Assembly: GCF_003576245.1 (NCBI RefSeq)
Contig: NZ_QWGA01000007.1
Location: 310,001-374,000, forward strand
Direction of reading: 5' to 3'
From: Henriciella algicola
GTDB lineage: Bacteria > Pseudomonadota > Alphaproteobacteria > Caulobacterales > Hyphomonadaceae
Length of the DNA: 64,000 nt
Shown here: positions 1 through 64,000 of the stretch, in pieces
How the letters are laid out: each line of letters begins with the position of its first letter
Position numbering within the stretch: position 1 is the first letter of the stretch
Made by a program: the position numbers and the translations under genes
The notes under the pieces: generated by a model
The model's input: only the letters and a program-made list of their open reading frames with translations
What the model was told of the DNA's origin: nothing
The model's database searches: none

Positions 1-1608
1 GGCGTGGTCTCCTCGCTGGGTAAAGGTATTGCTTCTGCGGCCATGGGTTCGCTGCTGCAGGCGCGTGGCTACAAGGTGAGGCTGCGCAAGCTCGACCCCT
101 ATCTGAACGTTGATCCCGGCACGATGTCGCCGCGCCAGCACGGCGAAGTCTTTGTGACCGATGATGGCGCCGAAACTGATCTCGACCTTGGGCACTATGA
201 GCGCTTCACGGGCGTGTCGGCGCGCCAGTCAGACAACATCACCACTGGCCGCATCTATCAGTCGATCATCGAGAAGGAGCGCCGCGGCGATTTTCTCGGT
301 GCGACGATCCAGGTCATTCCGCACGTCACGGACGCCATCAAGGATTTCATCCTGTCTGATCCGGGCGACGACGTGGATTTCGTGCTCTGTGAAATTGGCG
401 GCACGGTCGGCGACATTGAGGGCCTGCCCTTCTTCGAGGCGATCCGCCAGGTCGGCCAGGAGCTTGGGCCTGAGCGCACCTGCTTTATCCATCTGACACT
501 GCTGCCATACATTCCGGCCGCGGGTGAGATGAAGACCAAGCCGACGCAACACTCCGTCAAGGAGCTTCGCTCCATCGGTATCCAGCCGCAGATCCTGCTG
601 TGCCGCTGTGACCGGCCGATCCCTGAGAATGAGAAGGGCAAGATTGCGAGCTTCTGTAATGTGCGCCCATCAAGCGTCATCGAAGCCCGCGACGTTGGCC
701 ATATCTATGATGTGCCGGCGGCGTATCATGCTGAAGGCCTCGATACCGAAGTTCTCTGGCACTTCCGAATCAATGACGCGCCGCTGCCTGACCTGACCCG
801 TTGGAACGGCATCGCTGATACGATCCACAATCCAGACGGCGAAGTCTGCATTGGTCTGGTCGGCAAATACACCGATGTGCCTGACGCCTATAAGTCAGTC
901 TCCGAAGCGCTGGTCCATGGCGGCCTGGCCAACAAGGTTCGCGTTCAGGTCCGGATGATCGATTCCGAACAGTTCGATGATGAGCATCATCCGCTCGATA
1001 TTCTCGACGGTGTGCACGGCGTCCTCCTGCCGGGCGGGTTCGGCGAGCGCGGCGCGCACGGCAAGATGAGAGCCGCGCAGTTCGCCCGCGAGAAGAACAT
1101 TCCATGCTTTGGTATCTGCTACGGGATGCAGCTTTCCGTCGTCGAGGCGGCTCGCAACCTCGCCGACATCAAGAATGCCTCGACCACGGAGTTTGGTCCG
1201 ACCGATGAACCGGTGGTGGGCCTCATCGAAGAGTGGACCAAGGGCAACCAGAAGATCACGCGGGACGAAAGCACAGACAAGGGCGGCACGATGCGTCTTG
1301 GCGCCTATCCCGCGCTTCTCGAGCCGGGCTCCAAGGTTGCGGAAATCTATGGCACGACCGAGATTTCAGAGCGCCACCGTCACCGTTATGAAGTCAACCG
1401 GTCCTATATCGAGCGCATGAAGGGGACAGGCGTGCGGTTCTCCGGCATGTCGCCGGACGGTCTCCTCCCGGAGATTATCGAGCTGGACGATCATCCGTGG
1501 TTTATCGGCGTGCAGTTCCACCCCGAGCTGAAGTCCCGGCCATTCGAACCACACCCGCTTTTTGCGAGTTTCATTGAAGCAGCCAAAGTGCAGTCACGTC
1601 TCGTCTGA
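1..1608 (+). CDS. pyrG: CTP synthase (5' end outside the window)
   Basis: Makes CTP from UTP, ATP and glutamine in the cytosol, the last step of de novo pyrimidine nucleotide synthesis. The frame is open from the first base (GVVSSLGKG..., the P-loop of the synthetase domain), so only about the first ten residues are missing. The N-terminal amidoligase half shows the P-loop and the [11 protein letters not shown] stretch. The C-terminal glutamine amidotransferase half shows the nucleophile elbow FGICYGMQ and, near the end, the His-Glu motif GVQFHPE. Length (about 535 residues visible) is normal. A short GC hairpin follows the stop. Identification is certain; the start codon cannot be seen. Confidence 0.97.
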
Positions 1609-1627
1609 CGGGTTGCAATTGGCGAGT

Positions 1628-1655
1628 CGCGCGGATATACGCGCGGTTTGATTTT
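1628..1655 (+). terminator. Possible intrinsic terminator of pyrG
   Basis: Six-base arms CGCGCG at 1628-1633 and 1640-1645 can pair around the loop GATATA and are followed by GTTTGATTTT. The stem is short but all GC and the tail is T-rich. A second small hairpin (GTAGTG/CACTAC, 1659-1674) lies just before the rpmF start. The call rests on structure only. Confidence 0.45.
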
Positions 1656-1694
1656 CACGTAGTGTTCCCACTACACACAAACTGGAACGACAAC

Positions 1695-1874
1695 ATGGCA
1701 GTCCCTAAGCGAAAAACGACGCCGTCCAAGCGCAACATGCGCCGCGCCCACGACCGTCTGTCCACCCCGACCTTCATCGAAGACGCGGATTCCGGCGAGC
1801 TTCGCCGTCCGCACCACATCGATCTGAAGACCGGTGTGTATCGTGGTCGCCAGATCCTTGAGCCTAAGGACTAA
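1695..1874 (+). CDS. rpmF: 50S ribosomal protein L32
   Basis: Small basic protein of the large ribosomal subunit. The 59 residues start [20 protein letters not shown], the typical L32 N-terminus of an AVPKRK motif and an Arg/Lys-rich stretch, and end LEPKD. An upstream GTG/TTG-type extension in the same frame is not needed: ATG 1695 gives the family's normal length. The gene stands alone between pyrG and eno. In many bacteria rpmF is next to plsX, which lies at 62221 here without it. Identification is firm. Confidence 0.95.
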
Positions 1875-1921
1875 CGCCACGCGCAGTCTTGCGCTGCGAG
1901 GTGACACAAAGTAACCGACAT

Positions 1922-3261
<1,340 letters not shown>

Positions 3262-3304
3262 GGTCGCCGCGCGGCCATTAAGAGTAAATTTACCCAAATG
3301 GATT

Positions 3305-3340
3305 CCTCTGCCGATTCGCTTGTCGGCAGAGGTTTCTTTT
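3305..3340 (+). terminator. Strong intrinsic terminator downstream of eno
   Basis: A perfect ten-base-pair stem (CCTCTGCCGA 3305-3314, TCGGCAGAGG 3323-3332) with an eight-base loop is followed directly by TTTCTTTT. This is a textbook Rho-independent terminator. Its tail ends at the base before the ATG of ftsB (3341), and the 3' arm carries the only purine-rich stretch (CAGAGG) that could serve as that gene's ribosome binding site. Confidence 0.9.
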
Positions 3341-3640
3341 ATGACCCCCAAATATGCAGCAGCAGCCCTTTCCGCGCTGATCGCATACTTCGCCTATCAC
3401 GCCTTTGCGGGTGAGCAGGGGCTTGGCCGCTGGACCGATCTGCAACAGGAACTGTCAGAAAAGCAGGCCGAGCTTGATGCCATCACGGCAGCGAATGACG
3501 TGCTGCGCCGGGATATTGCACGCCTGACGCCCGGCCGGGTGGATCCCGACCTCGTTGAAATCATGGCCCGTGAAGACCTGAATCTCGTCTATGCTGATGA
3601 GATTATTATCATAAATGACAGCTCCGGGGCTGCATTTTGA
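3341..3640 (+). CDS. ftsB: Septum formation initiator FtsB/DivIC-like
   Basis: Small bitopic divisome protein. The 99 residues have a short N-terminal cytoplasmic part, one hydrophobic segment (AAAALSALIAYFAYHAF, about residues 5-21), then a coiled-coil stretch rich in Leu/Glu/Gln (WTDLQQELSEKQAELDAI...LRRDIARL) and a DPDLVEIMAREDLNLVY motif typical of the DivIC family. The family is known to bridge FtsL and FtsQ in cell division. ATG 3341 is chosen because the hydrophobic segment then sits at the usual distance from the start. A TTG at 3320 in frame lies inside the eno terminator and would add seven residues. Location after eno fits alphaproteobacteria. Confidence 0.85.
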   Translation: MTPKYAAAALSALIAYFAYHAFAGEQGLGRWTDLQQELSEKQAELDAITAANDVLRRDIARLTPGRVDPDLVEIMAREDLNLVYADEIIIINDSSGAAF

Positions 3641-3709
3641 CATAGGTGCTAAAACTGGACGAAGGCCCGTTTCGGGGTACATAAGGGGGTCTTGATAAAG
3701 GGAGGCCTC

Positions 3710-4729
3710 ATGGCCAAAACGCCGTCCAGAAGCAAGACTTCCAAATCTCCACCCAAGCTCCAGCGCGACGAAGCGCTGAAATACTATCGTGACATGCTAT
3801 TGATCCGCCGGTTCGAGGAACGGGCGGGCCAGCTTTATGGCATGGGCAAGATTGCAGGGTTCTGCCACCTCTATATCGGCCAGGAAGCTGTCGTCACCGG
3901 CATGCAGGCCTGTCTGAAAGAGGGTGACCAGATCGTCACCGGCTACCGCGACCACGGTCATATGCTCGCCTGCGACATGGATGCCAAAGGCGTCATGGCA
4001 GAGCTGACCGGCCGCAAGGACGGATATTCGAAGGGCAAGGGCGGCTCGATGCACATGTTCTCGCGGGAGAAGAACTTCTTCGGCGGTCACGGCATTGTTG
4101 GCGCGCAGGTGCCGATTGGCACGGGCCTTGGCTTCTCGAACAAGTATCGCGGCACCGACAATATCTGCGTGACCTATTTCGGCGATGGCGCTGCGAACCA
4201 AGGCCAAGTCTATGAGAGCTTCAACATGGCGTCCCTCTGGGACTTGCCTGTCGTCTATGTGATCGAGAACAACCAGTACGCCATGGGCACGAGCGTCGCG
4301 CGCGCCTCGGCAGAGACCGAGCTGTTCAAGCGCGGTATCTCCTTCGAGATCGAGGGCGAAGAAGTCGACGGCATGGACGTCTATGCCGTGAAAGCGGCCG
4401 GCGAGAAGGCCGTGAAGTACGCCCGCTCCGGAAAGGGGCCGTACATTCTCGAGATGAAAACCTATCGCTATCGCGGCCACTCCATGTCGGACCCGGCAAA
4501 GTACCGCAAGCGTGAAGAAGTTGACGATATCCGCACTCATCACGACCCGATTGACGGCCTCAAGGGGCGCATCCTGGAGCAGGAAATTGCGACCGAGGAG
4601 GAGCTCAAGGATCTCGACAAGGAGATCAAGGAACTGGTGAAAGAAGCTGCGGATTTCTCCCTGGATAGTCCTGAGCCAGACCCGGAAGAGCTCTGGACTG
4701 ATGTGTTGCGTGAAGTGGAGTCTGCCTGA
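3710..4729 (+). CDS. pdhA: Pyruvate dehydrogenase E1 component, alpha subunit
   Basis: Thiamine-diphosphate subunit that decarboxylates pyruvate in the PDH complex, linking glycolysis to the TCA cycle. The 339-residue product has [23 protein letters not shown] at the N-terminal end, the [18 protein letters not shown] active-site region, and the ThDP/Mg motif starting [17 protein letters not shown] and ending [13 protein letters not shown] 3710 is preceded by the strong ribosome site AAAGGGAGG (3697-3705). The stop overlaps the pdhB start (TGATG), so E1-alpha and E1-beta are translationally coupled. First gene of the pdhA-pdhB-DUF5076-pdhC-lpdA operon. Confidence 0.97.
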
Positions 4730-6159
4730 TGGCCATCGATGTTCTGATGCCGGCCCTGTCGCCGACAATGGAAGAGGGCACGCTTGCGCGCTGGCTCAAG
4801 AAGGAAGGCGACACGATTTCGTCTGGTGACGTCATCGCAGAGATTGAGACCGACAAGGCGACGATGGAAGTCGAAGCCGTCGATGAAGGCACGCTCGCCA
4901 AGATCCTCGTGCCTGAAGGCACCGAAAATGTGAAGGTGAATGCGGTCATCGCACGCCTCGCAGAGGAAGGCGAAAGCGCCGAAGATATCGATGATGCGCC
5001 CGCATCTGATGATAGCGAGAATACGTCAAAAGCGCAGACTGAAGCCAAGAACGCGCCTGAGACTGAAGGCGATGGCGATGACAGCGACGAAGCTTCAGCA
5101 GAGGAGGGAGCGTCTGCGCCGCCAAAGCCTGATGAAGACTCGCTGACCGACCCGGACGTCCCTGAGGGCACGAACTTCGTCGACACGAGCGTCCGTGATG
5201 CACTGCGCGATGCAATGGCAGAAGAAATGCGCCGCGACGAGACCGTCTTCGTCATGGGCGAGGAGGTCGCAGAGTATCAGGGCGCCTACAAGGTCACCCG
5301 GGAGTTGCTGCAGGAGTTTGGCGACAAGCGCGTCGTCGATACGCCAATCACAGAGCATGGCTTTGCTGGCCTCGGTGTCGGCGCGGCCTTTGGCGGCCTC
5401 AAGCCTGTCGTTGAGTTCATGACGTTCAACTTCGCGATGCAGGCGATCGACCAGATCATCAACTCGGCAGCCAAGACGCTCTACATGTCCGGCGGCCAGA
5501 TGGGTTGCCCGATTGTGTTCCGCGGACCGAATGGCGCGGCTTCCCGCGTCGCCGCCCAGCACAGCCAGGATTACTCCTCCTGGTATGCGCATGTCCCGGG
5601 CCTCAAAGTCGTTGCGCCCTATGATGCGGCTGATGCGAAAGGCCTCCTCAAGGCGGCGATCCGCGACCCGAATCCGGTCGTCTTTCTTGAGCATGAGCTG
5701 CTCTATGGCGAGAGCTTCCCGGTTCCCGACATTGAGGACTATGTCCTGCCGATTGGTAAGGCGCGTGTTCGTCGTCCAGGCGCGGATGTGACTCTGGTTG
5801 CGCACTCCCGTATGGTCGGCTTCGCGCTTCAGGCGGCTGAAAAGCTTGCAGAAGATGGCATTGAAGCAGAGGTCATCGACCTGCGCTCGCTGCGTCCGCT
5901 GGACACGGCGACCGTCATTGAAAGCGTCAAGAAAACCAACCGCATTGTGACGTGTGAGGAAGGCTGGCGCTTCATGGGCGTGGGTGCCGAAATCTGCGCA
6001 ACGGTGGTGAACGAAGCGTTCGATTATCTTGATGCGCCTCCAACCCGCGTGCATCAGAAAGATGTGCCGCTTCCATACGCTGCAAACCTCGAAGCCATGA
6101 GCCTTCCGGGCACCGCAGACATCATCAAGGCGGCCAAGCAGGTGTGTTATGTCAAGTGA
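4729..6159 (+). CDS. pdhB: Pyruvate dehydrogenase E1 beta with N-terminal lipoyl domain
   Basis: Second E1 subunit of PDH. Residues 1-80 form a lipoyl domain ([17 protein letters not shown], lipoylated Lys in [15 protein letters not shown]). Residues 85-140 are an acidic Ala/Glu/Asp-rich linker, and from about residue 145 the transketolase-like E1-beta fold begins ([50 protein letters not shown]). The lipoyl-E1-beta fusion is a known alphaproteobacterial arrangement. A 53-base stretch of the lipoyl domain is identical to one in pdhC. The 3' end overlaps the next gene by 11 bases. Confidence 0.97.
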
Positions 6160-6472
6160 TCACAAAGAACTCTCCAAGCCCGGCACGATCCAGCAGGACG
6201 CCTTTGCGCAGGAAATGATCCGGTTCTGGATCTCGAACAATCAGGACCATGTGAGCCTGAAAGTCGGCGCTTCGGGTGACCCGGAAAAAGAGCCGCCCAT
6301 GTGGGGTTTCATGCTGGCCGACATCGCCAAACATGTGACACGCGTGCTGCGCGAAGAAAATCCTGACGGTCCGTCCGCGCAGGAGATCATGGAGCAGATC
6401 CTTGGCGGCATCGGCGAACGACTTCGCCATGCGCCAGACCTCTCGGGCACCACGATCAAGGGCAAGAGCTAA
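6149..6472 (+). CDS. DUF5076-family protein of the PDH operon
   Basis: A 107-residue soluble protein with no signal peptide or membrane segment. It resembles the DUF5076 family seen in alphaproteobacteria, from general recall and not a search. Visible features are [22 protein letters not shown], a likely beta-strand start, and [18 protein letters not shown] followed by a helical C-terminal half. The gene overlaps the end of pdhB by 11 bases and its TAA shares one base with the pdhC ATG, so it is embedded in and coupled to the PDH operon. A role in PDH assembly or regulation is a guess from position; no catalytic motif is visible. Confidence 0.75.
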
Positions 6473-7917
6473 TGGCCATCAATATTACCATGCCCGCACT
6501 TTCTCCGACCATGGAGGAGGGCACGCTCGCCCGTTGGATGGTGAAGCCTGGCGATACGATCTCTTCGGGCGATGTCATTGCGGAGATTGAGACCGACAAG
6601 GCGACGATGGAAGTCGAAGCCGTCGATGAAGGCACAATCGCCAAGATCGTTGTGGAAGCCGGCACGGAAGGCGTGAAGGTCAATTCGGTGATCGCCGTGC
6701 TCGCTGAAGAGGGCGAAGACCCGGACAATGTGGAAGCGCCGGAAGCGGCAACAGCTGGCGGTAGCGAGAAGAGCGACGACTCTTCCAATGATGACGAGGA
6801 GGCTGAAAAGCCTGCCAAGTCTGAAGAGAAAAAGGCGCCCGACGATAAGCCCAAAAAGAGCGATGCCGAGCGCACAACCTCCACGGGTGACAGCGCCCAG
6901 AAGCCGCGCGAGGCCGAAGGCAAGGACGTGCGCAAGGAGTTGGAAGGCACATCGCCAAAGCTCGCTGATGTCGGCAGTGGCAAGGACCGCATCAAGGCAA
7001 GCCCGCTGGCGCGCCGTATCGCGGCGCTGCGTGATATTGATCTCTCCACGCTTGAGGGCTCTGGCCCGCGTGGACGGATCGTGAAAGCAGATGTCGAGGC
7101 CGCAGAGCCCCGCAAGAAGCAGGCAGCTTCTGAGAAGAAGGCGGCAGACGCCCCAGCCGATACGGCGAAGGCTGCGCCTGATGGCCTGATCCTGCCGCAG
7201 GTGCTCGATGATCGCGTCTATGATCCAGAGAGCTATGAGCTGAAGCCGCTCGACGGCATGCGCAAGACTGTGGCGAAACGCCTGACCCAGAGCTTCATGC
7301 AGGTCCCGCACTTCCCACTCAACGTGGATATCAAGCTCGACAAGCTTCTGGCTTCCCGCGCCGATATCAACGAAGCCGCACCTGAAGGCGTGAAAATCTC
7401 GGTCAACGACATGCTGATCAAGGCATCAGCCCTGGCGCTGATGTCTGAGCCGGATTGCAATGCAAGCTTCACTGATAAGGGCATCGCCTACCACAAATCG
7501 GCGCACATCTCGGTCGCTGTTGCGATCGATGGCGGGTTGATTACGCCGGTGATCCGCGATGCGCAGACCAAGGGTCTTGCCACCATCTCGCGTGAGATGA
7601 GGGACCTTGCGACCCGCGCACGTGAGAGGAAGCTCAAGCCGCAGGAATATTCGGGCGGCACGTTCTCGATTTCCAATCTCGGCATGTTCGGCATCAAATC
7701 TTTCGGCTCGATCATCAACCAGCCGGAAGGCATGATCCTGTCGGTCGGGGCAGGCGAGAAGCGTCCTGTCGTTGATGACGCCGGTGAAATCGTGCCGGCG
7801 ACCGTCATGACGGTCACGCTGTCCTGCGACCACCGTGTCATTGGCGGGGCTGAGGGCGCAAAATGGCTGGCCGCATTCAAGCGTTACGTCGAACATCCGC
7901 AAAGCATGCTGCTCTAA
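6472..7917 (+). CDS. pdhC: Dihydrolipoamide acetyltransferase (PDH E2)
   Basis: Core of the PDH complex; transfers acetyl from lipoyl to CoA. Residues 1-80 are a lipoyl domain (Lys in [15 protein letters not shown]). A charged linker follows, then a peripheral subunit-binding domain (about 177-212, [20 protein letters not shown]) and, after a second linker, the catalytic domain from about residue 250 ([35 protein letters not shown]). The catalytic His motif is [10 protein letters not shown] (His454), whereas the family pattern is HxxxDG, so the conserved Asp is Gly458 here. One lipoyl domain and 481 residues are normal for alphaproteobacteria. Confidence 0.96.
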
Positions 7918-7932
7918 AACTGGAGGCCAAGA

Positions 7933-9342
7933 ATGGCTGACTATGATCTCATCGTCATCGGCTCCGGCCCTGGCGGCTATGTCGCCGCGATCCGCGCAAG
8001 CCAACTCGGCATGAAGACGGCGATCGTCGAACGCGAGAGTCTTGGCGGCATCTGTCTCAATTGGGGCTGTATCCCGACCAAGGCGTTGCTGCGGTCTGCC
8101 GAAGTGCTGCACTATGCGAACAACGCCAAGGATTTTGGTCTGAAGATCGACAAGGCTGACTTCGATCTCGAAGCCGTCGTGAAGCGGTCGCGCGGCGTCG
8201 CAAAGCAGCTGTCATCCGGTGTCAGCCACTTGATGAAGAAGAACAAGATCGACGTGATCATGGGCGAAGCAAGCCTTAAGAAGGGCAAGCCAGCGCCGAC
8301 CGTTTCTGTGAAAGAAAAGGACGGAAAGTCAAAAGAATACAAGGCGAAGAACGTCATTCTTGCGACGGGGGCTCGGGCACGGGCCATTCCTCAGGCTGGG
8401 CTTGAGCCGGACGGTGATCTGATCTGGACCTATCGCGAAGCCATGGTGCCGAAAGAGACGCCAAAGAAGCTTCTCGTCATCGGTTCAGGTGCAATCGGGA
8501 TTGAGTTCGCCAGCTTCTACAATGAGCTTGGAAGCGACGTGACTGTCGTTGAGGCCGTAGACCGGATTCTGCCTGTTGAGGATGAGGAAATCTCTGGCCT
8601 CGCGCGTAAGCAGTTCGAGAAGCAGGGCATCAAGTTCCACACGGGCGCGCAGGTCAAGTCGCTGAAGAAGTCGAACGGCAAGGTCACGGCCGACATCTCT
8701 TCAGGCGACAAGACCGAGAAGCTGGAAGTCGACCGGGTGATCCTCGCAATCGGCATTGTCGGCAATGTTGAAGGCCTCGGCCTCGAAGAGCTCGGCGTTA
8801 AGGTCGAGAAGACCCACGTTCTCGTCGACGGTTTCGGCCGCACAGGCGTGGACGGCCTCTATGCCATCGGTGATCTCACTGGCGCTCCCTGGCTGGCCCA
8901 CAAGGCGAGCCATGAAGGCGTCATGTGCGTTGAAGGGATCGCAGGCGCCGAGGATGCACACGCATTCGACGCCTGGAATGTGCCCGGCTGCACCTATTCG
9001 CACCCGCAGATCGCCAGCGTTGGGCTCACTGAAGCCAAGGCGAAAGAGGCCGGCCACAAGATCAAGGTGGGTAAGTTTCCCTTCATCGGCAATGGCAAGG
9101 CAATTGCGCTTGGCGCTGCTGAAGGTCTCGTGAAGACGGTCTTCGACGCTGAGACAGGCGAGCTTCTCGGCGCGCACATGATTGGCGCCGAAGTCACTGA
9201 GCTCATTCAGGGCTATGTCATTGCGCGTGAAGGTGAGCTCACCGAAGAGACGTTGATGCACACGGTCTTCCCGCACCCGACCCTGTCAGAGATGATGCAT
9301 GAGAGCGTGCTCGCCTCACAGGGGCGTGTCCTTCACATGTAG
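7933..9342 (+). CDS. lpdA: Dihydrolipoyl dehydrogenase (PDH E3)
   Basis: FAD enzyme that reoxidises dihydrolipoyl groups with NAD+. The 469 residues show the FAD fold GSGPGGYVAAIRASQLG (10-26), the redox disulfide segment GGICLNWGCIPTKALL (two Cys six apart), an NAD-binding GSGAIGIEFASFYNELG, the second FAD motif GLYAIGDLTGAPWLAHKASHEG and the C-terminal catalytic HPHPTLSE-type segment (FPHPTLSEMMHES). The ribosome site GGAGG lies 7-11 bases before the ATG. Last gene of the PDH operon; it probably also serves 2-oxoglutarate dehydrogenase unless another copy exists elsewhere. Confidence 0.97.
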   Translation: MADYDLIVIGSGPGGYVAAIRASQLGMKTAIVERESLGGICLNWGCIPTKALLRSAEVLHYANNAKDFGLKIDKADFDLEAVVKRSRGVAKQLSSGVSHLMKKNKIDVIMGEASLKKGKPAPTVSVKEKDGKSKEYKAKNVILATGARARAIPQAGLEPDGDLIWTYREAMVPKETPKKLLVIGSGAIGIEFASFYNELGSDVTVVEAVDRILPVEDEEISGLARKQFEKQGIKFHTGAQVKSLKKSNGKVTADISSGDKTEKLEVDRVILAIGIVGNVEGLGLEELGVKVEKTHVLVDGFGRTGVDGLYAIGDLTGAPWLAHKASHEGVMCVEGIAGAEDAHAFDAWNVPGCTYSHPQIASVGLTEAKAKEAGHKIKVGKFPFIGNGKAIALGAAEGLVKTVFDAETGELLGAHMIGAEVTELIQGYVIAREGELTEETLMHTVFPHPTLSEMMHESVLASQGRVLHM

Positions 9343-9413
9343 CGGTCGCCGCCTGCAGTCTGGCGGCGTCTCGCAAATTGACCTTGAGGGCGGCGCCCGG
9401 CATGTTTCGGTAT

Positions 9414-10148
9414 ATGTCGGCGCCCCTCAAAAACACCGCCTATGCACTCCAGCTGCACCATCGCGGTGAGTTGATGACGCCCCTCGCACAGGGCGCGCTC
9501 TGGTGGGCTGCGCGCCGGACGCTCATCGTTTCTGACCTGCATTTTGAGAAGGGATCGAGTTTCGCAAGGCGCGGTCAGCTCCTGCCACCATATGATACCA
9601 GCATGACGCTGAAAGTGGTCGAGACGCTGGTCGATGAATTTGCGCCAGACTGCGTTGTTTCCCTCGGTGACAGCTTCCACGATCCGGCCGCAGAAGCCCG
9701 GCTTTCGCCCGCTGAACGCCTCCGCATCCGCGCCCTCACAGCGCGGACGGACTGGGTCTGGGTGGAAGGAAACCATGACCCGGATCCGCCGGCCCATCTT
9801 GGTGGGCGCGGCGCGAAGACATTCCGGATGGGCGACTGTGTCTTCCGCCACGAACCCACCGGGGAAATCGGCGAAATTTCCGGACACCTCCATCCGGTCG
9901 CCCGCGTAACAGGACGGGGCAGGGCAGTCCGCCGCAAATGCTTCATCAGCGACGGACACCGTCTGATAATGCCATCCATGGGCGCCTACACAGGTGGATT
10001 GAACATTCTCGACGATGCCGTCACGCGGCACTTTGCAGGTGGATGGATCGCATTTGCTGCGGGGGAGAAGCAGGTCCACATTGTAGATCGCAAACTGCTC
10101 GCGCAAGATCACACCGCAGCACGCAAGGATCAGCTCTGGCGTTTGTAA
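9414..10148 (+). CDS. pdeM: PdeM-like metallophosphoesterase
   Basis: Calcineurin-like phosphoesterase resembling the ligase-associated DNA damage response endonuclease PdeM. Motifs are LIVSDLHFEKGSSF (metal ligands D and H), LGDSFHD, WVEGNHDPD and ISGHLHPVARV, the usual order of this fold. About 244 residues, cytosolic. ATG 9414 aligns best with the family start (LQLHHRGELMTPLAQGALWWA). ATG 9402 and TTG 9378 are in-frame alternatives and none has a clear ribosome site. Family members are often near an ATP-dependent ligase and an Lhr-type helicase, but here the neighbours are lpdA and mscS, so the DNA-repair role is inferred from the family alone. Confidence 0.8.
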   Translation: MSAPLKNTAYALQLHHRGELMTPLAQGALWWAARRTLIVSDLHFEKGSSFARRGQLLPPYDTSMTLKVVETLVDEFAPDCVVSLGDSFHDPAAEARLSPAERLRIRALTARTDWVWVEGNHDPDPPAHLGGRGAKTFRMGDCVFRHEPTGEIGEISGHLHPVARVTGRGRAVRRKCFISDGHRLIMPSMGAYTGGLNILDDAVTRHFAGGWIAFAAGEKQVHIVDRKLLAQDHTAARKDQLWRL

Positions 10149-10194
10149 TTGCTGGAAATTGTCCTAGCTGATGCACTGGTAAAAAGAGGTCTAC

Positions 10195-11031
10195 ATGGAA
10201 CAGCTAGAGAATATCGATTTCGCCGCGCTCGCCGCCGAATACTGGCCAGTCTTGCTGAGCGGCGCGCTGAAAGTTTTTGGCGCACTGGTCGTCCTGGTCA
10301 TTGGCCTGCGGATAGCCGGCTGGCTCTCATCAATGGTGCGCAAGCAGACATCGAAGCGCGCCGGTGTGGACGAAACGCTCGGCGCATTCTTTGGCTCTCT
10401 CGTCCGCTGGTTTGTAACGGCTGCCGTTATCATCGCGTCGCTGCAAGTATTTGGCGTGCAGGCGACAAGCTTCGTTGCGGTTCTCGGTGCCCTGACGCTG
10501 GCGATCGGTCTGTCGCTGCAAGGTGCACTGGGAAACATCGCGTCCGGCGTGATGATCATGCTGTTCCGCCCTTACAAGAACGGCGATTTCGTCGAGATCG
10601 CTGACCAGGTCGGCACGGTCAAAGAGATCAACCTGTTCCAGACCATTCTGGCGACGCTGGATAATGTGAAGATCATCATCCCGAACACCGAAGCGATCGA
10701 CGGGGTCATCAAGAACTATTCAGGCTATGATACGCGCCGCTGCGATATCGTTTTCGGCATCGATTATGACGACGACATGGATAAGGCGCTGGGCATCATC
10801 CAGACGCTGGTGGACGCCGATGAGCGCGTCTTCCGCGACCCGGAACCGTTTGTGAAGGTGACCAATCTCGGCGACAGCTCCGTCGATATTACGTGTCGCC
10901 TCTGGTGCAACGCGACCGACCTCTGGAACCTGAAATTCGACCTCACCAAGAAGGTGAAGGAAGAGTTCGACGCACAAGGTATCTCCATTCCTTATCCGCA
11001 TCGCACGCTGGTCCAGAAAGTGGCGAGCTAG
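10195..11031 (+). CDS. mscS: Small-conductance mechanosensitive channel (MscS family)
   Basis: Inner-membrane channel that opens under turgor stress. The 278 residues contain three predicted helices (about 18-38, 60-80, 83-110). The third is the Gly/Ala-rich pore helix (VLGALTLAIGLSLQGALGNIASGVMIMLFRPYKNGDFVEI), followed by the beta domain (VGTVKEINLFQTILATLDN, IIPNTEAIDGVIKNYS) and a C-terminal alpha/beta domain ending GISIPYPHRTL. These match MscS of enteric bacteria in order and length. AGAGGT lies before the ATG. A small membrane-protein gene follows after 27 bases. Confidence 0.93.
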   Translation: MEQLENIDFAALAAEYWPVLLSGALKVFGALVVLVIGLRIAGWLSSMVRKQTSKRAGVDETLGAFFGSLVRWFVTAAVIIASLQVFGVQATSFVAVLGALTLAIGLSLQGALGNIASGVMIMLFRPYKNGDFVEIADQVGTVKEINLFQTILATLDNVKIIIPNTEAIDGVIKNYSGYDTRRCDIVFGIDYDDDMDKALGIIQTLVDADERVFRDPEPFVKVTNLGDSSVDITCRLWCNATDLWNLKFDLTKKVKEEFDAQGISIPYPHRTLVQKVAS

Positions 11032-11058
11032 CCGCGCAATCAGGAGAGTATCGAGGCA

Positions 11059-11424
11059 ATGGCAGACACAGGTCCGGTGGAAGCGCCGGTCGTCACCAAG
11101 ATCGGGGAGCCCGGCGGCGAAAGCCCCAAGGCTTCCCGGCCTCAACGCTCGCTGCAAAGGCGCCTGTTTTCGGTTGGTCTGTTACAGGTCGCCGGACTGG
11201 TCGCGGCGAGCGTCCTGCTCGGCTTGTTCCTGCTTTCGCTGGATCTTGACCCCAACAGCGACAGTCTGAATTTCAGGGGCGCTGTCTGGGGCGTCATCCA
11301 AGCCGTGTTCAATTCCATTCTCTGGCTGATCAGCACGCTCTGGAAGCCGTTCCTTGCCGGTGCGGCAATCGTCGTTCCAGCGTTTCTTTTATGGCGTCTG
11401 GCCAGTTTGCCCTTTCGAAAATAG
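11059..11424 (+). CDS. Small inner-membrane protein, DUF6460-like
   Basis: A 121-residue protein with a polar Pro-rich N-terminus (1-35) and two or three hydrophobic helices (about 41-62, 76-95 and 97-115, the last ending IVVPAFLLWRLASLPF). The pattern resembles the DUF6460 family of alphaproteobacteria, whose function I do not know. It follows mscS by 27 bases on the same strand with AGGAGAG upstream, so it is probably co-transcribed with the channel. A link to osmotic stress is only an inference from position. Confidence 0.6.
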   Translation: MADTGPVEAPVVTKIGEPGGESPKASRPQRSLQRRLFSVGLLQVAGLVAASVLLGLFLLSLDLDPNSDSLNFRGAVWGVIQAVFNSILWLISTLWKPFLAGAAIVVPAFLLWRLASLPFRK

Positions 11425-11467
11425 GCGCGCGAACTAAGCTCTTCCCAAACATAAAGGGAGACTATTC

Positions 11468-12370
11468 GTGGATATAAACAAGCTGATGTTCAAGCCGGGC
11501 CTCATGGAAGGCGAGCGGGTTCTCGTCACTGGTGGTGGCACCGGTCTCGGCAAGGAAATGGCCGAAGGCTTTCTCAAGCTCGGCGCCGAAGTGCACATTT
11601 GTGGCCGGCGCGGGAAGGTTTGTGAGGACACTGCAGAAGAGCTGATGTCCAACCATGGCGGCAAGGTCGTGCCTCACGCCTGCGACATTCGCGTTGCCGA
11701 AGCCATCACGGATATGAACGACGCGATTTGGTCAAAGCATGGCGCGCTGACCGGCCTCGTGAACAACGCTGCTGGCAACTTCATCTCGCGGACCGAAGAC
11801 CTTTCAATTCGCGGCTTTGACGCGATTTCGAACATCGTCTTCCGCGGAAGCTTCTACATGACCCACGATATCGGCAAGCGCTGGATTGCCGAGAAGTCGC
11901 GCGGCAACGTCATCTCGATCCTGACGACCTGGGTCTGGAACGGTGGTCCGTTTGTGGTGCCATCCGCCATGTCCAAAGCGGCGGTGAACACGATGACGCA
12001 AAGCCTCGCAGTAGAGTGGGGCCGTTATGGCCTCCGCTTCAATGCGATCGCGCCAGGACCGTTCCCGACCGAAGGCATGTCGAATCGCCTCTCACCTGAA
12101 ACCGAAGGCACCGAGCGCCGCGATTCTGGCGCAGCGAACCCGATGGGCCGCGTCGGCGAGATGCACGAGTTGGTGAACCTGGCGGTCTTCCTGATGGGGC
12201 CGGGCGCCGAATATGTGAACGGCCAGACCATCGCCATTGATGGGGCGATGTATAACGCGTCCGGCGGCAACTTCGCCCAGCTTACCCAATGGGGTGACAG
12301 TGAGTGGAAGGCCGCGCGAGAAGCGATTGAGGTTCAGAACGCCAAGGACAAGGCGGCACGCACCGTCTAG
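11468..12370 (+). CDS. SDR oxidoreductase, 2,4-dienoyl-CoA reductase-like
   Basis: Rossmann-fold NAD(P)-dependent oxidoreductase of 300 residues. The cofactor motif is TGGGTGLGKEMAEGF (21-35), and NNAAGNF follows at about residue 98. The later part (FVVPSAMSKAAVNTMTQSLAVEWG, FNAIAPGPFPTEG) closely resembles mitochondrial-type 2,4-dienoyl-CoA reductases, which help degrade unsaturated fatty acids. Lys is present but the YxxxK tyrosine is replaced (SAMSK), and the Tyr that DECR enzymes use about 15 residues upstream also appears absent (LTTWVWNG). GGGAG precedes the GTG-like start region; the exact start codon is GTG 11468. Confidence 0.8.
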   Translation: MDINKLMFKPGLMEGERVLVTGGGTGLGKEMAEGFLKLGAEVHICGRRGKVCEDTAEELMSNHGGKVVPHACDIRVAEAITDMNDAIWSKHGALTGLVNNAAGNFISRTEDLSIRGFDAISNIVFRGSFYMTHDIGKRWIAEKSRGNVISILTTWVWNGGPFVVPSAMSKAAVNTMTQSLAVEWGRYGLRFNAIAPGPFPTEGMSNRLSPETEGTERRDSGAANPMGRVGEMHELVNLAVFLMGPGAEYVNGQTIAIDGAMYNASGGNFAQLTQWGDSEWKAAREAIEVQNAKDKAARTV

Positions 12371-13362
12371 TGGCGGCGCATCTCTTCCCCTGGGGCGAGA
12401 AATCGCTCCAGGGATTCGCCATTCCAGTTGGCGTGTGCAATCTCGATGCGCTCATGCACATCTTCAGAAACTGATGGCAGCTTGTGTATCGGAACGAGCA
12501 GTGGCCGCAGCCCCCGAAGATTTGCTGTTTGGATAGCGATACCGGGCCGGGCATTGAGCTCGAGCAGCGTGGGGCCCTTATGCTCGCAGATCACGATATC
12601 TACGCCGACATAGCCAAGACCGATATGGTGACCGAGGCGACTAGCGAGTTCCAGAATTTCGTCCCATGAGGGCACCTGAAAGTCGCGTACGGGCGTTTCG
12701 AAGTCAGGATGCACATCGACTGAATCGTTGTGTTGGACGCCCCGCGTCGTGACACCGGTCACGAGATCGATCCCAGCGCCGATGCCGCCCTGATGAAGGT
12801 TCGCCTTGCCATCTGACTCGGCGGTGGGAAGACGCAGCATGGCCATGACCGGGATGCCGCGAAAAACGATCACGCGGACGTCCGGTACGCCGCCAAAAGC
12901 CAACTTCGAAAAGGCTGAATGGGGCACCAGCCGCTCTTCGATCATGACCTGATCAGACCCGTCACCCATCGAGAACATGCCGCTCAGCATGTTGTTGAGG
13001 TGATAGCGGATATCTGACCACAGCATGATCTGACCGTTCATGCGGCGCAGCCCTGTCTTCGCGACACCGTTAAACACCATAATGCCGCCGCCGCCCGACC
13101 CGTTGGCAGGCTTGACCACGAAAGAGCGGTGCTTCTCTGCGATCTTTTCAAGCAGGTGCATCTCGCCGCCATAGCGAATGACGCCGTACAGCTCTGGCAC
13201 GGTGACCCCCGCCTCAATGGCGAGTTTCTTCGTGATAACCTTGTCATCGACGAGCGGATAGAAGCGCCGTGGATTATAGGCCGCGATGAAGTCCAGGTTG
13301 CGGCTGTTCATCCCGAGCACGCCGGACTTGGCCAATTTAGATATTGGACCGAAACCGATCAT
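12367..13362 (-). CDS. RimK-like ATP-grasp amino-acid ligase
   Basis: A 331-residue ATP-grasp protein of the alpha-L-glutamate-ligase-like group. Visible are the ATP lysine segment FVVKPANGSGGGG (81-93), VRVIVFRGIPVMAMLRLPT (162-180), the group-typical NLHQGGIGAGID (188-199) and the metal ligands in LELNARPG (267-274). ATP-grasp ligases join an amino group to an acyl-phosphate; the substrate is unknown. It is the third gene of a minus-strand operon, overlapping the membrane transglutaminase-like gene by four bases (ATGA). Comparative genomics of amidoligases has linked such genes with inactive transglutaminases and retropepsin-like proteases, as here. The 3' end overlaps the convergent SDR gene by four bases. 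Confidence 0.85.
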   Translation of the reverse strand: MIGFGPISKLAKSGVLGMNSRNLDFIAAYNPRRFYPLVDDKVITKKLAIEAGVTVPELYGVIRYGGEMHLLEKIAEKHRSFVVKPANGSGGGGIMVFNGVAKTGLRRMNGQIMLWSDIRYHLNNMLSGMFSMGDGSDQVMIEERLVPHSAFSKLAFGGVPDVRVIVFRGIPVMAMLRLPTAESDGKANLHQGGIGAGIDLVTGVTTRGVQHNDSVDVHPDFETPVRDFQVPSWDEILELASRLGHHIGLGYVGVDIVICEHKGPTLLELNARPGIAIQTANLRGLRPLLVPIHKLPSVSEDVHERIEIAHANWNGESLERFLAPGEEMRRH

Positions 13363-14930
13363 GAGGTTTTGTCGCTCGCATTCGCTAGAACCTTGAAGCG
13401 GAAATACTCGGTGACCTTGTAGCCTGTGTAACGGCCAAGCATCAGAACCGCCGCGAGAACTATGAGCAGCAACTCCGGAAATACGATGGCGAAGTGCTCA
13501 ATGTATTCGCTGGTCAAGATGTAATAGGCCGGAATGGCGCCCGCGAGCGAGCCCAGCGCCTTCTTCAAGGCTTCCTTGGCCCCGTCTTCTTCCCAGGTGA
13601 GCGACATGCGCTCAATGGTCATCGTGATAATGACAAGTGGGAAGAGCGAGATGGAAAGCCCGGTCTGAATTCCCATCGCTTCGCCAGCGAGCGCGATGAA
13701 CATCATCACGAATGTCACGATGATCAGCACCGCCGCGAGACGGGGGACGAGCAACAATTGAAGCTGATTGAAGTAAGCGCGCAGTAGCAGGCCAACAGCA
13801 ACGATGCCCGTGAAGAGCATGATACCGGTAAACAGCTGCGTTTCACGGAACGCCAGCGCGATAAGGACAGGCATGAACGTGCCGAAGGCCGGCATGCCGA
13901 TGACCTGCTTGAGGATCACAATGATTAGCGCACCCAGTGGGATCAGCAGAAGCACGCGGAAGACGAGCTGAAGGTCAATTGGCAGGCTGAGCAAGGAGGT
14001 GGCGTTCACCCAGGGTGCAAACTCGGAGCCGCGCTCCATGGCCCGGGACAGCTGGCTTTCAAAGTTTCGTGCGACCGACCATGAGACACCAACGCGGTTA
14101 AAGCCGTCACCATCCACGATGGGCTGGCGGTCGTAGACAATTGGAAGCGTGCGCGCATCGTTCAGCGGCTCAGCGGTCGTCCCGTTTGCGCTGACCCATG
14201 TCTCGCCAAGCCAGTACTCAACCCACGTCGTCAGCGGTGCCTGACGCGTGTCCGTATCGAGGATAATGCCCTGTACATGCCGGGCAGGCGTCCCCGCCGC
14301 ATTAAGCAGAAAAACGAGCCTGTCCGATGCGTTCGAAATCTCAGGTGGCCCGCCTTCGATGATCGTGGAAATACGGTCGTCGCTTTCGTCGGCGCTTAGG
14401 CGTGCGAGCTGCGTGATGAAGCTGCGCTCACCTGCGGATTTCTCCAACGCTTCCGTCAGGATCGAATCGAGCGCGACGAGAAGAGGCGTCGCATTCTCCT
14501 GAATTGCGCGGCGACGTTCAGATCGACGGTAATCCGATATGGCCTCAGGAGTCGGTCTGGCATCATTGGAGTAGCGCTGATCGACGGCGATCAGCTTTGC
14601 ACTATAGAAAAGGACGGCACTGCCATCCTGCGCGCGGCGCTCAAAGACGGCCTGACGTCCGGTTTCTGTTGTGTCGGTTTCTACGCCAAAGCCCGATGCC
14701 ACAAAGGTTTCGTCAACGACAGTGAACTGGCCTTCGGAGTTGGGGAGGGCGAGGCGGAGAGTGACTGGATCACCGCGCCCCCGGAATGAGACTTTCGCCT
14801 CAATCGTCCAGGTGTCGGAATCGAGGTTCGGCACGACTGGAAAGCCGAGGCGCGTGACCTTGTACGAAAAGATGCCGAGCGCGGCCGCGATGAGTGCGCC
14901 CACGATGATCAGCAATTGAGTACGTTTCAA
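13359..14930 (-). CDS. Inactive transglutaminase domain fused to multi-helix membrane domain
   Basis: A 523-residue membrane protein. An N-terminal helix (6-22) anchors a periplasmic region (about 35-310) with a transglutaminase-like fold (LVFLLNAAGTPARHVQGIIL, TTWVEYWLGETWVSANG). At least six hydrophobic helices follow (about 318-510). The whole protein contains no cysteine, so the transglutaminase nucleophile is absent and the domain must bind or scaffold instead of catalyse. This architecture is known from comparative genomics as inactive transglutaminase with a seven-helix domain, always beside an ATP-grasp ligase and a retropepsin-like protease. Function is not established to my knowledge. 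Confidence 0.85.
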   Translation of the reverse strand: MKRTQLLIIVGALIAAALGIFSYKVTRLGFPVVPNLDSDTWTIEAKVSFRGRGDPVTLRLALPNSEGQFTVVDETFVASGFGVETDTTETGRQAVFERRAQDGSAVLFYSAKLIAVDQRYSNDARPTPEAISDYRRSERRRAIQENATPLLVALDSILTEALEKSAGERSFITQLARLSADESDDRISTIIEGGPPEISNASDRLVFLLNAAGTPARHVQGIILDTDTRQAPLTTWVEYWLGETWVSANGTTAEPLNDARTLPIVYDRQPIVDGDGFNRVGVSWSVARNFESQLSRAMERGSEFAPWVNATSLLSLPIDLQLVFRVLLLIPLGALIIVILKQVIGMPAFGTFMPVLIALAFRETQLFTGIMLFTGIVAVGLLLRAYFNQLQLLLVPRLAAVLIIVTFVMMFIALAGEAMGIQTGLSISLFPLVIITMTIERMSLTWEEDGAKEALKKALGSLAGAIPAYYILTSEYIEHFAIVFPELLLIVLAAVLMLGRYTGYKVTEYFRFKVLANASDKTS

Positions 14931-14969
14931 AAATCAGCTCCGAGTCGCCCTTAAACCCCAACGGCCCGA

Positions 14970-15482
14970 CTACTTAGAACACCGTGCCCGCTTCGTATAG
15001 ATTTCACTTGCGTCAACGACGATGTCTGCCTTCTCGAGCATGTTCCGGCCGATCAGGGTTTCATAGTTGAAGTTGCCTCGATCGGCGAGTGTGACCTCAT
15101 CTTCAATAAGAAGACCGCCAAGGCAGAATTCGAGCTCTACGACCGGGCGGTGAATTAGACCGCCGCGCTTTGTCTTGATTGCGGCCCAGCGTACGATTTC
15201 TGTCTCGATCGTGCGTTCGTCGCCGTCTTCATTTACAACCTTGAACACGATGTCGCGTGTTTCGTCTTCATCGTCCCAATCCTTGCGGGAGGGCGCATCA
15301 AGGATCACGGCGTGGATCGAAGACGTTTTGGCGCCGGTGTCGAGTTTTGCATCGAGCTCAATGTCGAGATCTGCAATTCGCACATGCTCCAGCCAGCCAA
15401 GAACGTTCTTGTCTGTGTCTGCAGCGGCGCTGAGGGCCGTGCCAGCGATAATGGACGACGCGATGAGAAGTTTACGCAACAT
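14970..15482 (-). CDS. Secreted retropepsin-like protease
   Basis: A 170-residue exported protein, often labelled ATP-dependent zinc protease, but with an aspartic-protease signature. Residues 1-21 (MLRKLLIASSIIAGTALSAAA) are a signal peptide. KLDTGAKTSSIHA at about 46-58 carries the DTGA motif of single-domain retropepsin-like proteases, and LIGRNMLEKADIVVD near the end matches the second family motif. ATG 15482 is chosen because it gives an exact signal peptide; an upstream in-frame start at 15518 adds 12 polar residues. First gene of the three-gene module, 39 bases before the transglutaminase-like gene. It may cut a peptide built by the ATP-grasp ligase, which is inference. Confidence 0.82.
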   Translation of the reverse strand: MLRKLLIASSIIAGTALSAAADTDKNVLGWLEHVRIADLDIELDAKLDTGAKTSSIHAVILDAPSRKDWDDEDETRDIVFKVVNEDGDERTIETEIVRWAAIKTKRGGLIHRPVVELEFCLGGLLIEDEVTLADRGNFNYETLIGRNMLEKADIVVDASEIYTKRARCSK

Positions 15483-15569
15483 GGATTCTTGCCTGCCTTT
15501 GTTTATTGGGCGCTTCAAACAGCAAGAATGTGATTTTCGCGTGGCGAAACTCGTATCTAACTTTGACGC

Positions 15570-17156
15570 TCAAGCATCGCTGAGTTCACGAACCAGCTGG
15601 TTGACGGCACCATAGTCAATCTTGCCGGTCCCAAGCACCGGTATGTCATCGACATGATAGACCTTTCGGGGGACGGAAAGTTCCGAAACGCCGTGCGATT
15701 GGGACCAGGCCAGGATCTCGCTCCGGTTTGCTTCTGCAGATGTCGTCAGAAGCACGATCTGCTCGCCCTTGCGCGGATCAGGGATGGCGCCAGCCGCATG
15801 CATGTCATCAGGCCAGATAGCGCTGGCGCAGTTCTCGACAACCGCCAGCGAAACCATCTCGCCGCCAATCTTGGCAAAGCGCTTCACCCGGCCTTGAATG
15901 CGGATGCAGCGATCCTTGTCGATGGCGACGATATCACCTGTGTCATGCCAACCTTCATTGAGTGGCTCCAGCACACCCGGATTGTCCGCGCGCATATAGC
16001 CCTGCATGACATTCGGGCCGCGAATGCGAAGTCTGCCGCCATCCTCGATGCCTTCGACCGGAACTAGTTCGTATTCCATATCGGCCATGAGGCGGCCGAC
16101 GGTGCCGGGTTTGTTCAATTCGACACTGTTTGCTGCGACCACAGGGGAAGCTTCGGTCGCACCATAACCTTCGAGGATCTCGATCTGGAATTTGCGGCGG
16201 ACGAGCTGGCGTGTTTCGTCTCGCACGCGTTCCGCGCCGCAGACAGCAAGCCGGACACTGCTCATGTCGCCTTCTTCACCGGCGCGGGCATATTGAGAGA
16301 TGAAAGTGTCGGTCGCGAGAAGGATGGTGGAACCTGTCTGGCGGATACGTTTGGCGATCTCGCGCGGCTGGAGAGGCGTCGGGTGGAAGACCGCTTTGAC
16401 GCCAGCCATCAGCGGAAGGAGGGCGCCGACCGTCAGGCCGAAGCAGTGAAAAGTTGGCAGCGGATTGAAAACCGAGTCAGTCTCCGGCGAGAGACCGATA
16501 TGGGCGCGCACCTGCTCGACATTGGCGACGATGTTCTGGTGGCTGAGCACGACGCCCTTCGGCTCACCTTCGGTGCCGGACGTAAACAGGATGACGCCGG
16601 TCTTCTTGTGATCCGGTCCTTGAAAGACCAGCGACGGGAATAGGGGACCGACGGCCCCCTTCACCTTGTCAGCAAGGGACAGGTTCTCTCGCACGTCCTC
16701 AAGATAGATGAACTCCGCGTCTTCGCTCAGGCTCTCGACCAGCGGCTCCAGACTGCCGAGTTCGATGAACTTGTTTGCCGTGATGATCTTGGACACTTCG
16801 GCGGCGCGCATGGCCGCGCGGAGGTTTGCCGACCCCGCTGTGAAGTTCAGCATTGCCGGGATGCGGCCAGCAGCCAGTACGGCCAGGAAGGCGATGACGG
16901 CGCCCGCACCGGTTGGCAACATGATGCCCAGGACTTCATTGCGCGCGGTCTTGGCGCGAATCGCAGATCCCAGCGCAAAGGCGGCACGCGCAATCTCCGT
17001 ATAGGTCAGCTCGCGTTCGTCGCCGTCCACGATGGCCACAGTGGCACCGCCAAACTCTTTGCGCGCCCGCATGAAGGCGGAGAAGATGTCGGTCCGCGTT
17101 CGTTTCAGGTTGAATGAGATCGGTTCTGGAACAGAGGTCATGGAAAGCTTCGGCAT
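15570..17156 (-). CDS. AMP-binding acyl-CoA/acyl-ACP synthetase
   Basis: Adenylate-forming enzyme of about 528 residues that should activate a fatty acid with ATP. Motifs are the P-loop ILFTSGTEGEPKGVVLSHQN, NPLPTFHCFGLTVG, EGYGATEASPVVAAN, WHDTGDIV and the C-terminal catalytic Lys in PVLGTGKIDYG. The order and spacing resemble the acyl-ACP synthetase half of Aas, without the acyltransferase half. Start choices are GTG/ATG 17180, ATG 17156 and ATG 17141, and none has a clear ribosome site. It is divergent from lipA and reads toward the retropepsin gene with an 87-base gap, so it may or may not share that transcript. Confidence 0.85.
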   Translation of the reverse strand: MPKLSMTSVPEPISFNLKRTRTDIFSAFMRARKEFGGATVAIVDGDERELTYTEIARAAFALGSAIRAKTARNEVLGIMLPTGAGAVIAFLAVLAAGRIPAMLNFTAGSANLRAAMRAAEVSKIITANKFIELGSLEPLVESLSEDAEFIYLEDVRENLSLADKVKGAVGPLFPSLVFQGPDHKKTGVILFTSGTEGEPKGVVLSHQNIVANVEQVRAHIGLSPETDSVFNPLPTFHCFGLTVGALLPLMAGVKAVFHPTPLQPREIAKRIRQTGSTILLATDTFISQYARAGEEGDMSSVRLAVCGAERVRDETRQLVRRKFQIEILEGYGATEASPVVAANSVELNKPGTVGRLMADMEYELVPVEGIEDGGRLRIRGPNVMQGYMRADNPGVLEPLNEGWHDTGDIVAIDKDRCIRIQGRVKRFAKIGGEMVSLAVVENCASAIWPDDMHAAGAIPDPRKGEQIVLLTTSAEANRSEILAWSQSHGVSELSVPRKVYHVDDIPVLGTGKIDYGAVNQLVRELSDA

Positions 17157-17174
17157 TGTGATTTCTAAACTTAG

Positions 17175-17191
17175 TGTCACAAAATGTCACA
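17175..17191. repeat. Direct repeat TGTCACA, 10-base period, in a divergent promoter region
   Basis: Two copies of TGTCACA (17175-17181 and 17185-17191) lie exactly one helical turn apart, just upstream of the acyl-synthetase start and about 100 bases before lipA. Such spacing suits side-by-side protein binding, but the factor is unknown and chance is possible. Confidence 0.35.
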
Positions 17192-17287
17192 GAGAGTGAT
17201 AAAGGCAACTCGCGCAGGGCAGCCGGTCAATGCCGCCTTGCGATATTGCAGCTTGATGATGGGGGCGTGGCAGTCCATCTATGCCGC

Positions 17288-18235
17288 ATGGTTACACTCA
17301 TCGAGAGCAAGCAGAAATTCCGGCATCCGGAGAAGCGCAACAGGCCCGATACGCCCGTCTTGCGCAAGCCGGACTGGATCCGTGTGAAAGCCCCGACGAG
17401 CCAGGGTTTTCGGGATACGCAGGAAATCGTCCGCTCCAAAGGTCTCGTGACGGTTTGTCAGGAAGCTGGCTGTCCGAACATCGGCGAATGCTGGGACAAG
17501 AAGCACGCTACGATGATGATCCTCGGTGAGGTGTGCACCCGGGCCTGCTCATTCTGCAACGTCTCCACCGGCAAACCGTCGCCTGTCGATGAGGATGAGC
17601 CGCGCCGTGTCGCTGAAGCCGTTCAGGAAATGGGCCTCCAGCACGTTGTGATCACGTCTGTCGACCGCGACGACCTTGAGGATGGCGGCGCGCGTCACTT
17701 CGTGAATGTGATCGGCGCGATCCGCGAGGCATCGCCCGGCACGACAATCGAGATCCTGACGCCAGACTTCCTGCGCAAGGATGGTTGGGAAAACGCAGTC
17801 ATTGATGCGCGCGCTGACGTCTTCAATCATAACCTTGAAACCGTCCCGCGCCTTTATTTCTCTATCCGCCCGGGCGCCCGCTACTATCATTCCCTGCGCC
17901 TTCTTGAGCGCGTGAAGATGCGTGACCCGAACCAGTTCACCAAGTCAGGCCTCATGGTCGGCCTTGGTGAGACCAAGGAAGAGGTCATGCAGGTCATGGA
18001 TGACATGCGCTCTGCTGGCATCGATTTCCTGACCATCGGCCAATACCTGCAGCCGACGCGTAAACACGCAGCTGTCGATCGCTTCGTCCACCCGGATGAG
18101 TTCAGCTCCTATGAAGAGATCGCGCGTTCCAAGGGCTTCCTCATGGTGTCCGCTTCACCGCTCACCCGGTCGAGCTATCATGCCGATGAGGACTTTGCGA
18201 AAATGAAGGCGGCACGACTGGCCGCTAACCAGTAG
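17288..18235 (+). CDS. lipA: Lipoyl synthase
   Basis: Radical-SAM enzyme that inserts two sulfurs into protein-bound octanoyl groups, making the lipoyl cofactor used by the PDH subunits of this window. The 315-residue product has both Fe-S clusters: [12 protein letters not shown] (auxiliary cluster, CX4CX5C) and CTRACSFC (CX3CX2C radical-SAM cluster), plus [17 protein letters not shown] and the C-terminal [10 protein letters not shown] containing the Arg-Ser-Ser-Tyr end that ligates the auxiliary cluster. ATG 17288 gives the normal length; an in-frame extension from 17174 encodes unlikely sequence. A COQ10-like gene follows after nine bases, its ribosome site formed with the lipA stop (TAGGAGCAG). 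Confidence 0.97.
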
Positions 18236-18244
18236 GAGCAGCCT

Positions 18245-18703
18245 TTGCCGCGCCTCTCAAAGCAGCTGGTGATCGAGCATCGCGCCGATGAGGTGTTTGA
18301 TCTGGTCGCCGACATCAAGCGCTATCCCGAATTCATCAAGTGGATCCGTACCATGAAGGTGAGCGGAGAGCGCGAAGAAGACGGCGTGCGCAAGTATCGC
18401 GGCGAGGTCGATGTCGGCTTCAAGGGCTTCTCCGAGCGATTTGCGACCGACATTGCCGCCGATGATGAGAACCGCACCGTTGAGGTCTCTCTGGCGCGTG
18501 GCCCATTCAAGAAGCTTCAGAACCGGTGGAAGATGTCGCCTGACGGGGAACTCGGCACAGTCGTCGATTTCTTTATCGACTATGAGTTCCGCAATCCCGT
18601 CCTGTCGCTTCTCGCAAAGGCGAACACGACCCTTGCCGTCAACAAGATCATGAAGTCGTTCATTGACGAAGCTGACCGCCGGTATGGTGAGCGGCGCACC
18701 TAA
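18245..18703 (+). CDS. COQ10/RatA-like ubiquinone-binding START-domain protein
   Basis: A 152-residue SRPBCC (START-like) protein. The opening LSKQLVIEHRADEVFDLVADIKRYPEFIKWI and the closing VNKIMKSFIDEADRRYG are typical of the bacterial COQ10 group, also annotated RatA after the E. coli toxin. In mitochondria and alphaproteobacteria these proteins bind coenzyme Q and aid respiration, the function I favour over a toxin. The start is TTG 18245 with AGGAG eight bases upstream. It is co-transcribed with lipA, a common alphaproteobacterial pairing. Confidence 0.88.
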   Translation: MPRLSKQLVIEHRADEVFDLVADIKRYPEFIKWIRTMKVSGEREEDGVRKYRGEVDVGFKGFSERFATDIAADDENRTVEVSLARGPFKKLQNRWKMSPDGELGTVVDFFIDYEFRNPVLSLLAKANTTLAVNKIMKSFIDEADRRYGERRT

Positions 18704-18713
18704 TCTTTTCTGG

Positions 18714-19205
18714 TTACGGGATCTGCTGCCGGATCATGTTCAGCGCAGCCTCAATCGTCGCCATTCGAACCTCATGGCGTCCGATATCTCCGAAATAGCA
18801 GGCTTCGTGCAGGACAGCCTTATTCTCGCGGGCGCAGGCGATGTGAACCGTGCCAACCGGCTTCATCGGCGTGCCACCGCCGGGACCCGCAATCCCTGTA
18901 ACCGCAATCGCAAGGTTCGCGCGGCTTGAATTAAGGGCGCCCTCTGCCATGAGGCGGGCGACGGCTTCTGAGACCGCGCCATAGTCGGCAATCAGGTCGC
19001 CCGGCACGCCGAGCACCTCTTCCTTTGAGCGGTTCGAGTAGGTCACGAAGCCTCGCTCAAAAACGTCTGATGAGCCGGAAAACTCCGTGAAGAGCGCGGC
19101 GATGAGCCCTCCCGTGCAGGATTCGGCTGAAGCGATTTTCACACGCCGCTCTCGCGCTTCATCCATGGTCAGCAGGCAGAGATTACGAAGACGGTCTGGA
19201 AACAT
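18714..19205 (-). CDS. pncC: CinA C-terminal-domain protein (NMN amidohydrolase)
   Basis: A 163-residue stand-alone CinA C-domain. Members deamidate nicotinamide mononucleotide for NAD recycling. Motifs are IASAESCTGGLIAALFTEFSGSSDVFERGFVTYSN (catalytic Ser/Thr region), KEEVLGVP, YGAVSEAVARLMAEGAL and AVTGIAGPGGGTPMKPVGTV. The N-terminal molybdopterin-like COG1058 domain is absent, as in PncC of E. coli. It is cotranscribed with ispDF: the ribosome site AGGAGG sits between the ispDF stop and its ATG. No membrane or signal segments. Confidence 0.92.
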   Translation of the reverse strand: MFPDRLRNLCLLTMDEARERRVKIASAESCTGGLIAALFTEFSGSSDVFERGFVTYSNRSKEEVLGVPGDLIADYGAVSEAVARLMAEGALNSSRANLAIAVTGIAGPGGGTPMKPVGTVHIACARENKAVLHEACYFGDIGRHEVRMATIEAALNMIRQQIP

Positions 19206-19214
19206 GCGGTCCTC

Positions 19215-20360
19215 CTAGATGATCTTGCGAAGCGTTGCAGCGGCCTGGGCGGCGATGCCTTCGCGGCGACCGGTGAAGCCCAATCCCTCGGTTGTCGTTG
19301 CCTTGATGCTCACGGCGTCAAGCTGCAGCCCGGAGAGCTCTGCGGTCCGCTTCCGCATGGCTTCACGGTGCGGTTTGATCTTTGGCGTCTCACATATGAG
19401 CGTGATGTCGCAATGGGTGAGTTGCCAGCCGGCTTCACGCGCGAGTTTGATCGCGTGGCTCAGAAACACGCCGGAATCGGCATCCTTCCAGCGATCGTCA
19501 GATGGTGGAAAGTGATCGCCAATATCCCCAAGGGCCACAGCGCCGAGGATCGCATCCGTCAGCGCGTGCCAGCCTGCGTCGGCGTCCGAATGACCTTTTA
19601 GGCGGGATCCATGTTCAATGAAGATGCCGCAAAGTGTGACCCCGGGGCCGGGCTCAAAAGCGTGAACATCAAAGCCGGTGCCGAATCTGAATTCAGCCTG
19701 TTTCCCCGTCATCATGGCCTCCATTTTCTCAAAGTCATCCGCAAAGGTAATCTTGGAGAGCCGCTCGTCCCCATCGACCAATGCCGCTTTTGCGCCAAGT
19801 GCTTCGACCGCTTCAAGGTCATCGACGAAACTGGCGGCTTTGTCAGCCAGCGCAGATGCTAGAATACCAGCCTTGAAAGCCTGGGGTGTCTGCACGCGGT
19901 AGAGGCCTGAGCGATCTACTGTCTGCAGCGTTTCGTCAGTCTGTCGCTTCAGCGCGTCTATGACCGGCAGGGCAGGGGCTGCGGCGTCATGGGTTTTCAT
20001 CACCTCGAGCAAATAAGTGATCGTCTGGGTTTTGAGGCCGGGGCGCGCAGCATCGTGAACGAGAATGATATCATCGGCATCGGGTGAGAGCGCCTCTACC
20101 GCGTTGCGCACGGATGCTGTCCGGTCGTTGCCGCCTGCGACGAGTACGACACGCTCGTCGCCTGAAATCTCGGTGGCAAGTCTTTCGATATGATTAGAGG
20201 GCAGGACCAGCCCGATGCGGTCCACTCGAGAGTCCGAAAGAAAAGTGTCCAGAGACCAGCGATAGACCGGCTTGCCCGCCAGCATCTCGAACTGTTTGGG
20301 CAGTTTTCGACCAGTCCTGCTGCCAGACCCGGCCGCAACAATGATTGCATGAACTCTCAT
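19215..20360 (-). CDS. ispDF: Bifunctional IspD/IspF of the MEP isoprenoid pathway
   Basis: Fusion of two non-consecutive MEP-pathway enzymes, common in alphaproteobacteria. The N-terminal cytidylyltransferase (about 1-220) shows [19 protein letters not shown] and VHDAARPG. The C-terminal cyclodiphosphate synthase (about 225-381) shows [30 protein letters not shown], the metal ligands D and H and [14 protein letters not shown]. They make 4-diphosphocytidyl-methylerythritol and then its 2,4-cyclodiphosphate, precursors of quinones and undecaprenol. It is divergent from dusB across about 110 bases and precedes pncC. Confidence 0.97.
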
Positions 20361-20472
20361 AAGAGCAGGGGCTTACCCGCGCTGATGCAGAATGGCCACA
20401 TGAATTATTGCTGCGGCACCGCCCCTCATGCGCAACTATTGTGCAAAGCAAAAAATTGTTCAAACTAAATGT

Positions 20473-21471
20473 ATGTACACGATGCACCAATCTTTGGCAG
20501 AGCGCGTTTGGCTTGCTCCGATGTCGGGCTCGACCGATGCGGCATTTCGCAGGCAAGCGGTACGTTTCGGCGCTGAAGCTGTCGTATCGGAGATGGTCGC
20601 AGGCGAAACACTGGCTGCGGCGCGCCCGGACGTCGTCCGCCGCACATGCAGGCATGAGGGACGCGGACGCTGGATTGTCCAGCTGGCCGCGCGGCGCCCT
20701 GAAGACATGCAGCGTGGCGCTGAGTTGCTGGCCGAAGCTGGCGTGGACCAAATCGATATCAATATGGGCTGCCCTTCGCGGCAGGTGACCGGCGGTCAGT
20801 CTGGCTCGGCCCTGATGAAAGAACCCGATCTGGCGAAATCGATCATCGATGCTGCGCTGCAAGGTGCGGGCGGTTTGCCGGTCTCGCTCAAGATGCGTCT
20901 CGGCTGGGATGATCACATGCTCAATGCGCCAGACCTCGCACGATACGCACAGTCAGTCGGGCTGTGTATGGTCACTGTTCATGGTCGGACACGCTGCCAG
21001 TTCTACAAAGGGACGGCCGATTGGGCGCGGGTTCATGACACCGTCGAAGCCATCGATCTTCCAGTCGTCGTCAATGGCGACATTGAAAACTGCGCAACGG
21101 CTGATGCCGCGCTCACAGCATCTGGCGCTCATGGCGTCATGATCGGCCGCGCTGCGATGGGGCGGCCCTGGCTGCTCGGACAGGTTTCTGCCCATCTTGC
21201 CGGGCGTCGTGACTGGCGCGCGCCAGATGCGGCTGAACAGCTCGATAGTCTCATCGAACAGGTAGAGGACAGCATGGTCCTTTATGGAAAGGCGCTCGGC
21301 CTGCGCATCGTGCGCAAGCACATCTCCGCCGCGGTCGATCATCTTGATGCCGACTGGAGCGATGCGGAACGCAAGGAGCTGCGTGCGCGCGCCTGCGGTT
21401 TTGAAGATGCCCAGCCACTCTTCGCGTTTCTCAATCAACTCTTTGAAGACAGACTGCAGGTTGCGGCATGA
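20473..21471 (+). CDS. dusB: tRNA-dihydrouridine synthase (NifR3/DusB)
   Basis: FMN enzyme reducing uridines in the D-loop of tRNA. The 332-residue product shows VWLAPMSGSTDAAFR (FMN binding), VSEMVAGE, DINMGCPSRQVTGGQSGSALM with the catalytic Cys, MVTVHGRTRCQFYKG and GVMIGRAAMGRPWL. Gene order dusB (nifR3)-ntrB-ntrC is the classic alphaproteobacterial arrangement. Start choice is uncertain: ATG 20473 or ATG 20482; an in-frame codon at 20428 adds 15 residues unlike the family. It overlaps ntrB by four bases, so the two are coupled. Confidence 0.93.
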   Translation: MYTMHQSLAERVWLAPMSGSTDAAFRRQAVRFGAEAVVSEMVAGETLAAARPDVVRRTCRHEGRGRWIVQLAARRPEDMQRGAELLAEAGVDQIDINMGCPSRQVTGGQSGSALMKEPDLAKSIIDAALQGAGGLPVSLKMRLGWDDHMLNAPDLARYAQSVGLCMVTVHGRTRCQFYKGTADWARVHDTVEAIDLPVVVNGDIENCATADAALTASGAHGVMIGRAAMGRPWLLGQVSAHLAGRRDWRAPDAAEQLDSLIEQVEDSMVLYGKALGLRIVRKHISAAVDHLDADWSDAERKELRARACGFEDAQPLFAFLNQLFEDRLQVAA

Positions 21472-22520
21472 CGGACAAGACGAACCTATCGGACCTGATG
21501 CCGGTTGCCGTTCTGCAGATCGACAATCGCCGGAACATCATGTCAGCGAATACAGAAGCGCAGATGATCCTCGGTCATTCGCTGGCCAGCCTGCAGGCGC
21601 ACAATCTCAGTGAGTTCGTTTATCACGACTCGCCGCTGTTCGAACTTCTCGACCGGGTCGCGAGCGAAGAGGGCGACATTTCCTCGCATGGCCTGACGAT
21701 TGCCGGGCCATCCGCCGTTCGCGGGAAGCTCTATGATATCCGGCTTCGCCCTGGGCCGGACGGTTCAATCATTCTGGCGATCGCAGAGTCGTTGGTACGA
21801 GACCCCTCAGACAGCGCTGCCGGCATTTCCGGCTTTGGGCGCATTCTCGGTCACGAAGTGAAGAACCCGCTCGCCGGCATCTCCGGAGCCGCGCAGCTCC
21901 TGCTGCGCAACGCCAGTGAAGACGAAGTGCCGCTGCTCGAGATCATCAAGAGCGAAGCGAGCCGTATCGAACGCCTCGTCAGCCGCCTCTCCGCCTTTGA
22001 GCTCTTCTCGGCGCCGCGGCGTGACCGGTTCAATATTCACCAATTGCTGGACAAGATCCTGATTGCTGAAGAAGCGGCGCATGGCGGTAAGATCGCCCTG
22101 AAACGCGCCTATGACCCGTCGCTGCCTGAAATACTTGGGGACGAGGATCACCTGCACGAAGCCTTCCAGAACATCGTACGCAATGCAGCAGAGGCAGCGA
22201 GTGAAACCGGCGGGCAGGGACAGGTGACGCTCCAGACCGCCTTTGAGACCGGCTTTGCATTCTCCAGCAAGCGCAATGCGCGGCGACTTCAGCGCGCCAT
22301 CCGCATCACTGTTGAGGACAATGGCCGGGGCATAAGCTCTGAGACACGTGACCAAATGTTCGACATGTTCAGCTCCACCAAGGCAGGTGGCCGCGGCCTC
22401 GGCCTCAGCGTCGTCTCCGAAGTCGTCGCGGCCCATGAGGGCCGGATCAAGGTCGAGAGCAAACCCGGCCAGACCAAGTTCTCTGTCTTCCTGCCCATGA
22501 AACGGGATATCGTTCAATGA
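21468..22520 (+). CDS. ntrB: Nitrogen regulation histidine kinase NtrB
   Basis: Soluble two-component kinase/phosphatase partnering NtrC and, in the family, controlled by PII proteins. The 350 residues have a PAS domain (about 8-110), the H-box GHEVKNPLAGISGAAQLL with the phospho-acceptor His129, and the ATPase domain with N-box NIVRNAAEAAS, G1 VEDNGRGI and G2 GGRGLGLSVVSEVV. No transmembrane helix, as expected for NtrB. It overlaps dusB upstream and ntrC downstream by four bases each, so all three are one translationally linked unit. Confidence 0.95.
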   Translation: MTDKTNLSDLMPVAVLQIDNRRNIMSANTEAQMILGHSLASLQAHNLSEFVYHDSPLFELLDRVASEEGDISSHGLTIAGPSAVRGKLYDIRLRPGPDGSIILAIAESLVRDPSDSAAGISGFGRILGHEVKNPLAGISGAAQLLLRNASEDEVPLLEIIKSEASRIERLVSRLSAFELFSAPRRDRFNIHQLLDKILIAEEAAHGGKIALKRAYDPSLPEILGDEDHLHEAFQNIVRNAAEAASETGGQGQVTLQTAFETGFAFSSKRNARRLQRAIRITVEDNGRGISSETRDQMFDMFSSTKAGGRGLGLSVVSEVVAAHEGRIKVESKPGQTKFSVFLPMKRDIVQ

Positions 22521-23884
22521 CACAAAAAACCGTCCTGCTCGCCGAAGACGATGCAAGCATCCGGCTTGTCGTAAACCAGACGCTTGTGAGTGCAGGGTAT
22601 CAGGTACGGGCAACGAGCTCTGTCGATGCGCTTGAGCGCTGGGTGCGCAATGGTGAAGGCGACGTCGTGGTCACCGATGTCTATCTCGGCGATACCGCCA
22701 TCTTCGAAGTCCTACCTTCGATAAGGCTCGCCCGACCAGACCTTCCTGTTATCGTCATGAGCGGGCAGAACACCATCCTGACAGCAGCATCTGCAGCGCG
22801 CCACGGCGTCTATGACTATCTGCCCAAGCCTTTCGACATCGATCAGCTGACCGGTCTGGTCGGCCGCGCGCTGAAAGCGCCGCTGCGCAAGGATGCCGCC
22901 GCAACAGAAGCGCTCAAGACAAGCGGAGAGCAAAGCCTGCCGCTGATCGGCCGATCAGAGCCAATGCAGGAAGTCTATCGCATCATCTCGCGGGTGATGA
23001 ACACCGACCTTACCGTGCTGATCGAAGGCGAGTCCGGTACCGGCAAGGAGCTGGCCGCGCAGGCGATCCATGAGCTCCAGAGCGACAAGAAGGGCCCCTT
23101 CAAGGCGCTGGACCTTGCCGCCATGCCAACTGACCGGATCAGCCAGGACCTTTTTGGCACGCCGGACAATCCAGGTATCGCCTTTGATCCGGGTGCCACA
23201 CTCTATCTCGATGAAATCGGCGATCTACCGGCCGAAGCGCAGACCCAGCTTGTAAAGCTTATGCGGGAAGCGGGCGGCGCGCGGATCATCGCCTCAACCC
23301 GCAAGCCGCTCAGCACGCTGGTCGAAGAGGGTCGCTTCCGCGAAGACCTGTTCTACCGGATCAATGTCGTGCGTGTATTCATGCCGCCGCTCAGGCAACG
23401 CAAGGAAGACATTCCGGAGCTCGTCAGGGCCTTCCTGATCCGCGCGCAACGAAAGGGTCTGCCGAGCAAGCAGGTAGAACCTGCGGCGATGGATCTGATC
23501 ATGGCCTATGACTGGCCGGGCAATGTGCGTGAGCTAGAGAACCTCATCATGCGCCTTGCTGCGCTCAGCCCCGATTCCATTATCTCCCAGCGCGACGTTG
23601 AGCGTGAACTTCGGTCCGAAGCGCTCAAGGACATCTCTTCGTCTAGCAACTTCGAGAAAGAGGTCGAGACGCTGCTGCACAAATACGTGATGGCAGACCT
23701 GTTGCAGGCCGACCCGGACGATAGTGATATTCACCGCAAGATCATGGAGCAGGTTGAACGTCCGCTCATAAAGCTCGCCTTGTCAGTGACTTCCGGAAAC
23801 AAGCTCAGAACGGCGGCGCTTCTTGGGGTGAACCGGAACACGCTACGCTCGCGCATCAACCAGCTTGGTCTCGCAGACGACTAA
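22517..23884 (+). CDS. ntrC: Nitrogen response regulator NtrC lacking the GAFTGA loop
   Basis: Response regulator with receiver (1-115, phosphorylated Asp54 in TDVYLG), AAA+ domain (143-370, Walker A GESGTGKE 171-178, Walker B LYLDEIGD 229-236) and a C-terminal Fis-type helix-turn-helix (GNKLRTAALLGVNRNTLRSRINQLG). The segment between LFG (212-214) and Walker B is only TPDNPGIAFDPG; the GAFTGA loop that contacts sigma-54 in enteric NtrC is missing. Caulobacter and Rhodobacter NtrC proteins are reported to lack it too, so this NtrC probably acts on sigma-70 promoters or as a repressor. Downstream of ntrB by overlap. Confidence 0.94.
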   Translation: MTQKTVLLAEDDASIRLVVNQTLVSAGYQVRATSSVDALERWVRNGEGDVVVTDVYLGDTAIFEVLPSIRLARPDLPVIVMSGQNTILTAASAARHGVYDYLPKPFDIDQLTGLVGRALKAPLRKDAAATEALKTSGEQSLPLIGRSEPMQEVYRIISRVMNTDLTVLIEGESGTGKELAAQAIHELQSDKKGPFKALDLAAMPTDRISQDLFGTPDNPGIAFDPGATLYLDEIGDLPAEAQTQLVKLMREAGGARIIASTRKPLSTLVEEGRFREDLFYRINVVRVFMPPLRQRKEDIPELVRAFLIRAQRKGLPSKQVEPAAMDLIMAYDWPGNVRELENLIMRLAALSPDSIISQRDVERELRSEALKDISSSSNFEKEVETLLHKYVMADLLQADPDDSDIHRKIMEQVERPLIKLALSVTSGNKLRTAALLGVNRNTLRSRINQLGLADD

Positions 23885-23914
23885 TTGACCATGGCATAAG
23901 TGTTGCTTTATGGC
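23885..23914 (+). promoter_or_regulatory. Possible promoter between ntrC and ntrY
   Basis: TTGACC at 23885-23890 is a good -35-like hexamer starting right after the ntrC stop. Seventeen bases later comes TTATGG, a poor -10. The separate 74-base gap before ntrY makes an independent ntrYX promoter plausible, but the sequence support is weak. Confidence 0.3.
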
Positions 23915-23958
23915 CTCAGTGTTGCGGTTTGAACACAACTGCACGAGTGAGGTATAGT

Positions 23959-26154
23959 TTGGTCGACACCACTGCACCAGGAAAGCCGCGATCAGGCTGG
24001 GCATTGTTCCAGTGGCTTTTCCTTGTGGCTGCCTTCCTTGCTGCGGCTGTCACCTTCGTCGCGGTGTCGGGGATGGACCCGATCGATCCGGTGAGCCGCG
24101 ACGTTCAGGCGATGATCATCGCCAACACGCTAATTATCATTACGCTCGGCATAATCGTCGTTCAGCGTTACCGCGCCTCCCGAACGCTAGAGAAGGGCGC
24201 TGAAGGCAATCGGCTTGCGCGGCGCTTCCTGCTGTTGTTCAGCCTCTCCGCAGTCATTCCGGCGCTTGTCGTGTCGGTGTTCCTTTGGGCAGCGATCTCG
24301 CGCGGCTTCGATACCTGGTTCGGCGAACGTGTTTTTACGTTGGTTGAACAGACTGCCACCGTCGCGCGCGAAAATGTGGATGAATATAGCGACGCGCTTG
24401 AGGAGAATACCCGCCTCGCCGCGTCCGATATCAATAATGCGCTCGAGGGTCTGACAGAGGAACCGGAGGCCTTCTCCTCATATCTCGGCATGCAGGCGCT
24501 CATCCGAAATATGCGCGTTGGGTATGTGATCGACCGTCAGGGCCGGCCGCTTGCAGTGGGTGAGAATGCGACGAATGACAGTATGTACCGTCGGCCAACA
24601 CCTGAAATGTTCGACGAGGCGGATGCGGGCGAAGTCTATCTCTCGCTCTTTGAAGCTGAGGGTTTCACGACATCACTAATCAAGCTGGGCGGCATGGAGG
24701 ACGCATATCTCTATCTCGCGAAACCGCTGGACCGGGATGCTTTCGCGCGTCTTCGCCGCGCAGAACAGGCGCTGGAAGAATATCGTACCGCAGGCGAGTT
24801 GAGCACACGTTCACAAGCGCTCTTTTTCGTGGCTTACGGTCAGATCGTTGCGCTTGTGCTGCTGATGGCGATCAGATTGGCGCTTGAGGCAGCCAGCCGG
24901 ATCACCGGCCCGATCGGGCGCCTTGCAAACGCAGCGCAGTCCGTGCGCGATGGCGATCTCGATATCCGCGTACCACTCCCACAGGGAGAAGATGAAGTGC
25001 GTGCGCTGACCCGGTCCTTCAATGTCATGACTGAGCAGCTCGGTGCACAGCGCTCAGCATTGATCTATGCGAGGGAAGAGGCTGAGGATCGGCGCCTATT
25101 TCTTGAGACACTGCTCGAAGAAGTGAGCGCCGGCGTCATCCGCATCGATGAGAATTTCGTCGTTACGCTGGCTAACCCTTCAGCCCAGAAGCTCCTGGAA
25201 GCAGAGCCACCTGTAGAAGGCTGCAATCTTTCAGAGATTGCGCCAGCCTTCATGCCGCATGTCGAGGAAGCTATGGCAACCCGCCTGCCGATTGATGCGT
25301 CGCTGGATATGCGAACGGCCGGTGGTGCGCGTCACTTCAGGCTGAAGGCTGCGCGCGATTCGACAGGCGGTCTTGTCCTGACCTTTGATGACGCAACCCG
25401 GCTCGTGACAGCCCAGCGCCAGCTTGCCTGGCGTGACGTGGCCCGCCGGATTGCGCATGAGATCAGAAACCCGCTGACGCCGATCCAGCTGTCCGCTGAG
25501 CGCATCCGGCGCCGCTATAGTCAGTACATCCCGCAAGATGACACGGTGTTCGACAAGTGCACCGATACGATCCTCCGGCAGGTCAGCGATATCGGCCGGA
25601 TGGTCGAGGAGTTCTCTGGTTTTGCGAGAATGCCCAAACCCACTTTGGAGAGTTTTGATCTCGCCCAACTTATTGATGAAACCGGATTCTCGCAGCAGGT
25701 GGTCAGCCCGGACATCGCGGTCGAGATCAGTCATGTCCGCAAGCCTCTGATCATTTCTGCAGATGAAAGACTACTCGGTCAGGCCATTGGAAATATCATC
25801 AAGAACGCCGCCGAGGCGATCGAGCGCTTGTCAGCTGTTGATGAGACGCAGGGCGCCATCGAGATCACGACTGAAGACACCGAGGAATCGATTACAATCA
25901 TCATCGAAGACAACGGGCCGGGTTTCCCCGAAGAGGCGCGCGAGCGCCTGCTCGAGCCCTATGTTACCACCCGCGAGAAAGGCACTGGCCTTGGTCTTGC
26001 TATCGTGAACCGCATCATCGTCGATCATGGCGGCGCAATCCAGTTGCAGGAGCGCGACGAGTCACGCCGCGGCGCCAAGGTGCGCATCACGCTGCCAAAG
26101 CAAGCCAATCTCGACGAATTCGCCGAACCAGAGACCATGGAGGCTCTCTCATGA
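23959..26154 (+). CDS. ntrY: Membrane sensor histidine kinase NtrY
   Basis: Transmembrane kinase paired with NtrX in nitrogen and redox sensing. About 731 residues: helices near the N-terminus (WALFQWLFLVAAFLAAAVTFVAV, IIANTLIIITLGIIVV, FLLLFSLSAVIPALVVSVFLW), a periplasmic sensor, another helix (FFVAYGQIVALVLLMAIRLAL), HAMP (ITGPIGRLANAAQSVRDGDL), PAS, H-box IAHEIRNPLTPIQLSAERI and the ATPase boxes NIIKNAAEAIE, IEDNGPGF, KGTGLGLAIVNRI. TTG 23959 has GAGGT five bases upstream and is favoured; TTG 23929 and GTG 23947 are in-frame alternatives. It overlaps ntrX by four bases. Confidence 0.94.
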   Translation: MVDTTAPGKPRSGWALFQWLFLVAAFLAAAVTFVAVSGMDPIDPVSRDVQAMIIANTLIIITLGIIVVQRYRASRTLEKGAEGNRLARRFLLLFSLSAVIPALVVSVFLWAAISRGFDTWFGERVFTLVEQTATVARENVDEYSDALEENTRLAASDINNALEGLTEEPEAFSSYLGMQALIRNMRVGYVIDRQGRPLAVGENATNDSMYRRPTPEMFDEADAGEVYLSLFEAEGFTTSLIKLGGMEDAYLYLAKPLDRDAFARLRRAEQALEEYRTAGELSTRSQALFFVAYGQIVALVLLMAIRLALEAASRITGPIGRLANAAQSVRDGDLDIRVPLPQGEDEVRALTRSFNVMTEQLGAQRSALIYAREEAEDRRLFLETLLEEVSAGVIRIDENFVVTLANPSAQKLLEAEPPVEGCNLSEIAPAFMPHVEEAMATRLPIDASLDMRTAGGARHFRLKAARDSTGGLVLTFDDATRLVTAQRQLAWRDVARRIAHEIRNPLTPIQLSAERIRRRYSQYIPQDDTVFDKCTDTILRQVSDIGRMVEEFSGFARMPKPTLESFDLAQLIDETGFSQQVVSPDIAVEISHVRKPLIISADERLLGQAIGNIIKNAAEAIERLSAVDETQGAIEITTEDTEESITIIIEDNGPGFPEEARERLLEPYVTTREKGTGLGLAIVNRIIVDHGGAIQLQERDESRRGAKVRITLPKQANLDEFAEPETMEALS

Positions 26155-27539
26155 CCACGGACATTCTAGTAGTCGACGACGAGCCCGATATTCGGGACCT
26201 GATCTCCGGCGTCCTGGAAGATGAAGGCTATTCTGTTCGCAGCGCGGCGACAGCCAGCAAGGCGCTGGAAGAGGTTCGCATGCGTGCGCCTGGTCTGATC
26301 ATCCTAGATGTCTGGCTGCAGGGCAGCGACATGGATGGCCTCTCCGTCCTGAAGTTCATCAAGTCCATCGACCCGCTCATCCCGGTCATCGTGATCAGTG
26401 GTCATGGCAATATCGAAACGGCAGTGGCCGCCATCCGGCGCGGCGCCTATGACTTCATCGAAAAGCCGTTCAAGTCTGACCGTCTGTTGCATCTGGTGGC
26501 CCGTGCGATCGAGTCGACCTCCCTCAAGCGCGAGAACGCCTCCTTGCGGAATATGGTCGTCAGTAGCGACGACTGGATCGGCTCAAGCCAGGCTGCGTCA
26601 ACGCTTCGCGCTTCTATCGACAAGGTTGGGCCAACGAACTCGCGCGTCTTGGTCACAGGCCCGGCAGGAGCAGGTAAAGAACTTGCCGCTCGCCTGATTC
26701 ATGCGCAATCCAACAGACAGAACGGTCCGTTTGTCGTTGTAAACGCAGCCAATATTGCGCCAGACCTCATGGAACAGGAACTGTTCGGTGAGGAGGACCA
26801 TGATGGTCGCCCGAGGCGGATCGGTTTCTTTGAGAAGGCGCACACGGGCACGCTGCTGCTGGACGAAGTCGCAGACATGCCTCTCGGCACGCAAAACAAG
26901 ATCCTCCGCGTCCTGACAGAGCAACGTTTTCAACGCGTTGGCGGCAAATCCGATGTTCACGTCGATGTCCGGGTCATGTCCGCGTCGACAAAGGACCTAA
27001 AGGAAGAGATTGCCGCACAGCGCTTCCGCGAAGATCTGTTCTATCGGCTGAGCGTCGTCCCGATCCGCGTGCCCTCGCTTGCTGAACGTCGCGACGACAT
27101 CCCGGCACTGATTGACCATTTCACGGGGCGCATTGCAGACAGTTCGGGTCTCAATGCTCGAACATTCTCATCTGAAGCCATTGCAGTGCTGCAGTCCATG
27201 GATTGGCCGGGCAATGTCCGCCAGCTCAAGAACCTTGTGGAACGCATTCTCATCCTGTCGCCGCACGATGCGAAGAGGCCTGTGTCTGTTGACGAGCTGC
27301 CACAAGAGCGTAGTGGCCTTTCCAAAGGCGCGAACCCGACGGCTTCGGCCGATCTTGTCGGCCTGTCTCTTCGTGACGCACGTGAACAGTTCGAGCGCGA
27401 ATACCTGTCGCTCCAGATCACCCGGTTTGATGGCAATATATCGCGAACAGCAGAGTTCATTGGCATGGAGCGCTCGGCACTTCACCGGAAGCTCAAAGCG
27501 CTTGGCGTGAATGCGTCTGCGTCCCGGTCGGACGTCTAG
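26151..27539 (+). CDS. ntrX: Response regulator NtrX
   Basis: Partner of NtrY. A receiver (1-120) has phospho-Asp53 in LDVWLQG. An AAA+ domain (142-370) has Walker A GPAGAGKE (170-177) and Walker B LLLDEVAD. A Fis-type helix-turn-helix ends the protein (FDGNISRTAEFIGMERSALHRKLKALG). As in other NtrX proteins, the GAFTGA loop is replaced (LFGEEDHDGRPRRIG, 211-225), so sigma-54 activation is not expected. NtrX of Brucella and Caulobacter has been tied to respiration, envelope and cell cycle. trkA starts two bases after the stop. Confidence 0.94.
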   Translation: MTTDILVVDDEPDIRDLISGVLEDEGYSVRSAATASKALEEVRMRAPGLIILDVWLQGSDMDGLSVLKFIKSIDPLIPVIVISGHGNIETAVAAIRRGAYDFIEKPFKSDRLLHLVARAIESTSLKRENASLRNMVVSSDDWIGSSQAASTLRASIDKVGPTNSRVLVTGPAGAGKELAARLIHAQSNRQNGPFVVVNAANIAPDLMEQELFGEEDHDGRPRRIGFFEKAHTGTLLLDEVADMPLGTQNKILRVLTEQRFQRVGGKSDVHVDVRVMSASTKDLKEEIAAQRFREDLFYRLSVVPIRVPSLAERRDDIPALIDHFTGRIADSSGLNARTFSSEAIAVLQSMDWPGNVRQLKNLVERILILSPHDAKRPVSVDELPQERSGLSKGANPTASADLVGLSLRDAREQFEREYLSLQITRFDGNISRTAEFIGMERSALHRKLKALGVNASASRSDV

Positions 27540-27541
27540 TC

Positions 27542-28915
27542 ATGCGTGTGATTATCTGCGGAGCAGGGCGGGTTGGTCAGGGTATTGCCCGACGTCTGGC
27601 CATTGAGAACCATGACATTGTGATGATTGATCAGGACACCAAGCTGATCGACGTGGTTCAGACCGAACTCGATGTTCGAGGGGTCGTCGGCCATGCCGGA
27701 CATCCTGAAGTCCTGGAAGCCGCCGGCGGTAATGACTGCGACATGATCATCGCGGTGACCTATTCCGATGAGATCAATATGGTCATCTGTCAGGTGGCCG
27801 ATACGCTGTTCAACATTCCCAACAAGATCGCGCGCATCCGGGCCCAGCAATATCTGCAGGTTGGCTATCGCCAGCTCTTCTCGCGTGAGGGTCTCGGCAT
27901 TGACCTCGTCATCTCGCCCGAAATCGAGGTTGGCGACGCGATCCTGCAGCGGTTCAGCACGCCCGGCGCGATCATGAGCGTTAATTTCGGGCGGGGTGAC
28001 GTGCAACTCGTCGCCATTGAAGTGCTGGACGACAGCCCGGTGCTCGATACCGCGCTAGACCAGATCCAGGGGCTGTTCCCAAGCCTGAGCGCACGCATTG
28101 TGGGCATCAACAGGGCAGGGCACGTGTTTGCGCCGCGCGGCAACGACCAGCTCAAAACAGGCGACACAGCCTATGTGGCAGTTCTGAAGTCGCACAGCCA
28201 CAGGCTGAACAGCATCTTCAACCGTCCTGAATCTGAAATGCGCCGGGTGGTGATCGTCGGCGGCGGCAATGTCGGCCTTTATGTTGCAAAAGGGCTGGAG
28301 AAGCAGACCGGCGTTCGGGTGCGCGTTATCGAAGCGGAGATAGAGCGTGCTGAGCGCGCTGCGGCTGAGCTGTCGCGCACCATCGTCATCCATGGTGACG
28401 GGCTTACACGCTATATCCTCGAGGAATCGGACGCTCCGACAGCTGACCTCGTCATTGCAACCACGCATGACGACAAGACGAACATCCTGATCTCCAAGCT
28501 CGCCAAACAGATGGGGGCAAAGCGTGCACTCGCCTTGGTGAATGCACCGGAGCTCGCCACACTGGCGCGTGAGATGAAGCTGGACGCCGTCCTGGACCCC
28601 CGCGCGCTTACGGTTTCGCGCGTGCTGATGAAGATGCGCCGGGGCCGAATTCTGGCGCTGCAGTCACTGGAGGATGGCGCTGCTGAGATCGCCGAAGGCG
28701 TGACGCTGGATACCTCGCCGCTTATCGGCAAGTCGCTTGGTTATGATGATCTCCCGAAAGGCATCACCGCTGCTGCGGTTCTACGCGATGGCGAAGTAAT
28801 CTTCGCGTCGAGCGATGTCACGGTCCGTGCCAATGATCACGCGTTGCTGTTTTATGAAGGCGCGATGACCAGCAAGGTAGAACAGTTCTTCCGCGTTAGC
28901 GCAGACTTCTTCTAG
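27542..28915 (+). CDS. trkA: Trk potassium uptake regulator TrkA
   Basis: Peripheral membrane protein gating the Trk K+ channel by binding NAD(H). The 457 residues hold two RCK units: the first Rossmann start MRVIICGAGRVGQGIARRL at residue 1 and the second RRVVIVGGGNVGLYVAKGL at about 232, each followed by a TrkA-C domain (MSVNFGRGDVQLVAIEV; IAEGVTLDTSPLIGKSL). Full length and intact. It follows ntrX by two bases and is followed by trkH after 34 bases, the usual alphaproteobacterial order, implying co-expression with the Ntr genes. Confidence 0.95.
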   Translation: MRVIICGAGRVGQGIARRLAIENHDIVMIDQDTKLIDVVQTELDVRGVVGHAGHPEVLEAAGGNDCDMIIAVTYSDEINMVICQVADTLFNIPNKIARIRAQQYLQVGYRQLFSREGLGIDLVISPEIEVGDAILQRFSTPGAIMSVNFGRGDVQLVAIEVLDDSPVLDTALDQIQGLFPSLSARIVGINRAGHVFAPRGNDQLKTGDTAYVAVLKSHSHRLNSIFNRPESEMRRVVIVGGGNVGLYVAKGLEKQTGVRVRVIEAEIERAERAAAELSRTIVIHGDGLTRYILEESDAPTADLVIATTHDDKTNILISKLAKQMGAKRALALVNAPELATLAREMKLDAVLDPRALTVSRVLMKMRRGRILALQSLEDGAAEIAEGVTLDTSPLIGKSLGYDDLPKGITAAAVLRDGEVIFASSDVTVRANDHALLFYEGAMTSKVEQFFRVSADFF

Positions 28916-28949
28916 AACGGTCGCCGAGCCCTCAGAGAGTACGGCCAGC

Positions 28950-30356
28950 ATGAACTATCCTGCCATCATCAGAATGCTTGCATTCAGTGGCTTCGGCCTC
29001 GTTCTGGCGATGGGGCTATCGGCGCTTTTTGCCGTGCTGGCCGGAGAGTGGGCTCAATTCCGCGTCTTTCTGACCACGGGTACGCTGCTCGCAACAGTTT
29101 GCGCGGCGACCATCGTCATGATCGGTCAACCAGAACGCAGAGCTCAACCGTCGGACGGTCTGGCATTCATGGTGTTCTTCTGGGTCTTTGCAGGCATCGC
29201 CTGCGCTCCCACTTTCCTGATGGGACTTCCAAATGAAAGTGCGGTAGCAGCTCTACACGAGGCGGTCTCTTGTCTCACGACAACGGGGCATTCGGTTTTT
29301 GACCCTGCAACCACCGTGTTGCCAGACTCGATCCTCTTCTGGCGCGCGCTGCTTCACCTTGCTGGTGCGCTAGCTACCATTACGTTTGCGGCAACCGTTC
29401 TGGCCGCCCTTAGCCTGGATGGCCCCGGCATACACAGGACGCTACTTTTCAGTCATTCCGACGAGAGCTTTTTCGATTCGATGCCCCGCGTCATGCGGAT
29501 CACCAGCGTCTATTTCGGCATCTGCCTTCTCATCGTATTTGCGCTCGAAGTCGTCGGGGGGATAGCTGTCGGCACCGCGTTCCTTGATGCGGTCAGTGCG
29601 CTGACAACGGGGCTAGCCGACCCGCGCAGCGCTTCGTCGGACATCGTCAATGGCACACGTTCTTTCGCGCTGGCACTTGGTCTGACCCTTGGCACGCTCG
29701 GCTTATTCTTCCTGATACAGATCGCTAATCGCGATTGGCGTGCGGCCATATTTGACGCAGAGACGCTTGCCTTCAGCCTATCCCTTCTTGTCTTTGCACT
29801 CATTGGGCTTGCCTGCGGTCTGACCGGTCTCAATGCGATTGGCTGGTCTCTCTCCAGCCTGTCGACCAGCGGCATCGCACTAGTCGCGCGTGAAACGACA
29901 CGAGACCTGCCACTCCTGGTTCAGCTTGCGCCGTGCATGATTGGGGGCGCGGCTCTGTCCGCTGCAGGCGGCATGAAGCTCGCGAGACTCTATGTGCTTT
30001 TCAGGCGGGTGGGACAGGAATTCCTGCGAATGGGTTACCGCGAATCGCTGGTGCATTTTCAGTTCAGGGGACGCCTACAGTCTGATCGGACGCTAATGGG
30101 CATCTGGGTGTATCTCGTCGCCTACATTATCGCCGTCGTGATGGGCTTGCTACTATTCTCCTTCGTCGGCCTCGGTTTTGAGGATGCCTTGTCGACAACA
30201 TTCGGTAGCCTGACGAATTCTGGACAGCTGATCCCGCAAGCGCAGCTCAAAGACGCAACGTTCTATCAAGTCCTCGCCATTTTTGGTATGATACTGGGCA
30301 GGTTGGAAGTTCTCGCATTGATTCCGCTCCTCACCATCTCATTTTGGCGTCGATAG
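28950..30356 (+). CDS. trkH: TrkH-family potassium transporter
   Basis: Polytopic membrane protein, 468 residues, about ten hydrophobic helices. Four pore-loop-like repeats each carry a Ser/Thr-x-Gly filter candidate: VSCLTTTGHS, VSALTTGLAD, SSLSTSGIA and GSLTNSGQL. GRLEVLALIPLL near the end matches the FGRxE helix of TrkH. The family motif usually read as GSTSGGIK is ALSAAGGMK here, so sequence has drifted although the filter loops look complete. It sits after trkA, its expected regulator, which supports a K+ role over Na+ (KtrB/HKT). Confidence 0.88.
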   Translation: MNYPAIIRMLAFSGFGLVLAMGLSALFAVLAGEWAQFRVFLTTGTLLATVCAATIVMIGQPERRAQPSDGLAFMVFFWVFAGIACAPTFLMGLPNESAVAALHEAVSCLTTTGHSVFDPATTVLPDSILFWRALLHLAGALATITFAATVLAALSLDGPGIHRTLLFSHSDESFFDSMPRVMRITSVYFGICLLIVFALEVVGGIAVGTAFLDAVSALTTGLADPRSASSDIVNGTRSFALALGLTLGTLGLFFLIQIANRDWRAAIFDAETLAFSLSLLVFALIGLACGLTGLNAIGWSLSSLSTSGIALVARETTRDLPLLVQLAPCMIGGAALSAAGGMKLARLYVLFRRVGQEFLRMGYRESLVHFQFRGRLQSDRTLMGIWVYLVAYIIAVVMGLLLFSFVGLGFEDALSTTFGSLTNSGQLIPQAQLKDATFYQVLAIFGMILGRLEVLALIPLLTISFWRR

Positions 30357-30441
30357 GCAGCTGGGACTTGCAATGCGGGGGCAATCCGGATAGCGCCTGC
30401 GAAAACGCATAGCGAACAGCGCCAGCATACGGATAAAGACC

Positions 30442-30696
30442 ATGTCGTCGGATAAAAAACAGAACCTGCAGGACACGTTCCTCAATGCTGTCAGGAAATC
30501 ACGCACCCCTCTCACAATCTTTCTTGTGAACGGCGTAAAGCTTCAAGGCGTGGTGACCTGGTTTGATAATTTCTGCGTCCTCCTACGCGGGGATGGGCGT
30601 CCGCCTCAACTCGTTTACAAGCATGCCATCTCGACCATTGCGCCTGGTGCGCCGGTGCAGCTGTTCGATGAGGAAACCAGCGCGGACAAGGATTGA
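30442..30696 (+). CDS. hfq: RNA chaperone Hfq
   Basis: An 84-residue Sm-like protein that pairs small RNAs with mRNAs. The Sm1 motif is [20 protein letters not shown] followed by [21 protein letters not shown], and the Sm2 motif is YKHAISTI. There is a short acidic C-terminal tail, as in other alphaproteobacteria. The ATG lies 85 bases after trkH in a gap that could hold a promoter, though I see no clear hexamers. The stop overlaps the TTG start of hflX (TTGA). Confidence 0.97.
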
Positions 30697-32027
30697 GCAG
30701 CGAGCTGATCGATAGAACGCCGGTACCGGATCGGGCCGGCGTCATCATTCCCTGGACCATGCCTGCTGACAGGCCCGACCGCGAACGGCTGTCGGAAACC
30801 TCGGGTCTGGTTGAAGCGCTTGGTTGTAACCTCGCCTTCCTGCGCCCGGAGAATGTGCGCAAGCCAAGCGCGTCCCACCTTCTCTCTGGCGGTATCCTTG
30901 AGCGTCTGCGCGAGGACATTGCGGCCTCCGCCTGCACACTCTGCGTGATTGATGCTGCGCTCACGCCTGTACAGCAGCGCAATCTTGAGCGCGCGCTGAG
31001 CTGCAAGGTCATCGACCGGACCGGTCTTATCCTCGAAATCTTCGGTCTTCGGGCGCGCACCAAGGAAGGCAAGCTGCAGGTCGAGTTGGCGCGCCTTTCC
31101 TATGAGCGGTCGCGCCTCGTACGCACCTGGACGCACCTTGAGCGCCAGCGTGGCGGTCAGGGCTTTCTGAGTGGCCCGGGCGAAACGCAGCTTGAGGCCG
31201 ACCGCCGCATGCTCGACCGCCAACTTGCCTCCTTGAAGTCCGATCTCGAGGAAGTCCGCCGGACGCGCGGCCTGCAGCGCTCTGGTCGTCGCGATGCAGG
31301 CTTTCCAGTGATTGCGCTCGTTGGCTACACCAATGCTGGCAAGTCGACGCTGTTCAACCGGATGACCGGCGCCAATGTCTTTGCTCGTGACATGCCATTC
31401 GCCACGCTTGATCCAACCATAAGGCGGCTCGAATTGCCGGGTTTGGGTGACGCAGCACTCGTCGATACGGTTGGCTTCATCACAGACCTGCCCACACATC
31501 TGATCGACAGTTTCCGCGCCACCCTCGAAGAGACGCTGGAAGCCGACCTGCTCATTCATGTCCGCGACCGGTCCGAGGACTCCGATGAGGCCCGAAAGCA
31601 GGATGTCCTTTCGGTTCTTCGCCGACTGGAAGAAGAAAGCGGACAGCCGCTACCTCCAATCATCGAGGCATGGAACAAGATCGACCTGCTACCTGAGGAC
31701 ATTCAGGAAACGCTGCGCATGTCTGCGAGGGCAGGCCTGCAGGAGACGCCAGCCGTTATCACGTCTGCGCTCACCGGCGAGGGCATTGATGACCTGCTGG
31801 CGCTCGTGCAGCATTCCATCCAGGATGAGCTCAACTCATTTGCCGTGCAGCTAAGCCCAAGTCAGGGTGCCGCGCGGGCCTGGCTGTTTGAGTATGGCGC
31901 CGTCAGTGAAGAGACGGTGCAGCCGGATGGCCGCACCGATCTTCTAGTTGGCTTGAGCGAGAAACACGAAGGCCGTTTCCGGTCACAGTTTCCTGACGTC
32001 GAGCTGTTCGCTCAAACCGCTTCTTGA
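30693..32027 (+). CDS. hflX: Ribosome-rescue GTPase HflX
   Basis: A 444-residue Obg/HflX-type GTPase that splits stalled ribosomes under stress. The N-terminal HflX domain is followed by a helical linker ([25 protein letters not shown]) and the G domain: G1 [10 protein letters not shown]2 FATLDPT, G3 DTVGF and G4 NKID. TTG 30693 overlaps the hfq stop and is the best start, as hfq-hflX coupling is common. The 3' end stops four bases before the convergent tyrS. Confidence 0.95.
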
Positions 32028-32031
32028 GAGA

Positions 32032-33285
32032 TCATACCGCTTTAAGGAGCGCGTGACGCTTCTTGCCGGCGGATAGCTTCACGGCATCCCCATCGCCGAG
32101 ATCTGCGAGCGTCAGCGTTGCGTTCTCATCGCTGACCAACTCGTCATTCACACGGACAGCGCCCTGTTTGATGAGACGGCGCGCCTCGCCATTGGATTTG
32201 GACAGACCCGCCAAAGCGAAAGCCGCTGCGACCAGAATGCCGCTTTCCAGCTCATTGCGCGCGATGTCAGTTGTCGGAAGAGCGTCATCCCGGCTTCCCG
32301 CGCCAAAGACCGCAGATGCCGCCCGTTCAGCGTCCTGCGCGGCATCCGCGCCGTGCAGAAGCGTCGTCGCAGCATTTGCGAGCGCGATCTTGGCTTGATT
32401 GATTTCAGCCCCCTCGAGGCTTTCCAGTTTCGCAATCTCGTCTAGCGACAGATCTGTGAACAGGCGCAGGAAGCGGCCAACATCGGCGTCTTCAGTATTA
32501 CGCCAGAACTGCCAATACTCATAAGGCGATTTGCGGTCCGCATTCAGCCATACGGCCCCATCTGCCGTCTTGCCCATCTTCCCGCCGGACGCAGTTGTGA
32601 TGAGGTGCGCCGTCAGGCCGTAGGCGTCGCCGCTTTCGGCTTTGTGCACGAGGTCGACACCACCAACGATATTGCCCCACTGATCCGAACCGCCGATTTG
32701 CAGGCGGCATCCATGCTGCCGGAACAGCTCCAGGAAGTCGTAGGACTGCATGATCAGGTAGTTGAACTCAAGGAAGGTGTAGGGCTGCTCGTTATTGAGC
32801 CGCCGCGCAACGGTTTCCTGCTTGGTCATCGTGTTGATGGTGAAATGGACGCCCACTTCGCGAAGAAGCTGCAGGTAGCCCAGCTTGCCGAGCCAATCAT
32901 CATTATTGACCATCATGGCGTCAGTTGGTCCGTCCCCGAACTTCAGAAATGGCTGGAAGGCTTTTTTGATGCCTTCCATGTTTGCCGCGATCTGTGCGTC
33001 GGTGAGCAACGGACGTTGCTTCTCCTTGTCAGTCGGGTCGCCAACTTTAGTCGTGCCCCCGCCGATCAAGACAATGGGTTTGCCGCCGCAACGCTGAAGG
33101 TGCCGGAGCATCATGATCTGCACCAGATGGCCCACATGGAGACTGTCGGCGGTCGCATCATAGCCGATATACGCGACCGGGCTTCCACTCGCACAATAGT
33201 CATCCAGCTCCACTGGATGGGTGACCTGCTTGATAAAGCCGCGGGCTTCAAGCGTGCTCAGGAAGTCTGACCTGTATTGGCTCAT
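32032..33285 (-). CDS. tyrS: Tyrosyl-tRNA synthetase
   Basis: Class I aminoacyl-tRNA synthetase that charges tRNA-Tyr. The 417-residue product carries a HIGH-like motif in SLHVGHLVQI, the Tyr/ATP-binding QSYDFLELF and GSDQWGNI, the KMSKS-like GGKMGKTADGAVW and a C-terminal S4 RNA-binding domain (NGEARRLIKQGAVRVN). ATG 33285 follows GGAG and matches the family start (MSQYRSDFLSTLEARGF); a longer frame to 33321 adds 12 unlikely residues. Divergent from anmK across 50 bases. Confidence 0.96.
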   Translation of the reverse strand: MSQYRSDFLSTLEARGFIKQVTHPVELDDYCASGSPVAYIGYDATADSLHVGHLVQIMMLRHLQRCGGKPIVLIGGGTTKVGDPTDKEKQRPLLTDAQIAANMEGIKKAFQPFLKFGDGPTDAMMVNNDDWLGKLGYLQLLREVGVHFTINTMTKQETVARRLNNEQPYTFLEFNYLIMQSYDFLELFRQHGCRLQIGGSDQWGNIVGGVDLVHKAESGDAYGLTAHLITTASGGKMGKTADGAVWLNADRKSPYEYWQFWRNTEDADVGRFLRLFTDLSLDEIAKLESLEGAEINQAKIALANAATTLLHGADAAQDAERAASAVFGAGSRDDALPTTDIARNELESGILVAAAFALAGLSKSNGEARRLIKQGAVRVNDELVSDENATLTLADLGDGDAVKLSAGKKRHALLKAV

Positions 33286-33335
33286 GCCGGTTTCTCCATT
33301 ATCGAAGGGCGCTGCTAGCACGGGTCACGTATTAA

Positions 33336-34466
33336 TTGGAACAGCCTTCAGATCATTTTGAACCAGTGTGGGCTGCGGGCTTCATGTCCGGCACATCTAT
33401 TGACGCGGTCGATGCAGCTCTGATCCTGACAGATGGCGAGCGGGTACTCGACTTCGGTCCGGCTGCTGAACGCAAATACACGCCTGAGGAGCGCGCTGTC
33501 CTGAAGGCGGCCGTTGATGCCGCTCGCAAATGGGCCTGGACCGGTCCGCAGCCAGAAGCCGCCTTCCGCAAAGCGAATGCCGTCCTGACGAAAACTCACT
33601 CTGATGCTTGGCAGCAGCTGATCAATGGCTGGAATGGACCAGTCCCAGCCATCGCAGGCGTGCACGGGCAAACGGTGCTTCACAAGCCGCCCGCCAATGG
33701 CGCACGCGGAAACACACTCCAGATACTCGATGCAGACAGCCTACACTCAGAGTTCGGCGTGTCGCTGGCATACGACTTTCGCAGCGCCGACGTTGAAGCA
33801 GGCGGGCAGGGCGCGCCGCTCGCACCAGCCTTTCATGCCGCCCTGCTACAGAACCTTGGCGATACGAGGTCAAACGCGGTCCTGAACCTCGGAGGCGTCG
33901 CGAACGTCACCTACCGTTCCGCTGACGGAAACCTCGTCGCTTTCGATACCGGGCCCGCCAACGGTCCTATCGATGAATGGATGGAGCAGCACGGCGCAGG
34001 CACCCATGACGAGGATGGCAAGACTGCCGCCGCGGGCCGTGTCGACGACATGTCCATCGACCTCTGGATGGACAAGCCATGGTTCGACCTTCCCGGACCG
34101 AAAAGCCTCGACCGCTTCGATTTCGACGCAACGCTGGCGCGCGGGATGAGCCTTGAAGACGGTGCTGCGACTTTGACGGCATTCTCAGCGGAAACAGTCG
34201 CGCACGCGGTCCGCAATTTTACAGAGCGCCCCGACCAGATCATCGTATGTGGGGGTGGGCGGCGTAACCCTCAGCTGATGCGCGAGCTTAGGCAACGCGT
34301 GCCATGCGGGGTGAAAAGTGCCGAAGATGTCGGCTGGCTCGGCGACTCCATTGAGGCGCAGGCTTTTGCATTTTTGGCAGTGCGTACGCTGCGAGGCCTG
34401 CCAATCAGCTGGCCCGGTACGACAAGTGCGCCCGCACCGATGGCGGGCGGGCGCCTTATCGATTAG
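33336..34466 (+). CDS. anmK: Anhydro-N-acetylmuramic acid kinase
   Basis: Cell-wall recycling enzyme that hydrolyses and phosphorylates 1,6-anhydro-MurNAc to MurNAc-6-phosphate. The 376-residue protein has the diagnostic GFMSGTSIDAVDAAL near the start, GVHGQTVLHKPP, YDFRSADVEAGGQGAPLAP, NLGGVANVTY, FDTGPANGPIDEWM and VCGGGRRNP. The TTG start (33336) is preceded by a weak site; starts closer to the motif (GTG 33366) are possible. It sits alone between divergent tyrS and the convergent hydrolase. The neighbouring tyrS-anmK pairing also occurs in other proteobacteria. Confidence 0.93.
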   Translation: MEQPSDHFEPVWAAGFMSGTSIDAVDAALILTDGERVLDFGPAAERKYTPEERAVLKAAVDAARKWAWTGPQPEAAFRKANAVLTKTHSDAWQQLINGWNGPVPAIAGVHGQTVLHKPPANGARGNTLQILDADSLHSEFGVSLAYDFRSADVEAGGQGAPLAPAFHAALLQNLGDTRSNAVLNLGGVANVTYRSADGNLVAFDTGPANGPIDEWMEQHGAGTHDEDGKTAAAGRVDDMSIDLWMDKPWFDLPGPKSLDRFDFDATLARGMSLEDGAATLTAFSAETVAHAVRNFTERPDQIIVCGGGRRNPQLMRELRQRVPCGVKSAEDVGWLGDSIEAQAFAFLAVRTLRGLPISWPGTTSAPAPMAGGRLID

Positions 34467-35215
34467 TCGTCGTCGCCCTCGTCCTCGTCGTCTTCGACGT
34501 CGTCGGACTGGTTGGCAATCGCGGCAGCCCCGCGCTTCTTGGACGTATCCGCCTCAAGACGCATCTTCTGCTCGTCCTCGACGAGACGGCGGTCGACATA
34601 GGCTTCGCATTTGGCAATCAGTTCTTCGTGCTTGTCGACGAAGAAGTGATTGGCACCGGCGATCGTGTCGCGCTCGATGACTTCACCCTTTTGAACGCGA
34701 ACCTTCGTCAGTGAACGCTCAACGTCTTTCGGGCCGGAAATCTTGTCGTTCTCACCCGAGATGATGAGACCCGAAGCCGGGCAGGGCGCGAGGAAGGAGA
34801 GGTCGTAATGGTTGCATGGCGGCGCGATCGCGAGGAAGCCGTCAATTTCAGGACGGCGCATCAGCAGCTGCAGCGTGATCCAGGCACCGAAAGAGTAGCC
34901 TGCGCACCAGACAAAGCGCGGATTCTCGGTCAGGTTCTCCATGTAATCAAGGACATAGGCGGCATCTTCGAGCTCGCCAACGCCCTGATCATAAACACCC
35001 TGCGAGCGGCCAACGCCGCGCGTGTTAAAGCGCAGAACGCCAAAGCCACGCTTCTCGAACATCTGGTAGAGACGGATCGTGATCGGATCCTGCATGGTGC
35101 CACCAGCACGCGGGTGCGGGTGAAGAACGAGAGCAATCGGCGCGCCTTCCTGTGCCGGTTCGGTGTAGCGGGCCTCGATACGGCCTGCCGGACCAGGAAT
35201 AATGAGTTCTGCCAT
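34463..35215 (-). CDS. Alpha/beta hydrolase with acidic C-terminal tail
   Basis: A 250-residue cytosolic serine hydrolase. The triad is visible: nucleophile elbow GYSFGAW, Asp in ISGENDKISG and His in GANHFF; the oxyanion segment is LHPHPRAGGTMQD. The family is widespread in alphaproteobacteria next to the suf operon, and its substrate is unknown. ATG 35215 with GAGG upstream gives the family start MAELIIPGPAGRIEARY; a longer frame to 35440 is spurious. The last about 30 residues are Lys/Arg-rich then almost all Asp/Glu. It overlaps the anmK 3' end by four bases and is divergent from iscS. Confidence 0.87.
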   Translation of the reverse strand: MAELIIPGPAGRIEARYTEPAQEGAPIALVLHPHPRAGGTMQDPITIRLYQMFEKRGFGVLRFNTRGVGRSQGVYDQGVGELEDAAYVLDYMENLTENPRFVWCAGYSFGAWITLQLLMRRPEIDGFLAIAPPCNHYDLSFLAPCPASGLIISGENDKISGPKDVERSLTKVRVQKGEVIERDTIAGANHFFVDKHEELIAKCEAYVDRRLVEDEQKMRLEADTSKKRGAAAIANQSDDVEDDEDEGDDD

Positions 35216-35338
35216 GCTGGGCGCCTCTTTCTTTCTGTCGCGTAGAGCTGGGAAGTGAAGAGGGCGCTTTAGGCGAAAGCAACCGCAGAATGCAAGTTTT
35301 TGTGTAAGGACGCGCCGTGTTATCGTATGTGCAGCACC

Positions 35339-36481
35339 ATGATCTACGCAGATTACAACGCAACGGCACCGCTCCGTCCCGAAGCGCGAGACGCCATGAT
35401 CGCCGCGCTCGAAGTCGGGGCAAATCCGTCCAGCGTTCACGGCCCCGGTCGCAAGGCACGTAAAATACTTGAGACAGCCCGGCGGCAGGTCGCTTCGGCC
35501 ATATCCGCCATCCCGCAGGACCTCATCTTCACATCAGGTGGCACGGAAGCCATCGCGCTCGCCATCAATGGCGTCGTGCGACAGCTTGAAGGCAAGTGCA
35601 CGCTGCTCGTCTCCGCCATCGAGCATGAAGCGGCAGCCAAGAACGCAGGCTATTCAGGCGCGGCCGTCCAGTCCGTCTATGTTACCCGCACCGGGGAAGC
35701 GGATCTTGAGGACCTGTCCTCTCGGCTCGCAAACTGGGACACGGACAGACACGGGACACCTGTGCTCGTCCTGATGCTCGCGAACAATGAGACCGGCGTG
35801 ATCCAGCCCGTTGCCCAAGCTGCCGCGCTGGTGCGTGAAGCTGGCGGCCTGGCAATTTGTGACGGCGTTCAGGGGCTCGGCAAGATGCCGGTGAACGTTT
35901 CGCTTCTGGGTGTCGATTATCTCGCGCTGTCTGCGCACAAGGCAGGTGGGCCACAGGGAGCGGGTGCACTCTGGCTGAGAAGCGGCGCGCCGCTGAAGGC
36001 TGGATTGTATGGCGGCGGTCAGGAGCGATCCCTGCGCTCAGGAACTGAGAACCTTGCCGGCATTGCAGGCTTTGGCGCTGCAGCAGAAGCGAGCGTCGCA
36101 GACATCAGCAATTTCACGAAGCTGGCTCAGCACCGCGACCGAATGGAAGCGCGCCTGAAAGCTGAGGGCGGCGTGACCGTGTTCGGCGAGGAAGCGCCGC
36201 GACTCCCGAACACATCGAACTTTGCCTATGGCGGATTTCGGGCTGAAACGCAGGTCATGGCAATGGACCTCGCGGGCATTGCGGTCTCATCCGGCTCTGC
36301 CTGCTCGAGCGGCAAGGTGAAAAGATCACTTGTCCTCGCAGCCATGGGCGCAGATGACGCTCTTGCAGAAAGCGCAATCCGCACCAGCTTTGGGTGGAGG
36401 AGCAAGCCTGAAGACTTTGACCGCACTGCGGACGTCTGGCTGAAGGCTCTGCACCAGAGAAAGACGAAGGAGACGGCTTGA
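35339..36481 (+). CDS. iscS: Cysteine desulfurase, IscS/NifS-like
   Basis: PLP enzyme that removes sulfur from cysteine for Fe-S assembly. The 380 residues include YADYNATAPL at the start, SGGTEAIALAI, ANNETGVIQP, the PLP Lys in LSAHKAGGPQGAG and the sulfur-carrying Cys in SSGSACSSGKVKRS. It is a group I (IscS/NifS) type, distinct from the group II sufS later in the operon. ATG 35339 is chosen by family alignment; ATG 35327 in frame is possible. sufB begins directly after the stop. No Rrf2/IscR gene precedes it, unlike many alphaproteobacterial suf operons. Confidence 0.93.
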   Translation: MIYADYNATAPLRPEARDAMIAALEVGANPSSVHGPGRKARKILETARRQVASAISAIPQDLIFTSGGTEAIALAINGVVRQLEGKCTLLVSAIEHEAAAKNAGYSGAAVQSVYVTRTGEADLEDLSSRLANWDTDRHGTPVLVLMLANNETGVIQPVAQAAALVREAGGLAICDGVQGLGKMPVNVSLLGVDYLALSAHKAGGPQGAGALWLRSGAPLKAGLYGGGQERSLRSGTENLAGIAGFGAAAEASVADISNFTKLAQHRDRMEARLKAEGGVTVFGEEAPRLPNTSNFAYGGFRAETQVMAMDLAGIAVSSGSACSSGKVKRSLVLAAMGADDALAESAIRTSFGWRSKPEDFDRTADVWLKALHQRKTKETA

Positions 36482-38017
36482 ATGCCTGATGACGTAAGGG
36501 TCAAGGATAGTATCGACAAAGGCACCGTCGCAGCGGCGAAGGCGCTTGAGTCCGAGAACTACTCTGCTGGCTTCAAGACAGACATCGAGACCGAGTATGC
36601 GCCGAAAGGCCTGAACGAGGACGTCATCCGCTTCATCTCCGAGAAGAAGGGTGAGCCGTCCTGGATGCTCGACTGGCGCCTGCAGGCCTATGAGCGCTGG
36701 CAGACGATGGAAGAGCCAGACTGGGCAAAGGTCGACTACGAGAAGATCGATTACCAGGGCATCTACTATTACGCGGCGCCGAAACAGGGCGCGAAGTATG
36801 AGTCCATCGACGACGTCCCGAAAGAAATCCTCGAAACCTACGAAAAGCTCGGCATCCCACTTCGCGAAGCCGAAGTCCTTCTGGGTGTCGAAGGTGCAGC
36901 GAATACGGCAGCTGAAGCTCGCACTGACGATCAGAAACCCCGCGTCGCGGTTGATGCGGTCTTCGATAGCGTCTCGGTGGCAACGACCTTCCGCAAAGAG
37001 CTTGAGAAGGCCGGCGTGATCTTCATGTCGATTTCAGAAGCGCTTCGCGAACATCCTGACTTGGTTCGGAAATATCTCGGCTCTGTGGTGCCACAGTCTG
37101 ACAATTTCTTTGCAACGCTGAACAGCGCTGTCTTCTCTGATGGTACGTTCGTTTACGTGCCTGAAGGCGTCCGCTGCCCGATGGAGCTCAGCACGTATTT
37201 TCGCATGAATGCGGAAAATACAGGCCAGTTCGAGCGCACCCTGATCGTGGCCGATAAGGGATCTTACGTCTCTTATCTCGAAGGCTGCACCGCGCCGATG
37301 CGCGATGAGAACCAGCTTCACGCCGCCGTTGTCGAGCTTGTTGCGCTCGAAGATGCCGAAATCAAATACTCGACCGTCCAGAACTGGTGGCCGGGTGATG
37401 AAAACGGCAAGGGCGGTATCTTCAATTTCGTGACAAAGCGCGGTGATTGCCGCGGCGCTCGTTCAAAAATCAGCTGGACGCAGGTCGAGACCGGTTCAGC
37501 CGTCACATGGAAGTACCCGTCCTGCATCCTGCGCGGAGATGAAAGCCAGGGCGAGTTCTACTCAATCGCGGTGACCAATGGCCGCCAGATGGCCGACACT
37601 GGCACGAAGATGATCCATCTCGGCAAGAATACCCGCTCGCGCATCATCTCGAAGGGTATCTCAGCTGGCCGGTCGGACAACACGTATCGCGGCCTCGTCT
37701 CGATCCACAAGAAGGCAGAGAAGGCGCGTAACTTCACGCAATGTGATTCGCTGCTGATCGGCGGCGACTGCGGCGCGCACACGGTGCCGTATGTCGAGAA
37801 TCGCCGTGCCGACGCGCAGCTGGAGCACGAAGCGACGACGACCAAGCTCTCTGAAGACCAGCTCTTCTATGCCCGCCAACGCGGCCTGGGCGAAGAAGAG
37901 GCTGTCGCTCTTCTCGTGAACGGGTTCGTGCGCGAAGTGATGCAGCACCTGCCTATGGAATTTGCCGTCGAAGCCCAGAGCCTGCTCAAGGTCAGCCTTG
38001 AAGGGTCTGTGGGCTAG
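36482..38017 (+). CDS. sufB: Fe-S cluster assembly scaffold SufB
   Basis: Core scaffold of the SufBCD complex. The 511-residue protein contains [72 protein letters not shown] and a C-terminal [21 protein letters not shown], all typical. The late Cys in [17 protein letters not shown] aligns with the conserved Cys involved in cluster formation. Adjacent to iscS without a gap. The next suf gene, sufC, comes 1.3 kb later after two unrelated genes. Confidence 0.97.
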
Positions 38018-38026
38018 CGAGCATCT

Positions 38027-38434
38027 ATGGCGCTGACTGAAACGACGTTTGCAAACTGGCTCCAATCGTTTGGACAGGCTTTGTCAGCGCTCAACAGCAA
38101 GCGTATCGTCGAACTCTTCTCAGAGGACGTCAGCTTCCACTGGACGCCGTTTGACGCGCCGAGCGAAGGGCGCAAAGCGCTGCTGGCGGCGATGCAGGAA
38201 AGACTGAGCCGGCAAAAAGACCCGGTCCTCGATTTCGATATCATCGCAATCAGCGAAGACGCGGGCTGGGCCCACTGGACGGCCTCATTCACGCGCGATG
38301 GCACGGATGATCCGGTTCGTGTGGACGGCATCCTAAAGGCAACCTTTCGGGGCAGTGAATGCTGCGAATATCGACAGTGGCAGCATGTGCTGGAGCCGGG
38401 CCAGGGCGACCTCATGCGAGACTTCGACGCCTGA
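38027..38434 (+). CDS. NTF2-like (SnoaL/DUF4440-type) small protein
   Basis: A 135-residue protein with the NTF2-like cone pattern: FANWLQSFGQALSALNSKRIVELFSEDVSFHWTPF, then GRKALLAAMQERL and a run of beta strands ending ATFRGSECCEYRQWQHVLE. Members include hydrolases, isomerases and binding proteins, and the active-site residues cannot be assigned here. It starts nine bases after sufB, so it is in the same transcript. It is not a standard suf component. Confidence 0.65.
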   Translation: MALTETTFANWLQSFGQALSALNSKRIVELFSEDVSFHWTPFDAPSEGRKALLAAMQERLSRQKDPVLDFDIIAISEDAGWAHWTASFTRDGTDDPVRVDGILKATFRGSECCEYRQWQHVLEPGQGDLMRDFDA

Positions 38435-38532
38435 ACTTACTTTCGTCTATTGGTTGATACCCATTAACGGTCGGCACACGGATTGCTGTTATGGAACGGA
38501 GAGTATCTTCAGGCTGACTTGATTGGACCTTC

Positions 38533-39246
38533 ATGGCCCGCCTTTGTTTCATTTTGGGATGTCTCGCGCTTGCTTCCTGCGCGTCACCGGCCAAGCCGAC
38601 CCCATATTATATCCCCTACGATGGCTATGGCGCGTCTGCGTCCTTCTCCGGTTTTTCCCGCGGCGAAGTCATCGGCCGCGATGATGGGCGCTATGCCGCC
38701 AGCCTTTCCGTTGCCGACATTGGCCCCGGCCTCGACCGTTTCATGTCGCCTCAGGCTGACGGCCTTATCCTTCTTCCGAACCGTCTGGACCGCTCGAAGC
38801 TCGACTATTCAATCGAGAGCCTGAAAACCATCGATGAGTGGCTGAAAGACGTTCACACCGTAAACCGTCTGCAGGCTGCGGAAGGCAGGGCAGGGGAATC
38901 GCTCATCGCTGACGGTCGCGGCGACAATACTGTGACCTTTGCAGGTCTCTATCTCGGCGAAGTGATCCGCGCCAATTCGCATCTCGATTGGCGCTGGGAG
39001 CGTTTCGACCGCTTCATGGCCGCCAATCCGTATTTCACCGAGCACTATGGGTTTGACCCAGGCCTCGACAGTTTCGTGCTGGTTGGCCCTCAGGGCGTCG
39101 CCACACCGATCAATACCGCGCTGAAGCGGATCCTGAACGGCCAGGAAGAAAGCCTGCATTACATCGGCACGCTTCTGCTTGATCCGATCGACCTTGATGC
39201 TGCTGTTTCCGGCCATGATTTCTACGGTCTGACCGATATAAGCTGA
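38533..39246 (+). CDS. Predicted lipoprotein inserted in the suf operon
   Basis: A 237-residue protein not recognised. Residues 1-16 form a lipoprotein signal peptide with lipobox LASC, so the mature protein is lipid-anchored at Cys16. The remainder (GASASFSGFSRGEVIGRDDGRYAAS, FMAANPYFTEHYGFDPGLDSFVLVGPQG) shows no motif I know and no further membrane segment. Gaps of 98 bases before and 64 after may carry a promoter of its own. An envelope protein between sufB and sufC is unexpected and no functional link is visible. Confidence 0.6.
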   Translation: MARLCFILGCLALASCASPAKPTPYYIPYDGYGASASFSGFSRGEVIGRDDGRYAASLSVADIGPGLDRFMSPQADGLILLPNRLDRSKLDYSIESLKTIDEWLKDVHTVNRLQAAEGRAGESLIADGRGDNTVTFAGLYLGEVIRANSHLDWRWERFDRFMAANPYFTEHYGFDPGLDSFVLVGPQGVATPINTALKRILNGQEESLHYIGTLLLDPIDLDAAVSGHDFYGLTDIS

Positions 39247-39310
39247 CATTTGCTTGCGGGTGCGGCGAAACGGGCTTTGAAAACAGGGCCGACATCTCTA
39301 CATCGGCAGC

Positions 39311-40072
39311 ATGTTGAAGCTTGATAATCTGACCGCCGATGTTGGCGAAGGTGATGGCCGCAAGACCATCCTCAATGGCCTGTCGCTGGAAGTCCCTGCA
39401 GGCGAAGTCCATGCGATCATGGGGCCCAATGGCGCTGGCAAGTCGACGTTGTCCTACGTGCTGACTGGCCGCGAGGGCTATGAGGCCACAAGCGGCACCG
39501 CGACCCTCAATGGCGAGGACCTCCTTGAGATGGAGCCCGATGAGCGCGCAGCCGCCGGTATCTTCCTGTCATTCCAGTACCCCGTCGAAATTCCCGGCGT
39601 GCCTGTCATGACGTTCGTTCGCGCCGCGATCAACGCCCAGCGCAAGACGCGCGGCGAAGAAGAAATCTCAGCGCCCGACTTCATCAAGAAGGCACGCGAG
39701 ATCGGCCAGAAGCTGAACATCGACGCCGAGATGCTGAAACGCCCGGTCAATGTCGGCTTTTCCGGCGGCGAGAAAAAGCGGCTCGAAATCTTCCAGATGA
39801 TGATGATGGAGCCCCGCTTCGCCATTCTCGACGAGACAGACTCTGGTCTCGATATCGATGCGCTGAAGACAGTAGCAGATGGCGTGAATGCACTTCGCAG
39901 CGAAGATCGCGGCATGCTCGTCATTACGCACTATCAGCGTCTCCTCGACCATATTCAGCCAGACCGCGTGCACGTGCTCGCCAAGGGCCGGATCGTGAAA
40001 TCCGGCGGACCCGAGCTCGCCCTGCAGCTCGAAAAGGAAGGCTATGACGGGATCCTCGGGGAGGTCGCTTGA
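39311..40072 (+). CDS. sufC: SufC ABC ATPase of the Suf complex
   Basis: Cytosolic ATPase that drives SufBD remodelling. The 253 residues carry Walker A GPNGAGKST, the Q-loop region FLSFQYPVEIPGV, signature FSGGEKKR, Walker B FAILDETDSGLD and switch His in VITHYQR. The LSFQYPVEIPGVP segment is specific for SufC. It overlaps sufD by four bases, so C and D are coupled and B is separated. Confidence 0.97.
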   Translation: MLKLDNLTADVGEGDGRKTILNGLSLEVPAGEVHAIMGPNGAGKSTLSYVLTGREGYEATSGTATLNGEDLLEMEPDERAAAGIFLSFQYPVEIPGVPVMTFVRAAINAQRKTRGEEEISAPDFIKKAREIGQKLNIDAEMLKRPVNVGFSGGEKKRLEIFQMMMMEPRFAILDETDSGLDIDALKTVADGVNALRSEDRGMLVITHYQRLLDHIQPDRVHVLAKGRIVKSGGPELALQLEKEGYDGILGEVA

Positions 40073-41295
40073 CTACGACCGCCCTCAAGAACCCAAGCGA
40101 AGCCGAGCGCCAACTCGCAGAGCTGTTCTCGCGCCACACGCCTGAAGCTGCGCAGAAGGCAGCGTTTGAGGCCTTCGCACGGACCGGCCTGCCGCACCGG
40201 CGCATGGAGCAGTGGAAGTGGACTGATGTCCGCCAGGCTGTCTCTGAGCTGGCACCGGTAAAGGCTGAAGCCGACACGTCGATTGAACTTCCGTCCAATG
40301 CGGTGAAGTTGAGCTTCGACGGCTCAGGCTGGACCATTCCTGATGAGCTGCCTGCTGGGATCAATATTTTCCTGAAGTCAGGCGGCCACGACTTCGCGCA
40401 AGCGGATGCGTTGCCCGTCGGGGCGCTTGCAGCCTCGATGACCGGTTATTCCAGTAAAGACATGCTGATGATTGAGGTTTCGGCCAAAGTCGATCGCCCG
40501 CTGGTTCTGGCCTATCAAGGCGGCGGCGACGCAGCTTTCTCGCGGGTCGTCTTCGTCGTTCGTGAGAACTGCCATGTCGACATATTCGAACACTATAGCG
40601 GCGGGGCAGGGTTCTCATCCTTCCTGACCGAATTTGGTCTTGCCGAAGGCGCGAGCGTCAAACGGACGCTGCTGCAGGAAGCCAGCCAGCAAGAGGTGAC
40701 GGCGATCACCACCACGGCGCATCTAGATACCAAGGCCGTGTTCACCCAGAGCGCGCTATCCTTCGGCGGCAAACTTTGCCGAATCGAGACGCATTTGGAG
40801 CATAAGGGGGAGGGCGCCGAGGCCACGCTCAACGGCGCCTATCTTGCTGCTTCTGGCTACCACACCGATTTCACGACCCATGTCACGCACGGCGCTGAAT
40901 CCTGCGTGACGTCGCAGCTGACCAAAGGCGCAGTTGCAGACGGCGGCCGCGGCGTTTTCCAGGGCAAGTTTCTGGTGCCGCGCACGGTTGGCCAGTTCAC
41001 GGACGCAGAGATGCAGCACCAGGCGCTTCTCCTAGAAAACGGCGCCGAGATCTTTGCCAAGCCTGAGCTTGAAATCTATGCCGACGACGTCGAGTGCGAA
41101 CACGGCAACACATCCGGCCAGCTAGACGAAGATGCCCTTTTCTACATGCAGCAGCGCGGCATTCCAAAGCCGGAAGCGCGCGCACTGCTCACCGAAGCGT
41201 TTATCGCAGAAGCACTTGAAGAAGCGCATGACGACGTTCGCGCCCAGCTCGTAGATGCCACCCGCCGCTTTCTTCGGAACCAGCGGGGCGGCTGA
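40069..41295 (+). CDS. sufD: SufD, Fe-S assembly complex subunit
   Basis: SufB paralogue forming SufBC2D with sufB and sufC. The 408-residue protein has a divergent N-terminal half (HRRMEQWKWTDVRQAV) and the conserved C-terminal beta-helix (HLEHKGEGAEATLNGAYLA, FQGKFLVPRTVGQFTDAEMQHQALLLENGAEIFAKPELEIYADDVECEHGNTSGQLDEDALFYMQQRG). The His in VECEHG is the residue implicated in cluster assembly. It starts with TTG 40069 (TTGA overlap with sufC). The ATG of sufS overlaps the sufD stop by one base. Confidence 0.95.
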   Translation: MTTTALKNPSEAERQLAELFSRHTPEAAQKAAFEAFARTGLPHRRMEQWKWTDVRQAVSELAPVKAEADTSIELPSNAVKLSFDGSGWTIPDELPAGINIFLKSGGHDFAQADALPVGALAASMTGYSSKDMLMIEVSAKVDRPLVLAYQGGGDAAFSRVVFVVRENCHVDIFEHYSGGAGFSSFLTEFGLAEGASVKRTLLQEASQQEVTAITTTAHLDTKAVFTQSALSFGGKLCRIETHLEHKGEGAEATLNGAYLAASGYHTDFTTHVTHGAESCVTSQLTKGAVADGGRGVFQGKFLVPRTVGQFTDAEMQHQALLLENGAEIFAKPELEIYADDVECEHGNTSGQLDEDALFYMQQRGIPKPEARALLTEAFIAEALEEAHDDVRAQLVDATRRFLRNQRGG

Positions 41296-42518
41296 TGGCA
41301 CGTGCTCTCGACCTCAATGCCGTTCGTGCGGAATTTCCGATTCTGAGCCGCGAAGTGAATGGACGCCCGCTCGTCTATCTCGACAATGCGGCGAGCGCGC
41401 AGACCCCAGACGCCGTTCTGGACAGCATGTCGAACCAGGCACGGACTGCCTATGCCAATGTGCACCGCGGCCTCCATACGCTGGCGAATGAAACAACAGA
41501 GGCTTATGAGGGCGCCCGCGAGAAAGTACGCCGCTTCCTGAACGCCCCGAGCGAAGAGAACATCATCTTCACCAAGGGCGGCACCGAGGCGATGAACCTC
41601 GTCGCCAACGGCATCACAGACATGATCGAGCCGGGCGATGAAATCGTCCTGTCAGTAATGGAGCATCACTCCAACATCGTCCCTTGGCATTTTCTGAGAG
41701 AGCGCCATGGCGCCGTCCTGAAATGGGTGCCTGTATCAAAGGATGGCTCGCTCGACATGCAGGCGCTGGAGGCAGCCGTCGGGCCAAAGACGAAGCTCGT
41801 TTCGCTAACACATATGTCCAACGTGCTCGGCACGAAGGTTGATGCGAAGCGCGCGACAGAGATCGCGCACGCTGCCGGCGCTTATATCCTGATTGATGGC
41901 TGCCAGGCCGGCGTTCACCTGAACCTCGACGTTCAGGACATTGGTTGCGACTTCTATGTGCTGACAGGTCACAAGATCTACGGCCCGAGCGGCATCGGCG
42001 CGCTCTATGGCACGGCAGAGGCACTCGATGCGCTGCGCCCGTACCAAGGCGGCGGCGAGATGATTGAAATCGTCGAGCAGGACCGGGTCACTTACAACGT
42101 CGCCCCTCACAAGTTTGAGGCGGGCACGCCGCCAATCCTGCAGGCAATCGGCTTTGGCGCCGCCATCGACTGGTTGTCAGCCTTCGATATGGAAGCTGTG
42201 CGGGCGCATGAAACTGCACTTCTGCAGAAGGCAACAGCCGAGCTTTCTGCGATCAATGGCATCCGCATTCACGGCACATCTGAAGGCAAGGGCCCTGTGC
42301 TGTCGTTCAGTGTTGAGGGCGTGCACCCGCATGACATTGCGCAGCTCCTTGATCGCTACGGTGTCGCCATACGTGCAGGTCACCATTGCGCTCAGCCTTT
42401 GATGAACCACCTAGGTGTTAGTGCAACCGCACGGGCGAGCTTTGCGCTCTATAACACAGAGCAAGAAGTCGATGAGTTCATCGAAGCGCTAAACAAAGCG
42501 CGCGGAATGCTGTTATAA
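41295..42518 (+). CDS. sufS: SufS group II cysteine desulfurase
   Basis: Second desulfurase of the operon. The 407 residues include YLDNAASAQTP, HRGLHTLANETTEAYEGAR, the SufS-typical TKGGTEAMNLVA, VSLTHMSNVLGT, the PLP Lys in TGHKIYGPSGIG and the sulfur-carrying Cys in IRAGHHCAQPLM. SufS enzymes pass persulfide to a SufE/SufU acceptor, and neither gene is in this window. Together with iscS the operon holds two desulfurases of different groups, which is common in alphaproteobacteria. Confidence 0.96.
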   Translation: MARALDLNAVRAEFPILSREVNGRPLVYLDNAASAQTPDAVLDSMSNQARTAYANVHRGLHTLANETTEAYEGAREKVRRFLNAPSEENIIFTKGGTEAMNLVANGITDMIEPGDEIVLSVMEHHSNIVPWHFLRERHGAVLKWVPVSKDGSLDMQALEAAVGPKTKLVSLTHMSNVLGTKVDAKRATEIAHAAGAYILIDGCQAGVHLNLDVQDIGCDFYVLTGHKIYGPSGIGALYGTAEALDALRPYQGGGEMIEIVEQDRVTYNVAPHKFEAGTPPILQAIGFGAAIDWLSAFDMEAVRAHETALLQKATAELSAINGIRIHGTSEGKGPVLSFSVEGVHPHDIAQLLDRYGVAIRAGHHCAQPLMNHLGVSATARASFALYNTEQEVDEFIEALNKARGMLL

Positions 42519-42527
42519 GGTCCTGCA

Positions 42528-42911
42528 ATGCCAGATGATATGAGCCTCTCAGAAACGCCGGAAACGAGCGAAGACACCAGCGGATCGAAGATTCCGCAGG
42601 AAGAACTCGATCGGCTGACCGATGAGCTGATCATGGCGTTCAAATCGGTGTTCGATCCGGAAATCCCCGTCGACATCTACGAACTGGGTCTGATCTACAA
42701 GGTCGACATCGACGACGATCGCAAGGTCGATATCGACATGACGCTGACGGCGCCTGGTTGCCCGGTTGCAGGCGATATGCCTGGTTGGGTCGAGAATGCG
42801 GCCCGCACCGTGGAAGGTGTCAACGATGTCGAAGTCCGTCTGACCTTCGATCCACCATGGGATCCGTCGCGTATGTCCGACGAAGCGCGTCTCGCGCTGA
42901 ACATGCTCTAG
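42528..42911 (+). CDS. sufT: SufT (DUF59/MIP18) Fe-S maturation factor
   Basis: A 127-residue MIP18-family protein. The core AFKSVFDPEIPVDIYELGLIYKVDI and TAPGCPVAGDMPGWVENA with its single conserved Cys, then VEVRLTFDPPWDPSRMSDEARLALNML, are diagnostic. The N-terminal about 30 residues are polar and disordered in appearance. The family aids Fe-S delivery to target enzymes such as lipoyl synthase and aconitase. Ten bases after sufS and 35 before sufA. Confidence 0.94.
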   Translation: MPDDMSLSETPETSEDTSGSKIPQEELDRLTDELIMAFKSVFDPEIPVDIYELGLIYKVDIDDDRKVDIDMTLTAPGCPVAGDMPGWVENAARTVEGVNDVEVRLTFDPPWDPSRMSDEARLALNML

Positions 42912-42946
42912 TTGAAACACGCCTCAAGCGATCACACCTGTTAGAT

Positions 42947-43306
42947 ATGGCCAGAAGACCACGTCCCCAACTCATCAAGCTCACCGATGAAGCGGCTCGC
43001 CGCGTCGAGGAGATCATGAGCGAAAAAGGTGCCGGCTATCTCAGGGTCGGCGTCAAGAATGGCGGCTGTGCCGGCATGGAATACGTCATGGACTACGTCG
43101 ATGCGCCCGCCGAACTTGATGAGGTCGTCGAAGACAATGGTGTGAAGATCGTTGTCGATTCGAAGGCCGTGCTCTTTCTTCTCGGCTCGATCGTCGACTA
43201 TGAAACGACGCTGCTCCACGAGAAATTCGTGTTTCGGAACCCGAACCAGACGGATGCGTGTGGCTGCGGCGAAAGCGTGACAATCAATCCGGCCGCTGCC
43301 GAATAG
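42947..43306 (+). CDS. sufA: SufA/IscA-type Fe-S carrier
   Basis: A 119-residue A-type carrier. LTDEAARRVEEIMSEKGAGYLRVGVKNGGCAGMEYVMDYVD at the start supplies the first conserved Cys, and DACGCGESVTI near the end the CxC pair that binds Fe-S. ATG 42947 is the natural start; a longer frame to 42758 overlaps sufT and is spurious. Last gene of the suf operon; a long inverted repeat follows (43346-43393). Confidence 0.95.
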   Translation: MARRPRPQLIKLTDEAARRVEEIMSEKGAGYLRVGVKNGGCAGMEYVMDYVDAPAELDEVVEDNGVKIVVDSKAVLFLLGSIVDYETTLLHEKFVFRNPNQTDACGCGESVTINPAAAE

Positions 43307-43345
43307 AACTCGCTTCGAACGCAACCAGTTGCTTCGAATATAATT

Positions 43346-43393
43346 GCTGGCGGCAGAACCTTCACAAGAGGATCTGGTTTTGAAGCCGCCAGC
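43346..43393. terminator. Long imperfect inverted repeat between convergent operons
   Basis: GCTGGCGGCAGAACC (43346-43360) pairs with GGTTTTGAAGCCGCCAGC (43376-43393): eight perfect GC-rich pairs, a three-base bulge and seven more pairs around a 15-base loop. It lies between the ends of sufA (+) and a minus-strand gene, so a bidirectional terminator is likely. The tail GCTGAATTTATTCAATT is AT-rich but has no clean T run. Function is inferred from position. Confidence 0.45.
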
Positions 43394-43428
43394 GCTGAAT
43401 TTATTCAATTGCGATTGGTCCTGCAGAC

Positions 43429-43923
43429 CTACTCAGCCGCAGGCGGCGAGCACGTTGCGGCGAAAGCACGAAAAACGTCATCGACTTCGGGCAGTACGAG
43501 CGCAACTTCGCCCTCTCGCTGAATATTCATCGTGACATCCTCGCCGAGAATGGTCGCGTTATAGATTTTTCCCGCATCACCGTGTGACTTCGAGTGTACC
43601 AGATCGACAGCCGGAATCATGGTCCAGAGCGATTTGCCGTCATCAACTCCGTCCCGGATTACATTGACATCGACAGTGCGGCGGAACGGTGCGTTCGCTT
43701 TCATCTTGCGAGACAGGTCGCCCCCTTCGAAGGAGATCATGGCCGTCAGCTGTCCATCCGCGTTGCATGAGAGGAGCGTCGCCACGCCGTCATTTTCTTG
43801 CGCAAAGATGGATCGTGGAGCCTCAGCACTGTGCTGACCGTAGGGCTGCCAGTTTGCAGCGAATGCCGCTGGGATGGTTGCTGAGCAGATAATTGCGAGT
43901 GTTGCTACCTTATTCTTATTCAT
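43429..43923 (-). CDS. Secreted protein of unknown function, paralogue A
   Basis: A 164-residue protein starting MNKNKVATLAIICSATIPAAFA, a signal peptide, with AGGAAC upstream of ATG 43923; an in-frame codon at 43974 adds an unlikely 17 residues. The mature part has beta-rich sequence (ATLLSCNADGQLTAMISFEG, TVDVNVIRDGVDDGKSLW), a helical region (GKIYNATILGEDVTMNI) and LPEVDDVFRAFAATC at the end. Two Cys, 104 residues apart, may form a disulfide. I do not recognise the family. Its downstream-layout and Cys spacing match the next gene (44088-44681), suggesting paralogy. Confidence 0.65.
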   Translation of the reverse strand: MNKNKVATLAIICSATIPAAFAANWQPYGQHSAEAPRSIFAQENDGVATLLSCNADGQLTAMISFEGGDLSRKMKANAPFRRTVDVNVIRDGVDDGKSLWTMIPAVDLVHSKSHGDAGKIYNATILGEDVTMNIQREGEVALVLPEVDDVFRAFAATCSPPAAE

Positions 43924-44087
43924 GATGATGTTCCTAAATGGCTTGCCCTGCCTGAACACCACATCGTTTATCATGAATGTATTATCGAATAAAGATATAT
44001 TCGGTGGCTTTGAACCCGATCCTAGAGGAAACGGCCAATCCCCTGTCTGCTCAGGGTGTCAAATTGAGCCTTTCGACCGGCCCAATG

Positions 44088-44681
44088 CTATTTGCCAGAT
44101 TCGGATTTCCTGACAGTCTCCGCCAGTTCAGCGGCCTTTTGACAGACATCTATAAAACGGCCCACTTCTTCATCCAGCGGCGGCAGATCCAGCGTTTCAT
44201 CGAAGTAGTTGGTCGCCTTGATCCGTATAGGCAGATCCTGCAACAGCGCGCCCATCGCAACGGCGGCTTGAGATGCTTTCTGGTTCGCCAGAACTCTGTC
44301 GCGGCGCCGCACATTGTAGAAGGCGAGGTCGAAGGCGTAATCGCCAACCCAGAGATAGACCGGAATGGAACGCAGGCGGCTGGCGCGCTTTCCATGGAGC
44401 AGCTCAATGAAGTCGACGCCCTCGAAGCTGTAGAGGACGTTCAAACCGTATTCGTCGCTGCACGAGAACATCACGCCCGGCCTTTCCGTGGCGGTCGTGT
44501 GGAGCGTGTACATGGTGTAGTTGATGTCATCGCGGCCTGAACCGCGAAAGGTGACGGACCGCTCCCACCCATTCATTTCCCACCCACCTTCAGATGGGGG
44601 ATCAGCCGGGGGTTGCTGAGCAGTCGCGCCCATACAGACACCGACAAGCGCGGCAATAGAAACCAGAAAACGATGATACAT
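44088..44681 (-). CDS. Secreted protein of unknown function, paralogue B
   Basis: A 197-residue protein with a signal peptide MYHRFLVSIAALVGVCMGATA. The mature part shows PGVMFSCSDEYGLNVLYSFEG, VPVYLWVGDYAFDL-like strands (actual reading IPVYLWVGDYAFDLAFYN), a charged helix and LDLPPLDEEVGRFIDVCQ at the end. The Cys pair is 105 residues apart, versus 104 in the neighbour at 43429, and similar FSC/FEG, LP..D and F..xC landmarks recur in order, so the two are probably homologous. Function is unknown; exported, probably periplasmic. A 164-base gap separates the two genes. Confidence 0.65.
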   Translation of the reverse strand: MYHRFLVSIAALVGVCMGATAQQPPADPPSEGGWEMNGWERSVTFRGSGRDDINYTMYTLHTTATERPGVMFSCSDEYGLNVLYSFEGVDFIELLHGKRASRLRSIPVYLWVGDYAFDLAFYNVRRRDRVLANQKASQAAVAMGALLQDLPIRIKATNYFDETLDLPPLDEEVGRFIDVCQKAAELAETVRKSESGK

Positions 44682-44736
44682 CAGACAGCCCTCACTCTAC
44701 CTTGAAATGAGAAAAGGTCAGAGTTTGAGCGCGTGG

Positions 44737-45495
44737 TCAACCTGCACGAACCGGCTCGGGCAAGAGCTCGCTTTTGCCCTCTCGTCCCGCTTCTCTCGCA
44801 AGCGCCGAACATCCGTCTTCCACTCGGCTCTCAAGCAGGGCGAGAAACTCGGACTTTGAAAGGCCGGGCTGGATCGGCTGGAGGAATTCGATCACTGCCT
44901 TACCCGGCTTCTTCATAACTTCCTGTTGCTGCCAGAACAGGCCAAGATTGGTTGCAACTGGCACAACTGGCACGTCCATCGCTTGCTGCATATGCCAGAC
45001 GCCGGGTTTGTAGGGAAAATGGAAGCCGGGAGGTGCGAGATGGCCCTCTGGATAGATCAACACGCGTCGGCCCTCATTTTTTGCCTGTTGAACACCCTCG
45101 GCGAGCGACTCGGCGCGCCGGTGACTGCCACCGCACGTGTCGATGACGATGGCACCAAGCTTGTTCAGGATGCGGCCAACCAGTGGAAACTTCTCCAGAT
45201 GGTCGCCGGTGACGAAAACAAGGTTGTTCACTTCCGGATAGATCAGGAAACCATCGCCCCAGCTCTGGTGTTTGGCCGCTAGAATGAACGGCCCTTTGGG
45301 CAGGTTCTGCTTGCCGCGAACGTTGGTGCGGATGCCCGCGATCCATCGAAGGGCGAACCGCGTCGACATTGTGTACAGGCGTACAAGGCCACGGACGGCT
45401 GCCTGGCCGGGGAGCAACATGGCGGGCAGGGCGAGCATCACGCAGATGAAGGACAGGACGTCATAAACGCCCGTGAAGAGATAGCCTCTGATCAT
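44737..45495 (-). CDS. plsC: 1-acyl-glycerol-3-phosphate acyltransferase
   Basis: Membrane-bound acyltransferase completing phosphatidic acid synthesis, 252 residues. A hydrophobic segment (VYDVLSFICVMLALPAMLL, about 8-26) anchors the protein. The catalytic HX4D motif is KHQSWGDGF, and further blocks are KLGAIVIDTC, IYPEGHLAPPG and MDVPVVPVATNLGLFW. ATG 45495 follows AAAGGATC; a longer frame to 45564 overlaps the regulator. It lies 19 bases after the TetR gene, so both are one operon under the possible TetR operator at 46126-46145. Confidence 0.92.
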   Translation of the reverse strand: MIRGYLFTGVYDVLSFICVMLALPAMLLPGQAAVRGLVRLYTMSTRFALRWIAGIRTNVRGKQNLPKGPFILAAKHQSWGDGFLIYPEVNNLVFVTGDHLEKFPLVGRILNKLGAIVIDTCGGSHRRAESLAEGVQQAKNEGRRVLIYPEGHLAPPGFHFPYKPGVWHMQQAMDVPVVPVATNLGLFWQQQEVMKKPGKAVIEFLQPIQPGLSKSEFLALLESRVEDGCSALAREAGREGKSELLPEPVRAG

Positions 45496-45514
45496 GGGAC
45501 GATCCTTTCGACGA

Positions 45515-46105
45515 CTACTTCTGATGGAGGATGGCAAGAATGGTCCGGGTAAACGTCGGCGCATGCGCAGCGAACGGCCCGGGCAGTCGGTTATAGACCT
45601 TGTTGAGGCCGGACTGCATGACGACGCCGAGGCACATCGCCGTCGTCAGTGCCGGGTCCCCATGGGGAATTTCACCAGCTTTCATCATTGCCGCGATCAA
45701 CGTCTCAAGGATGGTGACCGGATCATCGCTGCGCCGCTCATCATGGGGGAGAAACTTGTTCAGCGAGACAAGGTGGAACGAGAAGAGCAGCCAGTCATCA
45801 TCTGCAATCGCGCAATAGGCCTCAACGGCGCGCGCAACCCGATCTTCTGGCGAGCCTGGCGCAGACAACGCCTCACGCAGCATTTCCCCGAGCCGGTTGT
45901 GAGTCGCCATGAAGAGGGAGAGCGCCAGCTCGTCCTTGCCCTTATAGTGCCGGTAAAGCGCGCCCTCAGACACACCCGCCGCATTCGCGATCTCACGGGT
46001 TGTCGCCGCATTGATCCCTTCATCGATAAACAGCTTCAGCGCCGCGCGTTCGATCTTTGGACGGGCATTGCGGGTCCGTGGCTTGTTTTGTGATGGATCA
46101 GGCAT
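45515..46105 (-). CDS. TetR-family transcriptional regulator
   Basis: A 196-residue regulator. The N-terminal DNA-binding domain is ERAALKLFIDEGINAATTREIANAAGVSEGALYRHYKGKDEL, a clear TetR helix-turn-helix, and the helical C-terminal half would bind ligand. ATG 46105 is chosen by family length; a longer in-frame reading to 46255 has no support. It is 19 bases upstream of plsC and divergent from yajC. A 20-base inverted repeat lies 21 bases before its start, so autoregulation and control of plsC are plausible. The ligand is unknown, perhaps an acyl compound. Confidence 0.9.
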   Translation of the reverse strand: MPDPSQNKPRTRNARPKIERAALKLFIDEGINAATTREIANAAGVSEGALYRHYKGKDELALSLFMATHNRLGEMLREALSAPGSPEDRVARAVEAYCAIADDDWLLFSFHLVSLNKFLPHDERRSDDPVTILETLIAAMMKAGEIPHGDPALTTAMCLGVVMQSGLNKVYNRLPGPFAAHAPTFTRTILAILHQK

Positions 46106-46125
46106 CGAAAGCAGGGCGCTCCAAG

Positions 46126-46145
46126 TAGTGAGTATTCGCTCACTA
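46126..46145. promoter_or_regulatory. Candidate TetR operator
   Basis: Inverted repeat TAGTGAG-TATTCG-CTCACTA, seven-base perfect arms around a six-base centre, is 21 bases upstream of the tetR ATG and about 150 before yajC. Arms of this type (AGTGAG/CTCACT) are frequent in TetR-family operators, and the position fits autoregulation. Confidence 0.6.
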
Positions 46146-46294
46146 ACATATGTGTCCTGTTTGGCAAGTCTCTGATGTGGTGAGCCCGACTGCGGCGTAT
46201 GGGCCGTACTGCAATCGCGCATTGATTGGTCTTGTTTGCAATGTAAGCCCTCCACAGATATAGCGACGAGCCTGAAATCCGCGGAGAAAAAGAG

Positions 46295-46678
46295 ATGAAT
46301 TCAAGACTGGTCCTGGCTGGCCTGACAGCAGCAAGCCTCGCACCACTGGCCTCAGCACAGGAAGCTGGCGGCGCAACCGGCGGAATCATCGGTCAGCTCA
46401 TCTTCTTCGTGCCGCTGATCCTCATCTTCTACTTCCTGCTCATTCGCCCGGCGAACCAGCGTCAGAAGAAGCACCGCCAGATGATCGAGGCCGTCGTACG
46501 CGGTGATACGGTCATCACGTCCGGTGGCCTTATCGGCAAGGTCGTCAAGGTCACCGAGCAAGAGCTCAGCGTCGAGCTCGCCGATGGCGTTCGCGTGCGC
46601 GTCGTGCGCTCAATGATTGCTGACGTTCGCAGCAAGAACGATCCGGCACCGGCCGCGAACGACACCAAAGCGTCCTGA
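46295..46678 (+). CDS. yajC: Sec translocon accessory protein YajC
   Basis: A 127-residue membrane protein with a signal-like N-terminus (AASLAPLASAQ) and one strong helix (GQLIFFVPLILIFYFLLIRPANQRQKKH, about 34-60), then a small cytosolic domain (RGDTVITSGGLIGKVVKV). It binds the SecDF complex. ATG 46295 has GGAG and AGAG upstream. It starts the yajC-secD-secF operon, the usual order, 21 bases before secD. Confidence 0.95.
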   Translation: MNSRLVLAGLTAASLAPLASAQEAGGATGGIIGQLIFFVPLILIFYFLLIRPANQRQKKHRQMIEAVVRGDTVITSGGLIGKVVKVTEQELSVELADGVRVRVVRSMIADVRSKNDPAPAANDTKAS

Positions 46679-46699
46679 TCGCTCTGAGGGGAGTGGGCC

Positions 46700-48376
46700 A
46701 TGCTGAATTTTCCGGCCTGGAAAGTAATCCTGATCCTGATCGTGCTCGTCTGGGGCGCGCTCATGGCAATTCCAAACGCATTTACGGATGGCTTCCTCGG
46801 CGTTGAGCCGCGCGAACCGCAATCCGATGCGCCGCAGGACATTGCAGCCTATGAAGCGCAAATGGATGCGGCCGAGGAATCATGGTGGCCCGGCTTTCTC
46901 CCAACCAACAAGGTCAATCTCGGTCTCGACCTTCAGGGCGGCGTCTACCTGCTGACACAGATCGATCCTGCAGAAGTCGCTGCAAACCGCCTCGAGACAC
47001 TTCAGACCGATATCGTACAGGCCCTCAACCGCGATCCGCTGATCCAGCGGGACGTCCCAGAACAACAGGGCACCACGCTCCCCATCCAGCTTCGCAATCC
47101 GGAAGACATGGAAGAGGCGCTTCGTCGCCTACGCCGCATCAATCCAACCATTGGCGCAACGGGTAGCGACCGCGTCCTGTCCATCGAACGAGTAGGCCCT
47201 CAGCGCATAATGGTCAGCGTGAGCGAAGACGCGCAGCAGGCCCTCGCCGCTGATGCGCAGGGCACGATGATCACCATCATCCGCCGCCGTCTTGATCCAG
47301 ATGGCGTCAGCGAGGTCTCCATCACGCCGCAGGGCGATACGCGTATCGTCATCGAGGCGCCAGGTGAAGCCGATCCGCGCCGCATCAAGAACATCCTCGG
47401 CCAGGCAGGCCGCCTGACCTTCAACATGGCGAATATGGACCAGTCAGCCGTCAACGCTGCGCAGGCCACACGTCCCCCGCCAGGCTTTGAGCTTCTCGTT
47501 GATGAGTTCGGTCGCCCGATGCTGGTCAATCGCACACCGGTGGTGACCGGTAGTGATATCGCGAGTGCTAGCCAAGGCAGGAACCCTGATGACAACTCGC
47601 CGGCCGTGGACTTCCGCCTGAATGGCACCGGCGCCGAACGCTTCGGTCAGACAACGGCAAACAATCGCGGCCAGATCTTCGCAATCGTTCTCGACGGCAC
47701 GATCATGTCCGCGCCGCGCATCAATGAGCCAATCTGGGGCGGCAACGTACAGATCACGGGCCAGTTCACGCTCGACGAAGCCCAGGATCTTGCAGACATT
47801 ATTGAAGCTGGTGAGCTTCCGGCAAAACTGAACTTTATTGAAGAGCGCACGGTCGGTCCGGGCCTCGGCGCTGACTCCATTGCGGCTGGTACGAATGCAA
47901 GCCTTATCGGCCTCGCGCTCGTCGGCGTCTTCATGATCATCGCGTATGGTCTGATCGGAAGCTTCGCTGTCGGCTCGCTGCTCGCGAATATCGTGCTGAT
48001 CCTTGGCGCGCTGTCTGGCCTCGGCGCAACGCTGACCCTGCCGGGTATCGCAGGTATCGTCCTCACGATCGGTATGGCTGTGGACGCGAACGTCATCGTG
48101 TTTGAGCGGATCCGTGAAGAACAACGCAATGGCCGCTCTCCAACAACTGCCGTCATCGCGGGTTATGAGCGTGCGCTGTCGACGATTCTCGACGCCAACA
48201 TCACGACCTTCATCGCCGCTGCGATCCTTTACCTGCTCGGCTCAGGCCCGGTGAAAGGTTTCGCTGTAACGCTGGCCATCGGTATCGTAACATCGGTGTT
48301 CACGGCCTTCGTCGTGACCCGCTGGTTTACCGCAATGTGGCTGCGCCTCGCGCGCCCTCGCAAGCTTTCGATTTAG
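46700..48376 (+). CDS. secD: Protein export protein SecD
   Basis: Proton-driven subunit that helps pull exported proteins into the periplasm. The 558 residues have an N-terminal helix (FPAWKVILILIVLVWGALMA), the SecD motif NLGLDLQGGVYLL, a large periplasmic region and the C-terminal five-helix RND-like domain (GMAVDANVIVFERIREEQRNGRS, ILYLLGSGPVKGFAVTLAIGIV). A normal proteobacterial length. ATG 46700 lies 21 bases after yajC and secF follows after nine. Confidence 0.96.
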   Translation: MLNFPAWKVILILIVLVWGALMAIPNAFTDGFLGVEPREPQSDAPQDIAAYEAQMDAAEESWWPGFLPTNKVNLGLDLQGGVYLLTQIDPAEVAANRLETLQTDIVQALNRDPLIQRDVPEQQGTTLPIQLRNPEDMEEALRRLRRINPTIGATGSDRVLSIERVGPQRIMVSVSEDAQQALAADAQGTMITIIRRRLDPDGVSEVSITPQGDTRIVIEAPGEADPRRIKNILGQAGRLTFNMANMDQSAVNAAQATRPPPGFELLVDEFGRPMLVNRTPVVTGSDIASASQGRNPDDNSPAVDFRLNGTGAERFGQTTANNRGQIFAIVLDGTIMSAPRINEPIWGGNVQITGQFTLDEAQDLADIIEAGELPAKLNFIEERTVGPGLGADSIAAGTNASLIGLALVGVFMIIAYGLIGSFAVGSLLANIVLILGALSGLGATLTLPGIAGIVLTIGMAVDANVIVFERIREEQRNGRSPTTAVIAGYERALSTILDANITTFIAAAILYLLGSGPVKGFAVTLAIGIVTSVFTAFVVTRWFTAMWLRLARPRKLSI

Positions 48377-48385
48377 GGGGCCGCT

Positions 48386-49354
48386 ATGCTTCTCCAGTAC
48401 TGGCCGAACAATACCAATGTCCGCTTCATGTCGTTCAGACTGCCGGCGCTGCTATTCTCGGCAATCCTGATCGCCGCATCCTTCGCCCTCATCTTCACCA
48501 AGGGCATGAATTTTGGCATCGACTTCGCTGGCGGCTCGGTCATCGAGATTGAACAGCCTGAGGGCGTTCAGGAAGAGGATGTCCGTGAGGTGATGGGCGG
48601 CCTCGGTCTTGGCGAGGTCGGCGTCAATGCCGCTCGTGGCACCGGTGTCGAAGCGATCGAAGTAATCGTCATCCGCTTTGCGACCCAGCCTGCAGAACCC
48701 GGCATGGACCAGGACACGGCCCAGCAGCAAGCCAATGACCGCGTGCGCGCAGCGCTCGCAGAAGCGTTTCCAGGGCTGAATGTACGAAGCAGTGCTGCTG
48801 TCGGCCCGAAAGTTTCTGGTGAGCTTCTCAGAAGCGGCCTGATGGCGCTTGCCGTCGCGCTGGCGCTGATGATGGCCTACATCTCCGTCCGCTTTCAATG
48901 GAAGTACGCGCTCGGCGCCGTTGCTGCGCTGTTCCACGATGTCATTATCACCATGGGCATGTTCTCGCTCACCCAGTTCGAGTTCAACCTGTCCACCATC
49001 GCAGCACTTCTGACGATTGTCGGTTACTCGATGAACGACACCGTCATCGTGTTTGACCGCGTCCGCGAAGAGGCCCGCAAGTACAAGAAGATGGAGCCGG
49101 ACAAGGTTATCGATCTTGCCGTCAACCAGACGCTGTCGCGTACTTTGCTGACATCCGGCACCACACTTCTGGCGCTGTTCAGCATCTACCTTTTCGGTGG
49201 CACCGTGCTTAGCGGCATGAGTTTCGCGCTCATCTTCGGCGTGATCATCGGTACGTATTCGTCGGTGTTCGTCGCATCCTCAGTGTTGCTCCTGCTTGGC
49301 CTCGACCAGGGTGAGAAGCAGCGCCGCGAGGTTGAAGGCTTCCAGGGCGTCTGA
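48386..49354 (+). CDS. secF: Protein export protein SecF
   Basis: Partner of SecD, 322 residues. Markers are FGIDFAGGSVIEIEQPE at about 50-66, the RND helices (GLMALAVALALMMAYISVRFQWKYALGAVAALFHDVIITMG), GYSMNDTVIVFDRVREEARK and TSGTTLLALFSIYLFGGTVLSGMSFALIFGV. The second ATG (48428) is a less likely start. The 3' end is two bases from the convergent nadK, leaving no room for a separate terminator. Confidence 0.96.
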   Translation: MLLQYWPNNTNVRFMSFRLPALLFSAILIAASFALIFTKGMNFGIDFAGGSVIEIEQPEGVQEEDVREVMGGLGLGEVGVNAARGTGVEAIEVIVIRFATQPAEPGMDQDTAQQQANDRVRAALAEAFPGLNVRSSAAVGPKVSGELLRSGLMALAVALALMMAYISVRFQWKYALGAVAALFHDVIITMGMFSLTQFEFNLSTIAALLTIVGYSMNDTVIVFDRVREEARKYKKMEPDKVIDLAVNQTLSRTLLTSGTTLLALFSIYLFGGTVLSGMSFALIFGVIIGTYSSVFVASSVLLLLGLDQGEKQRREVEGFQGV

Positions 49355-49356
49355 CG

Positions 49357-50121
49357 CTAGAAGGAAAACTGTTCGCGAAGGATACGCTCATCCAGGGCGT
49401 GCCCGGGATCGAATAGCATGGTGAGCGGCTTGCTGCGGTCTTCAGTGACAGAGACCTTCGCAATGTCGCGCACTTCCTGGTTGTCCGCTGCAGCAGAGAC
49501 AGGACGCCGGTTTGGTTCGACGATCTCGAATTCCACACGCGCATCGTGACGCAGGAGAGCGCCGCGCCAGCGGCGTGGCCGGAACGCGCTGACCGGGGTC
49601 AACGCCAACAGATTAGCGCCGATTGGCAGGATAGGGCCGTGCGCCGAGAGGTTGTAGGCGGTTGAGCCTGCAGGCGTCGCGACCATGATGCCGTCACAGG
49701 TCAGCTCACTCATCCGCTCATTGCCATCGACTCGAATGCGCAGCTTCGCGCTCTGGGCCGTTTCGCGGAACAGCGAGACTTCATTGATCGCAAGGCGTTC
49801 GAAATGCTCACCATGCACATCAGTCGCAACCATGCGGAGCGGCACGAGCATGGCTTTCTCAGCCCGGTTCAGCCGATCAATCAGGTTCTCCTCGACATAA
49901 TCGTTCATAAGGAAGCCGACCGTGCCGCGGTTCATGCCATAGACGGGCTTGCGATCATCAAAGCGCCGCCGCATCGCATTCAGCATCGACCCATCGCCGC
50001 CAAGCGCCACGATGACCTCAGCTTCCTCTTCGGAATACTGGCCATACTGACGGGTCAGGCGCTGCAGGGCTTCCTGCGCTTCCGGTCGCCGCGATGCGGT
50101 GAAAGAGATCTTGATGCTCAT
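49357..50121 (-). CDS. nadK: NAD kinase
   Basis: Phosphorylates NAD+ to NADP+. The 254-residue protein has the short alphaproteobacterial form. Motifs are [14 protein letters not shown] (the GGDG ATP/NAD motif), [23 protein letters not shown] and [23 protein letters not shown]. The 3' end is adjacent to secF and the 5' end faces the aldolase-II gene across 104 bases. No accessory domain. Confidence 0.95.
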
Positions 50122-50225
50122 TTGCGTGGTGTCGCTGTGCTTGGAGCGAAGGTCAAGCTTGCGTGGGGGGATAGTGCAAAAGGGGGCAATTGCTGTATGT
50201 TCCCGGAAAGACTTGGAGGAAGATC

Positions 50226-51017
50226 ATGCCGGACGATATGAAATCAATTGATGTGAAGAGCGCTGTTTCCGCAGAGGAATGGCAAGCGCGCGTGGATTGC
50301 GCGATGCTCTACCGCCTCACAGCCCTACACGGCTGGGACGATATGATCTTCACGCACATCTCGCACCGCGTCCCGGGTCCAGAGCACCACTTCCTGATCA
50401 ATCCATACGGTATGCTCTTCGACGAAATCACCGCGAGCTCGCTGGTCAAGGTGGACCTTGAGGGCAATATTGTGATGGACACGCCATACTTCATCAATCC
50501 AGCAGGTTTCACCATCCACTCGGCGATCCACGCGAATCGCGAAGATGCGAACGTCGTCATGCACCTGCACACCGATCAGGGCGTTGCTGTTTCCTCGCAG
50601 AAGGAAGGCCTGCTTCCGATTTCGCAGACAGCGATGATCGTGCGCGCGGACGTTGCCTATCATGACTATGAGGGCGTGGCGCTCGACCTGGATGAGCGTG
50701 AGCGCCTTGTTGCTGACCTTGGCCCTCAGAAGCATTCCATGCTGCTGCGCAACCACGGCACGCTGACCTGCGGCGAGACCGCAGCCATGACCTTCACACG
50801 CATGTTCTTCCTCGAACGCGCCTGCTCCATGCAGGTGATGGCGCTGTCAGCAGGGCGCGATGGCGTGCTCGAATGCGATGATGATCTGCAAGGCAAAGTT
50901 GCCGGGCAGGGCGGCATGACAGGCCATAGCTCCGGCATGGGCTCTCTTACCGAAAAGCTCGTCTGGCCTGCGATGAAGCGCAAGCTCGACCGCCAGTCGC
51001 CGGGCTACGACACCTGA
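50226..51017 (+). CDS. Class II aldolase/adducin-family protein
   Basis: A 263-residue protein of the class II aldolase/adducin fold, which binds a divalent metal. ILHRTALHGW-like opening (actual YRLTALHGWDDMIFTHISHRVPG), INPYGMLFDEITASSLVKVD, the metal-ligand segment VVMHLHTDQGVAVSS and the later LLRNHGTLTCGETAAM are characteristic. Family members cleave sugar phosphates or have lost aldolase activity, and the substrate here cannot be read. ATG 50226 has GGAGGAAGATC upstream; an in-frame codon at 50190 adds a poor 12 residues. Confidence 0.85.
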   Translation: MPDDMKSIDVKSAVSAEEWQARVDCAMLYRLTALHGWDDMIFTHISHRVPGPEHHFLINPYGMLFDEITASSLVKVDLEGNIVMDTPYFINPAGFTIHSAIHANREDANVVMHLHTDQGVAVSSQKEGLLPISQTAMIVRADVAYHDYEGVALDLDERERLVADLGPQKHSMLLRNHGTLTCGETAAMTFTRMFFLERACSMQVMALSAGRDGVLECDDDLQGKVAGQGGMTGHSSGMGSLTEKLVWPAMKRKLDRQSPGYDT

Positions 51018-51137
51018 CTTTCAGCTGCTGCGACAAAAGCGGTATAGCGGAAAACACCTATGGATACCGGCTTGTGGCTTTGCCATATAGCCGGGAACCC
51101 ATTCACGAGCCCTAAATACGGGAAAGGTGAAAAGCCG

Positions 51138-52355
51138 ATGAAACATCTCAAGGCGTTCGAAGATGCGCTGACTGATATTCGCGATGAGGGCCGCTACCGC
51201 GTCTTCGTCGACCTTCAGCGTCATCGCGGCAATTTCCCGAAAGCGACCGCCAAGTTCGAAGATGGCGAGCGCGAGATCACTGTCTGGTGCTCGAACGACT
51301 ATCTCGGCATGGGCCAGGACGATGACGTCCTGAACTCCATGCATGAGGCAATCGACAGCTTTGGCGCCGGTTCCGGTGGTACCCGCAACATTTCGGGCAC
51401 GACGCGCTACCACGTCGAGCTGGAGCGTGAGCTGGCAGACCTTCACGGCAAGACCGGCGCGCTCCTGTTCACGTCTGGCTACGTTGCCAATGACGCGACC
51501 CTGTCTACGCTCGGCAAGATCCTGCCAGGCCTCATCATTTATTCCGACGCGCTGAACCACGCGTCGATGATTGAAGGCATTCGCCGCTCAGGCGCTGACC
51601 GCCGCATCTTCCGCCACAATGACGTCGAACACCTTCGCGCCTTGATGGAAAATGACGATCCGTCGCGTCCAAAGCTTATCGCTTTTGAGAGCGTCTACTC
51701 GATGGACGGTGATGTTGGACCGCTGAAAGAACTCTGCGATCTCGCCGATGAATTCGATGCGCTCACCTATCTCGACGAAGTCCACGCTGTTGGCATGTAC
51801 GGCGAGGAAGGCGCAGGCGTTGCCCAGCGCGAGCAGCTGATGGACCGGATCGACATTATCGAAGGCACGCTCGGCAAGGCTTACGGCGTCATGGGCGGGT
51901 ATATCGCTGCGCACGACACTATCATCGATGCGATCCGCTCGATGGCTTCGGGCTTCATCTTCACCACCTCGACCTGTCCGGTCATGGCAGCTGGCGCACT
52001 TGCTAGTGTCCGCAAGCTTCGTACCGAAGACGGGCGCTCGCTTCGCGCCGACCATCAGGCAAAGGCGGCGCTCCTGAAAGAGAAGTTCCGCAATGCTGGT
52101 CTTCCGGTCATGGACAGCGTGACTCACATCGTCCCGCTACTGGTTGGCGACCCTGAAAAGTGCAAGGCGCTCTCCGACACGCTGCTCTTCGACTTTGGCA
52201 TCTATGTCCAGCCCATCAACTATCCGACAGTGCCACGTGGTACGGAGCGTCTTCGTTTCACGCCGGGTCCTGTCCATGACGAGGTCATGATGGATGAGCT
52301 GGTTGCCGCCATCCTGGCTGTCTGGAAACAGCTAGGACTTGAGGAAGCTGCCTGA
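51138..52355 (+). CDS. hemA: 5-aminolevulinate synthase (ALAS)
   Basis: PLP enzyme joining glycine and succinyl-CoA to ALA, the first step of heme synthesis via the Shemin route; this enzyme is typical of alphaproteobacteria. The 405-residue product contains [61 protein letters not shown] and the PLP Lys in [16 protein letters not shown] 51138 with GGAAAGGTGA upstream gives the family start [11 protein letters not shown]; a frame to 51060 is an unsupported extension. glyA, which makes glycine, lies downstream after a hairpin. Confidence 0.95.
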
Positions 52356-52391
52356 TCAGAAGCCTGCTCTGAAGGTATTATGAGCACAACA

Positions 52392-52429
52392 AATGCCCGT
52401 CCGCCTCCTGAGGGAAGCTGGCGGGCATT
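52392..52429 (+). terminator. Hairpin between hemA and glyA
   Basis: AATGCCCG (52392-52399) and CGGGCATT (52422-52429) form an eight-base-pair stem 36 bases after the hemA stop, with a 22-base loop that can pair further (CCTC/GAGG). No T run follows (GTCGCATTCG), so it could be a weak terminator or a leader structure of glyA. Confidence 0.4.
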
Positions 52430-52513
52430 GTCGCATTCGTCGCACACGCTCGCGTCTTGCTCCCGGACGCGAGCACTCTTAGAGAGATCAAAACGCAGAA
52501 TGAGGATCTGACC

Positions 52514-53818
52514 ATGCCCGATACGTCTTCTTCGGCAAGCTTTGACCGCACGCGCTTCTTTTCCGCCGGTGTGAACGACACCGACAAGGAATTGGCAGAT
52601 GCAATCGCCAAGGAGCTTGATCGTCAGCAGCACGAGATCGAGCTGATCGCCTCTGAAAACATTGTCTCAAAGGCGGTTCTTGAGGCGCAAGGTTCGGTCC
52701 TTACGAACAAGTATGCAGAGGGCTATCCGGGCAAGCGCTACTATGGTGGCTGCCAGTTCGTCGACCTTGCTGAAAACCTCGCCATTGAACGGGCGAAAAA
52801 GCTGTTCAACTGCGAATACGCCAACGTCCAGCCTAATTCCGGCAGCCAGGCAAACCAGTCTGTCTTTCAGGCGCTGATCAAGCCGGGCGACACTATCCTT
52901 GGCATGAGCCTCGATGCTGGCGGCCACCTCACGCATGGCGCAAAACCGAACCAGTCGGGCAAATGGTTCAACGCCGTCCAGTATGGTGTGCGCGAAGACA
53001 CCCATCTCATCGACTTTGACGAGGTCCGCGCGCTTGCGAAAGAGCACCAGCCAAAGCTTATCATCGCAGGTGGCTCTGCCTATCCGCGCCAGATCGACTT
53101 TGCGAAGTTCCGTGAGATCGCTGACGAGGTCGGTGCCTCGTTCATGGTGGACATGGCGCACTTCGCAGGCCTCGTCGCGGGCGGCGCGCACCCGAACCCG
53201 CTCGATCATTGTCACGTCGCAACGACGACGACCCACAAGACGCTTCGCGGCCCTCGCGGCGGCATGGTGGTTACCAATGACGAGACCATCGCCAAGAAAG
53301 TAAACTCGGCTGTCTTCCCGGGCATCCAGGGCGGCCCGCTCATGCACGTGATTGCTGCAAAGGCGGTTGCTTTCGGCGAAGCCCTCACCGACGACTTCCG
53401 TGCCTATGCCGCGCAGGTCGTGAAGAATGCGCGCGCCATGTCAGAGGCCGCAAAGGCTTCTGGTCTCGATCTCGTTTCCGGCGGCACCGACACGCATGTT
53501 GCCCTGATTGACCTTCGTCCGAAGAAAGTCACTGGCAAGGATGCTGAGGCCGCTTTGGGTCGCGCCTACATCACCTGCAACAAGAACGGCGTGCCGTTTG
53601 ACCCTGAAAAGCCAGCGATCACCAGCGGTATCCGCGTCGGCTCGCCAGCAGGTACGACGCGCGGCTTTGGCGAGGCAGAGTTTAGTCAGATCGGCGAATG
53701 GATCGGTGAAATCGTCGATGCCGTCGCAAGCGGCGATCCGTCCTCAACCGAGGCGCGCATTGCCGAGGACGTAAAAGCGCTGACTGCCCGTTTCCCCATC
53801 TACGAAACGCTGGGGTAG
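52514..53818 (+). CDS. glyA: Serine hydroxymethyltransferase
   Basis: PLP enzyme interconverting serine and glycine with tetrahydrofolate, the main one-carbon source. The 434 residues show [61 protein letters not shown] and the PLP Lys in [17 protein letters not shown] 52514 has AGGA eight bases upstream; a longer frame to 52457 is spurious. It is followed by nrdR after seven bases, a common pairing. Confidence 0.97.
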
Positions 53819-53825
53819 GCCTGAG

Positions 53826-54296
53826 GTGAAGTGCCCGTTCTGCACCGCTGAAAACACTGCCGTGAAGGATTCGCGCCCGGCTGAGGATAACACCGCTGTC
53901 CGGCGCCGGCGGGCTTGCGAAGTCTGCGGCGGCCGGTTCACGACCTTTGAACGGGTGCAGCTGCGCGAGATCATCGTCGTCAAACGCGATGGCAAGCGCG
54001 CCTTGTTCGACCGTGAGAAAGTCGCAAAATCGGTGACGATCGCGCTCAGAAAGCGCGCTGTGGGCGATGAAGGCGTCGAACAGCTCGTTTCCGGCATCGT
54101 CCGCAAGCTGGAAAGCAGCGGCGAGACGGAAGTCACCTCCGAAGACATCGGCGAACTCGTCATGGACGCGCTGAAAACCGTCGATCCTGTCGGCTATGTC
54201 CGGTATGCGAGCGTCTACAAGGACTTTCGTGATCCAACGGATTTCGCGAAATTCATCGACTCCTCCGCGCTGGACGAACCCGGTTCAGACGAGTGA
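53826..54296 (+). CDS. nrdR: Transcriptional repressor NrdR
   Basis: Represses ribonucleotide reductase genes according to dATP/ATP. The 156-residue protein starts with a zinc ribbon ([18 protein letters not shown], then [19 protein letters not shown], four Cys) followed by an ATP-cone ([32 protein letters not shown]). GTG 53826 with GAGGTG overlapping is the start, giving the family N-terminus. Its TGA overlaps the GTG start of the ribD gene (GTGA). NrdR-ribD-ribE-ribBA-ribH-nusB is a widespread order. Confidence 0.95.
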
Positions 54297-54952
54297 GCGG
54301 TAAGGTCTCCGTCACACTGAAGCTCGCAACCTCGCTAGATGGCCGCATTGCGCTGTCTAACGGTGTCAGCCAGTGGATCACCAACAGCAAGTCTCGCGCC
54401 CGTGTCCATGAGATGCGGGCGCGTCATGACGCCGTGCTGGTCGGTGTCGGCACGGTGCTGGCCGATGACCCGCTTCTGACGGCGCGAACAGTTCCAGCGC
54501 CAGCCATTCAGCCTGCTCGCATCGTCGCCGACAGCCACCTGCGCACACCGCCTCATTCCCGGCTGGTGGAGTCCGTAGGCCTCGGCCGCGTCATCCTCGC
54601 TCATGATGACCACGCAGACAGCAAGGCCTTTGCGAAGACCGGCGCCGAAACCTGGCCCGTAGGCACCTCAAACGGACGGCTAGACCTCAATCAGCTCCTT
54701 AGGCGTTGCGAAGCTGAAGGGCTACAGCGCATCTTCCTCGAAGGGGGCGGCACACTCGCGGCAAGTTTTCTGGCGGCGGGCCTTGTCGACGTGCTTGCCT
54801 GGTTCCGCGCGCCCATCCTCATCGGCGGCGATGGTGTCCCGGCAGTCGGCGCGCTGGGGCATGAACAGATGGACCAAACCACGCGGTGGGAGCTACAATC
54901 GCGCGAGTCGTTCGATGCAGACTGCCTCGAAATCTGGACACCCGCATCCTAG
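54293..54952 (+). CDS. ribD: RibD reductase domain only (no deaminase domain)
   Basis: The second half of riboflavin-specific RibD: the 5-amino-6-(5-phosphoribosylamino)uracil reductase. The 219 residues show [66 protein letters not shown] and [11 protein letters not shown]. No zinc deaminase motif is present here or immediately upstream (nrdR), so the N-terminal half of ordinary RibD is missing. The NADPH-dependent reduction follows deamination in the pathway. GTG 54293 overlaps nrdR. Confidence 0.9.
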
Positions 54953-54964
54953 CACTGCAACGCG

Positions 54965-54981
54965 CGGGTCAAATTGACCCG
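54965..54981. promoter_or_regulatory. 17-base palindrome before ribE
   Basis: CGGGTCAA-A-TTGACCCG is a perfect inverted repeat in the 91-base gap between ribD and ribE. It may be an operator or a small hairpin. I see no FMN riboswitch sequence in the gap. Confidence 0.4.
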
Positions 54982-55043
54982 AGGAAAGTGATTGGTACGC
55001 CTCAATCGCATGCCTATATGCCGGGTGAGGAAGAGGAATTACC

Positions 55044-55673
55044 ATGTTTACTGGGCTCGTCACCGATATCGGCCGCGTCGACAGCGTCGAGGACACCAAT
55101 GGTCTGCGGCGCATGCGTGTCGTGTCGCATTATCCTGTCGACAGCATCACAATGGGCGCTTCCATCATGCATGAAGGCGTTTGCCTGACCGTCGTCGATT
55201 TCGGCGAGGAAGGAGAGGGGAGCTGGTTTGAAGTCGAAGCAGTACCGGAGACACTGTCGCTGACGACGCTCGGCGCGCTGACGACGGGCTCCGGCGTCAA
55301 TCTGGAGCTGTCTCTCAAACTGGGTGAAGAGCTCGGCGGTCACCTCGTTTACGGTCACGTCGATGGGCTCGGCGAAATCGTGTCGGTGAAACCCGAAGGC
55401 GACAGCTTCCGCGTCACGATACGCCCACCTTCAGAAATCGCGCGCTATTTCGCGACGAAAGGCTCCGTCACAGTCAGTGGCGTGTCCCTGACCGTCGCGA
55501 AGGCGCACGACAATGGCGACTTTGATGTCGCCATCATTCCTCACACTTGGGAAGTCACAACGCTCAGCGCATTACAGCCGGGCAGCAAAGTAAATCTTGA
55601 GGTCGACATGCTCGCGCGGTACGTCGCCCGGATGATCGGTGCCGACGCACCAGAGACCAAGGGCACAGCATGA
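55044..55673 (+). CDS. ribE: Riboflavin synthase alpha subunit
   Basis: Dismutates two 6,7-dimethyl-8-ribityllumazine into riboflavin and a diaminouracil. The 209-residue product has two homologous beta-barrel repeats: MFTGLVTDIGRVDSV with IMHEGVCLTVVDF, and GGHLVYGHVDGLGEIVSV with SVTVSGVSLTVAKAHDNGDFDVAIIPHTWEVTTL. The N-terminal MFTG is diagnostic. GGAAGAGGAAT precedes the ATG. It overlaps ribB by four bases. Confidence 0.96.
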   Translation: MFTGLVTDIGRVDSVEDTNGLRRMRVVSHYPVDSITMGASIMHEGVCLTVVDFGEEGEGSWFEVEAVPETLSLTTLGALTTGSGVNLELSLKLGEELGGHLVYGHVDGLGEIVSVKPEGDSFRVTIRPPSEIARYFATKGSVTVSGVSLTVAKAHDNGDFDVAIIPHTWEVTTLSALQPGSKVNLEVDMLARYVARMIGADAPETKGTA

Positions 55674-56797
55674 GCGGCGATCTCCACCACGCTATTTCCT
55701 CCATCGATGAGATTATCGAGGACGCGCGCAATGGGCGCATGTTCATTCTCGTCGACGCTGAAGACCGCGAGAATGAAGGCGACCTCGTCATCCCGGCGAG
55801 CTTTGCGACCCCGGAAGCGGTAAACTTCATGGCGAAGTATGGCCGCGGTCTGATCTGCCTCTCCATGACGAAGGAGCGCGCCCGCACGCTCAATCTTGAC
55901 ATGATGGCGCGCGACAACCGCGAAAGCATGCAAACGGCCTTCACCGTATCCATCGAAGCCAAGGATGGCGTGACCACCGGTATTTCCGCTGCAGACCGCG
56001 CAAAGACGGTTGCGGTCGCCATTGACCCGACAAAGGACCATCACGACATCGTATCACCGGGCCACGTCTTTCCACTGATCGCGCGCGATGGCGGCACGCT
56101 GGTTCGCGCAGGCCATACCGAAGCAGCCGTCGATATTTCCCGCATGGCCGGTCTTTATCCGGCCGGCGTCATCTGCGAAATCATGAATGATGACGGGACA
56201 ATGGCCCGTCTTCCTGAACTTGTTTCCTTTGCGCAGCTGCACGGCCTCAAGATCGGCACGATTGCAGACCTGATCGCCTGGCGCCGCAAGAATGACCGCT
56301 ATCTGGAACGCCGCGTCGAAGCCCCTCTCGACAGCGAATATGGCGACGGCTTCAAGACGGTCGTCTTCCGCAACACGCTCGACAATTGCGAACACATCGC
56401 CGTCGTTCACGGCAAGATCACCCCGGACGAGACTGTACTGGTCCGCGTTCATCGCACGGACGTACTCTCTGACATTCTGGGTCAGAAGGGGCCACGTGCG
56501 AACCTCGTCGAGCGCGCGATGAAGATCATCGCGAATGCCGAAGAGCCGGGCGTCGTCATTTTCGTGAACACGATGCGTCCGAACTCAATTGCCTCGCGCC
56601 TTGGCCTGAAGACCTCCGAGGGCGACGATGGACATATGCCGCTGCGCGAATACGGCGTCGGCGCGCAGATCCTGCGTGAGCTTGGCGTACGCAAGATGAT
56701 CTTCCTTTCAGACACCAAGCCGACACGCGTGGCAGGCCTTGAGGGCTATGGCATGCAGATCGAAGGCTGGCGAACCCTCAACGACGGAAACAGCTGA
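55670..56797 (+). CDS. ribB: DHBP synthase with degenerate GTP cyclohydrolase II half
   Basis: A 375-residue RibBA-type fusion. The N-terminal DHBP synthase (about 1-205) is intact: LVDAEDRENEGDLVIPASFAT, FMAKYGRGLICLSMT, DRAKTVAVAIDP, FPLIARDGGTLVRAGHTEA. The C-terminal GTP cyclohydrolase II-like half (210-375) has RVHRTDVLSDILGQKGPRA where active enzymes carry three zinc Cys (SECLTGDVFGSLRCDCG pattern), and ends LGVRKMIFLSDTKPTRVAGLEGYG. It should therefore make only dihydroxybutanone phosphate; GTP cyclohydrolase II must be elsewhere. Overlaps ribE and ribH. Confidence 0.93.
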   Translation: MSGDLHHAISSIDEIIEDARNGRMFILVDAEDRENEGDLVIPASFATPEAVNFMAKYGRGLICLSMTKERARTLNLDMMARDNRESMQTAFTVSIEAKDGVTTGISAADRAKTVAVAIDPTKDHHDIVSPGHVFPLIARDGGTLVRAGHTEAAVDISRMAGLYPAGVICEIMNDDGTMARLPELVSFAQLHGLKIGTIADLIAWRRKNDRYLERRVEAPLDSEYGDGFKTVVFRNTLDNCEHIAVVHGKITPDETVLVRVHRTDVLSDILGQKGPRANLVERAMKIIANAEEPGVVIFVNTMRPNSIASRLGLKTSEGDDGHMPLREYGVGAQILRELGVRKMIFLSDTKPTRVAGLEGYGMQIEGWRTLNDGNS

Positions 56798-57225
56798 TGG
56801 CCCACCGCATCCTGATCGCGACCTCGCGCTACTACGAACACATCTCCCTCGAGCTTGAAGCAGGCGTTGCCGAGGCGCTGGCAGACGAAGACGTGACGCT
56901 CGAAACTATCGAAGTGCCAGGTGCCTTCGAGGTCCCGGGCATCATCGCCATGGCTGCAGACAGCGGTCGCTATGATGGCTTCATCGCCCTTGGCTGCGTC
57001 ATTCGCGGTGAGACGAGCCATTACGACTATGTCTGCGGCGAGAGCGCACGTGGGCTGATGACCCTCGCCGTCGAGCGCCGTCTTGCAATCGGCTATGGCA
57101 TTCTCACCGTCGAGAACGAAGAGCAGGCCCTCGCGCGCGCTGATCGCAAGCGCAAGAACAAGGGCCGTGACGCAGCTATCGCCTGTCTCGAAATGCTGAA
57201 ACTTCGCAAGAAGTTCGTCGGATGA
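56797..57225 (+). CDS. ribH: Lumazine synthase
   Basis: Condenses the diaminouracil with dihydroxybutanone phosphate to form the riboflavin precursor. The 142-residue protein shows ILIATSRYYEHISLELEAGVAEAL, ETIEVPGAFEVPGIIAMAA, GFIALGCVIRGETSHYDYVCGESARGLM and YGILTVENEEQALARAD, all core motifs. ATG 56797 overlaps the ribB stop by one base and the stop overlaps nusB by four bases, so the block ribE-ribB-ribH-nusB is continuous. Confidence 0.97.
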   Translation: MAHRILIATSRYYEHISLELEAGVAEALADEDVTLETIEVPGAFEVPGIIAMAADSGRYDGFIALGCVIRGETSHYDYVCGESARGLMTLAVERRLAIGYGILTVENEEQALARADRKRKNKGRDAAIACLEMLKLRKKFVG

Positions 57226-57698
57226 GCAATACCCAGAAGCTCCCATTTGAAGTGATCCGTGCCCGCCGGGCAGGGGCGCGACTTGCTGCCGTGCAGGCTC
57301 TCTATCAGATGGAGCAGACGGGCCGGGGTGCCCGCGCAGTCATCCGCGAATTCATGGAAGACCGTCTTGGCTTTGGCCCGGACGAGGAACCGGTTGAAGA
57401 GGCCGACCCGGACCTGTTCAAGGCGGTACTGCGCGCGACGGTGGAGCATCAGGCGGAAATCGACAAGGCGATCCTGAAGCGCCTCAACAAGGGCTGGAAG
57501 CTTTCACGCCTCGATTCCACGACACGCGCGATCCTTCGCGCAGCCACAGCCGAATTCATTGCGCATCCTGAGCTTTCACGGCCTGTCATCATCGACGAAT
57601 ATGTCTCGCTCGCACATGACTTCTTTGAAAAGACAGAGGCGAATTTCGTGAACGCCGTACTCGACAATATCGGCAAGGATATCCGCCCCGGAGAATAG
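57222..57698 (+). CDS. nusB: Transcription antitermination factor NusB
   Basis: RNA-binding protein of the rRNA antitermination complex with S10. The 158 residues show RRAGARLAAVQALYQMEQ, IDKAILKRLNKGWKLSRLDSTTRAILRAATAEFI and VIIDEYVSLAHDFFEKTEANFVNAVLDNIGKDI, all core motifs of the helical fold. It overlaps ribH by four bases; thiL begins seven bases after the stop. This order is conserved in many bacteria, probably for growth-rate coupling. Confidence 0.96.
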   Translation: MSNTQKLPFEVIRARRAGARLAAVQALYQMEQTGRGARAVIREFMEDRLGFGPDEEPVEEADPDLFKAVLRATVEHQAEIDKAILKRLNKGWKLSRLDSTTRAILRAATAEFIAHPELSRPVIIDEYVSLAHDFFEKTEANFVNAVLDNIGKDIRPGE

Positions 57699-57704
57699 GG
57701 CCGC

Positions 57705-58634
57705 ATGAGCGAGTTCGACTGGATTGACCGTTACCTGCGCCCTCTTGCGAAATCGCCGGGCGCTGACGGGCTAAGAAACGATGTCGGGGTCCTCCGTCCA
57801 GCCGGTTCACCGCTTATCGCGACGCTCGATACGCTCGTCGAAAGCATCCACTTCCTGAGCAGCGATCCGCTTGATACCGTCGGACAGAAGCTCCTGCGGG
57901 TGAACATCTCCGACATTCTCTGCAAGGGCGCTGTGCCGAGAGACGCCTTGCTTTCAATCGCAATGCCGGAAGCCTTCACTGAAGACCAATTCGCAGCCCT
58001 CTGCGAGGGGCTCAGCCGAGACCTCGACACCTGGAACATCGCCCTGATCGGCGGCGACACGGTGCGCACGACAGGCCCCCTCTCGCTCAGCCTGACACTC
58101 ACTGGCACTTGCCTGACCGAAAGCGTTATCCAGCGAAGCGGAGCACGCGAAGGCGACACTCTCTATGTGACCGGCAAGATCGGCCGCGGCGGCCTGGGCC
58201 TCCGCGATGCCCAGAGCGGCATTGAGAGCGATCATGCCGCTCATTACCGCGTTCCAGACATCCCCCCTCTGAACATCGCAGATCTGATCGCCGCATTTGC
58301 GACTGCCTCAATCGATGTTTCCGATGGATTGATCTCCGATGCCGGGCACATCGCGCAGGAGAGCGAAGCCTCTATCCAGATCGACCTTGGACAAATCCCC
58401 TTCGCGGAGACCGTTCGCGATGCGGAACATGCTCTGGAGATGGCGACCTCAGGCGACGACTACCAGACGCTTTTCACCGCGCCAGCCTACGATCAGCATC
58501 GTCTTCATGCGACCGCGAAAACACTTGGCCTCGACGTCACCGCAATTGGCTCCGTATGCGCAGGTGAGTGCATCAAGCTAAGCCTGAACGGCGCTGATGT
58601 ACCCGTGCCGGCCCGTACGGGTTACCGTCACTAG
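57705..58634 (+). CDS. thiL: Thiamine-monophosphate kinase
   Basis: Last step of thiamine diphosphate synthesis, the cofactor of PDH E1. The 309-residue product has the AIR-synthase-like fold: FDWIDRYLRPLA, LRNDVGVLRP (metal Asp), HFLSSDPLDTVGQKLLRVNISDILCKGA, LIGGDTVRTTGPLSLSLTLTG and ASIDVSDGLISDAGHIA. Seven bases after nusB. The 3' end leaves a 137-base gap before the pyrophosphatase gene, in which I find no clear terminator. Confidence 0.95.
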   Translation: MSEFDWIDRYLRPLAKSPGADGLRNDVGVLRPAGSPLIATLDTLVESIHFLSSDPLDTVGQKLLRVNISDILCKGAVPRDALLSIAMPEAFTEDQFAALCEGLSRDLDTWNIALIGGDTVRTTGPLSLSLTLTGTCLTESVIQRSGAREGDTLYVTGKIGRGGLGLRDAQSGIESDHAAHYRVPDIPPLNIADLIAAFATASIDVSDGLISDAGHIAQESEASIQIDLGQIPFAETVRDAEHALEMATSGDDYQTLFTAPAYDQHRLHATAKTLGLDVTAIGSVCAGECIKLSLNGADVPVPARTGYRH

Positions 58635-58771
58635 GCCCTCCGACGCCTCCATTCGGCCCATTCGAAGTTTCTTGCTAATCGTCCCGCGGTTTGGCAGTCC
58701 TGAATCCACACAACGAGTAGAGTTGATTCACTTTGAATACAGCTCCGCCACAAAAGGGAGGAAGGGCACTA

Positions 58772-60937
58772 ATGACCCTATGGTACTGGATCGCACTGGC
58801 GGCGGGTTTCGCCGCTGTGCTGTATGGCTGGCTACAGTCGCGCTCGATTATGAGCGCCGATGCCGGCACTGAGAGAATGAAGGAAATTGCAGGCGCAATT
58901 CAGGAAGGGGCGAACGCCTATCTGAAGCGCCAGTACACCACAATCGGCATCGTCGGTGTTGGCGTCGTCGTCGTGCTCTTTATCGCTTTCAGGAACTGGG
59001 AAGTTCCCGTCGGCTTTATTATCGGCGCGGTTCTGTCCGGCGCCGCCGGCTTCATCGGCATGAAAGTGTCCGTTCAGGCAAATGTCAGAACAACGCAAGC
59101 CGCAAGCAAGAGCCTCGCAGGCGGCTTGAACATTGCGTTCAAGTCCGGCGCTGTGACTGGCCTGCTCGTGGTCGGCCTCGCGCTGCTCGGTGTGGTTGCC
59201 TATTACGGCCTCCTGACCGGTGTCGTGGGCTATGGCGAAAGCGACCGCGCCGTTGTCGATGGCCTGGTCGCTCTTGGTTTTGGCGCGTCGCTCATCTCGA
59301 TCTTTGCCCGTCTTGGCGGCGGTATCTTCACCAAGGGGGCTGACGTTGGCGGCGACATGGTCGGTAAGGTCGAGGCTGGCATCCCCGAAGATGACCCTCG
59401 CAACGCTGCCACCATCGCAGACAATGTTGGCGACAATGTCGGTGACTGCGCCGGTATGGCGGCTGACCTTTTCGAGACATTCGCCGTGACCATCGTCGCG
59501 ACCATGGTTCTCGGCGCGATCTACTTCAGCGGCCTTGGCTATCTCGGGTCCATCATGTTGCTGCCGCTCGCCATCTGTGCGGTCTGTATCGTGGCCTCGA
59601 TTGCAGGCACCTGGTTCGTGAAGCTCGGTAAGGGCTCCACCAATATCATGGGCGCTCTCTATAAGGGCCTCATCGCGACTGGCGTATTCTCGCTCGTTGG
59701 TCTCGCCATTGCGGTCAATTATGGCCTGCCAAACGGCTTCGGTGAACTTGAAGGCGCTGGCGCAGCGCTTCGCCTTCTTAACAGTGACGGCGGTGAAGCG
59801 GCCACGGTCACCGGTCTCGACATCTTCTTCTGCGGTGTCGCGGGTCTCGTCGTGACAGCGCTGATCGTCGTCATCACGGAATACTATACCGGCACGGCTT
59901 ACCGTCCGGTCCGCTCCGTGGCGAAGTCATCAGAGTCTGGGCACGGCACAAACGTGATCCAGGGTCTCGCTGTCTCGCTCGAATCGACCGCGCTTCCAGC
60001 GATCGTCATCATTGCGGGCATCATCCTGACCTTCAATCTGGCAGGCCTCTACGGCATCGCCATCGCTACGACGACGATGCTGGCGCTTGCAGGCATGATT
60101 GTCGCACTCGACGCTTTCGGCCCGGTGACGGACAATGCTGGCGGTATCGCTGAAATGTCCGACCTGCCGAGCGAAGTACGTGACACGACCGATGCGCTCG
60201 ACGCCGTCGGCAACACGACCAAGGCTGTGACCAAGGGCTATGCCATCGGTTCTGCCGGTCTCGGCGCGCTCGTGCTCTTCGCGGCCTATTCGGAGGATCT
60301 CAGTTACTTTGCCACCAATGCGGCAGAGGGCAGCGTTCTTCTTGGGGCAACGGTCAACTTCTCCATCGCCAACCCGTACGTCGTGGTCGGCCTTCTGTTC
60401 GGTGGCCTCCTGCCATTCCTCTTCGGCGGCATGTCGATGATGGCTGTCGGCCGCGCCGCTCAGGCTGTCGTGGAAGAGGTTCGTCGCCAGTTCCGCGAAA
60501 TGCCAGGCATCATGAAGGGTGAGGTCAAACCGGACTATAGCCGCGCCGTCGATATTCTGACGCGCGCAGCCATCAAGGAGATGATCGTTCCATCACTCCT
60601 GCCGGTGCTGTCACCAATCGTCCTGCTTCTGGTCATCTGGCCAATCGGCGGTATCTCCGCAGCGCTCGCCGCTGTCGGCGCCATGCTCCTCGGCGTCATC
60701 GTGACGGGTCTCTTCGTCGCGATCTCCATGACGTCCGGTGGCGGCGCTTGGGACAACGCCAAGAAGTACATCGAAGATGGCAATCATGGCGGCAAGGGCT
60801 CTGAGGCCCACAAGGCTGCCGTGACCGGCGACACTGTCGGTGACCCTTACAAGGACACTGCAGGCCCAGCCGTGAACCCGATGATCAAGATCACGAACAT
60901 CGTGGCGCTGCTGATGCTGGCCGTTCTCGCCCACTAG
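58772..60937 (+). CDS. hppA: Proton-translocating membrane pyrophosphatase
   Basis: Integral membrane pump hydrolysing pyrophosphate while exporting H+. The 721 residues form about 16 helices. The PPi-binding stretch is [19 protein letters not shown] with [19 protein letters not shown]. The K+-dependence signature reads [13 protein letters not shown]: Lys at this position marks K+-independent enzymes, so an H+ pump insensitive to K+ is expected. ATG 58772 follows GGGAGGAAGG; an in-frame codon at 58733 adds 13 poor residues. A strong terminator follows. Confidence 0.96.
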
Positions 60938-60960
60938 GCCGAACGCCATACCCTAAAAAG

Positions 60961-60993
60961 AAAGCCCCGGTCCAAACTGGCCGGGGCTTTTTC
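60961..60993 (+). terminator. Strong intrinsic terminator of hppA
   Basis: AAAGCCCCGG (60961-60970) and CCGGGGCTTT (60981-60990) form a perfect ten-base-pair stem with a ten-base loop (TCCAAACTGG), followed by TTTTTC. The hairpin lies 24 bases after the stop and could also end the convergent bamE transcript. Confidence 0.93.
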
Positions 60994-61045
60994 ATATCTG
61001 GATTGTAGAGGCGATGTGGAAACCGCCTCAAAATCTGAAGAGAGC

Positions 61046-61525
61046 CTAGTTGCGGCGACCGGTCGGGTTGCCTGGGGTCGCTTCGTTGGTTGGCGGCAGC
61101 ACAGAACGGCCGACATTGCCGAAGATCTGCTCCCAGAGGCCAAGCTCGCGGCCACGGGTTGGCGTTTCGCGCGACGCATAGTTCAGCACGCGGCCATCAT
61201 TCTGATCGTATTCGAGCACTTCCTCGACCACGTCCTCGTCGCTGAAACGGATAGCGGTGACGGTACGCGTGGAGATGTCAGGACGATAGAACGCGAAACG
61301 CTCCTGGATCGTCGTGATATACATCCATGTATTGTCGTCAAAGATGCTGCGGGTCGATGGTGACCCAAGCTGGGCCAGAACGCTCGACCGCGTATCGATG
61401 CCCGGCGTGATCTGGTTGGGCGCAACCTCGTCGGGCGCGTAACCATGATATTCCTGCATGGGCGAAATGCAGCCAGCCGTCAGACAGGCCAGTGCCAGGC
61501 TAGCGAGAATGGTCCGATGTGCCAT
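61046..61525 (-). CDS. bamE: Outer-membrane assembly lipoprotein BamE
   Basis: Lipoprotein of the BAM complex that inserts outer-membrane beta-barrels. The 159 residues start with a lipoprotein signal (MAHRTILASLALACLTAGC, lipobox TAGC) followed by the SmpA/OmlA domain: YAPDEVAPNQITPGIDTRSSVLAQLGSPSTRSIFDDNTWMYI. ATG 61525 follows AAGGAATTGTT; TTG 61531 is a weaker alternative. Convergent with hppA and divergent from the cytochrome bc1 chaperone, as in other alphaproteobacteria. Confidence 0.9.
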   Translation of the reverse strand: MAHRTILASLALACLTAGCISPMQEYHGYAPDEVAPNQITPGIDTRSSVLAQLGSPSTRSIFDDNTWMYITTIQERFAFYRPDISTRTVTAIRFSDEDVVEEVLEYDQNDGRVLNYASRETPTRGRELGLWEQIFGNVGRSVLPPTNEATPGNPTGRRN

Positions 61526-61595
61526 GAACAATTCCTTTCACTCCCAAATCGCTTACATGGCGGCAGAGGCGATTGGCAAGTTATAGAGCGCAGAT

Positions 61596-62123
61596 ATGGA
61601 ATGGCTCCGCAAAATTCTTCCCGGCAATTCAAGACGAACGGAGAAAGAGGCCGTATCGAGCCTGTATAAATCCATTCTTGGCCGGGCCCGGAATCCGGGC
61701 GTTTTCGGTGATCTGGGCTTTGCCGACACGATGGACGGGCGCACCGGCGCACTCGCCATATATGCCGGGCTCGTAACCACGCGCCTCTCAGGCATTTCAG
61801 CTGAGGGCAGGGCGGTCTCATCGCGGCTTACCGACCGGATATTCGATGACATCGATGCCGGCCTTCGCGAGACAGGCGTTGGCGACGCCTCGATTGCCCG
61901 GAAGGTCAGGACCATTGGTGAGCGTTTTGTTGGCTTGGGAATCGCGGTGAACGAGGCCTTTCTGACTTCAGACCCGAAGACCACTATCCAGGACATCCTC
62001 AAAAGAAACGACCTCACGGGCGGTACCGGCACAGAAAACGCCGCGAGCGATATCGTTGAAGCGAGACGAATTCTAGACGCCCAGCCTGATGAGGCGCTGC
62101 TGTCAGGCCATCTTGACTGGTAG
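61596..62123 (+). CDS. Ubiquinol-cytochrome c chaperone (CBP3-like)
   Basis: A 175-residue helical protein resembling the CBP3 family that helps assemble cytochrome b of the bc1 complex. The stretch AIYAGLVTTRLSGISAEGRAV and VTTRLSG-like landmark, then LTDRIFDDIDAGLRETGVGDASIARKVRTIGERFVG, matches the family pattern. It is cytosolic or membrane-peripheral, and no signal peptide is visible. In many alphaproteobacteria it precedes a DUF177 gene and plsX; here plsX follows directly. Confidence 0.85.
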   Translation: MEWLRKILPGNSRRTEKEAVSSLYKSILGRARNPGVFGDLGFADTMDGRTGALAIYAGLVTTRLSGISAEGRAVSSRLTDRIFDDIDAGLRETGVGDASIARKVRTIGERFVGLGIAVNEAFLTSDPKTTIQDILKRNDLTGGTGTENAASDIVEARRILDAQPDEALLSGHLDW

Positions 62124-62220
62124 TCCTTATGAAGACATCGCCAGTTGCGTTCAGTGAGTTGCACTGATCTAGCCGCGTGCGTACTGTCCCGCCAATTCAA
62201 GATTGGACCCGTTTTCTCCA

Positions 62221-63261
62221 ATGAGCGACCTCACTCTCTCAATCGACGCCATGGGCGGCGATGCGGCACCGGAAGTTGTGCTGGATGGAATCAAGCTGTT
62301 CAGCGCCAGGTCGAAGGACATCCGCTTTCTTCTCCACGGCCGCCATAGCGAGATCGAGCCCGGCATTGCCTCGCGTGGTCTGGAAGGCATCTGCGAGATT
62401 TGCGACCAGCCTGAAGTCGTCAGCATGAACGCCAAGCCATCCTCGGCCCTGCGCAAGGCCAAGGGGACGAGCATGTGGAGCACGGTTGAGGCCGTGAAAG
62501 ACGGGCGCGCTGCCGCGGGCGTCTCGGCGGGCAATACGGGCGCGCTGATGGCGATGTCGATGCTTGCCCTTCGCAAGATGGAAGGTGTCCACCGCCCCGC
62601 CATGACGGCTATCTGGCCAACGCTTAAAGGGCGGACCGTCGTGCTCGATGTTGGCGCCAACCTGGATGCAGACGCAGAGCAATTGGTGGAGTTCGCCGTG
62701 ATGGGCGAATCCTATGCGCGCGCCGTGTTTGGTATCGAGAAACCAGCGGTTGGCCTGCTCAATATCGGCTCCGAAGAAGAGAAGGGCCGCGACGCGATCA
62801 AGCTCGCCAGCGAAATTCTGCGGACCCGGGACCTCGGAATTGATTTCAAAGGTTTCGTTGAAGGCAATGATATCTCCATGGGTGTCGTCGACGTCGTGGT
62901 AACCGACGGCTTTACCGGCAACGTCGCCCTGAAGACCGCTGAGGGCACGGCACGGCTTGTCTCTACTTATGTGCGTCAGGCCCTCACATCGAGCCCGCTC
63001 TCAAAGGCAGGCGCTCTGCTTGCCCGGCGCGGTCTCATGGATCTGCGCACCAAGATGAACCCATCCAGCGTCAATGGCGGCGTGTTGCTCGGTCTCAATG
63101 GCGTCGTGGTCAAAAGCCATGGCGGCACCGATGCCGAGGGCTTTGCAACAGCCGTTGGGCTTGCGGCGAATCTCGCACGCAGCAATTACATGCAGGAAGT
63201 CGCGACGGGGCTGACCCGTGTGGGGCGCCAGGACATTGCAGCAGAATCGGTCAGTAAATGA
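62221..63261 (+). CDS. plsX: Phosphate acyltransferase PlsX
   Basis: Makes acyl-phosphate from acyl-ACP, feeding PlsY in phospholipid synthesis. The 346 residues show [17 protein letters not shown] at the start, ARRAKGTSMW-like [83 protein letters not shown] and [26 protein letters not shown] 62221 gives the family start; an upstream frame to 62203 is an unneeded extension. Its TGA overlaps the fabH ATG (ATGA). Confidence 0.96.
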
Positions 63262-64000
63262 GTATGCAGCGTAGCTTTATTCGCGGGTCGGGCGCCTATC
63301 TTCCCGAGCGCATTCTCACCAATAGCGACCTCTCCAAAATGGTCGATACGTCCGACGAATGGATTCGTGAGCGGACAGGTATCGAAGAACGCCACATTGC
63401 CGCTGACGGTGAACTCACCTCAGACCTTGCGACCGGCGCAGCCAGGCAGGCGCTTGCCAATGCCGGCATAGACGCAAGCGAGGTCGACCTCATCGTGCTG
63501 GCAACCACGACGCCAGACCAGACTTTCCCGGCCACGGCGACGACCGTTCAGGACAAGCTCGGGATAAAGCAGGGCGCAGCCTTTGACGTTCAGGCCGTCT
63601 GCTCAGGCTTTCTTTTCGCGCTTGCGACCGCTGACTCCATGCTGCGTCAGAACCTGTTCTCGACGGCGCTTGTCATCGGCGCAGAGACGTTCACGCGCAT
63701 TCTGGACTGGTCTGACCGGTCTACCTGCGTCCTTTTTGGCGATGGGGCAGGGGCTGTTGTCCTGCAAACCGGAACTGGCGCGAAAGATGAGGGCGTGATT
63801 GCCCACCATGTACGCACGGACGGATCCAAGAAAGAGCTTCTCTATGTCGATGGCGGTGTCTCTTCGACCGGCACCATTGGCCATGTTCGCATGCAGGGGA
63901 ACCAGGTGTTCCGTCATGCCATCGCTAACATCTCCAGCGCGGTAGAGGCGGTCCTCAGCGACACGGGCTATACGATTGACGACATTGACTGGTTTGTGCC
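63258..64000 (+). CDS. fabH: 3-oxoacyl-ACP synthase III (3' end outside the window)
   Basis: Condenses acetyl-CoA with malonyl-ACP to start fatty acid synthesis. The open frame runs from ATG 63258 to the end of the window without a stop, about 247 codons. Motifs are [36 protein letters not shown] and the catalytic Cys115 in [14 protein letters not shown], followed by [13 protein letters not shown]-like [16 protein letters not shown]. The His and Asn of the catalytic triad lie past the end. Coupled to plsX by overlap, as is typical. Confidence 0.95.

Follow-up and report, generated by a model that had tools for sequence, protein, structure and literature searches.

A hairpin between eno and ftsB of Henriciella holds the ftsB ribosome site and may overlap a CtrA-type ftsB promoter

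Introduction

In the 3.2 Mb genome of Henriciella algicola (genus Henriciella, family Hyphomonadaceae), the gene for the septum protein DivIC/FtsB has the enolase gene eno as its upstream neighbour, and a first-pass annotation of this DNA placed the ribosome site of ftsB within a terminator-like hairpin lying between the two. This raises the question of how a division protein can be made from a gene whose ribosome site is part of a structure that would both end the upstream transcript and be folded away in any RNA that continued past it. The annotation had answered that a readthrough transcript, or one from a promoter downstream of the hairpin, would be needed, and that the layout could couple ftsB output to transcription or folding. 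The analysis described here, made on the window (the whole stretch of 64,000 nt, whose positions are used throughout) and on the corresponding loci of other genomes, points to another arrangement, in which the short eno-ftsB junction would serve as insulator and promoter at once and FtsB would be made from a CtrA-type promoter of its own. We hold this reading with moderate confidence.

Results

The ftsB ribosome site lies in the 3' arm of a terminator-shaped hairpin

In the window, eno occupies positions 1987-3261 (+ strand; Pfam Enolase_C, 426 bits, and Enolase_N, 201 bits) and ftsB positions 3341-3640 (+ strand), the 99 aa product of the latter matching Pfam DivIC with 55.6 bits. This match, together with the alignment of the ATG at 3341 with the starts found in relatives, supports 3341 as the real ftsB start, as had been assumed. 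An in-frame TTG at 3320 was tried as an alternative start and rejected: it falls in the loop of the hairpin described below, and the relatives align with the ATG at 3341. Elsewhere in the window, downstream of the E1 gene, an ORF of 107 aa (6149-6472, + strand) was noted between those at 4729-6159 and 6472-7917.

Between eno and ftsB, a hairpin at 3305-3332 (+ strand) has the form CCTCTGCCGAT-TCGCTT-GTCGGCAGAGG, its 5' arm (3305-3315) and 3' arm (3322-3332) forming 11 pairs, ten of them Watson-Crick and one G-U, around the loop TCGCTT (3316-3321), which was placed by sequence and fold. It is followed by the T-tract TTTCTTTT (3333-3340, + strand), in which seven of the eight bases are T and which gives eno the shape of an intrinsic terminator: a G+C-rich stem, a short loop and a T-rich tail. 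The hairpin of ten base pairs that had been reported as abutting the ATG is therefore real, with its T-tract ending at 3340, except that its pairs number 11 and not ten. When both strands of the 64 kb were searched, it was the sole stem that had 7 bp or more, 4 or more of them G-C, a loop of 3-8 and at least 6 T in the next 8 nt, in keeping with its earlier description as terminator-like. Folding of the RNA of 3290-3360 gave -25 kcal/mol (z -5.0), and none of 200 shuffled sequences was equally stable.

The 3' arm carries the purine stretch AGAGG (3328-3332), and with it the Shine-Dalgarno sequence GAGG (3329-3332). The best match to the anti-Shine-Dalgarno sequence before ftsB, GAGG(T), ends 7 bases upstream of the ATG and is ∼80% paired in the fold, which agrees with the original placement of the ribosome site inside this arm. 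Among the leaders (the 55 nt upstream) of 62 gene starts in the window, which were called by a simple rule and of which some may be wrong, that of ftsB was the most structured, with a z of -6.3, the next being -2.25. Since the ftsB leader ranks first among these starts, and since the hairpin is the only one of its kind in the 64 kb, its position over the ftsB ribosome site does not look like a product of chance. A known regulatory RNA was also considered and ruled out: no Rfam family reached its gathering score within 2900-3800, the best being RF02431 with 25 bits against the 55 required.

The hairpin recurs in Henriciella and beyond with changed sequences

Conservation was surveyed in 120 genomes, 97 of which, the source genome included, had an FtsB match. 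From these, 90 loci were taken, the 7 weakest being omitted, and three of them (L081, L083 and L087) were dropped when the FtsB match was lost in tblastn. The 87 usable loci, which are related and so not independent, comprise 27 from Henriciella, drawn from 29 genomes of the genus, and 60 others; five of the latter come from the seven g3 genomes searched, two of which had no FtsB match. The record of L105 is titled Candidatus Sulfopaludibacter and has an eno 79% identical to that of the window; its title looks wrong.

Within Henriciella, a leader z <= -2.5 over the 55 nt before ftsB was found in 23 of the 27 loci (mean -4.4), against one locus (mean -0.5) at the eno start, a control that covers 25 of the 27. 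The exceptions were L007 (-2.3), L020 (-1.3), L024 (-0.7) and L027 (-0.7); in L020 and L027, eno lies just upstream of ftsB and yet the folds are weak, which counts against the model. The ribosome site was paired at 74% or more in 24 of the 27 loci, L024, L027 and L036 being the exceptions, and the gap from the end of eno to ftsB measured 51-155 nt in 25. A gene other than eno precedes ftsB in L019 and L024; the hairpin is weaker in the former (z -3.2, no T-run) and absent from the latter.

Outside the genus, a clear form of the feature (z <= -2.5 with a paired ribosome site) was present in 6 of the 60 loci, whose starts were picked by rule and may in some cases be wrong. These six are L029, the one locus of g9, and the five loci of g3 (L060, L062, L066, L069 and L073), and all carry the hairpin with other sequences. 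L061 was doubtful, seven further loci had z <= -2.5 with an unpaired ribosome site, and the feature was absent from the loci of g5 and g8. Conservation in related genomes, which had been proposed as a check on the hairpin, was thus found in most of Henriciella, in all g3 loci and in g9.

The stems themselves differ in type. The 14 loci of group A have CCTCTGCCGATTCG-type arms and the nine of group B have GGTGTTCCTAC-type arms, while L024, L027, L028 and L036 fitted neither group by eye and stand outside all pair counts. These counts were made on 11 of the 14 group A rows (set A1, from which the near-identical L003-L005 were omitted) and on a second set, A2, of 9 rows. In group A, 92.2% of the cells were paired, and the covariation score was 0.245; shuffled alignments gave 0.179, with 1 of 500 reaching the real score, and slid ones did not go above 0.137. 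In group B, 81.6% were paired and the score was 0.192, compared with 0.117 when shuffled (2 of 500 as high). For paired cells and covariation score alike, the real alignments surpassed their shuffled and slid controls. Pairs changed on both sides did not go beyond the shuffles, 52 of 500 being as high for group A and 61 of 500 for group B, nor did the further pair types clearly do so (69 and 42 of 500, respectively), and one slid version of group B showed more pair types than the real alignment (11 versus 9). Of the 11 columns in each arm of group A, 7 were invariant in the 5' arm, whose DNA would on this model belong to the promoter as well, and 3 in the 3' arm. Group B showed the reverse, its 3' arm being slightly better kept than its 5' arm, a result that counts against the model.

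A CtrA-type box and CcrM-type sites lie before and inside the 5' arm

A CtrA-type box, TTAAGAGTAAATTTACC, at 3278-3294 (+ strand), is the probable activator site of an ftsB promoter; its second half, TTTA, carries one mismatch. Among the 14 occurrences of TTWACC on the two strands of the window, this is the only one in the context TTAA(<=1 mismatch)-N7-TTWACC, and on the whole + strand it is the single TTAA-N7-TTAA box (<=1 mismatch). Genome-wide, the exact sequence TTAAN7TTWACC occurs 11 times (two of the occurrences overlapping, one on each strand) and its reversed pattern 4 times, which is only a mild enrichment. CtrA is encoded in the genome (NF045991, 400.2 bits, the cut-off being 350). 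In H. neptunium, ftsB (HNE_1978) is directly controlled by CtrA, whose motif is TTAA-N7-TTAAC (PMC7200025). That case belongs to another genus, and CtrA control of the Henriciella ftsB, as suggested by the box and the regulator gene, is putative.

When the 75 nt before ftsB were scanned for TTAA-N7-TTAA, with at most 1 mismatch of 8, a box was found in 24 of the 27 Henriciella loci, in 5 of 5 from g3 (L062 carrying one further box) and in 3 of 3 from g8, and in none of the 12 from g5 or the single one from g9. In L015, L017 and L021, the first half of the box is TAAA, in which the stop codon of eno may be contained. The distance from the second half to the start codon was 43-52 nt in Henriciella, 47-52 nt in g3 and 27-32 nt in g8; in this survey, therefore, a far box pairs with the hairpin and a near box goes without it. 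The g8 loci with the box merely 27-32 nt upstream of the ftsB start, and with no hairpin, are L026, L030 and L037. The g5 loci have no full box, but in 9 of the 12 a TTAACC lies 27-29 nt before the start. In five of them (L032-L035 and L038), it lies 27-28 nt upstream of the ATG, a separate stem follows eno and the Shine-Dalgarno match is of at most 3 bases; the ftsB of these five may be leaderless, which would be another way of avoiding translation from eno RNA.

Two CcrM-type sites, GATTC at 3301-3305 and GATTCG at 3313-3318 (GATTC 3313-3317), both on the + strand, start 12 nt apart and both overlap the 5' arm of the hairpin. At the first site, GANTC stands at the same column in 11 of 11 A1 rows; the second is at the distance expected of a -10 element and is unlike the -10 consensus. 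The GANTC pair is present in all 11 group A rows and absent from group B. In the same 11 rows, GATTCG always begins 24 nt after the CtrA half site does, while the spacing between GATTCG and the last base of the start codon ranges over 3 nt in group A (the start codon having been added to the row of L006). Genome-wide, GANTC-N7-GANTC occurs in 6 places, compared with 23 for the reversed pattern, and four of the five places other than this one fall in open frames 500 nt or longer.

The density of GANTC in the 60 nt before ftsB, taken over the 27 Henriciella loci and L029, was 19.6 per kb (33 in 1680 nt), compared with 1.95 per kb for the same loci. Part of this excess is to be expected, since the intergenic DNA of CcrM-bearing bacteria is known to be richer in GANTC (PMC3973325); this, and the fast shifting of GcrA/CcrM targets between relatives (PMC7987155), makes the GcrA/CcrM part of the case weaker. 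GcrA is encoded in the genome (166 bits), as is a protein with a RAMA domain like that of CcrM (69 bits), a domain found in Caulobacter only among 14 control genomes. Over the window as a whole (1-64000), GANTC is strongly depleted, with 90 sites against the ∼234 expected from base composition.

Transcripts from the predicted ftsB start would lack the full stem

In Caulobacter, full CtrA motifs begin near -35, with values of -39 at ctrA P2 and -49 at podJ P1, and GANTC sites lie at -28/-29 (ctrA P1) or -24 (podJ P2) (PMC4287350). Applied to positions 3278 and 3301, these spacings predict an ftsB transcription start zone at ∼3313-3330 (+ strand), which reaches from the last bases of the 5' arm across the loop into the 3' arm and in which ftsB transcription probably starts. 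An RNA starting within 3313-3330 could not form the full stem. The second GATTC is a misfit, as the same Caulobacter spacing would set the start at 3337-3342, outside the predicted zone. A scan of 1-9000 for E. coli-type promoters found none, compared with 2.7 in shuffled sequence. Neither of two Caulobacter studies (PMC4287350, PMC3973325) names ftsB in its main text. The promoter first suggested to lie downstream of the hairpin would instead probably overlap its 5' arm, where the CtrA-type box (3278-3294) and the two GATTC sites are gathered.

The predicted cost of opening the region from -14 to +3 around the ftsB start had a median of 16.8 kcal/mol in the readthrough RNA, against 4.3-4.9 kcal/mol in RNAs beginning at three assumed starts, and all 27 loci showed the lower value in the latter. 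Shortening an RNA always removes some structure. When the leaders of 60 window starts, called by the same simple rule and in some cases perhaps wrongly, were cut as a control, the opening cost fell by a median of 1.7, and by 11.1 at ftsB, which is the second largest drop and not the first. The start at 38027 (+ strand), itself a simple call, showed a drop slightly above that of ftsB. The Shine-Dalgarno sequence was more open in the assumed own transcript in 23 of the 25 rows listed, often only in part, with an unpaired fraction of 0.17-0.80. These predictions uphold the claim that ftsB needs another transcript, the ribosome site being locked by folding in the run-on RNA. They go against the claim that readthrough would suffice: at the window locus, the predicted opening cost in the readthrough RNA is 17.4 kcal/mol, and readthrough alone would be of no help because the ribosome site would remain locked.

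Termination, switching and processing as alternative explanations

The structure might be a plain eno terminator that happens to adjoin ftsB, the ribosome site in its 3' arm being a by-product of crowding. Its canonical shape, with 7 T in 8, the fact that the window yielded no second terminator of this kind and the short gaps in Henriciella would all fit this explanation. However, four or more consecutive T were present within the last 10 nt in 12 of the 27 Henriciella loci, and such a run was missing from the other 15 and from L029, and 11 of those 15 keep a leader z <= -2.5; the run is also missing from three of the five g3 hairpins (L066, L069 and L073), L060 and L062 having one. In L009, L010, L012, L013, L016, L028 and L029, moreover, the stem reaches the base adjoining the start codon, and the pairing of the ribosome site at 0.74 or above in 24 of 27 loci also speaks against a plain terminator, which we think unlikely. 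Termination as the sole role was rejected on the loss of the T-run from loci that keep a strong fold. Since the hairpin recurs with changed sequences and the T-run is found in only 12 of 27, what is kept seems, from these comparisons, to be the hiding of the ribosome site and not termination alone.

The sequestered ribosome site, and the 15 Henriciella loci that have no T-run there, most of them with short gaps after eno, would also suit a regulated translational switch, with the eno-ftsB RNA as the main message and a protein, ligand, temperature or small RNA opening the hairpin. We give this little credence: the leader folds reach as low as -27 kcal/mol, no Rfam family reached its gathering score in 2900-3800, and the stem sequences vary between clades. 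An RNA thermometer in particular was set aside by judgement, the fold being considered very stable for one. The eno-ftsB RNA might instead be cut by a nuclease in the hairpin, which would free the ribosome site and make the 3' end of eno, an arrangement suited to the T-less species and to co-directional genes. This too appears improbable, given that stems of ∼9-18 pairs, such as those seen here, are short for RNase III, and that processing would leave the CtrA box and its fixed 24-nt spacing unexplained.

Discussion

The explanation preferred here, that of an insulator and an ftsB promoter sharing one short junction, would operate as follows. RNA running on from eno would fold the hairpin, and transcription would stop where the T-tract is present; in any RNA reading through, the ftsB ribosome site would be locked in the 3' arm. 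The promoter of ftsB would use the CtrA box and, in this clade, the GANTC sites just before and inside the DNA of the 5' arm, and its transcript, with its first base in the last part of the 5' arm, the loop or the 3' arm, would form no stem and expose the ribosome site. FtsB output would then track CtrA, and perhaps GcrA/CcrM, as regulators of the cell cycle rather than the transcription of enolase. Of this model, the hairpin, its recurrence under changed sequences, the disappearance of the T-run, the positions of the boxes and the regulator genes are computational findings; the transcription start, the action of CtrA or GcrA at this junction, termination and the block to translation are inferred. 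The layout had at first been thought to couple ftsB output to transcription; more likely, it uncouples ftsB from the transcription of eno.

A bolder version of this model, which we consider possible and rather doubtful as a whole, would have one palindrome act as three devices: the terminator of eno, a translation lock on run-on RNA and a methylation- and CtrA-timed promoter of ftsB, with FtsB being made only from cell-cycle-timed transcripts. The lock would then occur in three genera with differing sequences and outlive the terminator, while the sister genera with a nearer box, in which ftsB looks leaderless, would need none.

A comparable arrangement is known from phage T4. At gene e, the ribosome site is buried in a structure that forms in the long transcripts arriving from upstream, whereas the late transcripts begin beyond the 5' portion of that structure, are free of it and are translated well; in related phages, a late promoter is retained in the DNA that encodes the 5' strand of the structure, and similar ribosome-site structures exist in T4 at soc, 49 and I-TevI (PMC3014915). 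The ftsB junction resembles gene e in that the ribosome site would be locked in the long RNA, here by folding only, and in that its own transcript, predicted from box spacing only, would start past the 5' arm. It differs in concerning a chromosomal division gene, in having CtrA and GANTC boxes where T4 has late promoters, in the presence of a T-run in 12 of 27 loci, and in being a case made by computation only. With the CtrA promoters of Caulobacter and Hyphomonas it shares a TTAA-N7-TTAA-type box before a division gene, but here the promoter would overlap an RNA hairpin and terminator, and CtrA binding is putative. Its G+C-rich stem, short loop and T-rich tail are those of intrinsic (Rho-independent) terminators, from which it departs in that the 3' arm holds the ribosome site of the next gene and that the tail is missing from many relatives that retain the stem. 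Among the titles and abstract openings listed from open-licence papers, none describes a ribosome-site hairpin overlapped by a promoter in this way.

If the model is right, a hairpin annotated as a terminator can be selected mainly as a translation lock, and some caution is called for, as terminator calls beside start codons may overlap promoters. The junction would be a chromosomal version of the gene e trick of T4, applied to a division gene, and a cell-cycle-timed gene lying behind a housekeeping gene would be shielded from it at the levels of both RNA synthesis and translation.
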